From Patescibacteria group bacterium (GTDB taxonomy: Bacteria; Patescibacteriota; Microgenomatia; UBA1406; GWC2-37-13), in the NCBI GenBank assembly GCA_026004415.1, contig BPJC01000002.1, forward strand, positions 62,001 through 126,000: a stretch of DNA of 64,000 nucleotides. Reading direction: 5' to 3'. Each line of letters begins with the position of its first letter. The first letter of the stretch is position 1. The position numbers were made by a program, and so were the translations under genes. Under the pieces are notes generated by a model, which was not told the DNA's origin, searched no databases, and saw only the letters and a list, made by a program, of their open reading frames with translations. Shown here piece after piece: positions 1 to 64,000 of this stretch.

Positions 1-513
1 GTAAATATTTCCAGCTGGAGTTTTTATAAAAATATGCGCTGTGTCTGGTATTGAGTGAGTAAGGTGTATGTACTCTGCTTGGAAAACTCCAAACTCATAG
101 GTTTTTTTATAATCTATTTCGTTTATATGGACTCTATTGCCAAATTCTGCAAATTTGTTTTCTAAAAACTGTTTGGTTAGTTTAGTGGCAAAAATAGGAG
201 GTTTGCCTAAATCAGCATAATGGTAAGGTAATGCTGAGATGTGGTCTTCATGTCCATGTGTTAGCAAGATTGCTCTTATGTATTTAGTTTTGTTTTTAAG
301 GTATGTTATATCAGGTATAACTAAATCTACACCTAAATTCTGTTCTTTGGGAAAACCAATGCCACAGTCTACAATAATTATGTCTTGTAAATCGTTTTGG
401 TAGTAGTATTCATAAACATACATATTTTTGGTAACACCTGTAGTTCCGCCTAAAGGTATAATTCTTAGTTTTGATTCTGTTTGTTGGTTGGAAAAAATTT
501 GTTTTGTTTTCAT
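1..513 (-). CDS. rnj: RNase J-like metallo-beta-lactamase ribonuclease (partial)
   Basis: The 5' part of the gene is present; the remainder lies outside the window. The N-terminal 170 or so residues include the metal-binding motif THGHEDH and the stretch LRIIPLGGTTGVTKNMYVYE, both typical of the bacterial RNase J/CPSF beta-lactamase fold. RNase J degrades and matures RNA as a dual endo- and 5'-exonuclease in the cytoplasm. The ATG at 511-513 lies only 4 bases after the prs stop, so the gene is the last visible member of the minus-strand housekeeping block. No Shine-Dalgarno sequence is seen. Confidence 0.9.
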   Translation of the reverse strand, partial: MKTKQIFSNQQTESKLRIIPLGGTTGVTKNMYVYEYYYQNDLQDIIIVDCGIGFPKEQNLGVDLVIPDITYLKNKTKYIRAILLTHGHEDHISALPYHYADLGKPPIFATKLTKQFLENKFAEFGNRVHINEIDYKKTYEFGVFQAEYIHLTHSIPDTAHIFIKTPAGNIY

Positions 514-517
514 AGTT

Positions 518-1459
518 TTATTTAGTATATTCTGTTATAGCATTTGCTAAAACTTGTGTAATTGAAATGGTTTTTATTTTATCAGATTCTTCAAGATCAT
601 TTCTGGCTATGGTATCTGTAGTGAACAGACTCATTATTGGGCTATTGTTAATCTCTGCTATTGCATTGTTAGTAAAGTCTTTGTGTACAATTACTGCAAT
701 TATTTTATCTGCATTAGCCTGTATACAGAGATTGGCAGAGTGTATTAAAGTTTGTCCTGATGTTGAGACATCATCAACTATAATACAGATTTTGTTGGTT
801 ACATTGCCATAGATCTGAACTGCTTGAGATTGGTGCACAGCTTCTAAATTTCTTTTTTTTTCAGTTACTGCAAGATGAAAGCTGTCTGTTCCAAAAAAGA
901 TTTTCCCAAAGTTTCTGGCTCGTTCTAACCCTCCTTGATCAGGTGACACTATTACAGTGTTTTCAGTATTTGATTGAATCTGATTTTGGTTTAGATAAGA
1001 TTTTATTTCATTTGAGATTGGCTCAAATATGTTAAGGTTAACAAAAGGTATGGCAAACACACCAGAACTTGCCTCGTCATGGAGTTCGCAGGTTATAATT
1101 CTGTTTATATTAAGGTTTTGTAAGATATTGGCTATTAGGTTGAAACTTACTGATTCGCCTTTGAGGTGTTGAATATTTTGTCTGCTAAAGCCAAAATACG
1201 GTATCACAGCAATAATTTCTTTTGCAGACTGTCTTTTTAAACTGTCTATAATTAGCAAAAGCTCCAGTAAAGTTTCGCTGGCTGGACGACTAATTGATTG
1301 TATTATTACTGCTGTTTGATTATGCAGATTTTTGTTGATTCTTACTTTGAACTCAGTGTCTTCAAATCTAGTTGTCTCTGCTTGTAGGAATTCTGCCTTC
1401 AGCAATTCTGCTGTTTTCTGGGCTAATTTGAGATTGGAACTTCCTGAGATAACTATCAT
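518..1459 (-). CDS. prs: Ribose-phosphate pyrophosphokinase (PRPP synthetase)
   Basis: The 313-residue length is normal for the family. The protein makes phosphoribosyl pyrophosphate from ribose 5-phosphate and ATP for nucleotide, NAD, His and Trp synthesis. The N-terminal half carries the FEDTEFKVRI segment, a substrate loop near residue 95 (FGFSRQN) and VSPDQGGLERAR near 170. The C-terminal half holds the PRPP-binding loop VDDVSTSGQT near residue 229. In most family members this loop reads VDDMIDTGGT, so VSTSGQ is a variant. The gene lies between a YbaB-like gene and rnj in the same direction. Confidence 0.93.
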   Translation of the reverse strand: MIVISGSSNLKLAQKTAELLKAEFLQAETTRFEDTEFKVRINKNLHNQTAVIIQSISRPASETLLELLLIIDSLKRQSAKEIIAVIPYFGFSRQNIQHLKGESVSFNLIANILQNLNINRIITCELHDEASSGVFAIPFVNLNIFEPISNEIKSYLNQNQIQSNTENTVIVSPDQGGLERARNFGKIFFGTDSFHLAVTEKKRNLEAVHQSQAVQIYGNVTNKICIIVDDVSTSGQTLIHSANLCIQANADKIIAVIVHKDFTNNAIAEINNSPIMSLFTTDTIARNDLEESDKIKTISITQVLANAITEYTK

Positions 1460-1475
1460 AATTTCAACTTTTTTG

Positions 1476-1742
1476 CTATTCGCCTTGAGATTGAGCCAGT
1501 TGCATATATCTTTGGGCCGCTACCATTTTAGTCTCTTGTAGTATTTTGTTAAACACCTCAGCTAGTCTTGGTTCTTCAATGCCATCTACTTTGACCATTT
1601 TAACTTTTTGGTTGGCAGTCATTACTATCTCTACTCCGTTTTCGTTTATACTAACTTCTTCGTTTTCTAATTGTTTATCTAATTGTTGAGATTGTTGTAT
1701 AAGTTTTTGGAAAAAACCTGCATTTTTAAGTGGGTTTATCAT
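1476..1742 (-). CDS. YbaB/EbfC family nucleoid-associated protein
   Basis: This 88-residue protein has the YbaB layout: an N-terminal helix (FFQKLIQQSQQLDKQLE), a three-strand sheet (VSINENGVEIVMTANQKVKM), and a C-terminal helix ending in QRYMQLAQ. YbaB proteins dimerise and bind DNA without sequence specificity. They sit next to dnaX and recR in many bacteria; here dnaX is immediately upstream with a 16-base gap, which supports the call. recR is not present in this block. Confidence 0.85.
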   Translation of the reverse strand: MINPLKNAGFFQKLIQQSQQLDKQLENEEVSINENGVEIVMTANQKVKMVKVDGIEEPRLAEVFNKILQETKMVAAQRYMQLAQSQGE

Positions 1743-1758
1743 AGTTGTTTTGCAATTT

Positions 1759-2790
1759 TTAATTTGGTTTAGTTGAATTATAAAACTCTATTATAGCTAA
1801 TTCAAGTGGTATCAAATCATTGGGTGTATATCTAAGTTCTTGATAGGCTCTTTGGAACAATTTCAAAATTAATGCTAATTTGTTCACTAATGTTTTTTTG
1901 TTTTGTTTGATGTTTGCAATCATCTGTTCTTTAGCGTTTTTTAAGGTAAAACTGATTAGATTTTTTATGTCTCCTCCTTGTTTGTAAAACTCTTCTGCCC
2001 AGTCAATCGCTGTTTGCAGATCTTTGTCTAGTAAAATCTCAAGCAGTTGTTTGTTGTCTCTGGTATACAGGTGAGCCAGCGCTTGATCATACTCTAGTTT
2101 GTCTAAAGAAACAAGTTCCTCTAATATCTTTGCCGCGTCTCTGAATGAGTTGTTAGCTGTTTCGGCAATAAGTTCCAGTGTCTTTTCATCAATTTTAAGT
2201 TGCTCGCCTGATATGATTCTTTTTAACATAGATACAATATCTTTGTTTGTAACTGCTCCAAAATTAACAATTACACATCTTGATTTTATTGTTTCAGGCA
2301 GTTTTTCAGGATTAGTTGTTGCCAAAATAAATATAGTTTTATCTGGAGGTTCTTCTAGTGTTTTAAGCAATGCATTGAAGGCATCATAAGTTATCATATG
2401 AGCTTCGTCTATTATAAAGACTTTGTGTCTGGCAGACATAGGAGCAAAATGAGCTTCTCTAATTAGATTTTTAATGTCGTCAATTCCTCTGTGTGAAGCC
2501 GCATCTAACTCAACTACATCTGATATTGCCTCGTTGGTTATTTGTTGACACATACTGCATTTGCCGCAAGGGTCAACTTTGTCGTTTATGTTTGCGAATT
2601 TGTTGTTTAGGCAATTTATTGCTTTTGCCAATATTCTGGCTGAAGAGGTTTTACCGGTTCCTCTTTGACCTGTAAATATAAAGGCATGGGGTAGATCTTT
2701 GTTTTGTTTAAGTATTGAGTACAAAAGTTCTCTGGCTTTAGGGTTGTCAAGTTCTGAAATAGATTGTGGTCGATATTTAAGATAATACAT
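1759..2790 (-). CDS. dnaX: DNA polymerase III subunit gamma (clamp-loader ATPase)
   Basis: The 343-residue protein has the Walker A GQRGTGKTSSAR near residue 41, a four-cysteine zinc module (CLNN...CGKCSMC) near 60-82, the Walker B IIDEAHM near 125, and the sensor stretch FILATTNPEKLP followed by SRC. The C-terminal part fits the collar domain. It is short compared with E. coli tau and lacks a long tau extension, so only a gamma-like form is encoded. The start is the ATG at 2788-2790, which has a TATAAT hexamer 9 bases upstream (2800-2805) in the short gap after ybeY, suggesting an internal promoter. Confidence 0.95.
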   Translation of the reverse strand: MYYLKYRPQSISELDNPKARELLYSILKQNKDLPHAFIFTGQRGTGKTSSARILAKAINCLNNKFANINDKVDPCGKCSMCQQITNEAISDVVELDAASHRGIDDIKNLIREAHFAPMSARHKVFIIDEAHMITYDAFNALLKTLEEPPDKTIFILATTNPEKLPETIKSRCVIVNFGAVTNKDIVSMLKRIISGEQLKIDEKTLELIAETANNSFRDAAKILEELVSLDKLEYDQALAHLYTRDNKQLLEILLDKDLQTAIDWAEEFYKQGGDIKNLISFTLKNAKEQMIANIKQNKKTLVNKLALILKLFQRAYQELRYTPNDLIPLELAIIEFYNSTKPN

Positions 2791-2799
2791 ACTGTTTAC

Positions 2800-2805
2800 A
2801 TTATA
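2800..2805 (-). promoter_or_regulatory. Candidate -10 box just upstream of dnaX
   Basis: On the minus strand the hexamer reads TATAAT and ends 9 bases before the dnaX ATG. It lies in the 19-base gap between ybeY and dnaX. If used, the transcript would have a leader of about 1-3 bases. Confidence 0.45.
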
Positions 2806-2809
2806 CAGT

Positions 2810-3178
2810 TTAATTAGACAGTTGTTGGTTTAGAGTTTGTACACTATGTTCAATTAAGGATTTAAACAAGTTATCGACTGTTTTATTTCTTTCTGCGGCC
2901 AATAAAATTGCTTGAGGATAACAGATTACAATCTCTGCTATTAGGTACTCTTGGTCTTGTTGTTGAAAGTATGGAAAGGTTAAGATCGGCAATGCTACAT
3001 TTTCATTTTTGTAAGCCTGACTCAGTTGTTTCATCTTGGTTTTGCCTACAATAGTTAGATTAACTACTCCAGTGTTAATTCCGATTTTAGACAAACTCTC
3101 TGATAATGTTTCTTTTAAAAACTTTCTGTTAATTTTATATCTTGATGAACAAATGATATTAACTTTAATATTAGTCAT
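2810..3178 (-). CDS. ybeY: YbeY-like endoribonuclease with a degenerate metal site
   Basis: The 122-residue protein keeps the YbeY core: VNLTIVGKTKMKQLSQAYK near residue 40, the ILTFPY strand near 66, and AEIVICYPQA near 82. The family signature near the C terminus has three zinc-binding histidines (H-x3-H-x5-H, usually HGxLHLxGxDH). Here the corresponding stretch is LIEHSVQTLNQQLSN: the first His remains, the second is replaced by Gln, and the third is absent. YbeY normally matures the 16S rRNA 3' end. The enzyme is probably inactive or altered here. It overlaps the rpsU end by 8 bases. Confidence 0.78.
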   Translation of the reverse strand: MTNIKVNIICSSRYKINRKFLKETLSESLSKIGINTGVVNLTIVGKTKMKQLSQAYKNENVALPILTFPYFQQQDQEYLIAEIVICYPQAILLAAERNKTVDNLFKSLIEHSVQTLNQQLSN

Positions 3179-3368
3179 CTTTTTTTTGTCTTCTAATTTT
3201 TTTTAGATAATTCCATCTTTTTTTGGTTTCTTTTTTTAAGGTTGATGGTTTTATATAGTATAGCCTTTTTTTATACTCATCTATAATATTTTCTTCCAAA
3301 AATGTTTTTACAAACTTTCTCAACATTGAGTCTTTGTTTTCATCTTTGTCTTTTTTAACAAAAACCAT
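3171..3368 (-). CDS. rpsU: Small ribosomal subunit protein bS21
   Basis: This 65-residue basic protein has the bS21 pattern: an initial strand MVFVKKDKDENKDSMLRKF, a helix, and the conserved YKKRLYYIKPSTLKK motif. bS21 sits near the anti-Shine-Dalgarno end of 16S rRNA in the 30S subunit. Its start has a strong AAAGGAGGTG Shine-Dalgarno (3379-3388), unlike almost all other genes in this window. It overlaps ybeY by 8 bases. Confidence 0.85.
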   Translation of the reverse strand: MVFVKKDKDENKDSMLRKFVKTFLEENIIDEYKKRLYYIKPSTLKKETKKRWNYLKKIRRQKKDD

Positions 3369-3378
3369 AAAAAATACT

Positions 3379-3388
3379 ACACCTCCTT
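3379..3388 (-). promoter_or_regulatory. Strong Shine-Dalgarno of rpsU
   Basis: On the minus strand the sequence reads AAAGGAGGTG, nearly full complementarity to the 16S 3' end, about 10 bases before the rpsU ATG. Neighbouring genes show little or no Shine-Dalgarno. In Bacteroidota a strong Shine-Dalgarno on rpsU is known to serve autoregulation by bS21; the same role here is an inference. Confidence 0.75.
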
Positions 3389-3389
3389 T

Positions 3390-3406
3390 TGCTTAAGTTT
3401 AACTTA
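3390..3406. repeat. Short palindrome upstream of rpsU
   Basis: A near-perfect palindrome, TTAAGTT-T-AACTTAA, lies in the 64-base gap between the DHH-like gene and rpsU. It could be an operator or the stem of a weak hairpin; no T-run typical of a terminator follows on the minus strand. Confidence 0.3.
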
Positions 3407-3432
3407 AAAACTTTTGTAGTCTTTCTATTTTA

Positions 3433-4302
3433 TTATATTTGTTTTAAAACTTCAATTAGTTCTGGTAATTTTAGTTTGGTTGGCGTATAGTTTGGTGATT
3501 TTAAGGTTCCGTTAAGCAGTATTTTTTTTGACTGGTGTAGAAACCAGCGTGTTTTAGGTTCAAGGTTTTTAAGTTTGTTGTAAGTCTCGGTAAGGTCAAT
3601 CTCTGATTCAGGATGAGCTTTAATTTTGACTATTTTTCTATTTTTATCAAACCTTAAAACTAATTTATAACCTGATTTTAAGGCAATCTGAGAAACTACT
3701 TCATTAGATGAGATTACAGCTAATCCTTTACCTTTTGAGGTTTTGAATATGTAGGCATTTTTCAGTTCCTTTTCAGCTCTTAACTTGTTTTTTAATATGT
3801 TTAAAACTCCTTCTAAAGCCAAAAAACCAAATTCTACTGTTTGAAGGTCATTTGTGAGTTTAATCTTTACTCCTTCGATGATCTGATGAAGGAGAAAGTC
3901 ATAAATATCTGAAGTAGGATCTTTTAGGTTTACCTCTTGAAAATTGTCAAAAAATGTAACAACTTTGGTTAGTCTTATGAGGGCTTGTTTTTCCAATCCT
4001 GATATATATTTGTGCTTGATTAGATGTTTTAATACTCTTTCTGTGGCAGAAGTTTTTTGTTTTAATTGATGGTGGTCAAACTGGCCTAATCCTGTGTCTG
4101 TATGAATTATGTTGGGATTGCTGTCTACTTTCTGCTGGTTTAAGGTTTCTCCTGCAGGTACAAACTGCATCTCTGCTAATTTCCAGCCGGGCAGATGGCG
4201 TTTGATTAACCAAGCAGAGGCTATAGCATCCAAATCTGGCCAGGTGTGTGTAACAATTATTTTTTTTGATCTTGCCATCTTTTGTTTAATATGATCTTGC
4301 AA
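3433..4302 (-). CDS. DHH/MYG1-like phosphoesterase family protein
   Basis: The 289-residue protein opens with IIVTHTWPDLDAIASAWLI, an H-x(3)-D-x-D metal-binding motif of the DHH superfamily, and has HTDTGLGQFDHHQ near residue 70, which resembles the DHHQ motif of MYG1 proteins. These folds hydrolyse phosphodiesters of nucleotides or short nucleic acids with manganese. The C-terminal half (SSNEVVSQIALKSGYKLVL and later) is not a recognised DHHA1 domain. It overlaps the proS 3' end by 17 bases. The substrate cannot be read from sequence. Confidence 0.65.
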   Translation of the reverse strand: MQDHIKQKMARSKKIIVTHTWPDLDAIASAWLIKRHLPGWKLAEMQFVPAGETLNQQKVDSNPNIIHTDTGLGQFDHHQLKQKTSATERVLKHLIKHKYISGLEKQALIRLTKVVTFFDNFQEVNLKDPTSDIYDFLLHQIIEGVKIKLTNDLQTVEFGFLALEGVLNILKNKLRAEKELKNAYIFKTSKGKGLAVISSNEVVSQIALKSGYKLVLRFDKNRKIVKIKAHPESEIDLTETYNKLKNLEPKTRWFLHQSKKILLNGTLKSPNYTPTKLKLPELIEVLKQI

Positions 4303-5710
4303 TTATCCATTCTCTTTTGGCTGGTTTGCCGCAATAAAAACATTTTTTGTTTTGGTTTTGATTTAGATTCTCAAGCTCAACTACTCTGCTGACTGCTTTG
4401 GTCTCATCTTTTATTTTTGCTTCGCATTCTTCTGATTCACACCAGAAAGTTTTAACAAATTTTTTATTGTTTATTGCTTTAATAAACTCATCTTTGTTAT
4501 TTACAGTTTGCAGGATCTTATTTTTTTTGTTTCTAAATTGCTTTAAAAGATCATTTTGCATGGTGTCTAACAACTGTCCTATTTCTTTTTCATAGTTGTT
4601 TTGTTTGATTTTTATTTTGTCTTGTCTTGTGCGAAGTTTTATTGTCAGTTCTTGATTCTCAACTTCTTTTTCTCCCACTTCAATAATTACTGGAATGCCT
4701 TTTAGTTCCCAGTTTGTAAGTCTCCATCCTAAACTCTTTTTAAGGTTGTTGTCTGTTTTGACTCTAAAATTCTCAGCTAGTTTTTTTTCTAATTGTTTGG
4801 TTTTTGTCTTAATTTTTTGGGATTTTGACAACGGTAAAATCACAATTTGATAAGGAGCTATCTTTGGAGGTAGAACAAGTCCTCTGTCATCTCCATGAGA
4901 TAAAAATAAAGCTCCTAATGTTCTTGTTGATAAGCCCCAAGATGTTTGCCAAACATAAACAAGTTTGTTGTCTTTGTTCAAAACCTGAATTTTAAAAGCC
5001 TTTGAGAAGTTTTGTCCTAGATTGTGAGAAGTGGCAGATTGAATAGATTTTCCGTTTTCAACAGGTGTTTCTATGGCAAAGGTTTTATCTGCTCCCGCAA
5101 ATTTTTCAGCTGTGCTTTTTTGGCCAATAAATGGATCTATGGCTAGATAATCTGTGTATAGTTTGTAGTACCAGTTTAGGGCTTTCAGAACCATTTTTTC
5201 AGCCGCTTCATTGCTTATATGCGCAGTGTGTCCTTCTTGCCATAAAAATTCTGAAGTTCTTAAAAAAGGATAGGTTCTCTTCTCCCATCTGACAACATTA
5301 CACCATTGATTTATTTTAAGAGGCAGATCTTGATATGATTTTAACCATTTCGAAAATGTCGCATACATTATTGTTTCAGATGTTGGTCTTACGACTAAAG
5401 GTTCTGTAAGTTTTTCTCCTCCTCCGATAGTAACTATAGCTAGTTCTGGGCTAAAGCCTTTTACATGGGTTTTTTCTTTTTCCAAAAGTGAGTATGGTAT
5501 AAACAAGGGAAAGTAGGCGTTTTCAACACCATCTTGCTTAAACCAGTTGTCTAATATTTTTTGAATTTGTTCCCAGATAGCATAAGCATAAGGCTTGAAA
5601 ATTATGGTGCCTTTGGCATAGGAATAATCAGCTAAATCCGCAAGCTCCATTAAATCAAGATACCACCTAGATATGTTTTTGCTTTTTGGTGTTAATTTCT
5701 CTGGTTTCAT
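4286..5710 (-). CDS. proS: Prolyl-tRNA synthetase, archaeal/eukaryotic type
   Basis: The 474-residue class II synthetase begins SKNISRWYLDLMELADLADYS, typical of the short archaeal/eukaryotic type. Motif 2 is RWEKRTYPFLRTSEFLWQEG; VVRPTSETIMY and LVLPPKIAPYQIVILPL are also diagnostic. The C-terminal zinc-like domain keeps four cysteines (CESEEC...CFYC) and ends in a tyrosine, as in this subgroup. There is no bacterial editing insertion. The start overlaps the previous gene by 4 bases, indicating translational coupling. Confidence 0.95.
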   Translation of the reverse strand: MKPEKLTPKSKNISRWYLDLMELADLADYSYAKGTIIFKPYAYAIWEQIQKILDNWFKQDGVENAYFPLFIPYSLLEKEKTHVKGFSPELAIVTIGGGEKLTEPLVVRPTSETIMYATFSKWLKSYQDLPLKINQWCNVVRWEKRTYPFLRTSEFLWQEGHTAHISNEAAEKMVLKALNWYYKLYTDYLAIDPFIGQKSTAEKFAGADKTFAIETPVENGKSIQSATSHNLGQNFSKAFKIQVLNKDNKLVYVWQTSWGLSTRTLGALFLSHGDDRGLVLPPKIAPYQIVILPLSKSQKIKTKTKQLEKKLAENFRVKTDNNLKKSLGWRLTNWELKGIPVIIEVGEKEVENQELTIKLRTRQDKIKIKQNNYEKEIGQLLDTMQNDLLKQFRNKKNKILQTVNNKDEFIKAINNKKFVKTFWCESEECEAKIKDETKAVSRVVELENLNQNQNKKCFYCGKPAKREWIIARSY

Positions 5711-6243
5711 AGGTTTGAGTTTAATTTTTCTAAAACTAAATTTTTAGTTTCATCAGCATTATATACGCTTGTGTCTATGATCAAATCATAGTAATCTTTA
5801 TTCCAAAAATCATTAGTATTGTAAATTCTTTGCCACACAGACAGGTTTTTTTCTTCTCGTTCCTGTATTATTTTTTTTGCTTGTTTGAAGTTTAAGTTTT
5901 CTCTTTGAGCAAATCTTTTAACTCTTAGATCTTCATCTGAACAGATTAACAACACCTTCAAAACCGTTGGATTATCTTTGGCTGTATAACCTGCTAACCA
6001 ACCTTCAATTACCCAATGAGTTTCATTGTCAAGCAATGCTTTAGCTTTTCTTTCAAGTTGTTTATGAACTGAGTCTTTGGCTAGATCAGCTGAAGGTGAG
6101 GTTTTCTCTTGAGTTATTTCTCTTATTATTTGGCCTGTTGATCTAAACTTCCAGCCCTTTGGTTTAAGCTCTTTTTTAAGGTTCTCAAATAGTGTAGTTG
6201 TTCCTACAGCAATTTTGCCTGATATTGTTATGTTGTCATACAT
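5707..6243 (-). CDS. Cytidylate kinase-like P-loop nucleotide kinase
   Basis: The 178-residue protein has the layout of a small nucleotide kinase: an N-terminal P-loop region ITISGKIAVGTTTL, a switch FRSTGQIIREI, a WVIEGWLAGY strand, and a lid RVKRFAQREN. It resembles CMP kinases of the AAA_18/AAA_33 type, which phosphorylate CMP/dCMP. The P-loop departs from GxxxxGK[ST]: where Lys is expected there is Thr (AVGTTT). Either a nearby Lys (SGK) substitutes or the active site has diverged. It is coupled to proS by a 4-base overlap. Confidence 0.68.
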   Translation of the reverse strand: MYDNITISGKIAVGTTTLFENLKKELKPKGWKFRSTGQIIREITQEKTSPSADLAKDSVHKQLERKAKALLDNETHWVIEGWLAGYTAKDNPTVLKVLLICSDEDLRVKRFAQRENLNFKQAKKIIQEREEKNLSVWQRIYNTNDFWNKDYYDLIIDTSVYNADETKNLVLEKLNSNL

Positions 6244-6249
6244 AAATTG

Positions 6250-7305
6250 TTAAAGAAAAAATCGTTTAATGTCTTCAATTGAGATTATTATAACAAGTGT
6301 TATAAGTATTGCAAAACCAGCGGCGTTAACCCAATGTTCAACTTTTTTGTTCACTTTGTTACCTGTGATCCATTCGTAAAGAACAAAAACAATTCTGCCG
6401 CCATCTAAGGCTGGGAAGGGCAGGATATTAACAACAGCTAAGTTGAAAGAAAGAATAGCTACAACATAAAGATAATAATTTAATCCTACAGCAGATGCGT
6501 CTGAAACAATTTTAGCTATGCCTATAGGTCCGGCTAAGTTTTTAGTATCAGCTTGTCCTGCTAAACTTTCTATGATTAAATTTTTCAGGCTTAATACAAT
6601 CATAACTGTTGTATTGTAAGACTCAATCAAACCATAGTATGGTGCTTGATACCAGTTGTATTTTTTGATTTCAAAGGTTTTTAGCACAACTCCTAAAGCT
6701 CCTTGATCCTTTGGTGGGTTTTCTCTTGGTATTGTAGTTATACTTAATTCCTTTTTGTTTCTTTCAATTATTAAGGTTATTGGTTTGCCTTTATTCTCGT
6801 TTATTATTTCTATAAACTCAGGAACAGACTCTACATAAACTGTTTTTTCATTAGTTTTTACAGCTTTGATGATATCTTTACTTTTTATTCCTGCTGTTTC
6901 AGCTGGTGAGGCTTTAGCTATGTTTTCTATTTCAACTTTTGTTGTTGGCAATGGCACTCCTTGTGTAAACAAAAATGAGATTAGCACCCAGCCTAATAAA
7001 AAATTGCCAATAACTCCTGCTGTTAAAACAGCTATTTTTTGCCAGGGTTTTTTATTTATAAATGCCCTGTTTTTGTCTTTAGTTACTTTTTCATTGTACT
7101 CTTCACCGTAAACCTTAACAAAGCCTCCCAAAGGAATAGCATTTATAGAATAAACAGTCTCTTTTGTTTTAAACTTTAATAGAGCTGGTGGAAAGCCTAT
7201 TCCAAACTCTTCTACCTTAATGTTTGCCAATTTGGCAACTAGAAAATGTCCTAGTTCATGAATTAAAACTAATATAAATAAAGCTATAAAAAAATCAATG
7301 ATCAT
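6250..7305 (-). CDS. rseP: Site-2 protease RseP/MmpA-like membrane metalloprotease
   Basis: The 351-residue membrane protein has the zinc motif HELGH in LVLIHELGHFLVAK near residue 18, the second helix GGFVKVYGEE, a single PDZ domain (about 120-200), and the C-terminal LDGG motif in ILPFPALDGGRIV near 300. It cleaves membrane-bound substrates such as anti-sigma factors inside the bilayer. Four hydrophobic segments are visible. The gene sits between frr and the kinase, which matches the frr-rseP neighbourhood of many bacteria. Confidence 0.93.
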   Translation of the reverse strand: MIIDFFIALFILVLIHELGHFLVAKLANIKVEEFGIGFPPALLKFKTKETVYSINAIPLGGFVKVYGEEYNEKVTKDKNRAFINKKPWQKIAVLTAGVIGNFLLGWVLISFLFTQGVPLPTTKVEIENIAKASPAETAGIKSKDIIKAVKTNEKTVYVESVPEFIEIINENKGKPITLIIERNKKELSITTIPRENPPKDQGALGVVLKTFEIKKYNWYQAPYYGLIESYNTTVMIVLSLKNLIIESLAGQADTKNLAGPIGIAKIVSDASAVGLNYYLYVVAILSFNLAVVNILPFPALDGGRIVFVLYEWITGNKVNKKVEHWVNAAGFAILITLVIIISIEDIKRFFL

Positions 7306-7321
7306 AAAGATTGGGTAATTT

Positions 7322-7882
7322 TTAAATTGTTGTTAACTCTGATTCTTTTTTTTCTTTTATGTGCTGAATTTTTTCATTGACATCTTTGTTTACCTCATCA
7401 ATTTTTTCAAATAATCTGAATTTCTCTTCTTCTGGTATTTCCTTATTGTCGGCAGAGGTTTTTATTATTTTTCTAATTCTGTCTCTTTCTTGTCTGATTA
7501 GTTCTCTATGTTCTTCTACAATTTTGCCTACTAACTTTATATATTTTTGTCTTTGTTCTTCTGTTAAAGGAGGAATATTAATTATAAGTTGTTTTCCTTG
7601 CAAAACTGCTCTCAAACCCAACTCGCTCTGATTTATACATGTTTCAATCTCTTGTATAATGCTTGGGTCAAAAGGTATAACCACTAATGTTTGTGGGTCT
7701 TGATTTGTAATAGTTGCTATCTCAAGCAATCTCATCTGAGTTGTTCCTTGATAAACAGTGACTTTTATGTTTTCTATTAAAGCTGGTGTTGCTCTACCAG
7801 TTCTTATACTCACTAATTCTTCTTTTAGTTTTTCAATGACAGCAGATGAGTTTTTTTTAAACTCCTCAATTAAGTTATTCAT
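7322..7882 (-). CDS. frr: Ribosome recycling factor
   Basis: The 186 residues match the usual RRF length. The three-helix bundle starts with LKEELVSIRTGRATPALIENIKV and continues with IPPLTEEQRQKYIKL and VEEHRELIRQERDRIRK, all family hallmarks. With EF-G it splits post-termination ribosomes. It overlaps the tsf end by 8 bases. pyrH, which usually separates tsf and frr, is absent here. Confidence 0.96.
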   Translation of the reverse strand: MNNLIEEFKKNSSAVIEKLKEELVSIRTGRATPALIENIKVTVYQGTTQMRLLEIATITNQDPQTLVVIPFDPSIIQEIETCINQSELGLRAVLQGKQLIINIPPLTEEQRQKYIKLVGKIVEEHRELIRQERDRIRKIIKTSADNKEIPEEEKFRLFEKIDEVNKDVNEKIQHIKEKKESELTTI

Positions 7883-8372
7883 TTTTAGTTTGTAATTCTC
7901 CTAATACCCATCTTTGGGCTCTGGATAGCCTTATATTTTCTCCTAACTTTAAGATTGCGTCGTTTATTAAGTCCTGAACCTTTTTTTTGGGATCTTTTAT
8001 AAATTCTTGGTTTAAGAACTCCTCTGTGGTTTTAAAATCAATTGAAGCCGCTTGTTGAGCCAGATTCTTGCCTAGATCTAGAAATTCTTGGCTGTTGGCT
8101 ACAAAATCTGTTTGAGACAGTAACTCTACAAACCCTGCAAATTTTCCGTTATGATGAACATAAGCAAATATTTTGCCTTCTGATGTCTCATTACTTTTGG
8201 CTTTTTCAATTTTTTTTGCTCCTTGTTGAATTAGTATTTTTCTGGCTTGTTGAAGATCTCCGTTTGCTTCAATCAGCGCTTGTCTGCAGATAGCGTAAGA
8301 GACATCTGTCTCTTCTCTAAGTTGTTTTATTTTTGCAATATCAACTTTTTTTTGCATTTTTTTTACCTTCAA
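7875..8372 (-). CDS. tsf: Elongation factor Ts (short form)
   Basis: The N-terminal UBA-like domain (IAKIKQLREETDVSYAICRQAL) and the core motif QTDFVANSQEFLDLGKNLAQQ are clear. The protein exchanges GDP for GTP on EF-Tu. At 165 residues it is much shorter than E. coli EF-Ts (283) and lacks the second core subdomain and coiled coil, resembling the compact thermophile type. The first ATG is at 8372, inside rpsB; an internal ATG at 8357 (MQKKVDIAKI) fits the family start better. Confidence 0.93.
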   Translation of the reverse strand: MKVKKMQKKVDIAKIKQLREETDVSYAICRQALIEANGDLQQARKILIQQGAKKIEKAKSNETSEGKIFAYVHHNGKFAGFVELLSQTDFVANSQEFLDLGKNLAQQAASIDFKTTEEFLNQEFIKDPKKKVQDLINDAILKLGENIRLSRAQRWVLGELQTKNE

Positions 8373-9051
8373 GATAACTTATTATAATTTCTTCTGTTAT
8401 TTTTCTGACAACCTCTGCAAAATCATCATTGGCTGGTATTGGATAATCAATTAAACTTGGGTCTACATTGGTGTCAGTTATTGCAATTGTAGGAATATGA
8501 AGTTTTAGGGCTTCATTAACAGCATTTTGTTCTTTTTTAATATCTACGACATAGATAGCAGATGGTATGTTGTTAATGTTTTTAATACCTCCATATAATT
8601 GTTCTAATTTTTTCATCTCTTTTTCAAGTTTAATCCTTTCATGCTTTGGTCTTTTAGACCAGGCATTATTTTCGTATTCTTTAGTTAATTTGTTTAATCT
8701 TTCAATATTCTTTTTTAAGGTATCAAAATTGGTTAATAAACCTGGCAACCATTTTTTGTTAATGTACATAAGGTTATGCTGTTGGCATAGCTCTTTTATG
8801 ATGGGGCCAATATTTTGTTTAGTACCTACAAATAATATTGTTTTGTTTTCTTTTCCTAAAGATTTAGCAAACTCTTTGGCCTTTTTAAGATAATCTATTG
8901 TTTTGCTTAGGTCAATTAAAGCTATGTTGTTTTCAATTTTGAAAATATAGGCTTTTTTAGCTTTAGGATGGGTCTTTCTTTTTATATGACCAATATAAGC
9001 CTTTTTTTCAAATAGTTCTTGGATTAGTGGATCTATTGTTGTGTCTGACAT
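8341..9051 (-). CDS. rpsB: Small ribosomal subunit protein uS2
   Basis: The 236-residue protein carries the uS2 blocks YIGHIKRKTHPKAKKAYIF, ILFVGTKQNIGPIIKELC, NKKWLPGLLTNF, and IPTIAITDTNVDPSLIDYPIPANDD. It ends with TGA, showing that TGA is a genuine stop in this genome. It is first in the minus-strand block, with a good promoter directly in front of the ATG. Confidence 0.97.
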   Translation of the reverse strand: MSDTTIDPLIQELFEKKAYIGHIKRKTHPKAKKAYIFKIENNIALIDLSKTIDYLKKAKEFAKSLGKENKTILFVGTKQNIGPIIKELCQQHNLMYINKKWLPGLLTNFDTLKKNIERLNKLTKEYENNAWSKRPKHERIKLEKEMKKLEQLYGGIKNINNIPSAIYVVDIKKEQNAVNEALKLHIPTIAITDTNVDPSLIDYPIPANDDFAEVVRKITEEIIISYLEGKKNAKKS

Positions 9052-9059
9052 AAGTTAAT

Positions 9060-9088
9060 ATTTTAACAGGCAGTTTGTATAATTTCAA
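9060..9088 (-). promoter_or_regulatory. rpsB promoter, probably leaderless
   Basis: On the minus strand TTGAAA (9083-9088) is followed by a 17-base spacer and TAAAAT (9060-9065). The hexamer ends 8 bases before the rpsB ATG, so transcription should begin at or within two bases of the start codon. No Shine-Dalgarno is present. Confidence 0.6.
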
Positions 9089-9170
9089 ACTTTTGTGTAG
9101 AATGGTTAAGTAGGTTATGCTTCTGTATAATTATTATTCTGATTATAATACTGAATTGATGTTTTGTATT

Positions 9171-9407
9171 TCAAAGAATATAAGTAACTTCTTTTTTGGG
9201 TACAAAGACAATAGTTGGGAGTTTTTTATAGCGTTTTTTTAGTTCTTTTAGCTTTTCTTCCATTCTTTTAGAGGTTGAGAAAGGAATAATTTTGTTTTAG
9301 ATTATAAAAACATGTTTTCTTGCATATTTTTCATACTCCGGGTGTTTTCTGGTAAGCAGAAGCTGGATTGTGTCCTCTTTTGGATTGTGATTTTTCATAT
9401 TTTTCAT
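9171..9407 (-). pseudogene. Small hypothetical gene with one in-frame stop
   Basis: Read from the ATG at 9405-9407 the frame runs 79 codons to a TGA at 9171-9173, with one internal TAA (after KYARKHVFII). Both halves look coding: an N-terminal DTIQLLLTRKHPEYEKYARK, then KRMEEKLKELKKRYKKLPTI and VFVPKKEVTYIL. No family was recognised. It lies between rpsB and the decayed MFS gene. Confidence 0.4.
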
Positions 9408-9444
9408 AACTTCATTATAGCAAGTTTGGATGATATTTTGCGCG

Positions 9445-9467
9445 CTGTACACCCCCGAGGTGTACAG
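9445..9467. repeat. Perfect 9-bp inverted repeat
   Basis: CTGTACACC and GGTGTACAG flank a 5-base loop. It is followed on the plus strand by five T's, so it could act as a terminator for plus-strand transcription, although both neighbouring genes are on the minus strand. An operator for a dimeric repressor is the alternative. It stands out as GC-richer than its surroundings. Confidence 0.5.
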
Positions 9468-9491
9468 TTTTTGTATTGAGTTTTTCCTTGT

Positions 9492-10690
9492 TCAATCGAT
9501 TAAACGATTGAGCGAATAGTTTTGGTAGGAGAATTTGAGATAAAAGGCTAAAAAGATTAAGATACAAGCTAAAAAGCCGCTTGTTAAAAGTGCAAGGGTT
9601 GGATTTGTATTCGCAACAAATCCGATTAAAGGATTTAGTACGGCTATTCCCAAGGATTTAATTAAAGAGATAAAGCTTAACACAGTGCTTCTTATCTCGC
9701 TTTTGGTCAGTTCATTTATAGCTTTGTTTGGCAGGAAAGTGGACTCTTTTAATAAAGCGATTAAGATAGCCAATATACTTGCTAAGAGATAAAGATTAGG
9801 AATTAGATTTAAGAAAATCAAGATTTGAAACAGTAAGGTGAAAGTTAAAATAGAAAATGTTAGTTTTTTAAGACCGAATCGGTTATAAGCCGTTGGAAGG
9901 TTTTAAGCAAAGATTATTCCTAATAGATAAATGAATATTGTTAAGATCCCAAAATAGCTATAGTTCATTTCTTGATTTAATAGAATTTTTTGATAAAGCC
10001 AGTACTGAAAATAGGAGGCGACAAAGATCCCGAAGCTTAAAAACGTAAGATTGATCAAGTATTTGTTGATCTTAAAATTTTTTATTGCATCAATAATAAT
10101 CCTTTTATAATTTGGCGCAAAGCTCTCGTCCTAAAATTTTGGCTCATGAACAAAAAACAAAAGAATAAGAATTCCTATAAACTCTATTACTGCATAAATT
10201 ACCAGAAAGTAGCGGATTGAAAATTATTTTCGCCAAAATAAAGGCTAAAATTCCTGATAAGATATTGCCAATAAGCTGTGCAGTCCTTTTTTTCAAAGAA
10301 TAGTACTCTAAGCTCTTTCTGAGAATAAAGCTCTGCCTATTCCCATAAAGGATTCAGCTATGATAAAAACAGGGAAAGAGGCTACAGAAGCATAAAGTAG
10401 GTTTCTGTCATATAAAAAAGATCTGCTAAGATAAGGCTTATTTTTTTCCCAAACTTATCTGCAATTACACCGGTTGGAGCTTCTGCGATAACACTAACTA
10501 TGAGAAAGATGCTTTGAAGAGTTAGTATCTGCGTCATATTTAGTTTCCCCCAGAGAGAAAAAAAATGGGATCATTACAGGTAGAAAGATTTTAATTGAGG
10601 TAATAAAGTGATAGATTAGAAGAGAAATTAGTTGTTTATGTCGAAGGTTGGGAGGGATAAAGAAGCTTATTATTTTTTTATTTTATCAAA
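9492..10690 (-). pseudogene. MFS transporter, decayed
   Basis: The start lies near 10,640; fragments in several frames read as a major facilitator permease. An early helix ILTLQSIFLIVSVIAEAPTG continues into VIADKFGKKIS, the classic motif A between helices 2 and 3. The last fragment (9492-9821, 109 residues) contains SFISLIKSLGIAVLNPLIG and further hydrophobic helices. Several frameshifts and a TAG interrupt the reading, so no functional transporter can be made. The substrate is unknown. Confidence 0.75.
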
Positions 10691-10701
10691 GATTTGTTTT
10701 T

Positions 10702-11630
10702 CTAAGAAAGCATTCGTTTTATCTCCTTTTTCATCCACATCTTTCCATCCCAACCGATTGAGTGGCCGGCAAAGTTGGTGATGAAAAGTTCGGAGTTTGA
10801 AAGATGTTTGTGAAGCGTATAGGCTCCCTCAAGGGAGCAGACAATATCGTATCTTCCATGCAGAATTAAGGTTGGGATGTGTTTGATTTTCTCAATATTT
10901 TTTAAAATTTGATTTTCTTTAATAAAAAAGTTGTTTGCAAGATAATGAAAATAGATCTTGGCACTTGCAGTCATTTTTTCATCTACATCTTCCTCTTTTA
11001 GTTCTGCAATTGGAACATCGATTCGGAAAATGCTTGATTCCAACCCAAAAAGAAGCGCAGTAATTTTCTTTTTCTCTTCTTCTCTCCCTTGTTTGAGTAC
11101 TTGATCAGCATAAGCAATTGCCTCTTTCCAGTTAAGTTTTTTTTCTTTCATGAATTTTAAAACCTTTTCGTATTTGTCAGGAAAATTCTGCAGGCTCCGT
11201 TTTCTGAATAAACCCATTCAATATCTTTTCTCCTTGCTAAAAATATGCTTCTTAAAAAAAGGCCCTTTACATTCTCAGGATATTTTTGGGCGTATAAAAG
11301 CGATAAGGTTGAGCCCCAGCTTGAGCCGAAGAGATAAATTTTTGAAAGGCCTAGATAATGTCGTAAATTTTCAATATCTTCTATTAAGTACTGAGTGGTG
11401 TTTTCTTTTGTTTCGCTTAAAGGCGTGTTTTCTCCACAGCCTCTTTGATCAAAGAGAACAGCCTTTACATTCAAATCTTCTTCCAAATACTCAAGATAAT
11501 CCTTTTTGCTTGCTCCTCCTGGCCCTCCATGTAAAAAGATTATTGCCTCTCCCCTACTCTGGCCATAGGTATGGTAAAAGATTTTATGAAGTTTTGAAAT
11601 TTTAAGATAACCCTTTTTTAAAAGCTTCAT
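10702..11630 (-). pseudogene. Proline iminopeptidase-like alpha/beta hydrolase, one frameshift
   Basis: The family removes N-terminal proline from peptides in the cytoplasm. The first frame (11630-11157) has FLHGGPGGASK, DQRGCGENTP and the nucleophile elbow GSSWGST; the second frame (to 10702) has the acid region LILHGRYDIVC and the catalytic His in NFAGHSIGWDG. Together they give about 310 residues, normal for the family. The break is near 11,195, where adding one T to a T4 run would restore one open frame (IFPDKYEKV). All catalytic residues survive, so this may be a very recent lesion or a sequencing error. Confidence 0.82.
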
Positions 11631-11636
11631 TTTTGT

Positions 11637-11642
11637 ATTTTA
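11637..11642 (-). promoter_or_regulatory. Candidate -10 box of the iminopeptidase gene
   Basis: TAAAAT on the minus strand ends 6 bases before the ATG at 11628-11630, predicting a leaderless transcript. No Shine-Dalgarno is seen. Confidence 0.4.
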
Positions 11643-11675
11643 GCAAAAAAGGATTAGAAGGTGAAGTTCGCGTTG

Positions 11676-11924
11676 TTATCTTCTTTTCATCATCAGATAA
11701 ACATACATCACAATTCCGCTTAGAGTCATCAAAAAAAGAAATATTGAAAAAACAAGGCTCATTTGGTTGTGAATATATCGTGCAAGGTTAAGATCCAAAG
11801 AGATTTTAGCTTAAATCTTGAAATATTTTAACATTACTCCTGTAAACCACATTATCAGTCCGATTGCTAAAAATCCAAAAAGCGATAACCTGTGTATTTT
11901 TCTGGCTAATTGGTATAGGTTCAT
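11676..11924 (-). pseudogene. Two-helix membrane protein with an internal TAA
   Basis: The frame runs 83 codons from the ATG at 11922-11924 with one TAA at 11811-11813. Before the stop: MNLYQLARKIHRLSLFGFLA followed by a hydrophobic helix; after it: ARYIHNQMSLVFSIFLFL and a second helix ending in VYLMMKRR. The pattern of a His-Arg/His-containing loop and two helices resembles PepSY-associated or heme-linked membrane segments. It starts 1 base after the end of the cytochrome b5-like gene, so the two probably formed one unit. Family assignment is uncertain. Confidence 0.5.
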
Positions 11925-11925
11925 A

Positions 11926-12466
11926 TTAGTTATCTTCAAATTCTAATCCTTCATCCTCGCCTTCTGAATATCCTAAATCTTTACGATTTACATTTGGAGC
12001 AGGTTTTTGAGGAGAGTTTTTTACCTTCTCTCCTAATTTTCCTATATAAAGCTGGGAAAGTATCTGCAAGGCTTTATCTGAGTGTAGGCCTTTGTCTCCT
12101 TTGGTTTGGAAAGCTGTTGTGGCATCTTGACCGTAGTATTGATAAATTGAAGTTTCTCCTCCTGGATGAAGATTTGCATAATTTGTGGCATCGTAAACAT
12201 TGTCTGCTATCACATGCCAGCAATCTTTAGGATTGTTATGTTTTTTTACCTCATCCCAGGTGAGAGAAACTTGTTGGGATGAGGTTTGTGTATTTATATT
12301 ATTGTTTAAAGTATCAGCTGAGGTTGTCGTATTTTGTGAAGCAGGATTATTGATTTGATTTAGAGCCTGCATTTGTTTTTTTGTATTGGTAAATAAGTGC
12401 AATCAAGATAACCAGGACTGCAATTGCACTTAGAATTCCGATCTTTATTTCGTTTTTGATGTTCAT
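11926..12466 (-). pseudogene. Membrane-anchored cytochrome b5-like protein, one frameshift
   Basis: The cytochrome b5 domain is clear: LTWDEVKKHNNPKDCWHVI, then NLHPGG, whose His is a heme ligand, and a second His in GLHSDKALQ. The domain carries electrons or binds heme on the outside of the membrane. The N-terminal anchor (start 12466, IGILSAIAVLVILIALIYQY) is in another frame; removing one A from an A7 run near 12,375 joins it to the soluble part as YKKQMQALNQ. A Ser/Thr/Asn-rich linker precedes the domain. The gene may be inactive, or rescued by slippage at the A7 run. Confidence 0.75.
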
Positions 12467-12493
12467 AGAATTAATTAAAATAAGAAATTATTG

Positions 12494-12517
12494 AGTATAA
12501 TATTATAAGATTATAAT
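12494..12517 (+). promoter_or_regulatory. Candidate promoter of the 12.5-kb gene
   Basis: TATAAT at 12512-12517 lies 16 bases before the ATG at 12534. Upstream sequence such as TTATTG gives an approximate -35 with an 18-base spacer. The region also separates two divergently transcribed genes. Confidence 0.35.
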
Positions 12518-12533
12518 TTCAATATTTTAAATA

Positions 12534-13619
12534 ATGGGCATAGACAAATTAGACACAAGAATAGGTTTTAAGCCTAAAGAAGAAGCTGGAGGAGACAATG
12601 TTTGGAATAAATTTGGGTTAGCAAAACCAGTAGAAGAAGAAAAACTTTTAGAAGAAGTATTCATGGCTGCTTTTAGAAGAAGTTTAGCAATCAATGCAGG
12701 TCAAAAAAGTGGTCCGAGGTTTCCTTTAACTACTTTTTTAAGTGAATTAATCGGATGGGCTCGAACAGGAAAATATGATACGGAATCAAAGATATTTGAA
12801 GAAGTATTTTCAGAATTGAGTGAAGAAGAAAAAATAGCTCTTTCCGAAGTTTTTGGGCAATTGTCTAATCTTATTGGTGATTTATGTGATGCTATAGATA
12901 ATGGAATAGATTACAGAAGAAAAAGAGCACGGGAGACTAGTGAAGAAGATGAAGAAGTTAAAACTTATTGGGCTCAGATGAATCAAAAAGGAGCTGCTTT
13001 GTTATATTTCGCAAGCCATTTAGACAAAAATGATCCTAGGCGAAGATCTGTAAAACTTTTCTTTGAAATAGTTGAGACTATTGGAAGTGTAAAAGATATG
13101 CCTTTTGCAGAAGAATTTTATAACTTTGTTGTAGGAGCGCGAGCTCAAGCGTCTTTAATGAAGATGCTTAAAGAGGCAGGGTATTATATTATCTTCCTTG
13201 ATTGGGATAATGAAGAGGAAATTTTAAAGTTTGATGTTAAGGGTGGTACTGACTTTGTGGCAATTCATCCTGATGGAATAATTTTTTTAGTAGATGCTAA
13301 AGCAAGAAGTAAAGATGAGGAAAGTAGAGAGAGTTTACATGTGGCAAAAATAGATGAGGTACCATTTAACACACAAAGACATGGACCCATAAAAGATATA
13401 GTTTTAAAATATTTAGAAAATTCTGCAAAAGAAAGTAGATACTCAGAAGTTATACGGAACGCTCATGGCTTTGGAAGAGTTAATCCAATAGTGATAACTC
13501 TTCCTTCTACTCAATATATCTCTTTTGATGGTCTTGGTATAATAATAGAACAGTCTATTGCGAAACAAGTTACAAATAATTTAGCAATTATAGCGTATAC
13601 CAAACGAAACAAGATTTAG
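12534..13619 (+). CDS. Uncharacterised protein with a PD-(D/E)XK-like C-terminal domain
   Basis: The gene encodes 361 residues. The N-terminal 200 residues are helical and acidic (FMAAFRRSLAINAGQK, SELSEEEKIALSEVFGQ). The C-terminal half contains ARAQASLMKMLKEAGYYIIF, then FDVKGGTDFVAIHPDG and IIFLVDAKARSKD. An Asp followed 12-14 residues later by D-A-K matches the nuclease-fold signature of PD-(D/E)XK proteins. No transmembrane helix is visible. Nuclease activity is an inference. It is transcribed away from the cytochrome b5-like gene. Confidence 0.6.
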   Translation: MGIDKLDTRIGFKPKEEAGGDNVWNKFGLAKPVEEEKLLEEVFMAAFRRSLAINAGQKSGPRFPLTTFLSELIGWARTGKYDTESKIFEEVFSELSEEEKIALSEVFGQLSNLIGDLCDAIDNGIDYRRKRARETSEEDEEVKTYWAQMNQKGAALLYFASHLDKNDPRRRSVKLFFEIVETIGSVKDMPFAEEFYNFVVGARAQASLMKMLKEAGYYIIFLDWDNEEEILKFDVKGGTDFVAIHPDGIIFLVDAKARSKDEESRESLHVAKIDEVPFNTQRHGPIKDIVLKYLENSAKESRYSEVIRNAHGFGRVNPIVITLPSTQYISFDGLGIIIEQSIAKQVTNNLAIIAYTKRNKI

Positions 13620-13696
13620 TTCGGGTAAAGCGAGAAGGGATAGGTGGAATATAGGGTAAGTTATAGTAATTATAGTTAATAATTCAATTTAGGGCT

Positions 13697-13894
13697 ATGC
13701 CAATTTCATTAGATGAACTACGACGAAAAAGCGAAGAAGTACTTGATGAAATAGGAATATTTGAAGGCAACGAATCTTTGAGGTTGGGACATTTAGTTCT
13801 TGCTTTGGAATCTCTTTTTCTTTTTTTTATTCAAAAGAAAAAACAACCGGTTTCTGATAAAAAAGAAATTGACCCGGAGGAAAGTGGAAAATAA
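13697..13894 (+). CDS. Small hypothetical protein
   Basis: The gene would encode 65 residues: a charged helix (SLDELRRKSEEVLDEIG), a hydrophobic stretch (HLVLALESLFLFFI), and a Lys/Glu-rich tail. The middle could be an amphipathic or short membrane helix. It lies 77 bases after the nuclease-like gene and 35 before the phosphodiesterase. No family recognised; coding status rests only on composition. Confidence 0.4.
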   Translation: MPISLDELRRKSEEVLDEIGIFEGNESLRLGHLVLALESLFLFFIQKKKQPVSDKKEIDPEESGK

Positions 13895-13929
13895 CTGGTT
13901 TAAATGGATAAAAATTCATATTTGTATGA

Positions 13930-14436
13930 ATGTTTGTGAAAATTGCAGTTATTTCTGATACTCATGATTATATCTGGAATCTGCAAACGGTTTTGGAAAA
14001 GATAAAGGGAGAGGTTGAGATGATTATTCATTGCGGTGATGTGATTGCTCCTTTTACTGCTAATCTTTTAGGTTCAGCTGGTTTGCCAACTTATGTTTGT
14101 TTAGGAAACAATGATGAGGATCATTTGTTGATGAAAGAGCAGGCAAGAGAAAATGTTATCTGGGTTCCAATTGGAAGAGAATATGGTGAAATTGAGGTTT
14201 CTGGTAGAAAGATTGCTTTTACTCATTATCCTAAACTTGCTGAGCTTCTTGCAAAACAGGAGGATTATGACGCGGTTTTTTATGGGCATACTCATATTGT
14301 TGACAAGAGATATTTTGGTAAAACCCTTCTTTTAAATCCCGAAGCAGTTTGCGGAATTCAGTTTGGAAAACCTGGAAAAGCAAGTTATGCAATTTATGAT
14401 TCTAAAAGAAACGATGCAGAAGTTAAGTATTTATAA
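13930..14436 (+). CDS. YfcE/MJ0936-like metallophosphoesterase
   Basis: The 168-residue protein holds all five blocks of small calcineurin-like phosphodiesterases: AVISDTHD, IIHCGDV, CLGNND, AFTHYPK and FYGHTHIVD. These bind two metal ions and hydrolyse phosphodiesters such as cyclic nucleotides. The length is normal. Start options are ATG 13930 and an internal GTG (KIAVISDTHD). The downstream gene overlaps its last 23 bases. Confidence 0.9.
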   Translation: MFVKIAVISDTHDYIWNLQTVLEKIKGEVEMIIHCGDVIAPFTANLLGSAGLPTYVCLGNNDEDHLLMKEQARENVIWVPIGREYGEIEVSGRKIAFTHYPKLAELLAKQEDYDAVFYGHTHIVDKRYFGKTLLLNPEAVCGIQFGKPGKASYAIYDSKRNDAEVKYL

Positions 14437-15094
14437 AAACTTGGTTCTTTTTGCCTTTTTGGGAGTTTTAGTTATTGTTTTTCTATGGCAGATAGGGTTA
14501 TTTTTGTTTTTAAAGTACAGGCCTATCCCCTGCGGTGGAGACTGGAATTATTGGGCAAGATGCCCTTTTGGAGGTTATTGTCAGAAAGGTAATATTCCTT
14601 TGGTAGGCGGAAGTTGTAAGCCTATATTTTTAAAATTTTTTAGGAGTTTTGATAAGGGATCAGCTGGAAAAACAGATAATGTTGGCTCAGAGAGATTGGT
14701 TAAAAAGAGATCAAATTATTATAATGGCTCTAAAAAACAGCTTAATCAGGGAAATGAAATACAGTTTGAAATATTATCTACAGGCGAGGTGCACTCCTCT
14801 ACTTTTTCTTCTCCCAATGTTATTCTTATTGACTCTTTGAATTCTCCCTCTTTAAAAACACTGGGAGATAATTTAAATGAGAAGGATTTACAGATAATAA
14901 AATCTGTGGACTTTGCAAAATATTCTGTTTTGGTGATCTTTGCGGGTGAGGTTCCAACTGCTGGGTGGAAGATAAAAGTTGAAAAAATAGAAAAAGAGGG
15001 CGAGATAGGAAAGGTGTACATTAAAAAGCACCGTCCTTCAGGCATGGCAGCTGCGGTGATTTCTTATCCGTATGTGATTGTGAAGGATTCATAA
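14414..15094 (+). CDS. Membrane-anchored protein with a PrcB-like C-terminal domain
   Basis: The most likely start is the ATG at 14414 (MQKLSIYKN), overlapping the previous gene; it yields 226 residues. Residues 8-30 form a transmembrane helix. A short Cys/Trp-rich segment (CGGDWNYWARCPFGGYC) follows, which could hold disulfides. The last 90 residues (FAKYSVLVIFAGEVPTAGWK ... GMAAAVISYPYVIV) match the pattern of the PrcB C-terminal domain, found in secreted protease-associated proteins. The domain should lie outside the membrane. Confidence 0.6.
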   Translation: MQKLSIYKNLVLFAFLGVLVIVFLWQIGLFLFLKYRPIPCGGDWNYWARCPFGGYCQKGNIPLVGGSCKPIFLKFFRSFDKGSAGKTDNVGSERLVKKRSNYYNGSKKQLNQGNEIQFEILSTGEVHSSTFSSPNVILIDSLNSPSLKTLGDNLNEKDLQIIKSVDFAKYSVLVIFAGEVPTAGWKIKVEKIEKEGEIGKVYIKKHRPSGMAAAVISYPYVIVKDS

Positions 15095-15127
15095 GGATTC
15101 GGAGGTTAAGGGGTGGCGCTTGGAGAA

Positions 15128-15340
15128 TTTTAATCTTTCCAAGTAGAAAATGCTTTTATTTCCCAGTTTTGAAACTGTTTTATTTTTCTATTCCCAGTTT
15201 CTTGCCAAGCCAATAATTTAGCGAAACTATCTACTATTGTAAACTCTTCGATATTTAAGATAAAGGCAATAATATAGCTGACAAGTAATAATTTTTTTAT
15301 TAGGTAGTATTTTCGTGCTTTTCTTGGTGAGGGTTAAAAT
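15128..15340 (-). pseudogene. Open remnant without a start, possible transposase tail
   Basis: On the minus strand about 66 codons are open between a TAA and a final TAA, with no ATG: RKARKYYLIKKLLLVSYIIA, then FILNIEEFTIVDSFAKLLAW and QETGNRKIKQFQNWEIKAF. It looks like coding sequence that has lost its 5' end. A transposase origin is only a guess. Confidence 0.25.
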
Positions 15341-15378
15341 TTTTAACTAGATTTAATAGTGTCAATCTGATTTTAATT

Positions 15379-16047
15379 TTGCAACTTAGTATAATATTTT
15401 CTGCGAAAATAAATAAATCTTTAATCAAAAGCACGCTTACTATAATAATCAATTTTTTTGCCAAATGGGCAAAGCTTTATGATTATGTGAAATTTTTTCT
15501 TTTTCCTTTGCGTTGGAAGGCTACTAAGTTTTTACAAAAACACCTTCCTTCATCCGCAAAGCGGATTTTAGATGTAGCAACAGGAACAGGTTCGCAGGCT
15601 TTTGAAATTGCAAAATTAGGATATGAGGTCGTTGGGATTGATCTTTCTCCTGAGATGTTAAAACAAGCTGAGAAAAAATGTTCTCCTGATCTTAAATTAA
15701 AATTTCTCCATGCAGATGCTACCTCTCTTCCTTTCTCTGATAATTCTTTTGATTCTGCTTCAATTTCTTTTGGTTTACACGATATGCCTTATGAGATAGG
15801 CATAGCAGCATTAAAAGAAATGAAGAGGGTTATTAAAAAGAAAGGGAAAATATTAATTGTGGATTATATGGAACCAAAAAAACATCCTGTGGCAAAAATT
15901 AGCAATTTGATTATCTCTCTTTATGAGACTAAAAATTATCATCCTTTTATAAAGCGAGGGTTAGATTCTTATCTTAAAGAAGTAAACTTAAGGATTAAAG
16001 ATGAGACAAATTTTTTAGGGATTTTTCAAATAGTGATAGCGGGTTGA
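15379..16047 (+). CDS. SAM-dependent methyltransferase (UbiE/Methyltransf_11 type)
   Basis: The 222-residue protein has motif I ILDVATGTGSQAFEIAKLGY near residue 63, the acidic VVGIDLSPEML, motif II HADATSLPFSDNSFDSASI, and a post-motif MKRVIKKKGKILIVDYMEP. The first 35 residues are hydrophobic and could contain an upstream false start; translation may begin further in. Class I methyltransferases of this kind modify small molecules or lipids; the substrate is unknown. Confidence 0.75.
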   Translation: MQLSIIFSAKINKSLIKSTLTIIINFFAKWAKLYDYVKFFLFPLRWKATKFLQKHLPSSAKRILDVATGTGSQAFEIAKLGYEVVGIDLSPEMLKQAEKKCSPDLKLKFLHADATSLPFSDNSFDSASISFGLHDMPYEIGIAALKEMKRVIKKKGKILIVDYMEPKKHPVAKISNLIISLYETKNYHPFIKRGLDSYLKEVNLRIKDETNFLGIFQIVIAG

Positions 16048-16056
16048 AGGAAATAA

Positions 16057-16430
16057 TTAATCCAAGAGATATTTTTCATTATACTCTTGTACAGCTTTAT
16101 CTAATATTTCTAGGTTAATCCGCGACATATTTTTCAGGGCCAAGAGGCTTTTTTATTTTTAAAAAAAATTTTTTAATAAAATTAAATCTAGCTGGCCGAT
16201 AATCTCGATAAGGATGATTGATAAAAACCTTTTTTATAATTTCGTTAGAATAAAGTTTAAAAAGTTTTTTCCAATCTTCCAGATTGCCATGATTTAATAT
16301 TTGGTGGATAATATATACTTTATCTTTTTCTAAATTTATATTTAGATATCAACATATCATAAAGGAATTTGCAAACGTTTGGGTAATCTCCTTCGATTAT
16401 ATTGCATATTCTAATTTTATCAAAAATCAT
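16057..16430 (-). pseudogene. Decayed DUF6922/AbiE-antitoxin-like remnant
   Basis: Frames on the minus strand give IIEGDYPNVCKFLYDMLI, then VYIIHQILNHGNLEDWKKLF and KKVFINHPYRDYRPARFNFI, and finally NLEILDKAVQEYNEKYLLD. The NHGNLEDWKKLFKLYSNEII region is similar in style to small antitoxin-like proteins encoded beside AbiEii nucleotidyltransferases. At least two frame breaks are needed, so it is not functional. A better preserved AbiE-like pair lies at 17.8-18.6 kb. Confidence 0.4.
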
Positions 16431-16477
16431 AGTTTCTGGCTAAAATTTATTAAGATTAGTTATCGATATTATCAATT

Positions 16478-17218
16478 ATGTCAAAAATGAGAGATATTTT
16501 AACCCAATTTTCACAAATAAAATCTCTTCCTCAGCGCCGGAAAGAGGGACAAAAAATTGCTAGAGATTTGTCGATTAAGGACTTGAAAAATTTAATTGAG
16601 GATCTTGAAAGACAAGGAAGTAAAACTGCTTGGGATCTAATAAGCCATTTGATAACTCCCGAGCTTTTTGAGCAGCACCCAGAATTTGTTTTCTCTTTAA
16701 TTCAAAAATTAGCAACGCACACGGACTGGGAGATAAGAGAAGAGGCAGCAACAGTTTTAAAGAGGTTGAAAGAAAGACATTTTGCTCTTCTCTACCCTAC
16801 TTTAAGATCTTGGGCTGAAGGGAAGGATCCTTTTTTAAAACGAGCAATTTGTGTGGCTTTAATTAAGCCTTTTAAGGAGGAAAAAGAAAATCTGGATAAA
16901 ATTTTTTACCTTTTTGAAAGGATAATTACCTGCGATGATGCTTATGTAAAGAAAAATTGCGGACCTTTTGGTTTGGCAGCAGTTTTCAGGCGTTATCCAA
17001 AAAACACAGAGAGGAAGCTTATGGATTGGATAGAAAAGTTTTCTGATAATCCTACTGCTATTTGGAATATTATTACAGTTTTTTCACAAGCCAATGGGAG
17101 ATATTTTCCAGAATCCGGCAGACGCGTTTTGGCTAAAATAGAAAAAGAGGAAATTATAGAAAAATATCCCAAATTGAAAAGAGTTTTTGAGAGTGTAAAA
17201 AGGAAATTAAAAAGTTAA
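16478..17218 (+). CDS. HEAT-repeat protein, DNA-alkylation-repair-like
   Basis: The 246-residue protein is built of paired helices (LSIKDLKNLIEDLERQGSKT, DWEIREEAATVLKRLKERHF, DPFLKRAICVALIKPFKEEK, YVKKNCGPFGLAAVFRRYP) typical of AlkD-like HEAT repeats. AlkD proteins are glycosylases that excise bulky alkylated bases. The key catalytic residues cannot be placed confidently, so a scaffold role is possible. A TATTAT hexamer lies just before the ATG, and no Shine-Dalgarno is seen. Confidence 0.55.
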   Translation: MSKMRDILTQFSQIKSLPQRRKEGQKIARDLSIKDLKNLIEDLERQGSKTAWDLISHLITPELFEQHPEFVFSLIQKLATHTDWEIREEAATVLKRLKERHFALLYPTLRSWAEGKDPFLKRAICVALIKPFKEEKENLDKIFYLFERIITCDDAYVKKNCGPFGLAAVFRRYPKNTERKLMDWIEKFSDNPTAIWNIITVFSQANGRYFPESGRRVLAKIEKEEIIEKYPKLKRVFESVKRKLKS

Positions 17219-17227
17219 AATTAAAGC

Positions 17228-17575
17228 ATGAAACTAAACACAATTTATATCAGCGTTAAAAATATGAAAAGAGCTTTAGATTTCTATAGAAAACTTTTTC
17301 AAAAAGAACCAGAAGTTGAGGATAAAAGATTTAGTTATTTTAATTTAGATGGTTTTACTTTTGCTCTTTACAATCCAGCTTTTGATAAGACTCAAATTAA
17401 CTGGGGTGAAAACACCGTGCCTTGTTTTCAAGTTGGTGATATAGAAAAAGAGTTTTAAAGAATAAAAAAGATAGCTCCTTTAATTGACAACAAAATTCAA
17501 GAATACGGAGAATATAAACTTTTCCAGTTTAAAGACACAGAAGGGAATTTGCTGGAGGTTTATAGTTCTGATTAA
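17228..17575 (+). pseudogene. VOC/glyoxalase-like protein with one in-frame TAA
   Basis: The frame runs 116 codons to 17575 and is interrupted by one TAA at 17456-17458. The N-terminal part MKLNTIYISVKNMKRALDFY opens a vicinal oxygen chelate domain; after the stop, YKLFQFKDTEGNLLEVYSSD is the expected closing strand with its Glu ligand. No indel is needed. It begins 9 bases after the HEAT-repeat gene and is probably in the same operon. Confidence 0.7.
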
Positions 17576-17795
17576 ATATTAAATAATATACAGCTTTATA
17601 AATTATTCGAAAGCTACTAAGTTATTATTTGTTTTACTTCTTTGCTAATTTTGACAAAGTTTCAAACTCTTCTTCACTTTGATAAAAAAATACAAGCATA
17701 ATTTACTGGGGTATTAATTTCATTTATATTTATAATTCTTTAGCTTATTTGACAATGTTTTAGATTTTTTGTCTAAAATTATTTATGTTTGTACT

Positions 17796-18464
17796 TTATT
17801 CTATAATTTTTTTACCTAAGGAGGTTGCTAATTTTCTAAAGTAATTTTTAACTTCAGATAATGACAGTTTTTTTATCATTCTAGGTAGATAGTCGAAATC
17901 TTCAATTTTCAATAAATCCTCAGCAAGCAAGAGAATTTCTGAATCTTGTTTGAATTTTCTTCTTACTCCATAAATCAATTCCCAGATATTAAAGTGATTT
18001 TCTTTTAGAATAAAGTGAAGGTCAACAAAATCTTTAATATCATTGCGTTGGGATATGGAAAGAAGCTTATTAACAGCAATATCTTTTAAACTATCTATTT
18101 CTAACCCTTCAAAATTTTTCCCTTTTTCAAGCCTCGGATAAGGATAATAGGCAAAATCAAGCCAAAAAGTATTATTACTCTCTGGCCAGAAAATTTCAAA
18201 ACGGTAGACAACCTCGATAAACCTTGAACTTTTTATTTCAAATTTTAATTCTTTAGCCCACTTGCTTACTTTTCCAAAAATTATTTCGCTTTCAAATTTA
18301 TTCTCAGTAAAAAAATCCAAATCATCGGAAAGCCGATGTTGAAGATAAAACTCTGAAAGCGCTGTGCCACCGGTGAAATAAAAAATTTTTCGTAAGAAAG
18401 GATCTTGGGCTACTTGATAAATAATTTTTTTTTGTTGGTTGGTGAGGATTGATATTTTCCCCAT
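17796..18464 (-). CDS. AbiEii-like nucleotidyltransferase toxin
   Basis: The 222-residue protein shows the AbiEii/AbiGii signature: FLRKIFYFTGGTALSEFYLQ followed by HRLSDDLDFF, i.e. GG-T-x-LS and the D-x-D metal pair of nucleotidyltransferases. Later SLKDIAVNKLLSISQRNDIKD is the conserved Lys/Asp region. Such toxins transfer nucleotides to tRNA or other targets and mediate abortive phage defence. The gene overlaps the 3' end of a small upstream gene by 55 bases, the arrangement of type IV toxin-antitoxin pairs. Confidence 0.8.
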   Translation of the reverse strand: MGKISILTNQQKKIIYQVAQDPFLRKIFYFTGGTALSEFYLQHRLSDDLDFFTENKFESEIIFGKVSKWAKELKFEIKSSRFIEVVYRFEIFWPESNNTFWLDFAYYPYPRLEKGKNFEGLEIDSLKDIAVNKLLSISQRNDIKDFVDLHFILKENHFNIWELIYGVRRKFKQDSEILLLAEDLLKIEDFDYLPRMIKKLSLSEVKNYFRKLATSLGKKIIE

Positions 18465-18649
18465 ATCAAAAGTTCAAAAAGACGGCGGGCGTTAGTGTTA
18501 AGATTAAGTTTTTCCCAGTATTTTTTAACTTCAGTAAGCTTAATTTTTTCTTTTCCAGGTCCATAATTTATCATTCTCTCAAGTTTTTTTACTTTTCCAC
18601 TTTTGCTTTTTTCTAATTCTTTTTCGCTGTAATCCCAAAAAATTTTCAT
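18410..18649 (-). CDS. AbiE-associated small antitoxin-like protein
   Basis: The gene encodes 79 residues, beginning MKIFWDYSEKELEKSKSGKV and followed by a helix KLERMINYGPGKEKIKLTEV and RRLFELLIWGKY. The pattern resembles DUF6922-type proteins encoded directly before AbiEii toxins. Its position, overlap and size support an antitoxin role, which is an inference. Confidence 0.55.
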   Translation of the reverse strand: MKIFWDYSEKELEKSKSGKVKKLERMINYGPGKEKIKLTEVKKYWEKLNLNTNARRLFELLIWGKYQSSPTNKKKLFIK

Positions 18650-19030
18650 ATTTTAAGGATACAATAAAGATTTTTAATTGACAAGTTTGTTTGAAGGATT
18701 AATATTTGATTTTTATCAATAGTTTCTAAAAATCCCTGTAAAATCTCACAAATACAGAAGTTTATTTAATTTTTGCAAATTAACTCTTCCATTTCTGCCC
18801 AAGTATAAAACTACCTAAATCGCTTTTTTCCATTGTAAATATTTTACCTGCCAAGTTGAAAGCTTATTTATTATTTAGGTGTTGAAGTTTGTTTATTGAG
18901 CAGTGATTAAATGGTTTGCCTTTTTCTCGATATCTAAAGCGATTTTAAGCTTAAACTGCTGGATTTTAAACAACAGAATTGAGATGTAGTTTATCTGCAT
19001 TATCGGGTTAAAAAATAAAGCAGTCATTTA
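18650..19030. other. Intergenic stretch with no recognised gene
   Basis: AT-rich sequence between the AbiE-like pair and the repeat-protein gene. No open frame with a coding look, tRNA or strong hairpin was seen. Confidence 0.5.
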
Positions 19031-19744
19031 TCATTTGTTTAGAACCCACTCCACCACCATCCTTTTCAACCTAAAATACTCCTCTTTCTCAAACTGCATA
19101 TTGGCGATGCAGTATTTTTTGGATTTAAGGTGGGAGCAGAAGAGGCATTCGTAAAGATCGTAGGAGTCATGGATGAAAAGACTGTTTGACACTTTGTTGC
19201 TCCAGCTGACCTCAAAGCAGTTTGAGCAGTTGATGCTTTCGCTTATTCTTACTCCAAAACTGCAGCTTGAATTATCTCTGCTTGCCAACATAAAAGCGCT
19301 GTTGAAGATTTTGTAACAAAAGATTATATCCCTGCTGTCAAAGATTGAGATACTTTTGTAGATATTTCTTGAGTTGTAAATGCCGTCGGATTTGGCAATA
19401 TTTAAACTGTTTATCTGCTTTTCTGCTGTATATATCTTTATCTCCTCCCAAGCTTTAAGGATATCATCCATTGAGTTAAGCGATCTTTTCTTTCTTATCC
19501 AGCCGGTTTTTTGAAACTCTTCAGCTATGGCTTTTAAAGAAGCTACCTTTTCATCTGCGAAAAAAGCATAGGTTTTTTTGCCTGAAAGAGCGCAGATTCT
19601 CTCCTCTGGTTTTGGAATATCAAAGCTGAACTTTTCCTCTATTCTTTCAAGTTTAAGTTCTTCGATTCTTTTATGATATTCTGGAAACTGAAAAACTTGT
19701 TTTAAGATCTTCTGAGCTGTTTGTAAAGCTGTTTTTTCATCCAT
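19031..19744 (-). CDS. Repeat-containing protein of unknown function, probable beta-helix
   Basis: The 237-residue protein has a helical N-terminal third. From about residue 110 it has short, regular Ser/Asn/Asp/Ile-rich turns (LNIAKSDGIYNSRNIYKSIS, IFDSRDIIFCYKIFNSAFML, NCSNCFEVSWSNKVSNSLFI) suggesting a right-handed beta-helix. It ends with a C-x2-C module and KKYCIANMQFEKEEY, a motif I associate with uncharacterised CPR proteins. It follows the HerA-like ATPase gene by 15 bases, so the two are likely co-transcribed. Confidence 0.55.
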   Translation of the reverse strand: MDEKTALQTAQKILKQVFQFPEYHKRIEELKLERIEEKFSFDIPKPEERICALSGKKTYAFFADEKVASLKAIAEEFQKTGWIRKKRSLNSMDDILKAWEEIKIYTAEKQINSLNIAKSDGIYNSRNIYKSISIFDSRDIIFCYKIFNSAFMLASRDNSSCSFGVRISESINCSNCFEVSWSNKVSNSLFIHDSYDLYECLFCSHLKSKKYCIANMQFEKEEYFRLKRMVVEWVLNK

Positions 19745-19759
19745 AAGCTTTAAAAAAAT

Positions 19760-21466
19760 TTAACTTATAAAAAGAGTTTCTCCTTTTATTGCTGGATAAA
19801 ACTTTCCATTGGCAAAGACGCGGGCAATGACTTCTCTTGGATTGAGATTGACAAAAAGCTGTTTTTTAAGGTTTTTTTGTTCTTCTTTGCTTTCAGAGAG
19901 GATTTTTGATAGCTCGATTTCAAGATTTGAGCTGATAATCTTTGCTTCTTCATCCGAGACCTTGAAAACAAAAAAGTTGTAAACATTTGAAAGTATTGCT
20001 CGCAAAAGATTTTGAGAAACCTGGGTTAAGTATTGCTGAGCAAGATAAAGGCCTAAGTTAAATTTTCGTGCTTCAGAAAGGATTGAGATCAAAGCTTCAT
20101 TTTCCACAGTTGAGACTTCATCAATTATCAGAATTATTTTTTTGTTTATTTTTCTCTTTTGGCTGATTAGAAAGACTTGTTGGATAATTAGTCCTGCGAT
20201 AAGCTGCGTGGCTTTTTCACCCAGATAAATTCGCTCCAAAGGAAAGCTTACTAAAAAATTATTTTCAATTGCTTCTTCAAGATTTGCTTCTTGTAATTGC
20301 TTTTTTGAAAAGGCAGGAATAAAGCTCATTTCATCAATAAGGCTTAAGATAGGTACAACTGCTGTGTCATAATAGTTTGTGATAATTTCTATAAACTCTG
20401 TCTGAAAAAAATGCTTTAAAAAATCTTCTTCAGTTTTCTCTAGCACTTTGTTTTTAAACTCTACATCAGTCAAGAACTTTTTTAAAGTCTCAAGATCCAT
20501 TTGTTTCTGTTTGAATAGAAGATATAAGCTGTATTTTAAGATGCGCTCCAGCTTGTTGTTAAAGCTTTGGGATAAAAGGGTTTTAAAAAGCAAAAGAGTC
20601 AGCTCAGTTGAGATTTTAGGTTCGTTTTCTTCTGGGAAAAGCTGGCAGTAGTGATTTATAAAATCAAAGCTTATTTTTTTGGCATTGAGGCTGTTTAGAT
20701 TTTTTTCTATGCTTGCATGCGGATCAATTAGAACTACGCTATATTCTTCAGAGAAATGGCTCAATCTGTCTATAAGAAGCTGGATAAACTTGGACTTTCC
20801 TACTCCGGTCTGTCCGATAATTAAGCTGTGTTTTAGAAAATCAAATGAGTTTAGATTAAGATAAAAATCTTTGTTTGAAAAAGGAAAGGCATTGATTTTT
20901 AGCAGGGATAAGTTGGTTTTTTGTCCTAATATCTCATAGTTTTTTGCAATATCAAGGCAGATCGGCAAAGGCTCTTTTTGCAAAAGATATTTATTTCCAA
21001 AATCAAGCTCTAAGAAGTTTTCCAAGCCTGAAAAAATGAGTTTTGTAAATTTATAGTCTATTTCATTTTCCTGAAAGATTAGTGAGAGTTTGTAGAAGGG
21101 AAAAAGTTTTAAAATATGTTGTTTTGTTATTGATAAAAGTTTGATTTCTCCTTTTTGTTTGGTTTTGATTAAAAATTCAGTTAGGTTTTTGTATTTTTTT
21201 AGATTTAAAGCTTTGCGCGTTTGAGTTGAGTCAGAAAAGGTCGGATCCGGAAGGTTTTTTTCTTTTTTAAAGAGTATGAAATCGATCTTTTCCAAAACAG
21301 GCGGCAGATCTTTTTCAAGCAAGAGATAACAGATAAGGTTGTTTTCCTTAAGTTCAAAGATCAATGAAAACTCTGCTGAAGCTTTTTTAAATTCATTAAA
21401 AATCTTTTGCCAGTCTTCTGATGTGATTTTATTTTTTAAAAAGTACAGTTTATATGCATTTCTCAT
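19760..21466 (-). CDS. HerA/VirB4-like P-loop ATPase (DUF87-type)
   Basis: From the ATG at 21464-21466 the protein has about 568 residues. Walker A is IIGQTGVGKSKFIQLLIDRL near residue 220, followed by VVLIDPHASIEKNL; Walker B is KIILIIDEVSTVENEALIS near 445, then ARKFNLGLYLAQQYLTQVS. The layout matches hexameric translocases that pump DNA or protein, as in conjugation and pilus systems. An upstream TTG at 21484 is possible, but the ATG is favoured because a TATACT box ends 8 bases before it. Confidence 0.8.
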   Translation of the reverse strand: MRNAYKLYFLKNKITSEDWQKIFNEFKKASAEFSLIFELKENNLICYLLLEKDLPPVLEKIDFILFKKEKNLPDPTFSDSTQTRKALNLKKYKNLTEFLIKTKQKGEIKLLSITKQHILKLFPFYKLSLIFQENEIDYKFTKLIFSGLENFLELDFGNKYLLQKEPLPICLDIAKNYEILGQKTNLSLLKINAFPFSNKDFYLNLNSFDFLKHSLIIGQTGVGKSKFIQLLIDRLSHFSEEYSVVLIDPHASIEKNLNSLNAKKISFDFINHYCQLFPEENEPKISTELTLLLFKTLLSQSFNNKLERILKYSLYLLFKQKQMDLETLKKFLTDVEFKNKVLEKTEEDFLKHFFQTEFIEIITNYYDTAVVPILSLIDEMSFIPAFSKKQLQEANLEEAIENNFLVSFPLERIYLGEKATQLIAGLIIQQVFLISQKRKINKKIILIIDEVSTVENEALISILSEARKFNLGLYLAQQYLTQVSQNLLRAILSNVYNFFVFKVSDEEAKIISSNLEIELSKILSESKEEQKNLKKQLFVNLNPREVIARVFANGKFYPAIKGETLFIS

Positions 21467-21474
21467 ATGCGTAA

Positions 21475-21480
21475 AGTATA
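21475..21480 (-). promoter_or_regulatory. Candidate -10 box of the HerA-like gene
   Basis: TATACT on the minus strand ends 8 bases before the ATG at 21464-21466, favouring that start and predicting a leaderless mRNA. Confidence 0.4.
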
Positions 21481-21669
21481 GCAAATATAATATTTTTGTT
21501 TTTAATTTTTATTTTTATAAAGCCCCAAAATATTTTTTTTGTAAGTTTGAATAGTGAAGTTTTATCTGATGAGTTTTTTTAGATAAAATTATCGAAATAA
21601 TTGAGAGTGTTGTTTATCTTTGATGGATACACTCGTTTTAAATAAATATTTTTCAAGATTAGTAGAACT

Positions 21670-22512
21670 TTAAATTTTTACTTTTTCTTTTATCTTTTTG
21701 TTTATTTTTTCTACAAATACTTTAATATTTTTTATTAGCTTTTCTCTTTCATTTTTTCTTAAGTTTTTATAAAAGTCTCCTCCCATTTTGTATTTAATTT
21801 TTATATCTCCTATTCCTAAAAGAGTATTTAAAGAGATCAACAGATAATCCATCAGAACTTTTAAATATCCTTCTCTTTCAAATCTTCTCATAGAGAACTT
21901 AAACTTGATTTTTTTTGAAAAGTAAGGAGTAACTCCGGATTTAAAAACGCGCTGTGTTAGTTCCATATCCTCAGGGAAAAGAATTTCTTTATCTTGTTTA
22001 TTTACTACCTTAAATCCGCCAAGGAATTCAAAAAAATGTTTTTCAAAGATCAAACAAGCACCTGAAGCAAATGGCATTTTAAATTTGAGGGAAGTCTGTA
22101 AGCCTAAGTTAGTAAAAGAAAAAAGGGTTTTGTCTATGACTTTGCTTGTGTTTATAGAAAAAGAAGGGAAAATTACCAGCGGTTTTGTTTTTCTTATTTC
22201 AAAAAAAATGTTTTTTATAAAACCGGTGGGAACTCTGCAGTCAGCATCTATGAAGACGAGAAAATCGCCTTTTGCTTTTTTTGCTCCTAAATTTCTTTGG
22301 TAAGCCAGGTTTCTTCTTTTAGAGGTTATAATCTTTAAGGGCAGTTCTTTTTTGAATTTTTCTGCATTTTTTACAGTGTTGTCTTCAGAATTGGCATCAA
22401 CTACTATAATTTCTAAATCTCTTGAGGTTTGTTTTGATAAGTCTTTTAGAAGATGGGGCAACATTTTTTCTTCGTTTAAGGTGGGTATAATTACTGAAAT
22501 TAATTGTCCCAT
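21670..22512 (-). CDS. Family 2 glycosyltransferase
   Basis: The 280-residue GT2 enzyme opens LISVIIPTLNEEKMLPHLLK, carries the DXD-type motif in FLVFIDADCRVP near residue 95, and has the acceptor-side motif LFPEDMELTQRVFKSG near 190. GT2 enzymes transfer sugars from nucleotide sugars to lipid or glycan acceptors. There is no C-terminal membrane domain. It is flanked by intergenic sequence, so no pathway is implied. Confidence 0.88.
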   Translation of the reverse strand: MGQLISVIIPTLNEEKMLPHLLKDLSKQTSRDLEIIVVDANSEDNTVKNAEKFKKELPLKIITSKRRNLAYQRNLGAKKAKGDFLVFIDADCRVPTGFIKNIFFEIRKTKPLVIFPSFSINTSKVIDKTLFSFTNLGLQTSLKFKMPFASGACLIFEKHFFEFLGGFKVVNKQDKEILFPEDMELTQRVFKSGVTPYFSKKIKFKFSMRRFEREGYLKVLMDYLLISLNTLLGIGDIKIKYKMGGDFYKNLRKNEREKLIKNIKVFVEKINKKIKEKVKI

Positions 22513-22519
22513 AATCTAA

Positions 22520-22525
22520 ATTTTA
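22520..22525 (-). promoter_or_regulatory. Candidate -10 box of the glycosyltransferase gene
   Basis: TAAAAT on the minus strand ends 7 bases before the ATG at 22510-22512. Confidence 0.4.
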
Positions 22526-22631
22526 CAAAAAAATTTTTTGATTCAGGCATATTTTTATTGTTGATTGTAAAATAAAGTTATGAATATATATTGCTTAAAT
22601 TTTCAAACTCAGATTTAATTTGGTTTTCATT

Positions 22632-23760
22632 ATGAAAAAAGAACTCTGGCTTAATTTTTTTTGTTGTTTTTATTGGGCTTTTAGGTTTTGGGATCGTTAT
22701 TCCAACCCTGCCTTTTATTGCCCTAAAATATCAAGCCTCGCCTTTTGTGATTGGTCTTTTGATGGCAAGTTATTCTCTGTTTCAATTTCTCGCCTCACCT
22801 ATCTTAGGTCGATTGTCGGATAAGTACGGCAGAAAACCGATTCTGGCTATTTCTTTATTTGGTAGTGCTTTAGGCTATTTTTTGATTGCCATTGCCAATA
22901 ATATCTGGCTTATCTTTGCCTCGCGCATTATTGACGGCATTACCGGCGGCAACATCTCAGTAGCTCAGGCTTATATTGCAGATATTACTAAAGGCAAAGA
23001 AAGGACAAAGGCTATGGGGTTGATTGGTATGGCTTTTGGGTTAGGATTTGTTTTCGGTCCTGCTATAGGCGGCTTTCTAGGTCATTATTTTTTGGCTCTT
23101 CCCTACCTTTTTGCAGGTTTACTGGCTTTGCTAAATTGTATTTTTATTTTGTTTTTTTTACCTGAAACGGTTGAGAAAAATAAAGTTAGATCCCAGCCGC
23201 TTTTTGATCTGCAAGTCATAAAGGAGGTTTTTAAGCCTAAGATTGTTTTAAAGCTGACCTTAACTTTTTTTATGATTACTCTTTCTTTTTCTTTAATGCA
23301 GGGGATGTTACCTCTTTATACTCAATATCTTTTTGGTTGGGGTGAACGGCAGGTTGGCTACTTTTTTGCCTATATAGGTTTGATAAATGTTTTCTCGCAG
23401 GGGTATTTACTTAGGAGGGTTATAAACACCTTTTCTGAAGACAAATTAGTTAAGTTTTCTACCTTGGTTTTGTGTTTAGTTTTCTTAGGTTTGGCAGTTT
23501 TGCGCTCTATTTGGCTTTTTTATCTTACTGCCTTTTTCTTAGCTGTCTTTTTTGGAATCTTTAATGCAACTGTTCAGTCGCTTATCTCGAAAAATTCAGA
23601 TCAAAATGAGCAAGGGGTTGTTTTAGGAACGGTCCAATCCTTTGGATCATTGGCTCGTACTTTGGGGCCTGTAATTGGAGGCATTTTATATTCTCTTTCT
23701 CCTCAATTACCGTTTTTAAGTTCTTCTGGGTTAATATTTTTAACATTCTTGGGAATTTAA
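22632..23760 (+). pseudogene. MFS (TetA-like) efflux transporter with a frameshift at a T8 run
   Basis: After codon 8 from the ATG at 22632, a run of eight T's shifts the frame; with seven T's the protein reads MKKELWLNFF, then FIGLLGFGIVIPTLPFIALK. The remaining 340 residues are intact: motif A GRLSDKYGRKPILAIS, 11-12 helices, and the repeat-C motif GPVIGG. The sequence resembles tetracycline-type drug/H+ antiporters of the inner membrane. Without slippage or correction only internal starts (ATG at 22762) could be used, losing the first two helices. Confidence 0.8.
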
Positions 23761-23775
23761 TTTACAAGGGTTGAC

Positions 23776-23781
23776 TATAAT
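23776..23781 (+). promoter_or_regulatory. Candidate -10 box before the RBBP9-like remnant
   Basis: TATAAT ends 6 bases before the ATG at 23788, with TTGAC directly upstream. Transcription would begin at the start codon. Confidence 0.4.
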
Positions 23782-23787
23782 AAGATT

Positions 23788-24335
23788 ATGAATACAGTTT
23801 TTACCATCCACGGCGCGTATGGATATCCGAAGGAAAATTGACTGCCGTGGTTAAAAGACAAGCTTGAAAAATTAGGCTGTCGGGTTTTTGTTCTTCACCT
23901 TCCTACTCTAGAAGATCAGAGCTTTGAAAATTGGTTAAAGGTTTTTAAGCCTTACGAAAAATATATTGATGAAAACACTATATTTGTTTGTCACAGCTTG
24001 GGACCAGCCTTTATTTTAAGAGTTTTAGAAAGACTAAACTGAGCAGTAGAAGCTTGACTTTTTGTTGCGGGTTTTACTGGGTTTTGGGAAATTCAAAGCT
24101 TGATGAGATTAATAAATCGTTTATTGATAAACCTTTTGATTGGGAAAAGATAAGGAAAAATTGCAAAAACTTTTATGTTTTTCACTCGGACAACGATCCT
24201 TATGTTCCTTTGAAAGAAGGAAAAAAGTTGGGAGTAGATCTTATTATAATTCTTAATGCAGGCCATTTTAACGCAAAAGCCGGATATACGAAGTTTGAGA
24301 TGTTGTTGGAAAAAGTAAGAACGGTTATTATTTAA
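23788..24335 (+). pseudogene. RBBP9/YdeN-like alpha/beta hydrolase, broken by three TGA codons and one frameshift
   Basis: The N terminus TVFTIHGAYGYPKEN and the nucleophile elbow FVCHSLGPAFIL are those of small serine hydrolases, and AGHFNAKAGYTKF near the end holds the catalytic His. TGA codons fall after PKEN, after RLN and after VEA; the first sits where relatives have Trp (NWxPWL). A one-base shift near 24,080 separates the last third. Other genes in the window end with TGA, so recoding is unlikely. Confidence 0.75.
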
Positions 24336-24549
24336 TTTTCTCAAACCTTTTGACTTTTTTCCCATTCACCTCCACCTCTTCCAAAAACATCTTTAAAGGC
24401 CTAACCCATAGAGCATTTTTTCCGAACTCTTTTGAATCATAAAGCGCACGATAGACAACTAAGGGTTCTAAAGTTTCACTATGTCGAGCTATTCCGATTA
24501 CTTCATAAAATTTTCCTTTGTAATGCCTGTAGATTCCTGGTTTTAGCAT
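24328..24549 (-). CDS. DUF1653 family protein
   Basis: From the ATG at 24547-24549 the gene encodes about 73 residues: MLKPGIYRHYKGKFYEVIGI, then ARHSETLEPLVVYRALY and LWVRPLKMFLEEVEV, the full DUF1653 pattern. These short beta-rich proteins have no established function. An upstream extension (MWSPKSSIKF) is open but unlike the family. Confidence 0.85.
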   Translation of the reverse strand: MLKPGIYRHYKGKFYEVIGIARHSETLEPLVVYRALYDSKEFGKNALWVRPLKMFLEEVEVNGKKVKRFEKIK

Positions 24550-24706
24550 AAGTTCAGTAAATTTTATAGATGACTTTGGACTCCACAACTTAATTTATTC
24601 TAATATTATAGAATACTCTTAAAATGTGCTTAGTTAATTAAAAAAGGTCTTGCCCAGTTAACTAATAATTTCTCAATAATCTTTTGAGTTCTGAAACTAA
24701 ATCATT

Positions 24707-25440
24707 TTAGTGATTAAATCGCCACTCAGATTCTAATAAGTACTTCTTTAATTGATTTCTCCTCATACCATTAAATTTAGCTAGTCTTCTTTTTATCCAT
24801 GACCAGTAAGATTCTACTTCATTTATATGATTTTCTCTATCTCTTTTGTTCACAAGCTCATTATTCTCATGCTTAATTTTCTTATGATTATACCCTAATA
24901 CCGCTAATGCGTCATATGATCTCCACCCGTCTGTATATATATCCGACCCTGATTTAACCACCTCTCTTATTATAGGTATAACCTCCTCCTTTTGTGCATT
25001 CTTAATAACTTGTGTATATATCATGCCTCCTCTCTTCAATAATCCTAAAACTATTACCTTTCTCCTCGCCCCTCTCCCTCTCTTTCCCTTTGCCCTCTGC
25101 GGATCAAAGTGCGCTTCATCTATTTCTATACCATTCTTTAACCTTACCTTCTCTCTCCTTTATCGCTTTCTTTATTATTACTTCCCTAAAAAGATTATAA
25201 TAGCTGTCTGCTGTCTTCCTATTAACTCCTGTTGCTGAAACTTCCTTACAAGTGGTATATCTCCTGGAAGACTAAAAGGGTCTATTATGACTTTGAAATT
25301 CGGTGACGTGTATGAGTTTCCATTTCAGCTTTTTATAAAACCCTAAATCCCATTTTTCAGCACTGTTAAATGGGCAGAAACTCTAAAAATATATAAGTGC
25401 TGCGGCTAAAAAGGTTGTTAAACAAACTTAATTTTGTTTC
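24707..25440 (-). mobile_element. IS1595-family (ISXO2-like) transposase remnant
   Basis: The C-terminal 110 residues are open (24707-25039): KSGSDIYTDGWRSYDALAVL, then NHINEVESYWSWIKRRLAKF, the DDE-domain block with its Asp and Asn/Glu of IS1595 transposases. The upstream part continues in other frames with NGIEIDEAHFDPQRAKGKRG, TGVNRKTADSYYNLFREVI and a zinc-ribbon-like WDLGFYKKLKWK. Several frame breaks make it inactive. No terminal repeats could be identified by eye. Confidence 0.75.
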
Positions 25441-25455
25441 TGACAGTTAGGATTA

Positions 25456-25464
25456 TGATATAAT
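25456..25464 (+). promoter_or_regulatory. Candidate extended -10 box
   Basis: TGATATAAT at 25456-25464 is an extended -10 element, 18 bases before the ATG at 25483. Confidence 0.4.
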
Positions 25465-25482
25465 TTAAAATTAAAGCCTATA

Positions 25483-26160
25483 ATGAGAAAACTTATAAAT
25501 TTAAGAAAAGTTTTTCTTTTTCTCTCAACATTTTTTTTGATTTATCTTTTTATTTCCATTACAAACTACACATGGATTAATTACAATACTTATCGAGGAT
25601 ATAGTTCTTTGATAGAAAATTATCTTTTAAGATATAAAGAAGAGCTAAAGAATAATCTATATGAGAAAACTTTTTCATCAGTCCAAGAGTGTTTATTACC
25701 TGATAATTCCTATGATGAAAAGTGTTTGGATAAGGTGAGAAAAGCGTTGGAACAGGTAATATGTGAGGAAGAATTAGGTTTTCAGACCCCTTCTCTATTT
25801 TTTGCTTTGAAATAGCAAGATCAAGTTTTTAGATTAGGTTGGGATGGAAAGATAACTGATATTAAAAATAACCCTAAAAAACAGATAAGTAGTTTTGATT
25901 TCATCTTCAAGTTTTTTTGAAAAAGAATATGTTTTATCTGTGAAATTTATAAATCATTTGAGATTGCAAAAAACAAAACAGCTTATTTTGGCTTTAGAAT
26001 TTTATCTATAGATATTCCTTTTTTTGAAATATTTATTTTGCCTTTTGTTTCGTTTCTAGGGTTAATTTTATACTCTTTTATAGAGTTTACTCTAGAATTT
26101 TTTAAAAACGGATTTAATTACTCGTTTGAATTCTTTTATGCAAAAATGCTTTTTTTTTGA
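25483..26160 (+). pseudogene. Membrane sensor-like protein with in-frame stops
   Basis: The frame is open for 110 codons, then continues past a TAG (25813-25815) and a TGA to 26160. An N-terminal helix (VFLFLSTFFLIYLFISI), an extracytoplasmic segment with four cysteines, and a second helix (PFVSFLGLILYSFI) make a two-helix sensor topology. The segment VFRLGWDGKITDIKNN lies in between. No kinase or effector domain follows. The family was not recognised. Confidence 0.45.
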
Positions 26161-26429
26161 GAGCTTGCCTTTGATAATTGGTATGTTGTTGTCGTATCTT
26201 ATTCTTAAAGTTCGGCATATTATTATGAAACCTTTTTTAAAGGTTGCTAAAACTTATTTGCAGTTTCGGAAATATTGCTTTTTGGTATTTTAATCTTTTA
26301 ATTTTGGCAATTCTTCATTTGTTATAAACTGATCAGTATTTGTTCAAGTTTAGCTATTTAGGTTAAGTTAGATTTTGCAAAATGCTACCTTAATCTACAA
26401 TTACTGTTTTTATTTAATTATAGATTGTA

Positions 26430-26622
26430 AGATTTCAGAGAATTAAGAACTACAGTGTTGAAGAAATTACATAAAAGAATAATTAATCTGCCAAGTAGAT
26501 TGTTTAATCTTGCAGTTTTGGTTAATATTAGTGTAAAGATACAAGCAGATAAGATGAAAAAGTTAGTTAGAACTTGGTTGAAAGATGAATATGTAACTGA
26601 AGATTCAATATTAAAATCTTAA
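26430..26622 (+). pseudogene. Transposase C-terminal remnant
   Basis: About 60 open codons with no start: LRTTVLKKLHKRIINLPSRL, then FNLAVLVNISVKIQADKMKK and a final VRTWLKDEY. The LRTTVL...RI pattern is like the C terminus of DDE transposases of IS1380/IS4 type. The 26,160-26,430 stretch before it has no recognised feature. Confidence 0.35.
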
Positions 26623-26660
26623 TTTGAAAATTTTTAGTCTATGATAGAATTTTAATAAAA

Positions 26661-27794
26661 ATGAAAAAAATAATAATAACTTTGTTTTTTTTCTCATTTA
26701 CTCTTGTCATTTTTCTTTCTCTTCTTTTATATAACAAAAGCCAATTATTTAAGTCAAAAGATGAAAAGACAACTCAAGAGTTATCAAAGGAAAAAGTTAA
26801 TGATAATATTAGCTCAATTTTAACTCCGGCTTTAGCAAATCCCAATGACAGAGAAAAATTTAAGATTTATATAAATAAACAATCTAACTTAAGTTTTCAA
26901 TATCCTGAAAAATTTACCGTATTTTCAGATCCAATTTGTAGTGAGATTTTTCTTAATAAAGAATCCAAATGTTTTACTTCATTGAGAATTTTACCGAATA
27001 CTGCTTATTCAGTTTACCTTCCTCCAGCTAAGCTTTGGTTAGTAAAAAATTTAACTTTGGATATGCTTCTTATACCAGGAGAAGATATACTGCAAAATAA
27101 GAATTTAGTTAGTGAAATAGAGAGCCTCAACAAAAATAATGACAAATATAATTTATCTACATATGCATATACTATCACAAATAAACCAATTATTAAGATC
27201 GAAATGAATAAAGATCTTTTAATTGACTTTGATTATTATATAGTTCCAGATTACGAGAGGAATTTGTATGTTGTTTTGCGTTTTCCTAGAGCTTTTCAGA
27301 TTAAATGTGGCTCTTATAATAAAGATTCTCTTAAATCTGGATGTGAAGAATTTATAAATTATGTTGCTCAAAAATATGAAGACCAGTATGAAGAAAACCC
27401 CAAATCGATAATCCCAATATGTGACAATATTGACGATAAAGAAGCAAGAGCGGATTGCGAAACCTTTGCAGACTCGCTAGAGTCAGTTGTTGTTACATGT
27501 GATATTTATGAGGATAAAGTAGAAAAGACTGAATGTGAAAAAATGCTTAACCTTATTGAAGAAAAAAATAGAGAAAAAGGAATAGATGGTACTAAGTATT
27601 ATAATCCTTGTGATGCTTTTAAAACTGAGATAGAAAAAGCTAAATGTTTAGAGTTTTACGATAAATTCTTTAAAAAATATAAAGAAAGGACCGAGAATCC
27701 ACAGTCTATCTATTCGGAGGGAGAGATTCTTGAACAGTATGTTAAAGAGGTTTACTCTGGATTAGAAGATATTATAAAAACAGTTAGATTTTGA
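26661..27794 (+). CDS. Membrane-anchored extracytoplasmic protein with C-x11-C repeats
   Basis: The 377-residue protein starts with a hydrophobic anchor (residues 4-25), then a linker and a domain around LSFQYPEKFTVFSDP and AKLWLVKNLT. Near residue 250 three repeats of Cys-x11-Cys follow one another (CDNIDDKEARADC, CDIYEDKVEKTEC, CDAFKTEIEKAKC), which look like disulfide-closed helical hairpins. It is paralogous to the next gene, which has one such repeat. TGA is the stop. An extracellular location and unknown binding role are inferred. Confidence 0.65.
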   Translation: MKKIIITLFFFSFTLVIFLSLLLYNKSQLFKSKDEKTTQELSKEKVNDNISSILTPALANPNDREKFKIYINKQSNLSFQYPEKFTVFSDPICSEIFLNKESKCFTSLRILPNTAYSVYLPPAKLWLVKNLTLDMLLIPGEDILQNKNLVSEIESLNKNNDKYNLSTYAYTITNKPIIKIEMNKDLLIDFDYYIVPDYERNLYVVLRFPRAFQIKCGSYNKDSLKSGCEEFINYVAQKYEDQYEENPKSIIPICDNIDDKEARADCETFADSLESVVVTCDIYEDKVEKTECEKMLNLIEEKNREKGIDGTKYYNPCDAFKTEIEKAKCLEFYDKFFKKYKERTENPQSIYSEGEILEQYVKEVYSGLEDIIKTVRF

Positions 27795-27851
27795 GAATTT
27801 GCAAAATATAAATTATCTAATTAAAATTTTAATGCGAGATTAGGTTTAAAG

Positions 27852-27857
27852 TATAAT
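27852..27857 (+). promoter_or_regulatory. Candidate -10 box of the second anchored protein
   Basis: TATAAT lies 15 bases before the ATG at 27873, in the short gap between the two paralogues. Confidence 0.35.
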
Positions 27858-27872
27858 TTCATTTTAAAAAGA

Positions 27873-28727
27873 ATGAAAAAAATAATAATAGCTTTATCTT
27901 TTATCTTTTTTATCTTGATTCTTGTTATTATTTTTCTTTGGTATACGAGGGAGAAAAGTTTTGATTTTGGTTTATTAGAAAGCACTCAAGATGTCTCAGA
28001 AAAATTATATGAAAAAGAAACTGATGCAGGTTTAACACCTACTAAAGATAACAATTTTAACCCTAAAATTGTAAGACCAGATTTAGAGTCTAAGTTTAAG
28101 TCTTATACAGACAGTCGATATAACTTAAGTTTTCAATATCCTAATAACTTTATTATTGTTCCAGAAGAAAGATGCGGAGAAGTTTTATCTGATCAGCAAA
28201 AAGAATATAATTGTCTTACTGCCTTAAAGGTTTTTCCAGAAGGGGTGAACTTAAATTATATTCCTCCTGCAAGATTCTGGCTTATAAAGGGGGTAGATTC
28301 TGTTGGTATTGGCGATCAAATAAGCCAAATAGTTTATGACAGAGATCTTAATAGTTGGATAGATTATGTTGGAGACAGAAATGAGAGATTGTCGATTTAT
28401 ACTTATACCACTGATGGAAAATCGATTATCAAAGCTGAAAACGGTGGCAGTCATTCATCTTCAGTTTATTATATAATCTCGGATTATGATAAGGATTTGG
28501 TTGCTATTTTTTCTTTCCCTCAAGCCTTTAGAGTCAGGTGTGATGTTGTTGAAAATCCGAAAGAAAGAGCTGATTGCGAGGCATATCTGAACTCTATAAT
28601 TGAAACTTACGGAAAAGACGATGAAGATATGCAAGTCTGTTTACCAAGAGGGCTGGATTCCGGTGAGGAGTATCTTCAGAAACTTTACTCTGAGGCAGAA
28701 AATATTGTAAAAACTCTTGTATTTTGA
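27873..28727 (+). CDS. Paralogous membrane-anchored extracytoplasmic protein
   Basis: The 284 residues begin MKKIIIALSFIFFILILVII, an N-terminal anchor like that of the upstream paralogue. The shared core includes YNLSFQYPNNFIIVPEERCG, PARFWLIKG, LSIYTYTTDGKSIIKAE and the FSFPQAFRVRC strand. It has a single C-x11-C unit (CDVVENPKERADC) instead of three, and ends NIVKTLVF, close to the paralogue's IIKTVRF. The pair arose by tandem duplication with gain or loss of the cysteine repeats. Confidence 0.65.
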   Translation: MKKIIIALSFIFFILILVIIFLWYTREKSFDFGLLESTQDVSEKLYEKETDAGLTPTKDNNFNPKIVRPDLESKFKSYTDSRYNLSFQYPNNFIIVPEERCGEVLSDQQKEYNCLTALKVFPEGVNLNYIPPARFWLIKGVDSVGIGDQISQIVYDRDLNSWIDYVGDRNERLSIYTYTTDGKSIIKAENGGSHSSSVYYIISDYDKDLVAIFSFPQAFRVRCDVVENPKERADCEAYLNSIIETYGKDDEDMQVCLPRGLDSGEEYLQKLYSEAENIVKTLVF

Positions 28728-28796
28728 TGTTCAATACTTCATTTAAAACTAAAAAATTTATTATTTACAGCTCTTAACTCATCTTTCATATTATGT

Positions 28797-29368
28797 CTAA
28801 TCTGACAAATACCCCCCCCACAATCCAACCGTGGCTGCTTCGTTTGTATTTGATAATCTCTTTTTATCTAAATCTGTAAATACCTTCTGAAATTTAAGTT
28901 GATTAAAAATTATGGTGGGGCCAAACAAAATAAAGGCATACAATTTTTCCAAAATAGATTTTAACTTCTCCAAAATTTCTTGAGTACCGTAGGCTGTAAT
29001 CCGTGGAGGTTTGTCTATCTCAAACCAAGCAATTTTTTCGTGTTTCTCATCCTCTAAATTTTCTACTTTTCCACTTTTTACCCTGCATAAATAAACTTGA
29101 CAGAACCAATATTCTCTCTCCCCAAGAATACGATTTTCTATGTTAAACAAAAAACTTTCGATCTCAATCTCAACTCCTAACTCCTCTTTCATATCTTTTT
29201 TTAAGGCGTCTTCTACCCCCTCATAATACTCAACTTTTCCCCCAGGGAACTTCCACCTTCCAATCTCATTAGAAGCTTTTTGGACCTCGATTTTGCCTCA
29301 AAACTCTTCCTTTATCATCCATTATAACCGCTACTACCCCTAAGCCTATAAAATCCCTTGATGTTTTT
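28797..29368 (-). pseudogene. Nudix hydrolase, one frameshift
   Basis: The 5' part (from about 29,368) reads GLGVVAVIMDDKGRVLRQNR in one frame; the 3' part (NEIGRWKFPGGKVEYYEGVE, then DALKKDMKEELGVEIEI) is in another and holds a Nudix box with Lys-Asp-Met for Arg-Glu-x. Removing one A of an A5 run near 29,280 joins them. The family hydrolyses nucleoside diphosphate derivatives. The C-terminal extension (KLKFQKVFTDLDKKRLSNTN) is not part of the Nudix fold. It overlaps the next Nudix gene. Confidence 0.7.
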
Positions 29369-29812
29369 GCCAAATTTCTTTATACTAGTTTTATTTTTGT
29401 GCTGTTTAAAAAATTCCTCCAATGTCCACAAAGGTGAAGGAAGATTATCTATTCTAAACCACCTCCATTCATAGAATTTTTTAGGCTCCAAATTTTTAGG
29501 CTCCTGTTTTGGATCAACTAATTCTGCTTCAAAATACAAATTTACATGATGAAGATAAGCAAAGCTTTCCTCTACCCAAAGAATTCTTTTTACCTTAACA
29601 TCAATTCCTGCCTCCTCCTTTACCTCTCGCTCAACCGCCTCGGAAAATCTTTCATTCACCTTCCGATGCTCTTCCGGAACATGCCAACGATCTTCACCTG
29701 CGATTGACCTTCTTTTTCCTAAAAGCACATACTCATTCCCCTTATCATAATACTTTAAAACAATCGCTTTCACCTCCCCCCACAAAAGTCTGACTATAAT
29801 CTTCCTCTTCAA
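29315..29812 (-). CDS. Nudix hydrolase with an altered Nudix box
   Basis: The 165-residue protein has the Nudix fold elements VKAIVLKYYDKGNEYVLLGK and EAVEREVKEEAGIDVKVKRI. The usual GG at the start of the Nudix box is replaced by EE (RWHVPEEHRKVNE), while the REVKEEAG core is intact. It lies directly upstream of, and partly overlaps, a second Nudix gene. The substrate is unknown. Confidence 0.75.
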   Translation of the reverse strand: MKRKIIVRLLWGEVKAIVLKYYDKGNEYVLLGKRRSIAGEDRWHVPEEHRKVNERFSEAVEREVKEEAGIDVKVKRILWVEESFAYLHHVNLYFEAELVDPKQEPKNLEPKKFYEWRWFRIDNLPSPLWTLEEFFKQHKNKTSIKKFGKNIKGFYRLRGSSGYNG

Positions 29813-30300
29813 GCTTGTATTTTTTATTCATTAGTTTTAGCGAGAAATTTAAAACAATTATAAACCTAATTTTATCTTAACAAAACATATCTATTTTATA
29901 CTCCCGTTATTATCTCTAATCTCTTATTAACTAAAACTCGAAGCTCCTAAGTAAATTAATAAATATAATAGTCTAAGAGATAAAAACAATCTTATACCAA
30001 AATCTCCTTTACAAAAAACCATTGAGGGGTAACCAACATGCAGAAGAATATGCGCAAAAAGTAAAAAGTCGTCATCCTACAGATGCACTAAATATTCTTT
30101 CAAAGTTTTTAAAAAAAGGGCAGTTTAATTCTTGAGACTTCTTGCAAAGCCGGACGAAATTCTAATTTTTTGTATAAAAAAGGATTTAAAATTCTAAAAA
30201 TAAGAAAAGTAAAAAGCAAAAGCAGACCTGAAGAAGTAATATGGATACATGAATTTGCCAAAAAGTGAATTTTACTTCTGAGAAAATCTACCTTTTTTAG
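29813..30300. other. Intergenic stretch with short decayed frames
   Basis: Two short plus-strand stretches look like old coding sequence: EEYAQKVKSRHPTDALNILS near 30,045, and KKGFKILKIRKVKSKSRPEE near 30,170, the latter continuing VIWIHEFAKK. Neither has a start or a recognised family. Confidence 0.3.
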
Positions 30301-30306
30301 TATAAT
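30301..30306 (+). promoter_or_regulatory. Candidate -10 box of the HD-domain gene
   Basis: TATAAT ends 6 bases before the ATG at 30313; a leaderless transcript is predicted. Confidence 0.4.
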
Positions 30307-30312
30307 CCACCA

Positions 30313-30870
30313 ATGCTCACTCGCGATCATGCTTATCAAAAGCTGCAAGAGATGATCTCAAATCCAAACCTTATCAAGCACTGCCTGGCAGTTTAAGTAG
30401 CAATGGAGGCTTATGCAGACTATTTTGGCATAGAAGCTCCTGAAGAAAAGGAAAAATGGAGAATAGCAGAACTTATTAACGATGCCGACTGGGAAAAATA
30501 CCCTGAAGAGCATCCTAAAGTAATTGTTGAATGGCTTAAAGAACAAAATTCTCCTGAAGATTTGGTCAATGCAGTTGAAGCTTATGGATTCAATTTTGGA
30601 GTTGAGGCAAAAACTTTAATGGCAAAAGTTCTTCGCGCTGTTGATGAGCTAATCGGCCTTATTGTGGCAACTGCACTTGTAAAAGGAAGAAATCTTGACA
30701 ATGTAACTTTTCAAAGCATTCTTAAAAAATGGAAGGATAAACGCTTTGTAGCCGGAGTCAATCGGGAAGATATCGAAAGAGGAGCACAAGAAATAAATGT
30801 ACCTTTGGAAAAACACATTGAGATCGTGCTTGAAGGAATGAAAAGAATAGAACGAGAACTTGGACTTTAA
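30313..30870 (+). pseudogene. HD-domain hydrolase, one in-frame TAA and altered HD motif
   Basis: The frame from the ATG at 30313 runs 186 codons with one TAA at codon 28 (after LIKHCLAV), where relatives have Glu. The first metal His is present in LIKHC, but the HD pair in IAELINDADWEKYPEEHPKV reads N-D. The rest (NFGVEAKTLMAKVLRAVDEL) is intact. HD proteins hydrolyse phosphates; the loss of His suggests the gene was already inactive. Confidence 0.75.
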
Positions 30871-30876
30871 GCTTTT

Positions 30877-31798
30877 ATGAAAATTATCTTTATCAACCAT
30901 TTTTTTCTATCCTCATATTGGCGGAGTTGAAAAGCATACTCTTAATCTCTCAAAAGAACTTGTTAAAAAAGTACATCAAATAACAGTAATTACTCAAAAA
31001 AATGAAAACAAGCTAAGAGATAAGGAAATTATCGAGGGAATAAAAATCATCAGGATAACTTATCCTAAAATCAAGTTTTTAGGACTTTTAATCATCTGGC
31101 TTAAACTTTTAAAACTTCTACCTGAGTTTATAAAAGCTGATATTATTCACATCCATAACGTTTTTATTTAGTATCTACCCTTAAGATTTATCCTTTTTTT
31201 AAAACCTGTTTTTACCACATTTCATGGTTGGAAAGGAAGATTCCCTATCCCTTTAAAAAACCTTATTTTAAAAAAATTGCAAGTTTTTTAAACAAAAGAA
31301 CAATCTGCATTGGCAGGTATATTGAAAAGTATTACAAAATAAAGACAGATAAAGTAATCTATGGTGCCAGCTGAGGAAAAATGATCTTAAAGGCTAAAAA
31401 ACAAAAAAATCTCATTATCTTTCTTGGAAGACTTGAGAAAGATACAGGAATCTTGGAGTTTTTTAAGTTTTTAGAAAAAAACAAAGGAAAATACAAGGTT
31501 GTTTTTTTAGTGATGGGAGCTTAAGAAAACAGGCAGAAAACTACGGTAAAATAAAAGGCTTTGTCAAAGACCCAAAAAAGTATCTTTCAAAAGCAGAATA
31601 CTGCGCTTCAGCAGGCTATCTTTCTGCAATTGAGGCGTTGGAAGCAAGTTGTAAACTTTTGCTTTTTTACCACAATTGGCTCAAAAAAGATTACTGGTAG
31701 CTCTCGCCTTTTTATAAAATAAAAGACAATCCGCAAAAAGCCAAAAGATTTTTACTGCAAAATACTTGGGAAAAGTTAGCTAAAAATTATCTTGATCT
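30877..31798 (+). pseudogene. Family 4 glycosyltransferase, decayed
   Basis: A T7 run just after the ATG (30877) shifts the frame; the rest reads FFYPHIGGVEKHTLNLSKEL, IKADIIHIHNVFI and FTTFHGWKGRFPIPLKN, typical of GT4 donors. Later pieces NLIIFLGRLEKDTGILEFFK and IKGFVKDPKKYLSKAE continue the fold. TAG, TAA and TGA codons occur in frame. A C-terminal GT4 fragment lies at 32.77-32.88 kb, so the island once held more such genes. Confidence 0.7.
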
Positions 31799-32760
31799 AT
31801 GGAAAAAATAAAGGTCTCTGTTTGCACAGTAGTTTTAAATGAGGAAAAAACAATTAAAGATCTGCTTGAATCTTTAGTAAATCAAACTCAAAGAACTGAT
31901 GAGATTATTCTGATTGATGGTGGATCAAAAGATAAAACACTCATGATAATTAAATACTTTCAAAGAAAATACCCCTTTATCAAGCTTTTTGTAAAAAAAG
32001 CACTATCCCCCAGTCAAGAAACTTATCTTTAAAAAAAGCAAAGGGCGAGATTATTTTCTTTATTGATGCAGGTTGCAAAGCTAAAAAATACTGGCTTGAG
32101 AAAATGCTTAATTGCTTTAAAAAGGATAAAAAAGCAATGATTGTCGCAGGCGCTTATGAGATGAGGACAAAAACTCCTTTGCAAAAAGCCTTTTCGCTTT
32201 TTGTTGGAGTTCAGCGACAAAATTTTAAAGAAAAAAACTTTGTTCCCTCAACCCGCTCTGTTGCTTTTAAAAAAGACCTCTGGGAAAAACTAAATGGATT
32301 TAATGAGGCCTTACAAAAAGCTGAAGATACAGAATTTTTCTTAAAAGCAGAAAAAATTGGTGCAAAAAAAATTCTCTGCCCTGAGGCAAAAGTTATCTGG
32401 TTTGAGTTTGAAAACTTAAAACTTAAAGATATGATTAAAAGATTTTTCTCCTATGCAAAAGAAGATGCAAAGACCTTAATCTTTTGGGATAAAAACAAAG
32501 GAATAAAAACTCACAATCTAAAAGTACTTTTTATTTTTGCCCGTTACCTCATCTTTTTCTTGCTTTTTTTAAACTCAAAAATTTTAGGAAGCTTGACTTT
32601 TATTCTTTACCTTGCCTTGGCTTTTTTAAAATTTCCCTATCTTAAACTATCATTAGAAGAAAGATTGTCTTTGATTGTAATGCAGATAATTTCAGATTTT
32701 TCAGTGATGACAGGATTTATCGTTGGAATTTTAGAGAAAGCTTTGACCTGGCTCCACTGA
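31799..32760 (+). pseudogene. Family 2 glycosyltransferase with a C-terminal membrane tail, one frameshift
   Basis: The 5' frame has KVSVCTVVLNEEKTIKDLLE and DEIILIDGGSKDKT; the 3' frame has AKGEIIFFIDAGCKAKKYWL and LQKAEDTEFFLKAEKIGAKK, the acceptor-side motif, then two to three membrane helices. Adding one C to a C5 run near 32,010 joins them (SPSQSRNLSLKKAKGE). A 150-base copy of the 3' part recurs at 36.09 kb. All catalytic motifs survive. Confidence 0.75.
32514..32663 (+). repeat. Direct repeat, copy 1 (in a glycosyltransferase gene)
   Basis: About 150 bases here align without gaps worth noting to 36093-36243, at roughly 90% identity by eye (about 15 mismatches). The copy encodes the membrane tail of the glycosyltransferase. 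Confidence 0.8.
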
Positions 32761-32761
32761 A

Positions 32762-32890
32762 AGCTTTGAACTTGAAAATTCCGGTTTTAACTTTTAATAA
32801 ATCGCCTATGAATGAAGTATTGGAGGGAAAAGCAATTTTTGTAAAAGAAGTCAACGACACCCTAGCCAAAGATACTTGCGGTTTTTAGAA
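32762..32890 (+). pseudogene. C-terminal fragment of a family 4 glycosyltransferase
   Basis: The frame reads ALNLKIPVLTFNKSPMNEVL, then EGKAIFVKEVNDTLAKD, the donor-site region of GT4 enzymes, and then stops. No start or N-terminal half is attached. Confidence 0.5.
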
Positions 32891-33007
32891 AAGTTAAAAA
32901 AGGAAAAATTAAACTGATTGTCTTCAAAAATGAAAAAATTTAATTTTGATATCTAAGCTCCTATTTATTTCTTCAAACAAATTTTATAACCTTATAGTTA
33001 GTTCGTA

Positions 33008-33016
33008 TGATACAAT
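33008..33016 (+). promoter_or_regulatory. Candidate extended -10 box of the large gene
   Basis: TG-A-TACAAT ends 7 bases before the ATG at 33024. This supports 33024 as the start rather than an upstream ATG at 32946. Confidence 0.45.
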
Positions 33017-33023
33017 ATCATAT

Positions 33024-36017
33024 ATGACTGAAGATTTAAAAGATTTCCAATCCGATTTAGAAGAGCAAACAGGTATTACCCCCGAAGAAGAAGCTCAAGC
33101 AGAAAAGGCACAAAAAGCTACAGAAAAAACTATAATAAGTGCTGCACAATTTGCAGCTGACCGACTTACTCCACACCCCTCGAAGCCTACGCCTGAAATA
33201 AGACGAGAAAGCCAAACTAAATTTTTAATTCCCCCGTATAGTACGGAAGAGCTTTCTGCGATAGAATCACAACTCCAAGAAGCAAACATACAGATCAGAA
33301 GCTCTTTTGAAAACTATAAACCTCACCTTCTGGCATCACTGATATTTGCTTCCAGAATTGGAATTAACATCTCAGAACTGCTAGAGAATTTACAAAATTA
33401 TATTGAACAAAAAATGAAAACTTCATATCATTATCACAGTGGAATAAATCATCAAGAAGCAACCTATTTTATACAAGAACAAGTAGTTAAAAAATTGGCA
33501 GAAGAAAAAACTTTAGAAATACCTCCAGATTTAAAACCAAATGAGGATAGAAAAATATTTATGACTACTTTGGCAAATAATCTTTCTCCAGAAAAATGCC
33601 TAGAATTAGCTAGATACATTGCGAGCACTTCCACTGAATTTAGGAGTTCGCCATTTTATTTTTCAGGAGTAAACATATTCGAGTTGACCCATAGCGGACC
33701 ACTAAGAAGACAGAATATAGCAATAGCAATCGCTCAGCAGCCATTTGATGTCGACAGCCTTAAAGATTTTCTCTTACAGAATGGAATTAGAAAAGACAAA
33801 TTCTTATTAGCCATGGCAAATCCTCTTCTAAGAGCACTTTTTCCCTTGGCTACCCTATTAGCAAAAACTTATCCTATCACTCTTCAATATTCTCCTCAAA
33901 ATAAAAAAGAACTCCCAATAAAGGATGCGTTAGAAGAAGTTTTAGAAAGATGTTATAAGGAAACTCCATTAGGAGAAGAACCTAAAGGACCATTTCCTTT
34001 AGAAGAGATATCTGCCCAAATTATAATTGAAGGGTTAGAACAATTACCTCAAGAGGATTTAGAAACTAGATTTAGACAGATTTTATCTTCAATCTTAGAA
34101 TCAGAACAACCTTTTGAAGAACTTGAGAAAGTCTTTCCTGATATTAATTTGTTTTTAGAAGATAGGGATAGAAACTCTTTAGTCAACGCTTTAAATGCTC
34201 TAAAACCAGCTATAAACAACCCTAATCAGATACCACCTGCAGATTTTTGGAGGAATATTTCTAGAAAACCAAATATAATCGATAGCTCTTTTTTCCCTAC
34301 ATATTTATATAAACTATTAATCCAAACTTTCTACAGAGCTGGAGGACAAGAACATTTATCAAGATGGAGAGATTTAATTCAAAGCTTTGTCGTTTCAGAA
34401 GGACAAAAAAGAAATGGAGAAGCATTGAAAATTGTTATTATTAACTCAAACACAATTGCCATATTCGATGGTAATAACCCATTATTTTCACTAGTAAAAG
34501 AAGAAGATGGATGGTATCCTACACCGTACTACGGTAAAACCACAAGACAACCAGTTTTTGCAATTGCAGGCGAATCTTATGAAGAATTACAGAGGCGTAT
34601 TGCTGAAGCAAAATTTACTTATGAAGTTAGCAGTGAATTTTTAAAAGAAATTTTACGAGAACGCCTAAGCGAATTCGAAAAAAGTATATACACACATATT
34701 ACACAGCAAATAAATCTACAAGCCTTAAACGCAGCAGGTATTCACCCAAGCCATTCCTCTTTTGCTTATAGAGAATCCATTGCCCCCTCTTTTTTACAAG
34801 ATGTTAAGTATCTTATTGGAAGCCTTTCTCCTTACGGAATAGGTATATATGACAGCATTTTTAGAGCACTTATACAACATTTATTTATAAAAAGAAAACT
34901 TAATCCTGTTGAACTACCAATAAAAGCACCATTAACTGAAGAGACTGTAACTATTAAACATCCCATCCTGGAGCTCAATACAATTACTTGGGGGGAGATT
35001 CAAAGAAAGCTAAAAGAAACAGGAGAAGATGTAAGAATCCCTGAGGTAACAATAAGAAACCAAAGAGGATTTGAAATACGTACAAGAGCAGGGGTTTACG
35101 AAACACTCTTACAATTAAAAGAAGTGGGATTTGATGCTGTTTTAGGAAAAACTATGGCAGAAGAATTTAATCGACAGTCTGCAAGAATTTACGTGGAAAA
35201 AGCACTTGTGGGTTTAGGCTTTTTACCTGAAAACTATCAAAGAGATCATCCACTCACAAGTTTAAAAGAAAAACAACAAAGACTCTACAGTAAAGCTCTA
35301 GAATTAGGATTTACTACTCAACTTGAAAAAGATTATTACCTAGCAAGAACTCTCTCCTTACCACTAACTTGGAAAAGGGAAAAGGAGCTTATGGATTTTC
35401 TAGAAAACCAGTTAGGAAAGGATGAGTTCAACCAATTCTTAAATGAAATAGGCATAGATAAAAACTATTTTGAAACAAGAGAAATTATTGAAGATTTTCT
35501 AAATTTTGCATCAGGATGGGGATGGAGTCAGTTTGATAGAAGTAATGAATTTCCTACTTATTATTATCAACAACCAACTTATAATCTTGATTTAAAACTC
35601 TCTATACGTTCAGGATACAGAAATGCTGGTGAATTTGCCATCTCAACTCAAGCCCAAAAAATATTTAAAGCTGCTAAAAAAACTTGGGAAAACTTTTTAA
35701 CAGAAGTAAAAGGAAAAATAGCCGAACAATCAGAAAACGAACCATTAACTAAAATTTTGAATTTAGGAAAAGCTTTGGCTTCAGAAATAGATCGCATGTC
35801 TCAAGCAGAAGTTACAGAATGGGCCGAAAAGATTATTAAAGGAGAAATTGCAGCAGTAGGAAAAGATATCACCGAGCCAATAGAAGTAAATACATGGAGA
35901 GATTTTTATGAAGCAATAAGACAACTCATGAATACTGCTAAATTAGTTTTAATCTACCGATCCGAAAAAGAAAGATTCGGATGGGAAGTATCAACAGATA
36001 AAGACGAATTATCTTAA
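33024..36017 (+). CDS. Large uncharacterised soluble protein
   Basis: From the favoured ATG at 33024 the protein has about 997 residues. The N terminus is acidic with a predicted coiled coil (TPEEEAQAEKAQKATEKTII). The middle (residues 230-460) is helical, and later segments include KIVIINSNTIAIFDGNNPLF and a region around FGWEVSTDKDELS at the end. No membrane helix, P-loop or known catalytic motif was seen. The gene is intact although it lies between decayed glycosyltransferase fragments and is flanked by a 150-base direct repeat. Function unknown. Confidence 0.6.
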   Translation: MTEDLKDFQSDLEEQTGITPEEEAQAEKAQKATEKTIISAAQFAADRLTPHPSKPTPEIRRESQTKFLIPPYSTEELSAIESQLQEANIQIRSSFENYKPHLLASLIFASRIGINISELLENLQNYIEQKMKTSYHYHSGINHQEATYFIQEQVVKKLAEEKTLEIPPDLKPNEDRKIFMTTLANNLSPEKCLELARYIASTSTEFRSSPFYFSGVNIFELTHSGPLRRQNIAIAIAQQPFDVDSLKDFLLQNGIRKDKFLLAMANPLLRALFPLATLLAKTYPITLQYSPQNKKELPIKDALEEVLERCYKETPLGEEPKGPFPLEEISAQIIIEGLEQLPQEDLETRFRQILSSILESEQPFEELEKVFPDINLFLEDRDRNSLVNALNALKPAINNPNQIPPADFWRNISRKPNIIDSSFFPTYLYKLLIQTFYRAGGQEHLSRWRDLIQSFVVSEGQKRNGEALKIVIINSNTIAIFDGNNPLFSLVKEEDGWYPTPYYGKTTRQPVFAIAGESYEELQRRIAEAKFTYEVSSEFLKEILRERLSEFEKSIYTHITQQINLQALNAAGIHPSHSSFAYRESIAPSFLQDVKYLIGSLSPYGIGIYDSIFRALIQHLFIKRKLNPVELPIKAPLTEETVTIKHPILELNTITWGEIQRKLKETGEDVRIPEVTIRNQRGFEIRTRAGVYETLLQLKEVGFDAVLGKTMAEEFNRQSARIYVEKALVGLGFLPENYQRDHPLTSLKEKQQRLYSKALELGFTTQLEKDYYLARTLSLPLTWKREKELMDFLENQLGKDEFNQFLNEIGIDKNYFETREIIEDFLNFASGWGWSQFDRSNEFPTYYYQQPTYNLDLKLSIRSGYRNAGEFAISTQAQKIFKAAKKTWENFLTEVKGKIAEQSENEPLTKILNLGKALASEIDRMSQAEVTEWAEKIIKGEIAAVGKDITEPIEVNTWRDFYEAIRQLMNTAKLVLIYRSEKERFGWEVSTDKDELS

Positions 36018-36092
36018 AAGCAATTTTTTCTTTTTTAAATTACTTTAGATCTTTGTAATTTTTACAAAATTGTTTAACTAAACACAATAATT

Positions 36093-36243
36093 ATAATCTA
36101 AAAGTGCTTTCCCTCTTTGCCCGTTATCTCATCTTTCTTTTGCTTTTTTTAAACTCAAAACTTTTAGGAAGCCTCACTTTTCTTCTTTACCTTGCCTGGG
36201 CTTTTTTAAAATTTCCCTATCTTAAACTATCATTAAAAGAAAA
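36093..36243 (+). repeat. Direct repeat, copy 2 (orphan)
   Basis: This fragment matches the membrane-tail part of the glycosyltransferase gene at 32.5 kb but has no upstream gene. It ends where the transposase remnant begins. Confidence 0.8.
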
Positions 36244-37600
36244 TTATCTTTATATCTAAACTCTTTACATAACAAAATATTGCTATGTTTGTAAGATAAA
36301 ATAAGCTGACAAGAAATTTATTGGTACTAGGTATGGAGATATTGACTCCTTTTTGAGCAAGTTTTGAATAATCTTCTTTTTCTGTTTCTAGATAGACAAA
36401 AGAAGTCTTTTGAATTAAATCAATTTGCGATGGAGTTTTGTAGTCTAAAGTATCCTCTATCAACATCACTGGAAAATAGACTAATTTCTCATCTGTCAAA
36501 TTATCTCCTTCTCTTTTTAATACTTCAATTGCTTTCTCTCCTTTTTTTTTAAATCCTTTTGCATAGTGTATCCTTTTTGTGTTCCAATATATTAACCATT
36601 TCTGCGCTTTATTCAAAAAATCTCTCTTGTCTTTTATCATCTGTTAATATGGTATTATAAACTCCTCATCATCTTTCCTGTGTGAATTCTCTACTATTGC
36701 ATTATATTGCTTTTGCCCTGTTGGTATTGTATGTATCCCTGCATTGAATTTATCCCTAAAAAATTCATCCCATTCTTTTAATTTGTCCCTTGATACTCCT
36801 GTAAATTCTGTCCCATTATCTATCCTTATGTTTATCTTTGTTCTTACATTATGTGCTCTTAAATATGAAAGTGTAAAATACAAAAACAAAAATCCATAAT
36901 GACTGTATAGGTTGTATGAGTAAAATGCCCATCTTATCCTTGTTTACAAGTCTATAAGTGTCCATTACATAAAGCATCTTATATTCTGCACTCCTTTTCT
37001 TTTTCCTTTTTACTTTTACATTTCTGTAAAGAATCTTTTTTATTATGTTTTCTTTGAATTCTAAACAATTCTTTTTATTTAAGTAGCTTGTAAGTTTTCT
37101 ATAATCAAATCCTGTTAGTTTGTGCTCTTTTAAAATTAGTTCTTTCAATTATTCCTTCATCTTATTAGGTTGTATTTTTAGGTTTTTATCTTTTATCTTT
37201 ATCTTTATCTTTATTTTTAAATGACGCCCTTATTGTTTTTTTACTGTGTTTTTTGATATCACAATTTTCTTCACTGTCCTTTTTATTTTCTAAACATTCT
37301 TCTTATATACTTCTTTTACTAACGCTCTTTCTTTCTTGGGTGAAATTTGTCTGTATCTGTGGTATATATTTATTTTAAGTTAATAGATCTTTTTCATCTC
37401 TTTTAAACTTTCAATGAGGACTTGGTAGGATACTATATCGAGCTCTTTTTTTATTATCAAGTTTAATATCTTAAACTATTTCTTTCTTTGGTGGAAAGTG
37501 TTTTGTGTGCTAATCCTCGTTTGAGTATATTCTCATTTTATTTCCCATAATGGTTTAGTATGTCTGTAACTGTGTAGGTCAACTATCCTAGATAATCTTG
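36233..37600 (-). mobile_element. IS481/IS3-like integrase-core transposase remnant
   Basis: Pieces in several frames read NVRTKINIRIDNGTEFTGVS, then FNAGIHTIPTGQKQYNAIVE and LNKAQKWLIYWNTKRIHYAK, the DDE integrase core with its Asp and Glu. Upstream, LILKEHKLTGFDYRKLTSYL and a helix-turn-helix-like TDILNHYGK lie near 37.1-37.5 kb. Multiple frame breaks show the element is dead. It separates the decayed island from the intact carotenoid genes. Confidence 0.7.
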
Positions 37601-37725
37601 TTGTTTTAATATTTAAAGATTAAAATATAATTTCAACCATTAATACAAAAACTGTAAAGTTTATAATTTTAAGCAGTTTAGAGTTATAGAATTATTCGGA
37701 TCAGAAGATAAATTAAAAAATCTTT

Positions 37726-39228
37726 ATGCATAAAAAAATATTAGTAATAGGTGGAGGAATTGGCGGTTTAGCTGTATCTGCTCTCTTGGCAAAGGACGGC
37801 TTTAAAATTACTCTGCTAGAGAAAAACAAAACAATCGGGGGTAGGGCAAGATTTTTAAAATTAGATGAGTTTTACTTTGATATGGGTCCATCCTGGTATA
37901 TGATGCCTGAGGTTTTTGAGAATTTTTTTTCAATCTTTGACAAAAAAGTAAAGGATTTTTATCAGCTCAAAAAATTAAAAATAAACTATAGAGTCTTTTT
38001 TGATGATAATGATTTTGTAGATATATACTCTGACATCAAAAAAAACTTTCTTACCTTCAAAAAATATGAAAAGGATGGAGATATAAAGCTAAAAAAAATT
38101 CTAAACGAAGCTAAGTATATTTATGAAACTTCTATGAAAAATTTGGTTTTCTCAGATTACAAGAATCTTTTTCAACTGATAAAACCGGAAGTTTTACTCA
38201 ATTTTCTACGATTTGATATTTTCCAGTCGCTTCATTCTTATATAGAAAGAAACATAAAAAATCCTAAATTACAAAAAATTCTTGAGTACACAACTGTTTT
38301 CTTAGGAGGTTCTCCCTATAATACACCGGCTTTTTATAAGCTTGTTGCGCATGCAGATATGAATTTGGGTATTTACTATCCTATAGGAGGAATGTATAAA
38401 ATAGTTGAAGCTTTAGAAAAGCTTTGTAACCAATATAATGTTAGGATAAAAACAGATGAGGAGGTAAAAAAAATATTTATAAAAGATAAAAAAATCTACA
38501 TGGTTGAGACAAACAAAGGTAAAAAATATCGAGCCGATATTTTTGTGGTAAACGCAGATTATCCTTACTTTGAAACAAAATTGCTTCCAAAACAGTTTCA
38601 AACCTACAACGCAGAATATTGGGATGCAAAGACCTTTTCTCCTTCTGCTTTTATTATTTATCTTGGCATAAAAGATAACTTAAGACTTAGCCGACATCAC
38701 AATCTATATTTTGTAACAGACTGGAAAACTCATTTTGATGATGTCTATAAGAACAAGAGAATCCCAAAGAATCCTTCTTTCTACTACCACATACCATCAA
38801 AAACAGATCAATATATGGCTCCAAGTAGTTGTCACAGCGTAATGATTCTTGTTCCTATGCCTCCGGGAGTATTCTTAGGCAAAGAAGAAGAAAAAGTATT
38901 TTATAGCAAAATACTAAAAACATTCTCAAAGATTAACAAATTGGAAAATATCGAAGAAAAAATCCTGGTGAAAAAATTTTTTCAAGCAAAAGATTTTTTT
39001 CAGGACTATAACGCTTATTTTGGTTCAGCCTTTGGAATAGCTCATACTTTATCTCAAACAGCGCTTTTTAGGCCCCGAAATTATTCAAAAAAAATTAAAA
39101 ATCTATTTTATGTGGGTCAACACACCAATCCTGGGATAGGTATACCTCCTGTTTTAATTTCAGCTCAGATTGTTTATAATTTGATAAAAAATTATGAACA
39201 TTTACTCCTACCAAACCTTTACAAGTAA
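37726..39228 (+). CDS. crtI: Phytoene desaturase/dehydrogenase
   Basis: The 500-residue flavoprotein begins with the dinucleotide motif ILVIGGGIGGLAVSALLAKD, followed by LEKNKTIGGRARF. Other family blocks are YFDMGPSWYMMPE near residue 50 and the C-terminal LFYVGQHTNPGIGIPPVLIS. CrtI introduces four double bonds into phytoene to give lycopene. It opens a four-gene carotenoid unit and overlaps crtB by 35 bases. TATAAT-like boxes lie in the 100 bases upstream. Confidence 0.93.
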   Translation: MHKKILVIGGGIGGLAVSALLAKDGFKITLLEKNKTIGGRARFLKLDEFYFDMGPSWYMMPEVFENFFSIFDKKVKDFYQLKKLKINYRVFFDDNDFVDIYSDIKKNFLTFKKYEKDGDIKLKKILNEAKYIYETSMKNLVFSDYKNLFQLIKPEVLLNFLRFDIFQSLHSYIERNIKNPKLQKILEYTTVFLGGSPYNTPAFYKLVAHADMNLGIYYPIGGMYKIVEALEKLCNQYNVRIKTDEEVKKIFIKDKKIYMVETNKGKKYRADIFVVNADYPYFETKLLPKQFQTYNAEYWDAKTFSPSAFIIYLGIKDNLRLSRHHNLYFVTDWKTHFDDVYKNKRIPKNPSFYYHIPSKTDQYMAPSSCHSVMILVPMPPGVFLGKEEEKVFYSKILKTFSKINKLENIEEKILVKKFFQAKDFFQDYNAYFGSAFGIAHTLSQTALFRPRNYSKKIKNLFYVGQHTNPGIGIPPVLISAQIVYNLIKNYEHLLLPNLYK

Positions 39229-40039
39229 ACACACTAAAACTTTTTATTACTCTACCCTTTTATTCCCAAAAAAATACAGGGCAAAAGTTTTTCTTTTATA
39301 CTCATTCTTAAGAATAATCGATGATCTTGTTGATAAAGAAACGCCTGATAAAAAAAATTTTTATCTTCTAAGAAAAGAGTTAGAAAACTCTTTAATTCTA
39401 AAAAATACCTCCAAAATAAAATTAATAAATGACATTGTTAAATTAATTAAAGAAAACGATCTATCAAAAGAAATGATGGATTATCTCAAAATCCAAGAAA
39501 AGGAAATTGCTAAAAAAATTTACAAAACAAACAAAGAATTTACTGAGTTTTTATATGGAGTAGCTGGAACTGTTGGAATAATGATGTCAAAGATTCTAAA
39601 TTTACCTCCAAAAACCTTTGTTAATGCCAAAAGGTTGGGAGAGGCCTTACAGATTATAAATACAGTTAGAGATATTAAAGAGGATTACAGAATTGGCAGG
39701 ATCTATATTCCGGAGGAATTATTAAATAAATACGGTTTAACACAAAAAAATTTTCTAAAGCAGGAAAAACAAGAAAAATTTTTTATTTTAGTTAAAGATT
39801 TGCTCAATAAGGCATTTAAATTAATAAAAGAAGCAAAGAAGAGCTTTGTATATTTTAAAAAAGAAATCCTTTTCCCGATAAAAACAGCTTCAGATTTATA
39901 TCTTTTGGTTGGAAAAAGCATATATATTAAACCCGAATTGATATTTAATAAAAAAAAACTAAAGCCGAATTTTATTAAAATTTCTCAGTTAATAATTAGC
40001 AACTTCTTTTTTATCTATGTATTTAATAAAAAAGGTTGA
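39194..40039 (+). CDS. crtB: Phytoene synthase
   Basis: The 281-residue protein joins two geranylgeranyl diphosphates to phytoene. It has YSTLLFPKKYRAKVFLLYSF, the first Asp-rich motif RIIDDLVDKETP, the AGTVGIMM loop, and the second motif INTVRDIKEDYRIGRIYIPE. These are the family's catalytic Mg-binding aspartates. It overlaps crtI, showing coupling, and ends with TGA. Confidence 0.93.
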   Translation: MNIYSYQTFTSKHTKTFYYSTLLFPKKYRAKVFLLYSFLRIIDDLVDKETPDKKNFYLLRKELENSLILKNTSKIKLINDIVKLIKENDLSKEMMDYLKIQEKEIAKKIYKTNKEFTEFLYGVAGTVGIMMSKILNLPPKTFVNAKRLGEALQIINTVRDIKEDYRIGRIYIPEELLNKYGLTQKNFLKQEKQEKFFILVKDLLNKAFKLIKEAKKSFVYFKKEILFPIKTASDLYLLVGKSIYIKPELIFNKKKLKPNFIKISQLIISNFFFIYVFNKKG

Positions 40040-40872
40040 ATACTATGGCAAAAATAGTTAAATTTATAGAACAATATTTAGCAGAGTACAAGGATATCTT
40101 TGTAGATTACTCTTCATCCAAAAGGGAATTTCTTATTTTATACAAGGATTTCGTTCAAAGAGGCAAAGGTGTAAGAGGAGCTTCGGTTTTTTTAACAGAT
40201 AAGATTTTTAAGCATGAAAAATTGAGCAAAACAAATTTATATTATCTTGCGGCATTTTTTGAACTGATGCACTCCAACTTGTTAATTCATGATGATTTTA
40301 TGTATGAATATAGGCTTACCCGTAATGCCAAAACTATAAATTTTTATTTTGAAAGCAAGTTTAAAAAAGAGTTAAAAAAACTCCAGCATCTTGGGAACTC
40401 TCTGGCGGTCAATTTAGGTGATACTGGCTTTTTTTTGGTCTTTGACTTTTTTAACAGAATAAAAACAAGCCATACTTGGAAAAAAAAGCTCTTTTATAAC
40501 TTTACTTCTGAATATACAAAATTGTCCCTGGCCCAAGCAGACGATGTTTTTTTTGGCCAAACTAACATTGAACCTAATCACGAAACAATTAAGCGTGTTT
40601 ACCTGCATAAGACTGCTCGCTACACCTTTGTTTTACCTGTTATATCAACCCTTTACCTTAGGAACAATTATTTTTACAAAGATCAGCTTTTGATTCGCAT
40701 TCTCGAAAATTTAGGCGTACTCTTTCAGATTACAGATGACTTGATTGGTTTTCTTTCAGATCAAACCGGAAAAGACAAAGGATTAGATATTCGAGTAAGC
40801 AATAAGACTATAGTCAGATACTTTTTAATTAGAGAGCTTAAAAACTTAGAATTTAAAGAATTAACAAAATAG
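40036..40872 (+). CDS. crtE: Geranylgeranyl diphosphate synthase-like prenyltransferase
   Basis: The 278-residue protein has HSNLLIHDDFMYEYRLTRNA as first Asp-rich motif and LFQITDDLIGFLSDQTGKDK as second, with KGLDIRVSNKT after it. The first motif has E where the second aspartate pair position is usually D, and TRN where RRG is expected. It would supply GGPP to crtB. Start codon choice: TTG 40036 overlaps crtB, and ATG 40045 follows its stop; the ATG is more likely. Confidence 0.82.
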   Translation: MNTMAKIVKFIEQYLAEYKDIFVDYSSSKREFLILYKDFVQRGKGVRGASVFLTDKIFKHEKLSKTNLYYLAAFFELMHSNLLIHDDFMYEYRLTRNAKTINFYFESKFKKELKKLQHLGNSLAVNLGDTGFFLVFDFFNRIKTSHTWKKKLFYNFTSEYTKLSLAQADDVFFGQTNIEPNHETIKRVYLHKTARYTFVLPVISTLYLRNNYFYKDQLLIRILENLGVLFQITDDLIGFLSDQTGKDKGLDIRVSNKTIVRYFLIRELKNLEFKELTK

Positions 40873-40901
40873 TTTTTAAATTGTCTTAAGACAATGAATT
40901 T

Positions 40902-41570
40902 ATGAAAATAGAATATTTAACCTTTAACTTTATTATTCTCTTATCTCCTCTGTTATCTTATCTCTTTTTTCCTAAGATCATATATCCTCTTGATAATATT
41001 TCCCTAATATCTATACTTATTGCCGCTTTCATCTTTATCCTGCACGATATATTTGCAAACAATAACTGGTGGAGATTTAACAATAAATTTATACTTGGAG
41101 TAAGGATTTTGAATCTGCCAATAGAAGAGATTATGTTTTTCTTTACAGTCGGATTTGCCTGTCTTACAATATGGCTAAACCTAAAAACAGTTAATCTAAA
41201 AATAGAATTTAATCTGTTTCCGCTTTTTCTGCTTATCGGCTTATATTACTTATTTTTAGCCATAAAAAGCAAAAAAGCTTATGCCCAATCTATGACTATT
41301 TTTTATATTGTTCTAATAATAACTGACATTAGTTCAAAGATAAATCTGGCTTTAGACAATTTTTTTATCCTCTACTTAGGAATCATTCTTTTTTTAACGC
41401 TTATTTTCAACTATTATCTAACCAAAAGGCCTGTGGTTTTATACAACAAGGAATTTTTAAGCGGAAAAAAGATCTTAACAATTCCTGTAGAGGACTTTCT
41501 TTACGGAATTAACTTTATTTATCTTACTACCATAATCTATGAGTTCTTCTCTAATTCAGCAATTTTTTGA
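40902..41570 (+). CDS. Lycopene cyclase (CrtYcd/CarR type)
   Basis: The 222-residue membrane protein has six or seven helices and two related halves: NNWWRFNNKFILGVRILNLP, then EEIMFFFTVGFACLTIW; and NKEFLSGKKILTIPVEDFLY. The P-[IV]-E-[ED] motif in each half is the signature of heterodimeric or fused lycopene cyclases. It converts lycopene to a ring-bearing carotenoid, probably beta-carotene; the ring type cannot be told. Last gene of the crt unit; its 3' end overlaps the photolyase gene by 34 bases. Confidence 0.85.
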   Translation: MKIEYLTFNFIILLSPLLSYLFFPKIIYPLDNISLISILIAAFIFILHDIFANNNWWRFNNKFILGVRILNLPIEEIMFFFTVGFACLTIWLNLKTVNLKIEFNLFPLFLLIGLYYLFLAIKSKKAYAQSMTIFYIVLIITDISSKINLALDNFFILYLGIILFLTLIFNYYLTKRPVVLYNKEFLSGKKILTIPVEDFLYGINFIYLTTIIYEFFSNSAIF

Positions 41571-42898
41571 AGATACTTTTCCATATCAAATTTTCTTTCA
41601 AGGCCTTTTTCATTCATATACCTTACTTTTCCAAAAATCTTTCGCTCTCTCCAGGGTCTATCAAAACAACCAAAACTCCAGGCAATACCAAGATAACCAT
41701 TAGGATCTCTGCCATCAAGCTCATATTTATCATTTAAGTAAACCAACCACTTATAAGCTTGTCTCCAGTTTAAACTCCATTCAATAACCTTCTTTGCCCA
41801 GTACATCCGCATATAGTTGTGCATCTTGCCGGTTAAGAGCATCTCTTTTTGACAAGCATTCCAATATTTATCGTGTGTTTTGCCTTCCTCAAGCTCTTCA
41901 AGACTATAAACATAGTCTCTCTTATCGTTTTTATGATCATCCAAAGTCTTTATTGACCAAAAAGGCAATCCTTTCCAGTTGTCATAATTTCTTTCAAAAT
42001 AAACAAAGTTCCTTGCTAATTCTCTCCAGACTAGAAGTTCATTGAAAAAGGCCTGAACGTTTTCATCATCAATCGAATAATTTTTCAAAACTTCATAAAC
42101 AATCTTAACCGGCGAAATGAAGCCAAAATGCAAATAGGGAGATAAGTTTGACTGAAAATCTTTATCCGGACTACTCCTAAATTTCTTGTAATAAACCAGT
42201 TTTTTGAAAATAAACTCACTTAATATTTGGCAAGCCTGTGTCTCTCCTCCTATAAATTTAGTCTTAAAGACTTTTTTGTCTAATCGCAACATTTTAAATT
42301 GCTGTTCGATCTCAGAGTTGCTTTGATTAAAAAGTTCTGTCTTATTTCTTAAACTCTCTAACTCAAATCTATCAGACAATTTAGGAATAAAAGAAAGAAT
42401 TTTTTTCTTTATCAAAAAAGCATAGGGCACCTTATTTTTTGCGACTAATATAACTGGAGCAAAAGTATCATTTTCAACTAGGAATACAGGTAGATCTAAT
42501 TTCTTAATTAAAAAGCTTCGCCAGTATCTTTGACCTCTAAGATAACCAAAGTCAGCTATCAGAACGCTGGCCCTTTTTGCAACTTTCAAAATATCTGAAA
42601 AACTGTCAACCTTTTGAACCAAAAAATTAGCTCCTATCTGCCTCAAATTCTTTTTTAATTCTAAAATTCCTTGTTTTAAAAAAGCATATTGCCTTAAATT
42701 TGCATACTTATTTTCTTTTAAGGCAAAGTAAACAAGCAGAGGTAGATTCAGTCGATTTGATTCTTTTATTGCCAACTTTAAAGCAAAGTTGTAATCTATT
42801 CTAAGTCCGGTCTGAACCCAGTACAAAACAAACTCTCCCTTTTTATTCTCCTTGTCAAGATTGTATTTTTTAATCCTAAAATCGAGCTGATCAGACAC
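41537..42898 (-). CDS. phr: Class II CPD photolyase
   Basis: The 453 residues open with FVLYWVQTGLRIDYNFALKL, carry the FAD-binding helices YLHFGFISPVKIVYEVLKNY and ELLVWRELARNFVYF, and end with RMYWAKKVIEWSLNWRQAYK followed by DGRDPNGYLGIAWSFGCFDR and PWRERKIFGKVRYMN, all class II markers. The enzyme repairs cyclobutane pyrimidine dimers using near-UV/blue light. It converges on the crt genes, forming a light-protection island. Confidence 0.95.
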   Translation of the reverse strand: MSDQLDFRIKKYNLDKENKKGEFVLYWVQTGLRIDYNFALKLAIKESNRLNLPLLVYFALKENKYANLRQYAFLKQGILELKKNLRQIGANFLVQKVDSFSDILKVAKRASVLIADFGYLRGQRYWRSFLIKKLDLPVFLVENDTFAPVILVAKNKVPYAFLIKKKILSFIPKLSDRFELESLRNKTELFNQSNSEIEQQFKMLRLDKKVFKTKFIGGETQACQILSEFIFKKLVYYKKFRSSPDKDFQSNLSPYLHFGFISPVKIVYEVLKNYSIDDENVQAFFNELLVWRELARNFVYFERNYDNWKGLPFWSIKTLDDHKNDKRDYVYSLEELEEGKTHDKYWNACQKEMLLTGKMHNYMRMYWAKKVIEWSLNWRQAYKWLVYLNDKYELDGRDPNGYLGIAWSFGCFDRPWRERKIFGKVRYMNEKGLERKFDMEKYLQKIAELEKNS

Positions 42899-43418
42899 TA
42901 AATTTATTGAACTGAGAAAAATTTATAATCCTTTATTCTACAAAAATCTCAGTTCGAGCTTTTTATAGATTAAATTCCTGTTTAAATTTTAGCAAAAATC
43001 CCTAAAATTATTCTCCCCTTGAGATTTCCAAACATAAAAATTTGCTTTACAAGAGATATAATCAAAAATCAGATGGCAACAGGGTATGCCTGATTCTAAA
43101 AATTAGTTTATGAAGCTTATCCAGATGTTTAACCTTCAATATTTTTAAGAAGATGATTAAGATAAAGCAAAAGGGAAAAGACAAAAGATAAAGCAAGATT
43201 TTACTCTTTTAAACGAGAATTTTTTATCAGAATTTTGAAGTATAATAAAGAAAATTGATAAGAAAGCTAATATTAAATTAAATTTTCTAAGATTAGATTT
43301 TTCACCCAAGTCAAGTTTTGGACTTAGAAAAAACACAAGATTCTTAACTAATTTAGAAATTGATCTGAATGTATAAAAAAGTATTAGAAAATAAATAGAA
43401 ATTTAAGCCAAAAAACCT
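42899..43418. other. Intergenic stretch with no recognised gene
   Basis: AT-rich sequence between the photolyase and YdeI-like genes. No coding-looking frame, RNA gene or strong hairpin was recognised. Confidence 0.5.
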
Positions 43419-43712
43419 ATGACAAAAAAAACAATAGCCAGCGGTACAGTACATAAACTACCCTCAGATTTACGCAGTGCCCTTGTCAATGATCAAGAGG
43501 CATTGGTAAGATGGAATGATATTACTCCGCTTGCGCGCAATGAATGGATATGCTGGGTAACTATTGCAAAAAAGCCAGAAACAAGAAAACGCCGTGTTGA
43601 AAGGGTAATCTCCGAACTTAAAGAGGGTATACGCAGGCCTTGCTGTTGGCCGGGTTGTCCGCATCGAAATCCGAAAACAAAAAAGTATTTTTCTGGATTA
43701 AATTCAGAATAG
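43419..43712 (+). CDS. YdeI/OmpD-associated family protein
   Basis: The 97 residues match the C-terminal domain of YdeI-like proteins: SGTVHKLPSDLRSALVNDQE, ITPLARNEWICWVTIAKKPE, RRVERVISELKEGIRRPCCW. YdeI proteins have been linked to bacteriocin or antimicrobial resistance, but the mechanism is unknown. The base composition is clearly richer in G and C than the surroundings, and an isolated intact gene beside decayed ones suggests recent transfer. Confidence 0.85.
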   Translation: MTKKTIASGTVHKLPSDLRSALVNDQEALVRWNDITPLARNEWICWVTIAKKPETRKRRVERVISELKEGIRRPCCWPGCPHRNPKTKKYFSGLNSE

Positions 43713-43894
43713 TCCCAATAAAGCAAACCATTCGTAAAGTAGTTAAAATTTATCCTGTTGTAAAAGAATAAAAAAACATTTAACGACTTACTCTCAGATA
43801 AAGTCTGATTAAACTAAAAGTTATAATAACTCCGAAAAATCAGAATTAGAAGAGTTAATAAATATAATCAGCATAAAAGAGATTATAGAAAGCT

Positions 43895-45386
43895 GGGTAT
43901 GCATAGTTGGTTTTCAAATAATTATCTGAGTTCTAAACTTCTGTTGATCAATCTGGACTAATATTTATATCTGAACGATATTAAAAGAATTATGAAAAAA
44001 ATAAGATTCTGGAGTTAATAAATAAATTATTAGAAAAGCAGATTCTAGTTGAATGCGAAGATTAACAAAAATTTTTTAGTGTATTTCAGTAAAGAACCTA
44101 ACTTCACTGATATCTTTTTACAACTACCAAATCTTCTTTTGCCTGAATCAAGATAAACTTAAAACTATGTTTGGCTATTTTTACTAGTTAAATTTCCGAG
44201 TTTTGATCACAATCTCTTCCAAAAGAACTGGATAATTATGGTTTTAAGAGTATTGCAAATAACAATTGTGAATTTTTACTATTTGTTTTTGATCCCCAAA
44301 GAAACAAGCTGACCGTAGGAGCAGATAATAAAGTAACTATTCCAGTCTTTTATCCTGTAATTAAAGATTAAATTATCTTTTCAACCTATTCCGATGAAAT
44401 ATTAAAAGTATAATCAAAACTAAGTTCTTTTAAAGGCAAACATTTATGGTTTGTTTAATTATGCTTTATCTACCTTTAATATCACAGAAAACACAGTTTG
44501 AGACTCTGTAAAGATTCTTTTACCCGGTTATGTTGTAGAATTGAAGTTGTCTACTCAAAAAATAACATATAAAACAAGATCTGTCAGAGATTTTGATAAG
44601 TCTCTAAATTTGCATAGAAATACATCAAGGGGTTTTGAACGACAAAGTCTATGTCCTAAAATTAGAAAGAGCAATTCTAAACTCAGTTGAGAAAAAAATA
44701 GCAAAACTAAATTTGTCACTGAAATATCTATTGGTTGTGAAATCTCAGTCTGCTTTGATTGTACTTTAGTAGCTTATGCCTCCTCAAAGATCATAGGACC
44801 AGAAAATTTTTATTGCTATGCATTTGTTTTTCCAGATCAGTACAATACTGAAAATTTTAATTTGATAAATAACTTTGTAAAAAAAATTTGCAGTGGAGTT
44901 TTATCAAGATTGGTCCCAAGTTAGAGTATCAAAAAGATTACTTCAAATCTTGGTCTAATGATGACATATTACAATTTAAAACAGATTATTATGGCTGTTA
45001 TCTTAAGTTTCTGGCCAAGTATCATCATGAAATTGTTTTTACAGGCTAACATGGCGACAAAAGTTATTCTTTAGATCAGGTAATAAAGCCTATCAAGTTC
45101 AACCGTCAAATCAGTTATTTTGACAATTTGAAATATTTATTCGTTTGTGGATAAAATCTATTTTTTTAACCAAAAAGTAATAGAGATTATACTTGATTAA
45201 GAAAGATACATTAAGATAATCTTTGCTCCAACCATTTACTCTGATATTCATCTGATGGAATATATGTTTTATCATCGTTATTTTAGCAAAATAGGGATTA
45301 CTGCAATTTCTCCTTATTTTGATTTTGGTATCCTATTTTTAGCCTTCTCCAAGAAGATACAAAAAACCAAAAATACTGGGATTTAA
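43895..45386 (+). pseudogene. Asparagine synthetase-like gene, heavily decayed
   Basis: Ordered fragments fit AsnB: VCIVGFQ near 43.9 kb (amidotransferase N terminus), FKSIANNNCEFLLFVFDPQR near 44.26 kb, GYVVELKLSTQKITYKT near 44.53 kb, TLVAYASSKIIGPENFYCYA (ATP-binding domain) near 44.76 kb, YHHEIVFTG*HGDKSYS near 45.02 kb (normally TGxGGDE), and IYSDIHLMEYMFYHRYFSK near 45.24 kb. They occur in the right order but in different frames with many stops. The family includes glycan-modifying amidotransferases, which would suit the neighbouring glycosyltransferases. Confidence 0.6.
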
Positions 45387-45807
45387 GCAGATCTTTTTTA
45401 GACTTATATTTTGAGCATTTAATTAAAGCTAGTTGGTATTTGATTAAAAAAATAATATTCTGCTTTAACTTCTCGGAATAAAAATTTACAGTGCACATAA
45501 ATATGATATCTTTGCATATAATAAAGCCAAAGGAGAAGCTTTATATAAAGCTTAATGCTTACATGTTTAGCTTTTTAAAACCATTCTTTTGCTATCAAAC
45601 TTGTTTTATAAATACTTATATATTTTTTATATGTTTGAGCTTATCTTCATTTTTCATAAAAAATATATCTTTATCAATTGCCTAAATGTCTTTATTAGAG
45701 TTTTAACAATTTTGACAGAAAGTTAATAGAGTAACGAGTATCCGCAAAAGATTCATTGAAATAAATATATAAAATAAGTGTAAAATTTTTATATTTATTT
45801 TTATTTG
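45387..45807. other. Intergenic stretch with no recognised gene
   Basis: Very AT-rich; short frames here look random. Nothing supported. Confidence 0.5.
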
Positions 45808-47353
45808 TTAATCACCTCTCCTATCAAAAAAGCCTCTTCTCCATTGGGATAATAAATTGTTTTTTTTTACTATAAAACTATCCTTAAAATCTGATTTTAA
45901 GAGATACTCTTTGCTTAAGGAAAAAAGCTGTTTTTTAGAGGGGTTATAGATCCAAGGAGTTCTTAAAAGATCGCCTATTTTACATTTGTTTTGGCATTTA
46001 TTTTCAGGATCGTAAAATTTTATAAATATTTCAGCTCCGTTGAATTCTCCGCTCATGTAAAGTTCGTCATAAGAATCTTTATTTTCTAAAAAAAAGCTCA
46101 TTATCTGTTTGGGGACCGTATTGCCATCCCCAAAAGTCAGAGGCATATAAGGGATAATTGTAAAAATAGGCTTTTAAATAAAGATATAAACTAAAAAGCA
46201 TTACTGCTATAACAAAAACCCGTACTAAAAAAAAGTTTTTATCTTTTATTTTTCTTAAAAACCAACAAAAACCTTCTGCTGTTAAAAAACTAAAAGGGAT
46301 TAGGCCAATAATTGATCTAGTAGCTTGAGGAGGAAGGTCTGTAGTAATTGAAGAAGGAACTGGATATGCAATTAAGATAAGAATTAACAACCAAAAAAAA
46401 TAATTTCTTTTTTTGAATAAGCTAACAAAGCCTAAAATGATAAACGGTAGCTGGTTTTTAAAAAATTGGCCAAAACCTGCTACAGAGTGCCGTGATATAA
46501 ATTGTCCTTCCATATCTTTATCACCTTTGAAAAAAAGATAGTCTGGCGAAAAATGAAGCAGATATGATTTTATGAATTTTTGAAATGGATCAATCTCTGG
46601 GTTGCCAAACATCGAAACTTGATAAAATCTGTTCATACCTTCGCCTTTTAAAATATGTAGAACAAGAGGCAAAGCTATTGCTATAAAAATCATTGTTGCA
46701 AAAATAGCAGTTTTTAAGTTAATTCTTTTTTTAGTTAATACAAAAACAAAGGATAGGCAAAAAAATATTGGTGCAAAAACTCTTGCTGAAAAATAAGAGT
46801 AACAAGTGATGCCCAAAAATAAAACTGACAAATAAAAAAACCTAATTTCTTTCTTTTTTAAAAACCTGATTAAAAAAAAATATGAAACTAAAAAAAAGAA
46901 TAAATAAATTTGTCCTTCTAGGTTAACCCTACTTAAATGAATACTCCAAGGAGCAATAGCAAAAAAAAGCGAAGCATAGAAACCATATAAACTATTTTTA
47001 ATTTCTCTTCCTATGAAAAAAATAATAAAGATTGAAAGGATGTTAAAAACAACTGATGTTAAGCGAACTGAAAACTCATTTAAACCAAATATTGCAACTG
47101 GAATCGTAGTAATATATATATCTAACGGGTTTTTATATTCGTCAAAAGCTCTAAAAAATAAAGGAAACTTTTCTCCCCATTCATCTTTGCCGGTTTTTAA
47201 AATTGTGTAAGCATTATAGCCTATTGAAGCTTCATCAGCAAAAAAACCAGCTGGAACTTGATCTAACTTCCAAACTCTTATGAAGATTGAAAATATAATT
47301 GTTATAAAAAGCAAAAACAAAACAAGCCTGTTATTATCGTTCTTTCTAGACAT
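45808..47353 (-). pseudogene. PMT/ArnT-like membrane glycosyltransferase, one frameshift
   Basis: The 5' frame encodes 424 residues: after a first helix, VPAGFFADEASIGYNAYTIL (the catalytic Asp-Glu pair after helix 1 of GT39/GT83 enzymes), RAFDEYKNPLDIYITTIPVA and about ten further helices. The soluble C-terminal part (QIMSFFLENKDSYDELYMSG and on) is in a second frame. Deleting one C of a C4 run near 46,110 rejoins them as WGWQYGPKQIM. These enzymes transfer sugars from polyprenyl phosphates to proteins or lipids outside the membrane. Confidence 0.8.
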
Positions 47354-47360
47354 CTTTTAA

Positions 47361-47366
47361 ATTATA
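47361..47366 (-). promoter_or_regulatory. Candidate -10 box of the PMT-like gene
   Basis: TATAAT on the minus strand ends 7 bases before the ATG at 47351-47353. Confidence 0.45.
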
Positions 47367-47454
47367 AATAATAAGACTAAAAATTGTATTGAATCAAATA
47401 ATATAAATCTTCTTAATCTAGTTTTTATTTTTTAGGTGTTCAGTTAAGAGGTTT

Positions 47455-48009
47455 TTAGTCTTTTAGATCTTTGTCTAGGAAGATACGAGAGGCTGTTACT
47501 CCTTTTTGGCCTTGATACTTGCCTCTATATGGATTTTGTGCAGAGCTTACCATTTTGGCAAAAACAAGCTGGCAAATTCTCATGTCCGGGTAGATTTTAA
47601 GTGGTTTTGAGTTGGCGTTATAAAACTCTAAAGTAATATTTCCTTCAAAACCTGCGTCTACCCAACCTGCATTTTCAATAAAAAGCCCCAGTCGTCCAAT
47701 AGAAGACCTACCCTCTACAAATGCAGTAAGATAATCTGGAAGTTTTATATACTCCTTGGTTGTTGCTAAAACAAACTGTTTTGGTTCAATTATAAAACTT
47801 TCATTGTTGTTGATAACTATTTTCTTTAGATGTTTTTCAATTTCTGAATTTTTTATATCTAATATTCGTTCAGAGTCTAAATAGATTGAAAACTCATTTC
47901 CAAGCCTTAGATCAACTGATGAAGGTTGAATCTGTATCTCATCTAAAGGCTCTATTACTAACTCTTTTTTTTCTAAAAATTCTTTTATCTTCTGGTCGTT
48001 TAAAATCAT
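47455..48009 (-). CDS. dcd: dCTP deaminase
   Basis: The 184 residues fit Dcd: IQPSSVDLRLGNEF near residue 27, the catalytic-site stretch GRSSIGRLGLFIENAGWVDA near 108, then GFEGNITLEFYN and IYPDMRICQLVF. It converts dCTP to dUTP (or dUMP in bifunctional forms) for dTTP synthesis. The length is typical. Its start has an extended -10 box 7 bases upstream and no Shine-Dalgarno. Confidence 0.95.
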   Translation of the reverse strand: MILNDQKIKEFLEKKELVIEPLDEIQIQPSSVDLRLGNEFSIYLDSERILDIKNSEIEKHLKKIVINNNESFIIEPKQFVLATTKEYIKLPDYLTAFVEGRSSIGRLGLFIENAGWVDAGFEGNITLEFYNANSKPLKIYPDMRICQLVFAKMVSSAQNPYRGKYQGQKGVTASRIFLDKDLKD

Positions 48010-48016
48010 AGCTAAT

Positions 48017-48025
48017 ATAATATCA
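48017..48025 (-). promoter_or_regulatory. Extended -10 box of dcd
   Basis: On the minus strand TG-A-TATTAT is followed by 7 bases and the dcd ATG; a leaderless transcript is predicted. Confidence 0.5.
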
Positions 48026-48074
48026 TAACTTTAGGATACTTTTTAACTATTTAATTTAACTTATATTCTTATTC

Positions 48075-48428
48075 TTAACTAGAGTTTTTTTCTACAAATT
48101 CTTTCAAAACAACCGCATTATTATGTGCAACATCTTTTGCTGAAAATAAAAAGGTTATAGTTTTGTAGTTTTTTTCAAGTTCTTTAATCTTAGTTACAAG
48201 ATCTTGTTTTGATTTAAGTTCATTTTTGTATTTTATTTTAAACTGTTGCCATCTTTCTGGCTTATGTCTAAACCATTTTATCAAACTATCACTAGGAGCG
48301 ATGTCTTTTAGCCAAAGATCAATCTTTGATTGTTGTCTGGAAATACCTCTTGGCCAAAGGCGATCTACTAAAATTCTAAATCCATCGTCTTTGTTAGGAT
48401 TTTCATAAATTCTTTTTAATTTTATCAT
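48075..48428 (-). CDS. DUF488 family protein (YeaO-like)
   Basis: From the ATG at 48426-48428 the gene encodes 117 residues: IKLKRIYENPNKDDGFRILV, then DRLWPRGISRQQSKIDLWLK, PSDSLIKWFRHKPERWQQFK and a strand ITFLFSAKDVAHNNAVVLKE. This is the full YeaO-type DUF488 pattern. Function unknown; such proteins are small, soluble and widely distributed. Confidence 0.88.
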   Translation of the reverse strand: MIKLKRIYENPNKDDGFRILVDRLWPRGISRQQSKIDLWLKDIAPSDSLIKWFRHKPERWQQFKIKYKNELKSKQDLVTKIKELEKNYKTITFLFSAKDVAHNNAVVLKEFVEKNSS

Positions 48429-48435
48429 TTTGTAA

Positions 48436-48441
48436 ATTTTA
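48436..48441 (-). promoter_or_regulatory. Candidate -10 box of the DUF488 gene
   Basis: TAAAAT on the minus strand ends 7 bases before the ATG at 48426-48428, supporting this start over an upstream one. Confidence 0.45.
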
Positions 48442-48722
48442 AGTTCTATATTAGAAGATAACAAATAAGTTTTTGAAGTAAAAGGTTTTTGTTTAATAAA
48501 TATAAAGGTTTTGAAGTTAGAATTAAGTACCTATGAGCTTTAATAATATGTTTAAATATTGTCTTTAAATTGCTTTAAAATTATTTTTAAACTTTCTCGA
48601 ATTTAAATATCTGCCAAGTCTTGTTTTTGCCTGTTTTAATCTTTCATTTTCATAGGGTGTCAGTATCTTCGTACTCAGATAAGTAACGATATCAAAGGCT
48701 AATTGACAAGAAAAATTGAGTA

Positions 48723-48731
48723 TGATAATAT
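48723..48731 (+). promoter_or_regulatory. Candidate extended -10 box of the kinase-HAD gene
   Basis: TG-A-TAATAT ends 14 bases before an ATG at 48746. That ATG leads into a T8 run; with seven T's it would read in frame with the kinase gene. Confidence 0.4.
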
Positions 48732-48745
48732 ATGATCTTTATAAA

Positions 48746-50512
48746 TGAGACAAGAACATTTTTTTTATAGATGAAACTAAAAAGCATACGCCGGAGCAAG
48801 TAATTTTGGGCATAACAACTCTTGAAGAATTAGCAAAAAACCCAAATAGAGGGCCACATATTTTAACATTAGGCGAAGCTATATTAGATGGATTTCTTCA
48901 AAATCCTGGATTAAACCTAGAAACTTTATTGAAATTTGCAACTAATGTAGAAGAAGAGAGAGAAGGTGGACAAAGAATAATCTTGCCTACCACTGCTCTT
49001 GGACCAGTATCAGAATTATTAAACAATGCTGAATTTAACTTAGGAGGAGGAGCAAATGTAATTAGAGGTTTAGCTCATTTTTCCAGAGTGACTGCTATTT
49101 TACCACTTGATCCAAAGTGTTCTCTAACAGGAATTTGGAATTCTTTGTTTGCGAAACTTGAAAATATTGGAGTTCAAATAATAAGAATTGAACAACATGG
49201 CAGAGGAAATCCTACAAAAATAAGATTAGTAGATGAACAGAATCAAGTAATAGCCTCATTAGACTTTAGACCTCAGGGATCAATTTCCTCTCAAACAATG
49301 CTTCAAGTAATAAAAAATTTAATAAAAAATTATCAAAATGGCATGTCGGTAATTATTAGCGACTACGGAAGAGGAATGTTTCCACTGGAAACTCTTAATC
49401 TTTTAGCTAGCGAATATCCTTTCAATGGAGCTCCTCTTTATATAGATCCCAGAAAAGGATCCTATAATTTTCCTAAAGGAATTCTAAAACCTAATTTAGA
49501 AGAAGCCCAAGCAATGGTAGGAAGAACTGATTTGCCTCCCGAGGAATTAGCTAAAGCTCTTTTACAAGTAAATCCAAACTTAACTGCTGTGATTTTAACT
49601 TTAGATGGTGATGGAGCTTTATATCTTGATAATGAAGGTAATTTGAAATTTTTTCCTCCCGGAATAATGCCTGAAGAGGTCGTTAATCCTTCAGGTGCAG
49701 GAGATATTTTTATAAGTACTATGGCTTTATTAGAAGCAGTTGGCTTGTCTAGGGATATTGCTATACAAACAGCTCTTTTCCTTGCAAGCGCCTCTGTAAC
49801 TTTACCCGGTACTTCAACTTTAAGTCCTGAACTATTAGATTATGCTCTATATATGGCTTTAAGACATCGTTCTCCTCTACATTTTCTCTCTCGCTACAGA
49901 GAAATCAGCTCACACAATGGAAGTATACCAAGAGAGCCATTGGAAGGAACAATAGGAACAGTATTAGAAAATCTTGGAAACCTAGAAAGTTTTCTTTACC
50001 CAGACGCAAAAGAATTTATAGAAAGAATAAAGTACGGGCCTCAAGTTTTTATTTGGACGCGAGGTGAGATCCTAACACCTGACGGTAGACAAGGATATCA
50101 AACATTCAAAGCTAGAGCAAGCGGAATTGATTTTCCTATAATAGGTGGATTGAATAAAATAGAGATACTTTACCAATGGTTAGAAACTCATCAGGATAAA
50201 CCTAATCAGATTATTGTAATTGATGATAAACCTGAAAATCTTATCAATGCAAAACAAATCCTTGAAAATGCAGGAATTACAGCCAGACTGTTTTTAATAG
50301 ATAGAACAGGCAAATACGCTAAAAAGACTTACGAAGGAATACATATTGTTAAATTATTAACTGACGAATCTTTGCTCAATCTTTTGCAGGAGACAAACAA
50401 TACTTGGTTAATAGATTTAGACTATACACTTTTAAACCATGGAGATTTTAGAAGAGCATTAGCAATAGAATCATCAAGATTCAGACCACCAGTACCTATT
50501 AATAAGTTATAA
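48746..50512 (+). CDS. PfkB-family sugar kinase fused to a permuted HAD-like domain
   Basis: The first in-frame start is TTG 48806 (568 residues). An ATG at 48746 would add 20 plausible residues (MRQEHFFIDETKKHTPEQVI) if a T8 run had seven T's. Residues 20-340 form a PfkB/RfaE-like kinase: FNLGGGANVIRGLAHFSRV, ILKPNLEEAQAM and the catalytic NPSGAGDIF. The C-terminal 200 residues carry HAD motif II (VFIWTRGE), a Lys region and motif IV (IIVIDDKPENL), while the nucleophile motif WLIDLDYTLLNHGDFRRALA comes last. This order is reversed from a normal HAD. The sugar substrate is unknown; the next gene is another HAD. Confidence 0.72.
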
Positions 50513-50513
50513 T
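50508..50513 (+). promoter_or_regulatory. Candidate -10 box of the second HAD gene
   Basis: TATAAT overlaps the stop codon of the kinase-HAD gene and ends 6 bases before the ATG at 50520. Confidence 0.35.
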
Positions 50514-50519
50514 TAAGCT

Positions 50520-51728
50520 ATGATTATTCACTTTGTTGGAGATTTTAAAAAAAAAGAAAAAGAGACAATAATAAAACAAATAACATCATTAGAAAAACTT
50601 TACCAAACACCAGAATTTGCTATTGTTAAAAATCCAAGTAATATTTATCCACCTTATGATATATATCCTCTAAAACCTAAAAATAAAATTGACTCAAACT
50701 TTTCTGTAGTACTGACCGATATGGATGGAACTACTACATCGACTGAAACTTTATGTTTGCATTCTTTGGAGTTTATGATGAAAAAAATAACAAAAGCAAA
50801 TTTTTCCTTTCAACAAGATGATTATCCGCACATAATTGGCAATAGCACTACAAAACATGTGGAGTATCTTCTTAACAAATACCAAAAACTTGTTAATCTA
50901 AAATCTCTAAAAGATAACTCTAAAAAGGCTTGCAATTGGACATTAAGCTACTCAAAAGATAAAAAACGAAAAAAAGAGGCAGAAGAAAGTTTAAAAATTG
51001 CAAAACTCAGCGATTTGTCAAAAGATTTTTCCTTAAAAGTAAAACTTGCAATTGAAATATATTATGCAAGATATCACAGTATCCTTGAAGAAATAAAAAA
51101 AGGTGAGGGAGAAAAGCTAGCTAAAAAACTTACTAAAAGCAAACCTCTTATTTCTCCAATGCCCGGAATTCCCCTGTTTTTATCACTTATAAAAGGAGTA
51201 CTACAATCACCGCCAAAGAATTTACTTTATGAAGAACAGAAAAAAATAAAAAAGCTGATTCAATTTTTTAATAAAAGAGAGATAAAAATAGGTCTTGTTA
51301 CATCTTCAATCTTTTATGAAGCTGATATTGTTCTAACTGAGGTTTTTCGAAAAATTAGGGAAAAGATAAGAGAATGGGATATAGATGAAATAGAAAAAAA
51401 TAGCTTACTAAAAACATTTTCATCTTACAAAGCGTTTTATAATACAGTTGTAACAGCTGATGATTCCCATGAAATAAGATTAAAACCTCATAGAGATCTT
51501 TACAGCATAGCCCTTTTTAATTTGAATGTATCTAAAGAAAAACTGTCTGAGATTATTGGATTTGAAGACAGCACTTCAGGAATAATTGCGTTACGAGCTA
51601 CTGGTGTCGGAAAAGTAGTTGCTGTTCCTTTTAAGGAAAGCTCAACTCATGATTTTTTTGCCGCTACATTAGTATGCAAAGGAGGTGTAAAAGATTTTCT
51701 ATTTAACCATCTTTTAAATCTGGTCTAA
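50520..51728 (+). CDS. HAD-superfamily hydrolase
   Basis: The 402-residue protein has an N-terminal 65-residue extension and then the four HAD motifs in normal order: VVLTDMDGTTTSTETL near residue 65, IGLVTSSIFYEA near 260, LKPHRDLYSIAL near 330, and IIGFEDSTSGIIALRATGVG near 350. A large helical cap lies between motifs I and II. It resembles beta-phosphoglucomutase-like phosphatases. It starts 7 bases after the kinase-HAD fusion, so the two likely act on one phosphorylated sugar. Confidence 0.82.
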   Translation: MIIHFVGDFKKKEKETIIKQITSLEKLYQTPEFAIVKNPSNIYPPYDIYPLKPKNKIDSNFSVVLTDMDGTTTSTETLCLHSLEFMMKKITKANFSFQQDDYPHIIGNSTTKHVEYLLNKYQKLVNLKSLKDNSKKACNWTLSYSKDKKRKKEAEESLKIAKLSDLSKDFSLKVKLAIEIYYARYHSILEEIKKGEGEKLAKKLTKSKPLISPMPGIPLFLSLIKGVLQSPPKNLLYEEQKKIKKLIQFFNKREIKIGLVTSSIFYEADIVLTEVFRKIREKIREWDIDEIEKNSLLKTFSSYKAFYNTVVTADDSHEIRLKPHRDLYSIALFNLNVSKEKLSEIIGFEDSTSGIIALRATGVGKVVAVPFKESSTHDFFAATLVCKGGVKDFLFNHLLNLV

Positions 51729-51857
51729 TCATTCTTCTATGTTTCTACTCATAGTTTTCTACACTCATTTAATGCAAAACTTTGAAAAAAATGTTTGATT
51801 TTAATCGAAACTTCTTAAAAGAGTTTATAGAGTAATAGCAAACAAAGAGGTTCTAGA

Positions 51858-54800
51858 CTAGATAAACTCTAATTCCTCCTCCAAAAACCAAAACGGCTCG
51901 GAGAGGGGTTGGATAAGTTCTGCGATTATCTTTTCTGCTTTAGGTTTTAAATACTTATTTCTTAAAGCTCTCTTAAAAACTTCCCTAATCTTTTCTCTAT
52001 AATCCTTATACTCTACCAACCACTTCCTTCGATCTTGCTCTTCTCTGTCATACTCCACAATGAAAAAGTCTCTGATAATATCTAAAGTTTTCTCAAGCGA
52101 AACCTCCGCAAACTCCAGCAATCTTTCCATTAAAGCATATTTATTTTCCCAAGCTCCTTTTGATTTTTTAAGAGTTTGCGAGACAAAATCTAAAACCTTG
52201 TCCATATCAGAAAAATATCTTTATCTTTTCATCTAACCATTCTCCAAAAGCAGATAAAACCTCTGGTATACTTACTTCCTCATTTTCCAAAACAAATTTC
52301 CAAAGTTTTCAATAGCTTACTTTTGCAAATTAGAAGGAAAATGAGGATAATTTTTTTCATTCTGCAATATTGTCCCTATAAAACGAATAAACTCTTTCCA
52401 TCTTCTTTCGTTTTTTTTATTCCAAAACAAATCAAACCAATCTGTTCCAAAATCAAAACCCAGATTAAAAACAAATCCTAATGCTAAATGATCTGCCAAA
52501 GCATCATCCGGATGTTTAAAATGATCTTGATCTGGATAATCTACATCTGTACTTTCTATCCATTTTTTTATACAAATTTTTAAAAGCTTCATCCTGAAAT
52601 ATTTCTCTATATAAATTTTGACTTAAATATCCCTCTTCTTGCCGCCAAAAGTAAATATTTGTCTTTTTTGTTTTCAAAAAGCTCTGGCAGAATGTATTTA
52701 ACAAACCAGTCTCTATCTCTATAATGAAAAGTTGGGGTGTGATAAGCATACATAAACATCATTGAACGAGTATTTTCTTTGGAAACAATCTTTCGCATTA
52801 GGTTTTTTTAACTTTTTCAGAGAGGCTCTTTTTTATTATCTAAATAGATATAAAAAAGCAAAGCCTCAAATTGCCTTCCCTCTAACGCTGTTTATAGCTA
52901 TAGTAAATGGATCTGATTTTCTATTGTCATACTTAAATTTTTTACTATTTTTTAGAATCATCTTCTACAGAAGGATCAGGATAAGATAAATCCGGATCTA
53001 AAAGATACTCCAAATACTCTGAAAAATGTCATCTTTATAGGCTCGCAAATCAATAATAGGTTTACCCTCAGCTATCTCTTAACATTTCCTTCATAAGCTC
53101 AGCGATAGAGTTATGCACACTTCTCCAATTCGCTCGCCAACCAATATCTGATTCAACTTTTTTGATCTTGAGAAATAAACCAATCTCTTCCTTTCTTTCT
53201 CATCTTTTCAAAAAGAGCAAACAAAGGTTTAAAATCTTCAGTTCTATTCTGAGATAAGTTTTCTTTTATTCCTTCAAGGTAGGCATACAAATAATGCGGG
53301 TGAATCTCTTCATCAAAAAACAAAGGCGCATTCTTGAGCATTTCTTTAAACTGAGTTTTAACTCTACCTCTTAATAGCGCTTCTATATTTGCGGGCTTTA
53401 TAGGAGAGTCAAATTGAGAAAGATTTTTTTATACTCCATTCTATTTTTAGCTTTTTTATCAAGGTGTTTTATCTCAAGATTATCAAATTCTTCTTGTGAA
53501 ATTATAGGCTTTGAAAGCGAAGGCTTTTTCCTATAAAAAATTACAGGTCCAACCTCAGCAGTTACATTACATTTTTCTAAAATTCTAATTCCTAATTCTT
53601 CAAATCTTCTTCTGAACTCTGTTTTGAAAACTTTATCGTTTTGTATAAAGCACAAAAACCAACCATATAATCTTAAAAGATTGTTTTTATTATCATGTCT
53701 TTCTTGTAACTCTTTCTTAAAATCCTCACTCAACTTGCTTAAAAGTTTCCTTTTTTCCTTTGGGAAAAAAAAGAAGACTAAAATTATTTTTTTAAGACGT
53801 TTATATATTCTGGCTTATAAATCACATGCGAATAGGGGCACTGATTAACAGGTTTAAAAAGCATTTTGCTTGACTTGTTCTTTGAATACCTCTGGAGCCT
53901 GGATTTAAAGCATAAAGCCTAAACGCCCATATAGAACGCGCTGATTTTGAAATAGGAGCATTTTATATCTTCTTCATATCCAATATTTTTCTCAAAAATT
54001 TCGCGTATCTTATCAGGATTTGTTGCAAAATAATATTTAACTATTTTATCCCAAGAATACTTTAGAATATATAAAAAGCCCTTTGTTTTATAATAAAAAT
54101 CCGTCTTTGCTGGGATATTTAAATCAAAAAGGTCAACAGTATATATTGAAATTATTAAACTATCATCATATTTAAAGAATCCTCTCTCCTTTTTTGAAAC
54201 CAAATCCAAAATAGCCTTAAATTTCTTTGAGAATAAGCTAAATATCTTTTCTGCTAATTCAATATCTTTGCTTTCATCCAGAATCTTTTTTAAAGATTCA
54301 TAAACCTCTACTTGCTCAAGATTCCGATATATAAAAAGGAGAGACTTCTCCTTTAGGAAGTTTTATACCATATCCAATCTCAACCTCTTCTATCTTAAAA
54401 TCAGATTTATCTTTTACTGTCAGAATATAATCAGCAAATTTTATTGCCCAATCATATTCTCTTGCTTCTACTAATTTTTTTAAAATTCTTCCTAAAGAAA
54501 AATTAATTGTAATACCAAAAGGTGACATTAACTTAATCCACTCTCTTATTTTTTCTTTAGGCTCCAATCTCTTTAATGATTCTATAATATTTTTAGCTTC
54601 CCAATCCGAGAGAATTCTCAAAATCTGATCTATAAGTTCTGGATTGAATTTATCTTTAGAAGTAGCTAAATTGTCATCGCATATAATATCTATAATAGTT
54701 TTAATAGTTCTTTTATTTTCACTCTTTGCCATCCGCACTAAGTACCTAATTTCAGGAGTACTATAACTATATCTTGAAGGATCCTTTGCTGGCTTTTTTA

Positions 54801-54987
54801 ATATATCCAGTAATCCATTTTTCCACAACCACTCCAACCACCTCTCATCCGCTTTGGCAAAAAAGTAATTCTTAGAATCAAAATTAAATGAGACTAAATT
54901 CTTAACTTGAGTTTTAGAAACTTTTTCTTTTTTTTCTTCTAAAAATTTTCTAATCTGCCTATGTATTTCTAATTGATTTGCTTTCAT
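51858..54987 (-). pseudogene. Large fourth gene of the defence-like operon, broken downstream of codon 223
   Basis: Reading from the ATG at 54987 (coupled by a 4-base overlap to the upstream gene), 223 codons are open: IHRQIRKFLEEKKEKVSKTQ, ADERWLEWLWKNGLLDILKK, then a helical, repeat-like region. After 54,316 it continues in other frames through SKKERGFFKYDDSLIISIYT, FFDEEIHPHYLYAYLEGIKE, SDPFTIAINSVRGKA, MFMYAYHTPTFHYRDRDWFV, HPDDALADHLALGFVFNLGF, and LLEFAEVSLEKTLDIIRDFF to 51,858. The whole is about 1,040 codons of one protein. Several frameshifts and stops exist. No family recognised. Confidence 0.6.
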
Positions 54988-55514
54988 CTTTCTAAAAATA
55001 CAAATAACTCATATAGACTTTTAATGTATTCATAAACAATTTTGTCTAGAATTTTTTTATTAATAGCCTCTACAACAGTATCATTAAGTTTATTTTTGTT
55101 AATTTCATCTATGGCACTTTTATATCTTAAATGAGCTATATCATTTAGTACTTTTTTTAAAATGGTTATTTTTCTATACAATTTATCTACGTTTTCATTT
55201 TCTCCTCTATTAGGGAAAAATTTTATATGTTTTTTCAAAGTAGCTTCAGAAAAATTATCAGTAAGTTCTCTTAACATAGCAGCAGCTTTAGGTATCCACA
55301 ACTTATCTTTCTGTATTGAAGAATCTTTTATACATTCAATCACATTAAGCATTATTTCTCTCGTTCTATATATCTTATTACCTCCTCCCAATTCCCATAT
55401 TAATTGAGTAAACGCAGCTACTTTATCAATTTGTTTACTTTCAATACTATTAATATATAGAGTCTCGTCTATAGGTATGTCTTTACCCTTTAATAGAGGA
55501 TCTGAAGTATTCAT
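54984..55514 (-). CDS. Uncharacterised helical protein of the defence-like operon
   Basis: The 176-residue protein is mostly helical: AAFTQLIWELGGGNKIYRTR, KAAAMLRELTDNFSEATLKK and IAHLRYKSAIDEINKNKLND are its main blocks, with a basic C-terminal region. No catalytic motif or membrane helix was seen. It starts 6 bases after the methylase stop and overlaps the next gene by 4 bases. Its conserved position between methylase and the large gene suggests a subunit or regulator of the system. Confidence 0.5.
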   Translation of the reverse strand: MNTSDPLLKGKDIPIDETLYINSIESKQIDKVAAFTQLIWELGGGNKIYRTREIMLNVIECIKDSSIQKDKLWIPKAAAMLRELTDNFSEATLKKHIKFFPNRGENENVDKLYRKITILKKVLNDIAHLRYKSAIDEINKNKLNDTVVEAINKKILDKIVYEYIKSLYELFVFLER

Positions 55515-55520
55515 ACTTAT

Positions 55521-58500
55521 TTAACTATTTACTAAACCATATAATTCCAATACTTTTTTATCTAATTCCTTTTGAATTTCTTCCAATTTCCTTTCTGCTT
55601 CTTTTGGTGTTATTTTACCTTCAAATTTATTTTTTTTAACAGTGTAAGCCTTATTAAATATATCCTCAAATTCTTTCAGTTGATTTTTCGTTGGTATTAT
55701 TATTGGAAGTTGCCTTGCATCATTAATTTGAAAATGAGATGTAGAGTTTATAAAACTATCTACATATTCACTAATAAATTTTGAATTAATCATACATACA
55801 AAAAACCAATCTGGTAAATAAGTTTGGCTAAATAAGGACATTGTTAAGACATCATAAACACCCTTTTCTTTTATTCTTGCTTTTAAATAAGTTGAATTAA
55901 CATCTGTCCAGCAAAATCCTTTTCGGAAGTAGAATTGTGGGTTTCTCACTACAGGCATTCCGATTCCTTTTCTTCCTGAATTTTCTTTTAGAAATTTTAC
56001 ATTCTTCTTACTCCAATCAATGTAATAAGGAGTTGGTGCATACCAGCGATTACCTTCCTTATCTCCTTTGTCATAAGGAACAAATGTTTGGTTTCCAGAA
56101 ATTCCATCTAATTTTTCTTCTTTTGTTAATTTATTCACATCTGCAACTTCCCATTTTCTAACAATTCTATATAACCATCCCTGCCCAAAAATATCTCTTC
56201 CATATTTTTTCTTTAAATCATCAAAAAGTTTTCTTATTTCTTCTTCTGTTAAAGAATTTATATATCTTTTAACTTCTTCCTTTGTTTTAAGAAATGTTAG
56301 CTCTTTCGGTTTGTGATTTTCAATAAACAAACACAACTTTCTAGGTCTTTCCTCGATGATTTTTTCTGCATACTTTGTTTTTTCTAAAACACCTACATAT
56401 TTACCATTATCTCCTGTCGCCAAACCTTGTCCCCCTTCTGTTATTAAACCAAGTAGAGTTATATCTCCTTCTTTTAAAGTTTCCCTATATTTTTTTAGTT
56501 GGTTTTCGTGTTTTTTAATATTTTTACTTGTTGAAATTTTGTCCCACCATTTATCCATAAGATCCTTTACTTTTTCTCCAAACTTTTTGTAGATTTTAAT
56601 ATTTAACCTATTTGGCTCAAAAAATACATTATTTACAACCTTTTTATAAACTTTCACATTAACTTTGTATTCTCTCTGCCTATTGAAATCTAAAAAAGAA
56701 ATCACATAGTTTTCGTCTGGGTTAATTTCTTTTTGTGCAACTATTATTCCTGTATCAACCATCACAGATAAGAAAGGATTCGCTGTATCAACTATTTTCA
56801 AAATTCTATTTTTTAACAAAAGGTCTCGTAAATTTTGTTTTGTTTGTATCGTCCAAAAAGTCTTAGATGATATGTAAGTTAAAATTTCTTTTTCCTTCAA
56901 AAGTTGAAATCCTTTAAAATAAAAATGATTATAAAGATCATCCACAAATCCATACTGGTCTTTTAATATTTTTTTGTAGGTATTTTTAATCCCTTTTGTC
57001 GATATATAAGGTGGATTAACAATGACTATATCAAACCCATCCTCCACCCCAAACATCCACTCAGGCTCAAACCAGTCTGCAGTAGCTGTTTGGCTGAAAA
57101 TATCAAATTCTGCTATTTTTTTTGCTTCTTCCGATTGCCAGCCTTCTTTTATCAATAAATCTTTTATTTTTTTTCTTATTGTCTTAGCTTTTTCTTGTAG
57201 ACGCTTTTTTTCTGCTCGATTTTTTATATGAAAATGTTTTTTATAAAGTTCTTTCAACTCCTCTTTCAAAGGCTGTAGAATATGATCTCCTTTTCTTACC
57301 CAGTCTAATTGATCAATTTTTTGCGAGCCTTTTAATTTAATCAAGGTGTTAGCGCTAACAAACTTTGTTTCCAAGTGCGGCAAAGGTTTTACTCCAAAGT
57401 TCTCTTTTTTAGGATGTATTTTTTGATCTATAAGCAAAGTTAAAAAAAATCTTAGTTTGCAAATCTGTATAGCAATCGGCTGAATATCAACGCCATAAAT
57501 GGAGTTTTCAATAAGATAAAGTTTTCGGGCATAATCTGGATAGTTGATACTATCATCAAAATTTTCATTTACTTCTTTTAATCGTTGCTCTCTTTTTTCT
57601 TTGTCTTGAATTTTTAAAATTTTCTCAACCTCTTCCAATGCTCTGTTGTATTGTCTTTCTCTCCATAAAGTATTATCAGGATCTACTTTTCCTAAAATAT
57701 GCACTAACTTTTGCAGTATGCTCATTGGAAAAGCACCCGAGCCTACTGCAGGATCTATAATTTTAAGAGTATCAATTGCTTCAACAATCTTTACTCTTTG
57801 ATCATCTGTTAACTCAACTTCTTTTTCCTCATAAGATAATAATTGTCTTATTTTTTCTTCTTCTAAAGATGTTTTTGATTTTAGATAATAAAATAGCGCT
57901 TCATCTACCATAAACTCAACGATTTCCTTAGGCGTATAATAAGAGCCTGTTGCTTTTCTGGCTGTTGTTTGAGTCTCTGGATTGTAAGCGGCTAAAAGAT
58001 TTTCAAATATATGTCCTAAAAGCTCCGGATCTAAAGAAACCTCTATATCAATCGGACTGCTTTCGTCAGCAGTAAAGTTATAATCTTTTAATATATTTAT
58101 TAACCCGCGAACCTTTTTCTCCTTTCTGGAGCCATAAAAATGAGATAAATCTTCTTTTTTTTCTTGGGAAAAGAATAAGTAATCAGGCAATTTTGCTCTC
58201 CACTTTTCTTCTCTGCTAAAACCATCTATAATAACCCTTTTGTCTTTATCATCCAGACATTCAAAAAGACCTCCATTAATAAACGGTGTGTTTTGAAAAA
58301 GTCTGATGAAGTCTTCTTTAGGAATCAAAAGTTGGTCTTGATAACGATATACATTGTTTACATTATAATCTTTCCTTCTTTCATAAAATTCTCCATCAGA
58401 GGCAAATCGTCGTTTTTCATATCGTCTATTTAAAGTAGCAAAGAAAAGATTTTGCAAAATAACATTGTAAAAATAATCTTTTCTTCCAAAATCTTCAATG

Positions 58501-59201
58501 GTGTTTTGCAAAAACTCTTCTTCAAAAATTTTGGGTGCTATCAAACCTCTTTCTTTCAAAAACCAAACAAAAATAAGGCGGGTTAATAATCTTATTAAAT
58601 TCTCTTCTATCTTTCCTCCGGGAAACCAGCTGTGCTTTAAAGCCCAAGCATACCAGTCCTGAATCTCTGTATAAAATTCCTTGGTAAGAGGCGCTACTGA
58701 AAAAGCTCCTATTATTGAGTCAAGAGAATCAAAACGCAATTCAACTAACGCTTTTAAAAAAGTCCTATAGGGTCGGCCTTTAGAAACATAGTAAGTATGC
58801 CTTTTGAATACGCTCCATTGCCTCTTTTTACCTTTGGGTAATTGATAAACAAGGGAAAGCCTAAAATTGCCAGCTTCGTCATAAAAAATAAAAATACCTG
58901 CCAAAAATCTGCCACCATCGATTGTCTTCAGTATGCTTTTGGCAAGATCATATTGAGCTTTTTTGCTTGATCGCTCTGTAATATCGCCTTTTGTTTTTAC
59001 TCCTGCAAAAACTATCTCAAGATTACCAGAAACTATCTCTCCAATCTTTTCTGCAGTATCAAATCGAGAAAAATCTTTAATAAAGTAGCTTATATCATCT
59101 GAGTAAGGCTTAAAATCATAGCTTTTATAATCAAAAAATCTCCGAAATTTTTCTAAGGAAAAATTTTGGATTATATCTTCTAAAATTTTTTGATCCCTCA
59201 T
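55521..59201 (-). CDS. Large Eco57I/PglX-like adenine-specific DNA methylase (possible type IIG enzyme)
   Basis: The 1,226-residue protein starts with a domain (about 1-200: FAGVKTKGDITERSSKKAQY, FLAGIFIFYDEAGNFRLSLV) that resembles the N-terminal nuclease-like region of type IIG enzymes. Methylase motif I is DPAVGSGAFPMSIL near residue 484 and motif IV is IVNPPYIS near 730, marking N6-adenine methylation. The C-terminal 250 residues (INSTSHFQINDARQLPIIIP) look like a target-recognition domain. It begins with a 4-base overlap of the helicase gene. In BREX or DISARM such methylases mark self DNA. Confidence 0.83.
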   Translation of the reverse strand: MRDQKILEDIIQNFSLEKFRRFFDYKSYDFKPYSDDISYFIKDFSRFDTAEKIGEIVSGNLEIVFAGVKTKGDITERSSKKAQYDLAKSILKTIDGGRFLAGIFIFYDEAGNFRLSLVYQLPKGKKRQWSVFKRHTYYVSKGRPYRTFLKALVELRFDSLDSIIGAFSVAPLTKEFYTEIQDWYAWALKHSWFPGGKIEENLIRLLTRLIFVWFLKERGLIAPKIFEEEFLQNTIEDFGRKDYFYNVILQNLFFATLNRRYEKRRFASDGEFYERRKDYNVNNVYRYQDQLLIPKEDFIRLFQNTPFINGGLFECLDDKDKRVIIDGFSREEKWRAKLPDYLFFSQEKKEDLSHFYGSRKEKKVRGLINILKDYNFTADESSPIDIEVSLDPELLGHIFENLLAAYNPETQTTARKATGSYYTPKEIVEFMVDEALFYYLKSKTSLEEEKIRQLLSYEEKEVELTDDQRVKIVEAIDTLKIIDPAVGSGAFPMSILQKLVHILGKVDPDNTLWRERQYNRALEEVEKILKIQDKEKREQRLKEVNENFDDSINYPDYARKLYLIENSIYGVDIQPIAIQICKLRFFLTLLIDQKIHPKKENFGVKPLPHLETKFVSANTLIKLKGSQKIDQLDWVRKGDHILQPLKEELKELYKKHFHIKNRAEKKRLQEKAKTIRKKIKDLLIKEGWQSEEAKKIAEFDIFSQTATADWFEPEWMFGVEDGFDIVIVNPPYISTKGIKNTYKKILKDQYGFVDDLYNHFYFKGFQLLKEKEILTYISSKTFWTIQTKQNLRDLLLKNRILKIVDTANPFLSVMVDTGIIVAQKEINPDENYVISFLDFNRQREYKVNVKVYKKVVNNVFFEPNRLNIKIYKKFGEKVKDLMDKWWDKISTSKNIKKHENQLKKYRETLKEGDITLLGLITEGGQGLATGDNGKYVGVLEKTKYAEKIIEERPRKLCLFIENHKPKELTFLKTKEEVKRYINSLTEEEIRKLFDDLKKKYGRDIFGQGWLYRIVRKWEVADVNKLTKEEKLDGISGNQTFVPYDKGDKEGNRWYAPTPYYIDWSKKNVKFLKENSGRKGIGMPVVRNPQFYFRKGFCWTDVNSTYLKARIKEKGVYDVLTMSLFSQTYLPDWFFVCMINSKFISEYVDSFINSTSHFQINDARQLPIIIPTKNQLKEFEDIFNKAYTVKKNKFEGKITPKEAERKLEEIQKELDKKVLELYGLVNS

Positions 59202-62200
59202 AGTTTTTTATTTTCTATTGCTACAATAATTTCCTTTTTTAGTTTTTTAGCTTGAGCTTTCTCTTTATTAAGATAATCCACTCCTCCAAGGTTTTTAGCC
59301 AAATTATATAAATTTTCTTTAAGATTAATAGGATCTTTTAACGGAAGATTAGCTATAGTTCGCAATGTTGTTTTCGGCAAAGTACCAAAAGAGACTATAT
59401 CTTCTCTTAAATTTCTAATAAATTTTAATAAATCCTCATCTAAATCAATTTTCTGCGCCCTTATTGTATCCAAAACATTTAAAGCCTGCCTTTCAAGGCT
59501 TTGTTCTGAAGGTGCAATAGTATAATTCTTCTTTGTTTTCAAGGCTTTTTCATAAGCTGTCCAAAATTCATCTGTATCCCATTCTAAAGGCTTTTCATCA
59601 ACTAAACATTTTATTTTTTCGAAAACTCCTTCCAAAGTAGTATCATCTACCTCTCCAGTTTTATAATTCACACTTCGTACATATACCTGTCTGTTTTTGC
59701 GAATAAATACAAATAACTCATTTTTGTCTCCTTTTTTGGCAACTTTTACTCTCGGAGGCATATTTTCCAAATCTTTTAATACCTCAGGATATTTTTTAGT
59801 AATCTCCTCCAAAAGATTGTAAATTTTTGTATAAAAATTCTCCTCCTCTAAAGTTTCTGGATTCTGCATTAATTTAGAATAAAGCTTGGAGGCTTTTGGC
59901 TCTTCATCAGGATCAAAAATTTTTGAGTCCTCGCCTAAGGTGTTATGAATTAAGAACATCTTTTGAGAGGCTATTTCGCGAGATTTTATAAGATCTGCTC
60001 CTTTTTCTGTTGGGAAAAAGTTAACAATATACAAAGAATCAAAAACTTTTTTACCTATTCTGTTTATTCTGCCCAATCGTTGAATCACTCTAACTGGATT
60101 CCAAGGAATATCATAATTAATTATCATCCCTGCCCGATTTAAATTAAAACCTTCTGAAAGCTTATCTGTTGCCAAAAGAATATCGTAATTATCCTTCTGG
60201 ATCTTATAAGAAGCATCGAAATTTTCCAAAATTTCTTTTATAAGGTTATTATTTAAATTTTTGTCAACAACTAAAACATTATCAAAATGACTTAACAAAA
60301 TATTCTTCAAATATTTGACCGTGTCTAAATATTCTGAAAAAATTATTACCTTGCGCTTTGGTTTTTCAGAAAGATTTCTTTTAAATAATGTCTTTAAATT
60401 TGAGATTAAAGAAAAAGCTTTGGGATCATGATCTAAAAGAGATAACTCATTTAATTCTTTTAAAATATCATCAAAGAGCTTTAAATCCGATTTAATATGA
60501 GCTAAAAATTCCTCTTTTTGCTTAAAGTTTTCTAATCGGTATATTTTGTCATATTTAGGCCTTACTTTTTCGATTAATTTTTGCTCATATTTTAATAGTT
60601 CTTCTTCAACCTCATCTTCATCCATCTCCTCAAGTCTTAATATTAAATTTCTATCTAAGATAAAGAGATTGTGTTTTTCGATAAAGTTTGAAGCTGATTG
60701 TGTAACCTTTTTAAAATTTTCAATACTTTGCTTAAAAGCTCCAAAAGAACTCTCAAAACGCTTAACAAGAAGTCTGCGCATAAAGTCATATAAATTTACT
60801 TGCTGGATAAACTCTCTGTTCTCTTCTAAAGAAAGTTTATCTTCCTTTATATCCTTTCCATATAAGCCTTTTTCATATAAAAATGGTCTGTAGATAGCTC
60901 CCTTAAAAACTCCTCCGTCCTCCGGATCAGCAAAATATTTACCTACGACTTTATCATAAAATTCTGATTGCTCTTTAGTTAATTCAAAAAACCATTCCTT
61001 GGGATCTTCAACTTTTGAAATATTTTTAATCTCACCTCTGTAACGAGGATTTTTTAAAAGATCTAGACGATTTCTTCTAATTGTTATTGTTTCGATTATA
61101 GAACGTATCTGTTTTGCGATATACTTAACTTTGTTTTTTACATTTTTAATTGCGTCTTCATCCAATTCATCTATTTCCTCTTTAAAAACGCTTTTATAGT
61201 AACTAATTGCCTGTTTATATTTGCGTGAAAATTTATCTGAAGACTTATGAATTTTCAGGATATACCCCAACTTTTTAAATTGACCCTGAAAATAAGCGAA
61301 TTTATCAGCTAAATTTTCATATAAAGTAATATATGATCTTTTTGGTGGTAAGAATAGTTTTATAAGAGATAGGATGTCTGATGGTCGATTATTAAACGGT
61401 GTAGCTGAAAGAAGAATAACTTTTTTGCCTCTACAAATGTTTTTAAGATATTCATAGCTTTGAGTATCTTCATTTCTGAAACGATGGGCTTCATCTACTA
61501 TTATCACTTCAACATCATTCATTTTTCTAATCTCTTTTTGAAGTTTTTCCAAATCTCCCAATGACCATACCTCCCAATCATTTAATCCAAACTGTCTTCT
61601 ATACATATTCCAACCGCCGTCATCTGCGCTTTTGGGGTTCCCTTTTAACCCGGGAGGACAAATAATTATCCCGGGTTTTCTTAACTCCTTTGCAATAGCG
61701 CAAGCCATAACTGTCTTTCCCAGACCGACAACATCTGCCAAAATTACACCGTTTTTTTCTTCTATTATGGGTAGAGCTTGTTTTATAGCATCTATTTGAT
61801 AATTGTAAGTTCTGTATCCATTCTTTTTTAAAATCTCAAAAAGTCGCAGACTTAAATCTTTATGCTTGTAATAATCTAAATAATTTTTTAAAACAAGAAC
61901 AAAAGCCTGAAAAGGGGTAATTTCTTTTAGAAAACTTTGATCTTCTATTATTTTAATTATTTTTTGCCTGATTTCATCTTTTTCCGTGATTTCAATAGAG
62001 TTCTCCCACAAATTATCAAAATATTCCTCTATCTTTTCTGTATATATTTCCGGAAGCTCAACATTCAATTCATCCTGTTCTAAAAGACCTGCTTTTGTTA
62101 GATTACTGCTTCCAATTATGGTTATTTTCCTTATAGGTTGATCTTTTTTAGTAATAAAAATATATACTTTTGCATGATTTGGATTATAAGTTTTTCTTAT

Positions 62201-62569
62201 AACTAGTTTTTGCTTTCTTATCAACTCAAGAAAGTATTTTGCTTCTCGGTATACTTCTTTATTATCCAAATCCTCCGAAGTTAAAGATTTTTTAATCGAA
62301 AAAAGATAATCTAAAACTTTTTCATTCCTGCTTTGATTATTCTCTTCTGCTGATACCTCTACTAGCCCTCTATTAGTTTTATCAACATTCAACCCAACTA
62401 ATATTTTCAACTGTGTTTCTGGATTTTTTTTAAGATTTTCATATAAAACTCGGAAACCAGAAAAATAAAAAAAAGCTGTCAGTATTTTTAATTCCTGCGT
62501 GGCAGGTATTAGTTCTGATAATCTTTTATTTAAAGTTTTAGTATTTTGATTTGTAATAAAAGTGGCCAT
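59198..62569 (-). CDS. PLD-nuclease/SNF2-family helicase fusion
   Basis: The 1,123-residue protein has an N-terminal phospholipase D-type nuclease domain (NPNHAKVYIF near residue 131, then IIGSSNLTKAGLLEQDELNV: H-x-K and the GSSN strand). The SNF2 ATPase follows with Walker A ILADVVGLGKTVMACAIAKE near 281, DEAHRFRN near 357, LLSATPFNNRPSDILSLIKL near 385, and the C-terminal motif VIRVIQRLGRINRIGKKVFD style block near 831. PLD-helicase proteins occur in phage defence systems. It opens the minus-strand operon. Confidence 0.87.
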   Translation of the reverse strand: MATFITNQNTKTLNKRLSELIPATQELKILTAFFYFSGFRVLYENLKKNPETQLKILVGLNVDKTNRGLVEVSAEENNQSRNEKVLDYLFSIKKSLTSEDLDNKEVYREAKYFLELIRKQKLVIRKTYNPNHAKVYIFITKKDQPIRKITIIGSSNLTKAGLLEQDELNVELPEIYTEKIEEYFDNLWENSIEITEKDEIRQKIIKIIEDQSFLKEITPFQAFVLVLKNYLDYYKHKDLSLRLFEILKKNGYRTYNYQIDAIKQALPIIEEKNGVILADVVGLGKTVMACAIAKELRKPGIIICPPGLKGNPKSADDGGWNMYRRQFGLNDWEVWSLGDLEKLQKEIRKMNDVEVIIVDEAHRFRNEDTQSYEYLKNICRGKKVILLSATPFNNRPSDILSLIKLFLPPKRSYITLYENLADKFAYFQGQFKKLGYILKIHKSSDKFSRKYKQAISYYKSVFKEEIDELDEDAIKNVKNKVKYIAKQIRSIIETITIRRNRLDLLKNPRYRGEIKNISKVEDPKEWFFELTKEQSEFYDKVVGKYFADPEDGGVFKGAIYRPFLYEKGLYGKDIKEDKLSLEENREFIQQVNLYDFMRRLLVKRFESSFGAFKQSIENFKKVTQSASNFIEKHNLFILDRNLILRLEEMDEDEVEEELLKYEQKLIEKVRPKYDKIYRLENFKQKEEFLAHIKSDLKLFDDILKELNELSLLDHDPKAFSLISNLKTLFKRNLSEKPKRKVIIFSEYLDTVKYLKNILLSHFDNVLVVDKNLNNNLIKEILENFDASYKIQKDNYDILLATDKLSEGFNLNRAGMIINYDIPWNPVRVIQRLGRINRIGKKVFDSLYIVNFFPTEKGADLIKSREIASQKMFLIHNTLGEDSKIFDPDEEPKASKLYSKLMQNPETLEEENFYTKIYNLLEEITKKYPEVLKDLENMPPRVKVAKKGDKNELFVFIRKNRQVYVRSVNYKTGEVDDTTLEGVFEKIKCLVDEKPLEWDTDEFWTAYEKALKTKKNYTIAPSEQSLERQALNVLDTIRAQKIDLDEDLLKFIRNLREDIVSFGTLPKTTLRTIANLPLKDPINLKENLYNLAKNLGGVDYLNKEKAQAKKLKKEIIVAIENKKL

Positions 62570-62736
62570 TATATTTGTATTATTTTAAAATATTTATCTT
62601 AAAAATAAATCAGATTTTTTGTTTGTATGCGTTTGTTTTAGATTAACAATTGAAGATGTTTTAATTTTGCAAATATCTTGTTTTATATAAAATAACTGAT
62701 ATATTTATATTGAGATTTAATATCTTAAAGATTTAA

Positions 62737-63717
62737 ATGTCATACAGCAGTAATAGTTTTGCGCAAAGCAAAGCAAACAATTTTTCTTCTTATGCATCAT
62801 ATTTACATTGGTTAAAACAGGATTTTTTTCAGAAAGTCAGGCGTGAGTCAAGGGTTGGAAAACCGGTGTTGTTGACCGGTTTTATTACAGATCAAGATGG
62901 TGTAATTGCTGTGAATAATAGAGTTCCTGCAGATATTGCTAATGATTTGGATTGGCAAGCTGTTATTGCTTTTTGGTCTCCTTCTGATGTTTTTGTTACT
63001 GGTATGAAGTATTTGCAAAGGGTTATACAGGCAATTAGGTTAAATAAGCCGTTTCAGAATACCCTTTTTTCTTATGATGACCCTAACTCTAGTAGTTTTT
63101 TGAAAAAATTAAGCCAGTCAGGCGTTAGCTTTTTCCCAGATCTGGGCAGGTTAAGACAGCGCAGAGGTTTGCGGGTTTCTCCAGATATTTTTGTTGCAAC
63201 TACTAATCTTGTCAATTACGCAGATGTAGTTGAGAGCAAAGAGTTTAGGCAGATTGTTGAGGTTTTTAAAGGTTTGAATAAAAGAATTGTTGTTATAAAA
63301 CCATCAGCTGTTTTAGATCAAGAACAAAGACTAGCTGAAAAGATTGGTGTTGAGATCATTGCTTATGCTGTAGAAGATGGTTTGTCTGAAGGACAAGGGT
63401 TTATAAATGCTATTGTTGATTATGGTAAAAATTCTTCTTGCAGGTATAAAGTTATTTCAAATACTACTGGTCCTTCTGTAAAGAAATTGTTTGAACAAGC
63501 ATCTTATTCGGGGTTAAGGTTTTATGTTGAGGTTGTGGTTGTTTCCAAAAAAATTAAGGCAGTGGAAGAGTCAAAATCTAGGTTTTCATTTGGCAACCCA
63601 GTTGGGTATCTTTTGCAAAACAGTTATAAGCAGTTGATAAAAACTCCTAATTTGTCTGCTATAAGTGTTTCAGGAGATAAAATAAGACAATCATTTAATG
63701 TTTTTGTAAAAAATTAG
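62737..63717 (+). CDS. RibD_C/dihydrofolate reductase-like protein
   Basis: The 326 residues begin with a Ser/Asn-rich segment, then GKPVLLTGFITDQDGVIAVN and PSDVFVTGMKYLQRV, which follow the pattern of the RibD C-terminal reductase (strand, GxIA-like loop, D-x(3)-G-x-x-T). Later strands (NKRIVVIKPSAVLD, YKVISNTTGPSVKKLFEQAS, RFYVEVVVVSKK) fit the fold. No deaminase domain is present. It diverges from the helicase gene. The reductase role is an inference; substrate unknown. Confidence 0.45.
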   Translation: MSYSSNSFAQSKANNFSSYASYLHWLKQDFFQKVRRESRVGKPVLLTGFITDQDGVIAVNNRVPADIANDLDWQAVIAFWSPSDVFVTGMKYLQRVIQAIRLNKPFQNTLFSYDDPNSSSFLKKLSQSGVSFFPDLGRLRQRRGLRVSPDIFVATTNLVNYADVVESKEFRQIVEVFKGLNKRIVVIKPSAVLDQEQRLAEKIGVEIIAYAVEDGLSEGQGFINAIVDYGKNSSCRYKVISNTTGPSVKKLFEQASYSGLRFYVEVVVVSKKIKAVEESKSRFSFGNPVGYLLQNSYKQLIKTPNLSAISVSGDKIRQSFNVFVKN

Positions 63718-63734
63718 TTGGTTACTGCAACCAA
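63718..63734. repeat. Small inverted repeat after the RibD-like gene
   Basis: TTGGTT and AACCAA flank 5 bases just after the stop codon at 63715-63717. It may be part of a weak terminator, but no T-run follows. Confidence 0.25.
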
Positions 63735-63856
63735 GGATTATTTCAATAATGGCGTTTACTATAGGGTGTGTAATACTCCTAGCCTCTTTTATTTTTGTAG
63801 ACCTATAGTTTTTTAGTCATTGATTATTATAGGTAGTTTCATTTATAATCAATACT

Positions 63857-64000
63857 ATGTTTTACAGTGATGCTCTTTTGGAAAAGGTAGCTTATGTTTT
63901 TAAAGAAGGCTATTCTTTAGTCACTGATTTTGGCAGAAATCCTTTGGTTCTTCCGTATATTGTTGTTAATAGTTTTTTAAAGCGTTTGGATAAATCTGAC
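63857..64000 (+). CDS. Hypothetical protein (partial, runs off the window)
   Basis: The ATG at 63857 opens 48 codons to the window edge: MFYSDALLEKVAYVFKEGYS, then LVTDFGRNPLVLPYIVVNSF. The start has no Shine-Dalgarno. Not enough sequence to identify a family. Confidence 0.4.
   Translation, partial: MFYSDALLEKVAYVFKEGYSLVTDFGRNPLVLPYIVVNSFLKRLDKSD

Follow-up and report, generated by a model that had tools for sequence, protein, structure and literature searches.

Two neighbouring genes of a Patescibacteria group bacterium, P1 (26661-27794, 377 aa) and P2 (27873-28727, 284 aa), encode membrane-anchored proteins that differ in their number of C-x11-C units, and the question raised by this locus is what the difference means. 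Coordinates refer to the window, i.e. the whole 64,000-nt stretch of DNA that was analysed, and all features of P1 and P2 are on its forward strand. The original prediction had read the repeat expansion as suggestive of binding or host interaction in an organism of the candidate phyla radiation (CPR) that may live on a host cell. The CPR affiliation holds, since G016, which belongs to the same family, is the genome of a Roizmanbacteria MAG. Both ORFs are found exactly where they had been placed. Each begins with one hydrophobic helix that is followed by the domain, which agrees with an anchored, extracytoplasmic protein. Neither P1 nor P2 matches a Pfam or NCBIfam family over its cut-off.

The two proteins are 31% identical over 249 columns (BLASTP, E 2e-35), and their genes are also related at the DNA level at both ends, so that the proposed tandem paralogy with matching cores is confirmed. 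A block of 101 nt (26633-26733), comprising 28 bp upstream of P1 and the start of the gene, is 71% identical to 27845-27945; in both genes this repeat runs from 28 bp before the start codon through the anchor. At the 3′ end the last 64 nt, stop codon included, are 72% identical. Since the upstream/anchor block and the 3′ end are both common to the two genes, the whole gene appears to have been duplicated in tandem with its upstream region. By sequence comparison, then, P1 and P2 are tandem-duplicated paralogues. P1 is built from an N-terminal membrane anchor, a linker, a core of predicted PsbP/Mog1 type, an insertion with three extra C-x11-C units and a C-terminal core helix; P2 has the same architecture minus the insertion. 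The helix and last residues that close the P1 core (residues 354-377, 27720-27791) are homologous to the end of P2, as the alignment and the 3′ repeat show.

We counted four C-x11-C spacings in P1 and one in P2. The difference in number and the single unit of P2 are thus as originally described, but P1 had been credited with three units. The one overlooked is the first, CGSYNKDSLKSGC (C216-C228, 27306-27344), which in the alignment with P2 and the relatives occupies the position of the unit common to all of them and is therefore the positional counterpart of the P2 unit (C223-C235, 28539-28577; identified by alignment, spacing count and model). The extra units are unit 2 (C254-C266, 27420-27458) and unit 3 (C280-C292, 27498-27536), both delimited by spacing count and model, and unit 4 (C317-C329, 27609-27647), delimited in addition by BLASTP. 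At least four such spacings arose in 12 of 200,000 composition-preserving shuffles of P1 residues 25-377 (mean 0.25), whereas the lone spacing of P2 is unremarkable by chance, with at least one in 14,519 of 200,000 shuffles. The core contains a second cysteine pair, absent from the original prediction: C93-x10-C104 in P1 (26937-26972) and, by alignment, C101-x12-C114 in P2 (28173-28214). These pairs account for all ten cysteines of P1 (93, 104, 216, 228, 254, 266, 280, 292, 317 and 329) and for four of the five of P2 (101, 114, 223 and 235), the fifth being C256. Among 44 of the 56 window ORFs of at least 100 aa (12 overlapping or doubtful ORFs were left out), P1 alone has more than two C-x11-C spacings; the ORF at 19031-19744 has two.

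The units were compared with one another over 18 residues, i.e. 16 without the cysteines, and the scores were set against shuffles. Unit 3 of P1 is clearly related to the P2 unit (6/16 identical, a score reached in 0 of 20,000 shuffles) and to the unit of the G001 relative (8/16 identical, P 0.00005), and unit 2 is related to the P2 unit as well (P 0.00015). Unit 1 resembles the P2 unit weakly (2/16 identical, P 0.014). Units 1 and 4 compared with most other units gave P of about 0.01-0.04 only, and the pairs involving unit 4 ranged from 0.004 to 0.036. Thus unit 1 holds the position of the P2 unit, yet the closest likeness to that unit is found in units 2 and 3. Moreover, the part of P1 that starts with unit 4 and includes the C-terminus (residues 317-377) gives a second alignment, to P2 residues 223-284 (29% identity, BLASTP), as expected if the extra units were inserted after the first helix and ahead of the C-terminal one.

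The predicted models of P2 (me13b544727c7; mean pLDDT 69.5, pTM 0.64) and P1 (m2bb8407d179c; mean pLDDT 63.2, pTM 0.51) suggest where the units sit. The P2 model has a strand-rich core, then the C-x11-C loop and a helix after the last long strand, then C-terminal helices. Foldseek returned no row at E ≤ 0.001. Its first row was CyanoP (2lnj; E 0.012, probability 0.96, TM 0.27/0.42, rmsd 11.2), values by which the PsbP/Mog1 fold is supported rather than proven. In a second look at P2 with VIA-align, where models that lack a clear match often reach Z of 7-8 and Z under 8 is uninformative, the top chain was 3hlz_B (Z 10.7, 124 residues aligned at 3.3 Å), followed by PsbP chains (about 8-9.6), Tsi3 (8.8-9.5 without exception), Apa (8.4), LpqN (8.0) and Mog1 (7.9). 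With the same caution for scores under 8, the P1 model gave PsbP (7.5-10.5), 3hlz_B (10.1), Tsi3 (9.3-9.7), Apa (8.5) and human Mog1 (8.2), LpqN being absent. The structural matches of both models are therefore dominated by PsbP, Mog1, Tsi3 and Apa, i.e. by the PsbP/Mog1 superfamily, and the core of P1 and P2 is probably, with moderate confidence, a PsbP/Mog1-type β-sandwich. The insertion is modelled less evenly: the block means of pLDDT are 41-43 over residues 241-280 (unit 2), 80 and 78 over 281-300 (unit 3), and 57 and 80 over 311-330 (unit 4).

Profile searches place the family at the edge of known domains. For PsbP_2 (PF18933, cut-off 27 bits) neither P1 nor P2 gave a row at E ≤ 1. The relatives in G016, G374 and G059 score 14.2-16.9 bits, below the cut-off, and among four more distant proteins scanned with this model one (L024) passes with 30.7 bits and another (L022) reaches 26.3. 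P1 and P2 resemble PsbP_2 and PsbP-like proteins (PF18933, PF01789), anchored CPR members included, in the N-terminal anchor, the linker, the predicted sandwich and a domain start of the type Y-x-F-x-F-x-Y-P; they differ from them by the two conserved cysteine pairs, and P1 also by its expansion. No literature was found that joins 'PsbP-like' with 'candidate phyla radiation'. The core also resembles the extracytoplasmic Mog1/PsbP-fold proteins of solved structure Tsi3, Apa, LpqN and DcrB (VIA-align Z about 6-10, those under 8 being uninformative), whose functions differ among themselves and which show no sequence match to the family profile; the paper on Tsi3 likens that protein to MOG1P and PsbP (PMC3792639). 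Searched by sequence, the PDB contains no chain that matches the family profile at E ≤ 10. The Rap1a immunity proteins (PF18602, cut-off 27.7 bits) match weakly over the helix of the P2 unit (residues 225-265, 15.2 bits, E 0.032) and do not match P1.

How far the unit number varies was judged from the relatives. The P1 protein matches four of 57 genomes near and including that of the window, namely the window's own, G001, G016 and G018, the last over residues 4-87 only (E 0.001). The family profile matches 113 of 372 class genomes at E ≤ 0.001; among the matches listed most are partial and cover the first strands, and those over most of the model are in the window genome, G001, G374, G059 and G154, the G154 match being in two pieces that flank a run of N. 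G016 does not appear among the matches listed in this class-wide search. Of 72 family genomes, the window's included, four reach E ≤ 1e-8; the match spans most of the model in the window's own genome, in G001 and in G016, and only its start in G026. Eight of 379 phylum genomes match at this threshold, the window's and seven partially. A scan for pattern stretches in species genomes yielded four relatives among 73 stretches, in G374 (Woesebacteria GWA1_39_21), G016 (Roizmanbacteria CG02), G059 (Patescibacteria Dive96_bin10.432) and G154 (Shapirobacteria CG06); a contig scan with P2 alone found no relative among 21, and the viral contigs contained none among 109 pattern stretches.

Besides P1 and P2, five relatives were thus found (G001, G016, G374, G059 and G154), each with exactly one unit, of spacing x11 in G001, x12 in G016, G374 and G154, and x15 in G059. 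The unit would therefore be an old part of the core, shared by all relatives found, and the number of units is the same, one, in P2 and in the five others. With one unit in all five, P1 is the single gene, in a single genome, for which the expansion is known, and the idea of a family with varying unit number, as in adhesins, is not upheld. Both cysteine pairs are invariant in the five sequences that align across the whole core, and P1 alone among six alignment rows carries the insertion. Trees of six core sequences separate P1, P2 and G001 from the other three with full support (100), the branching order inside this group being unsupported (56 in the second tree).

The search for the unit in the rest of the genome, which had been suggested as a check, revealed no excess. 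The pattern TGY-N33-TGY-GAR occurs 18 times genome-wide, four of them in P1/P2, against 17 for a reversed control pattern, and this argues against a genome-wide family of units; in the window there are five matches, the same four included, against 1.85 expected, and five of 100 shuffles reach five. The P1 unit region alone, searched against 372 class genomes, hit 15 at E ≤ 0.1, the window's included. In this search the true relative in G001 (E 0.003) scored no better than G336 (0.005, with seven stops inside) or G379 (0.007), and the search thus has little power. Two candidate unit carriers were dismissed by eye, L054 as an ATPase-like and L058 as a tryptophanyl-tRNA-synthetase-like protein, and a P2 tblastn match in the 1023-aa ORF at 32946-36017 (E 8.5e-4 with composition correction off) was judged to be due to chance on reading the protein. 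We also scanned stop-to-stop frames of 60 or more in 66 loci and the window (323,802 bases). Apart from P1 copies, the only frames with at least three spacings were one of GC repeats in L047 and one in L026 that encodes a different Cys-rich protein; two spacings were present in five others, L063 included. The L063 frame (370-1782) is open over 471 aa, with 14 cysteines, and matches the P1 unit region weakly (E 0.083). Similar Cys-spaced repeats occur in secreted archaeal proteins. A literature search for 'Cys-X11-Cys' or 'CX11C' gave no relevant title among the matches listed.

Are the cysteines paired? In the models one cysteine of the unit follows the last strand of the core and the other is in the next helix. 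The register is identical in the four P1 units and that of P2: the helix starts at +6 from the first cysteine, and the second cysteine is helix residue 7. The cysteine positions in the predicted structures, also proposed as a check, are thus compatible with pairing. Moreover, the core cysteines are invariant in the five aligned sequences while the loops between them differ (x10 to x12 in the first pair; x11, x12 and x15 in the unit), as expected of disulfide pairs. Intra-unit disulfides in P1 and P2 are therefore plausible on the models and the alignment. A search for disulfide-forming enzymes used the Pfam models PF07884 and PF13462 only. VKOR has no match in the genome by its Pfam model. The genome does encode an anchored, DsbA-like protein that matches DSBA and Thioredoxin_4 and contains a CPFC motif. 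In this 253-aa protein (L067, 1015-1776) the C-terminal part of DSBA (69-140) precedes the start of Thioredoxin_4 (163-250, with CPFC); its gene is one complete ORF with swapped segments, and at its end are two stops and a hairpin that resembles a terminator. The swapped order makes the activity of the protein uncertain. A CPR protein-family survey lists among the enriched families a thiol-disulfide oxidoreductase that resembles membrane-bound MdbA and in some cases lies beside VKOR (PMC6744442).

The surroundings of the two genes encode other Cys-containing proteins. At 19031-21484 lie the genes of a 237-aa Cys-rich protein (eight cysteines, two C-x11-C spacings, an N/S/D-rich repetitive second half) and of a HerA/TrwB-like ATPase; G001 has conserved both of them as a pair (75% and 66-80% identity), with its ATPase in two ORFs. 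The P2 relative of G001 adjoins the orthologues of this pair, which in the window are 5-7 kb from P1/P2. An ORF of 110 aa (25483-25815), with a hydrophobic helix at its N-terminus and a C-x10-C spacing, has no Pfam match and no tblastn match to P1/P2. It lies amid the short ORFs (about 24000-26600) just upstream of P1, among which are an ORF with an IS1595-type transposase domain (24707-25039) and one that matches only the end of a serine hydrolase model.

Three other accounts of the expansion have to be weighed. P1 might be a duplicate under relaxed selection, a dispensable accessory gene in the process of being lost, in which the extra units were inserted neutrally. The sole copy of a same-genus sister species (G001, L003:1432-2232) is a pseudogene with two in-frame TAA codons, and the P1 branch is long. 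In one tree it measures 2.0 changes per column, where P2 has 0.33 and the broken copy 0.56; the corresponding values of the second tree are 1.3, 0.36 and 0.44. A relative over most of the model is present in only three of 72 family genomes, the window's included, and one of the three is broken; an ORF with a transposase domain also lies upstream of P1. Nevertheless P1 has an uninterrupted frame of 377 codons, and the spacing of all eight unit cysteines is exact, whereas under drift it should gradually be lost. We consider neutral decay possible but on the whole unlikely. The broken copy and the long branch do fit an accessory gene under weak constraint, and they limit any claim of an important role.

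A role in redox or metal sensing, where the cysteine pairs of an anchored, signalling domain would open and close or bind metal, draws on one distant locus. In L049 (G059) a P2-like core is found in a 760-aa, probably anchored ORF (2557-4839) directly before an ECF-type sigma factor gene that starts at 4844 and matches Sigma70_r2 and Sigma70_r4_2 over cut-off, the gene pair spanning 2557-5392. This arrangement resembles that of anti-sigma sensors and suggests a capacity of the core to act as a module for sensing or ligand binding. However, it is a single case, the 760-aa protein has no anti-sigma Pfam match at E ≤ 1, and ten ORFs neighbouring P1/P2 that were scanned include no sigma factor or signalling family. 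RseB and MucB appear in the VIA-align list of P1 only weakly (Z 3.8-5.8), in the uninformative range under 8. A sensor is accordingly quite improbable for P1. Still less probable, indeed very unlikely, is a host-attachment adhesin with a variable number of repeats. The CPR affiliation, the extracytoplasmic location and the gain of repeats in P1 speak for it, and a study of Peribacteria, another CPR group, proposes that attachment may be the role of large, very cysteine-rich exported proteins with strain variation (PMC4736985). P1 shares with these proteins that it is an exported, Cys-rich CPR protein; as described there, those proteins are large and differ in kind. A search for relatives with a different number of units across the near, species, class, family and phylum genome sets found none, so there is no series of unit numbers, and nothing found ties P1 to a host or points to a binding partner. 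The gain is known from a single gene of a single genome, the same-genus counterpart being broken, and the host-interaction reading of the expansion is not borne out.

The account that we favour, with about as much doubt as confidence, is that P1 and P2 are tandem anchored PsbP/Mog1-type proteins of which P1 has a copied, disulfide-closed loop-helix arm for putative binding. A disulfide would tie the loop after the last core strand to the second turn of the helix that comes next. In P1 three further copies of this loop-plus-helix would stand between that helix and the C-terminal one, and the core would thereby carry additional short helices, stapled by disulfides, as a stack or arm, a shape suggested by a low-confidence model. 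Protein binding or a place in envelope complexes is known for several proteins of this fold, and the sandwich is most likely a non-enzymatic protein-binding or envelope-scaffold domain of this kind, to which the arm may add a surface for contact with an envelope or extracellular partner. A bolder and more speculative version, which we think improbable, is that the stapled loop-helix of a PsbP-type core has turned into a modular repeat, the helical arm, made of copies of a piece of the protein's own fold, being an evolvable binding surface that a small-genome bacterium has on a common anchored scaffold.

This is an ordinary, widespread group with one unusual member, P1, which has four units where its relatives have one. 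By itself the P1 expansion has no bearing on the attachment of CPR bacteria to hosts. If the favoured account is true, P1 would be a small, clear case of a widespread CPR surface domain that gained surface by repeating its own disulfide-closed element after gene duplication.
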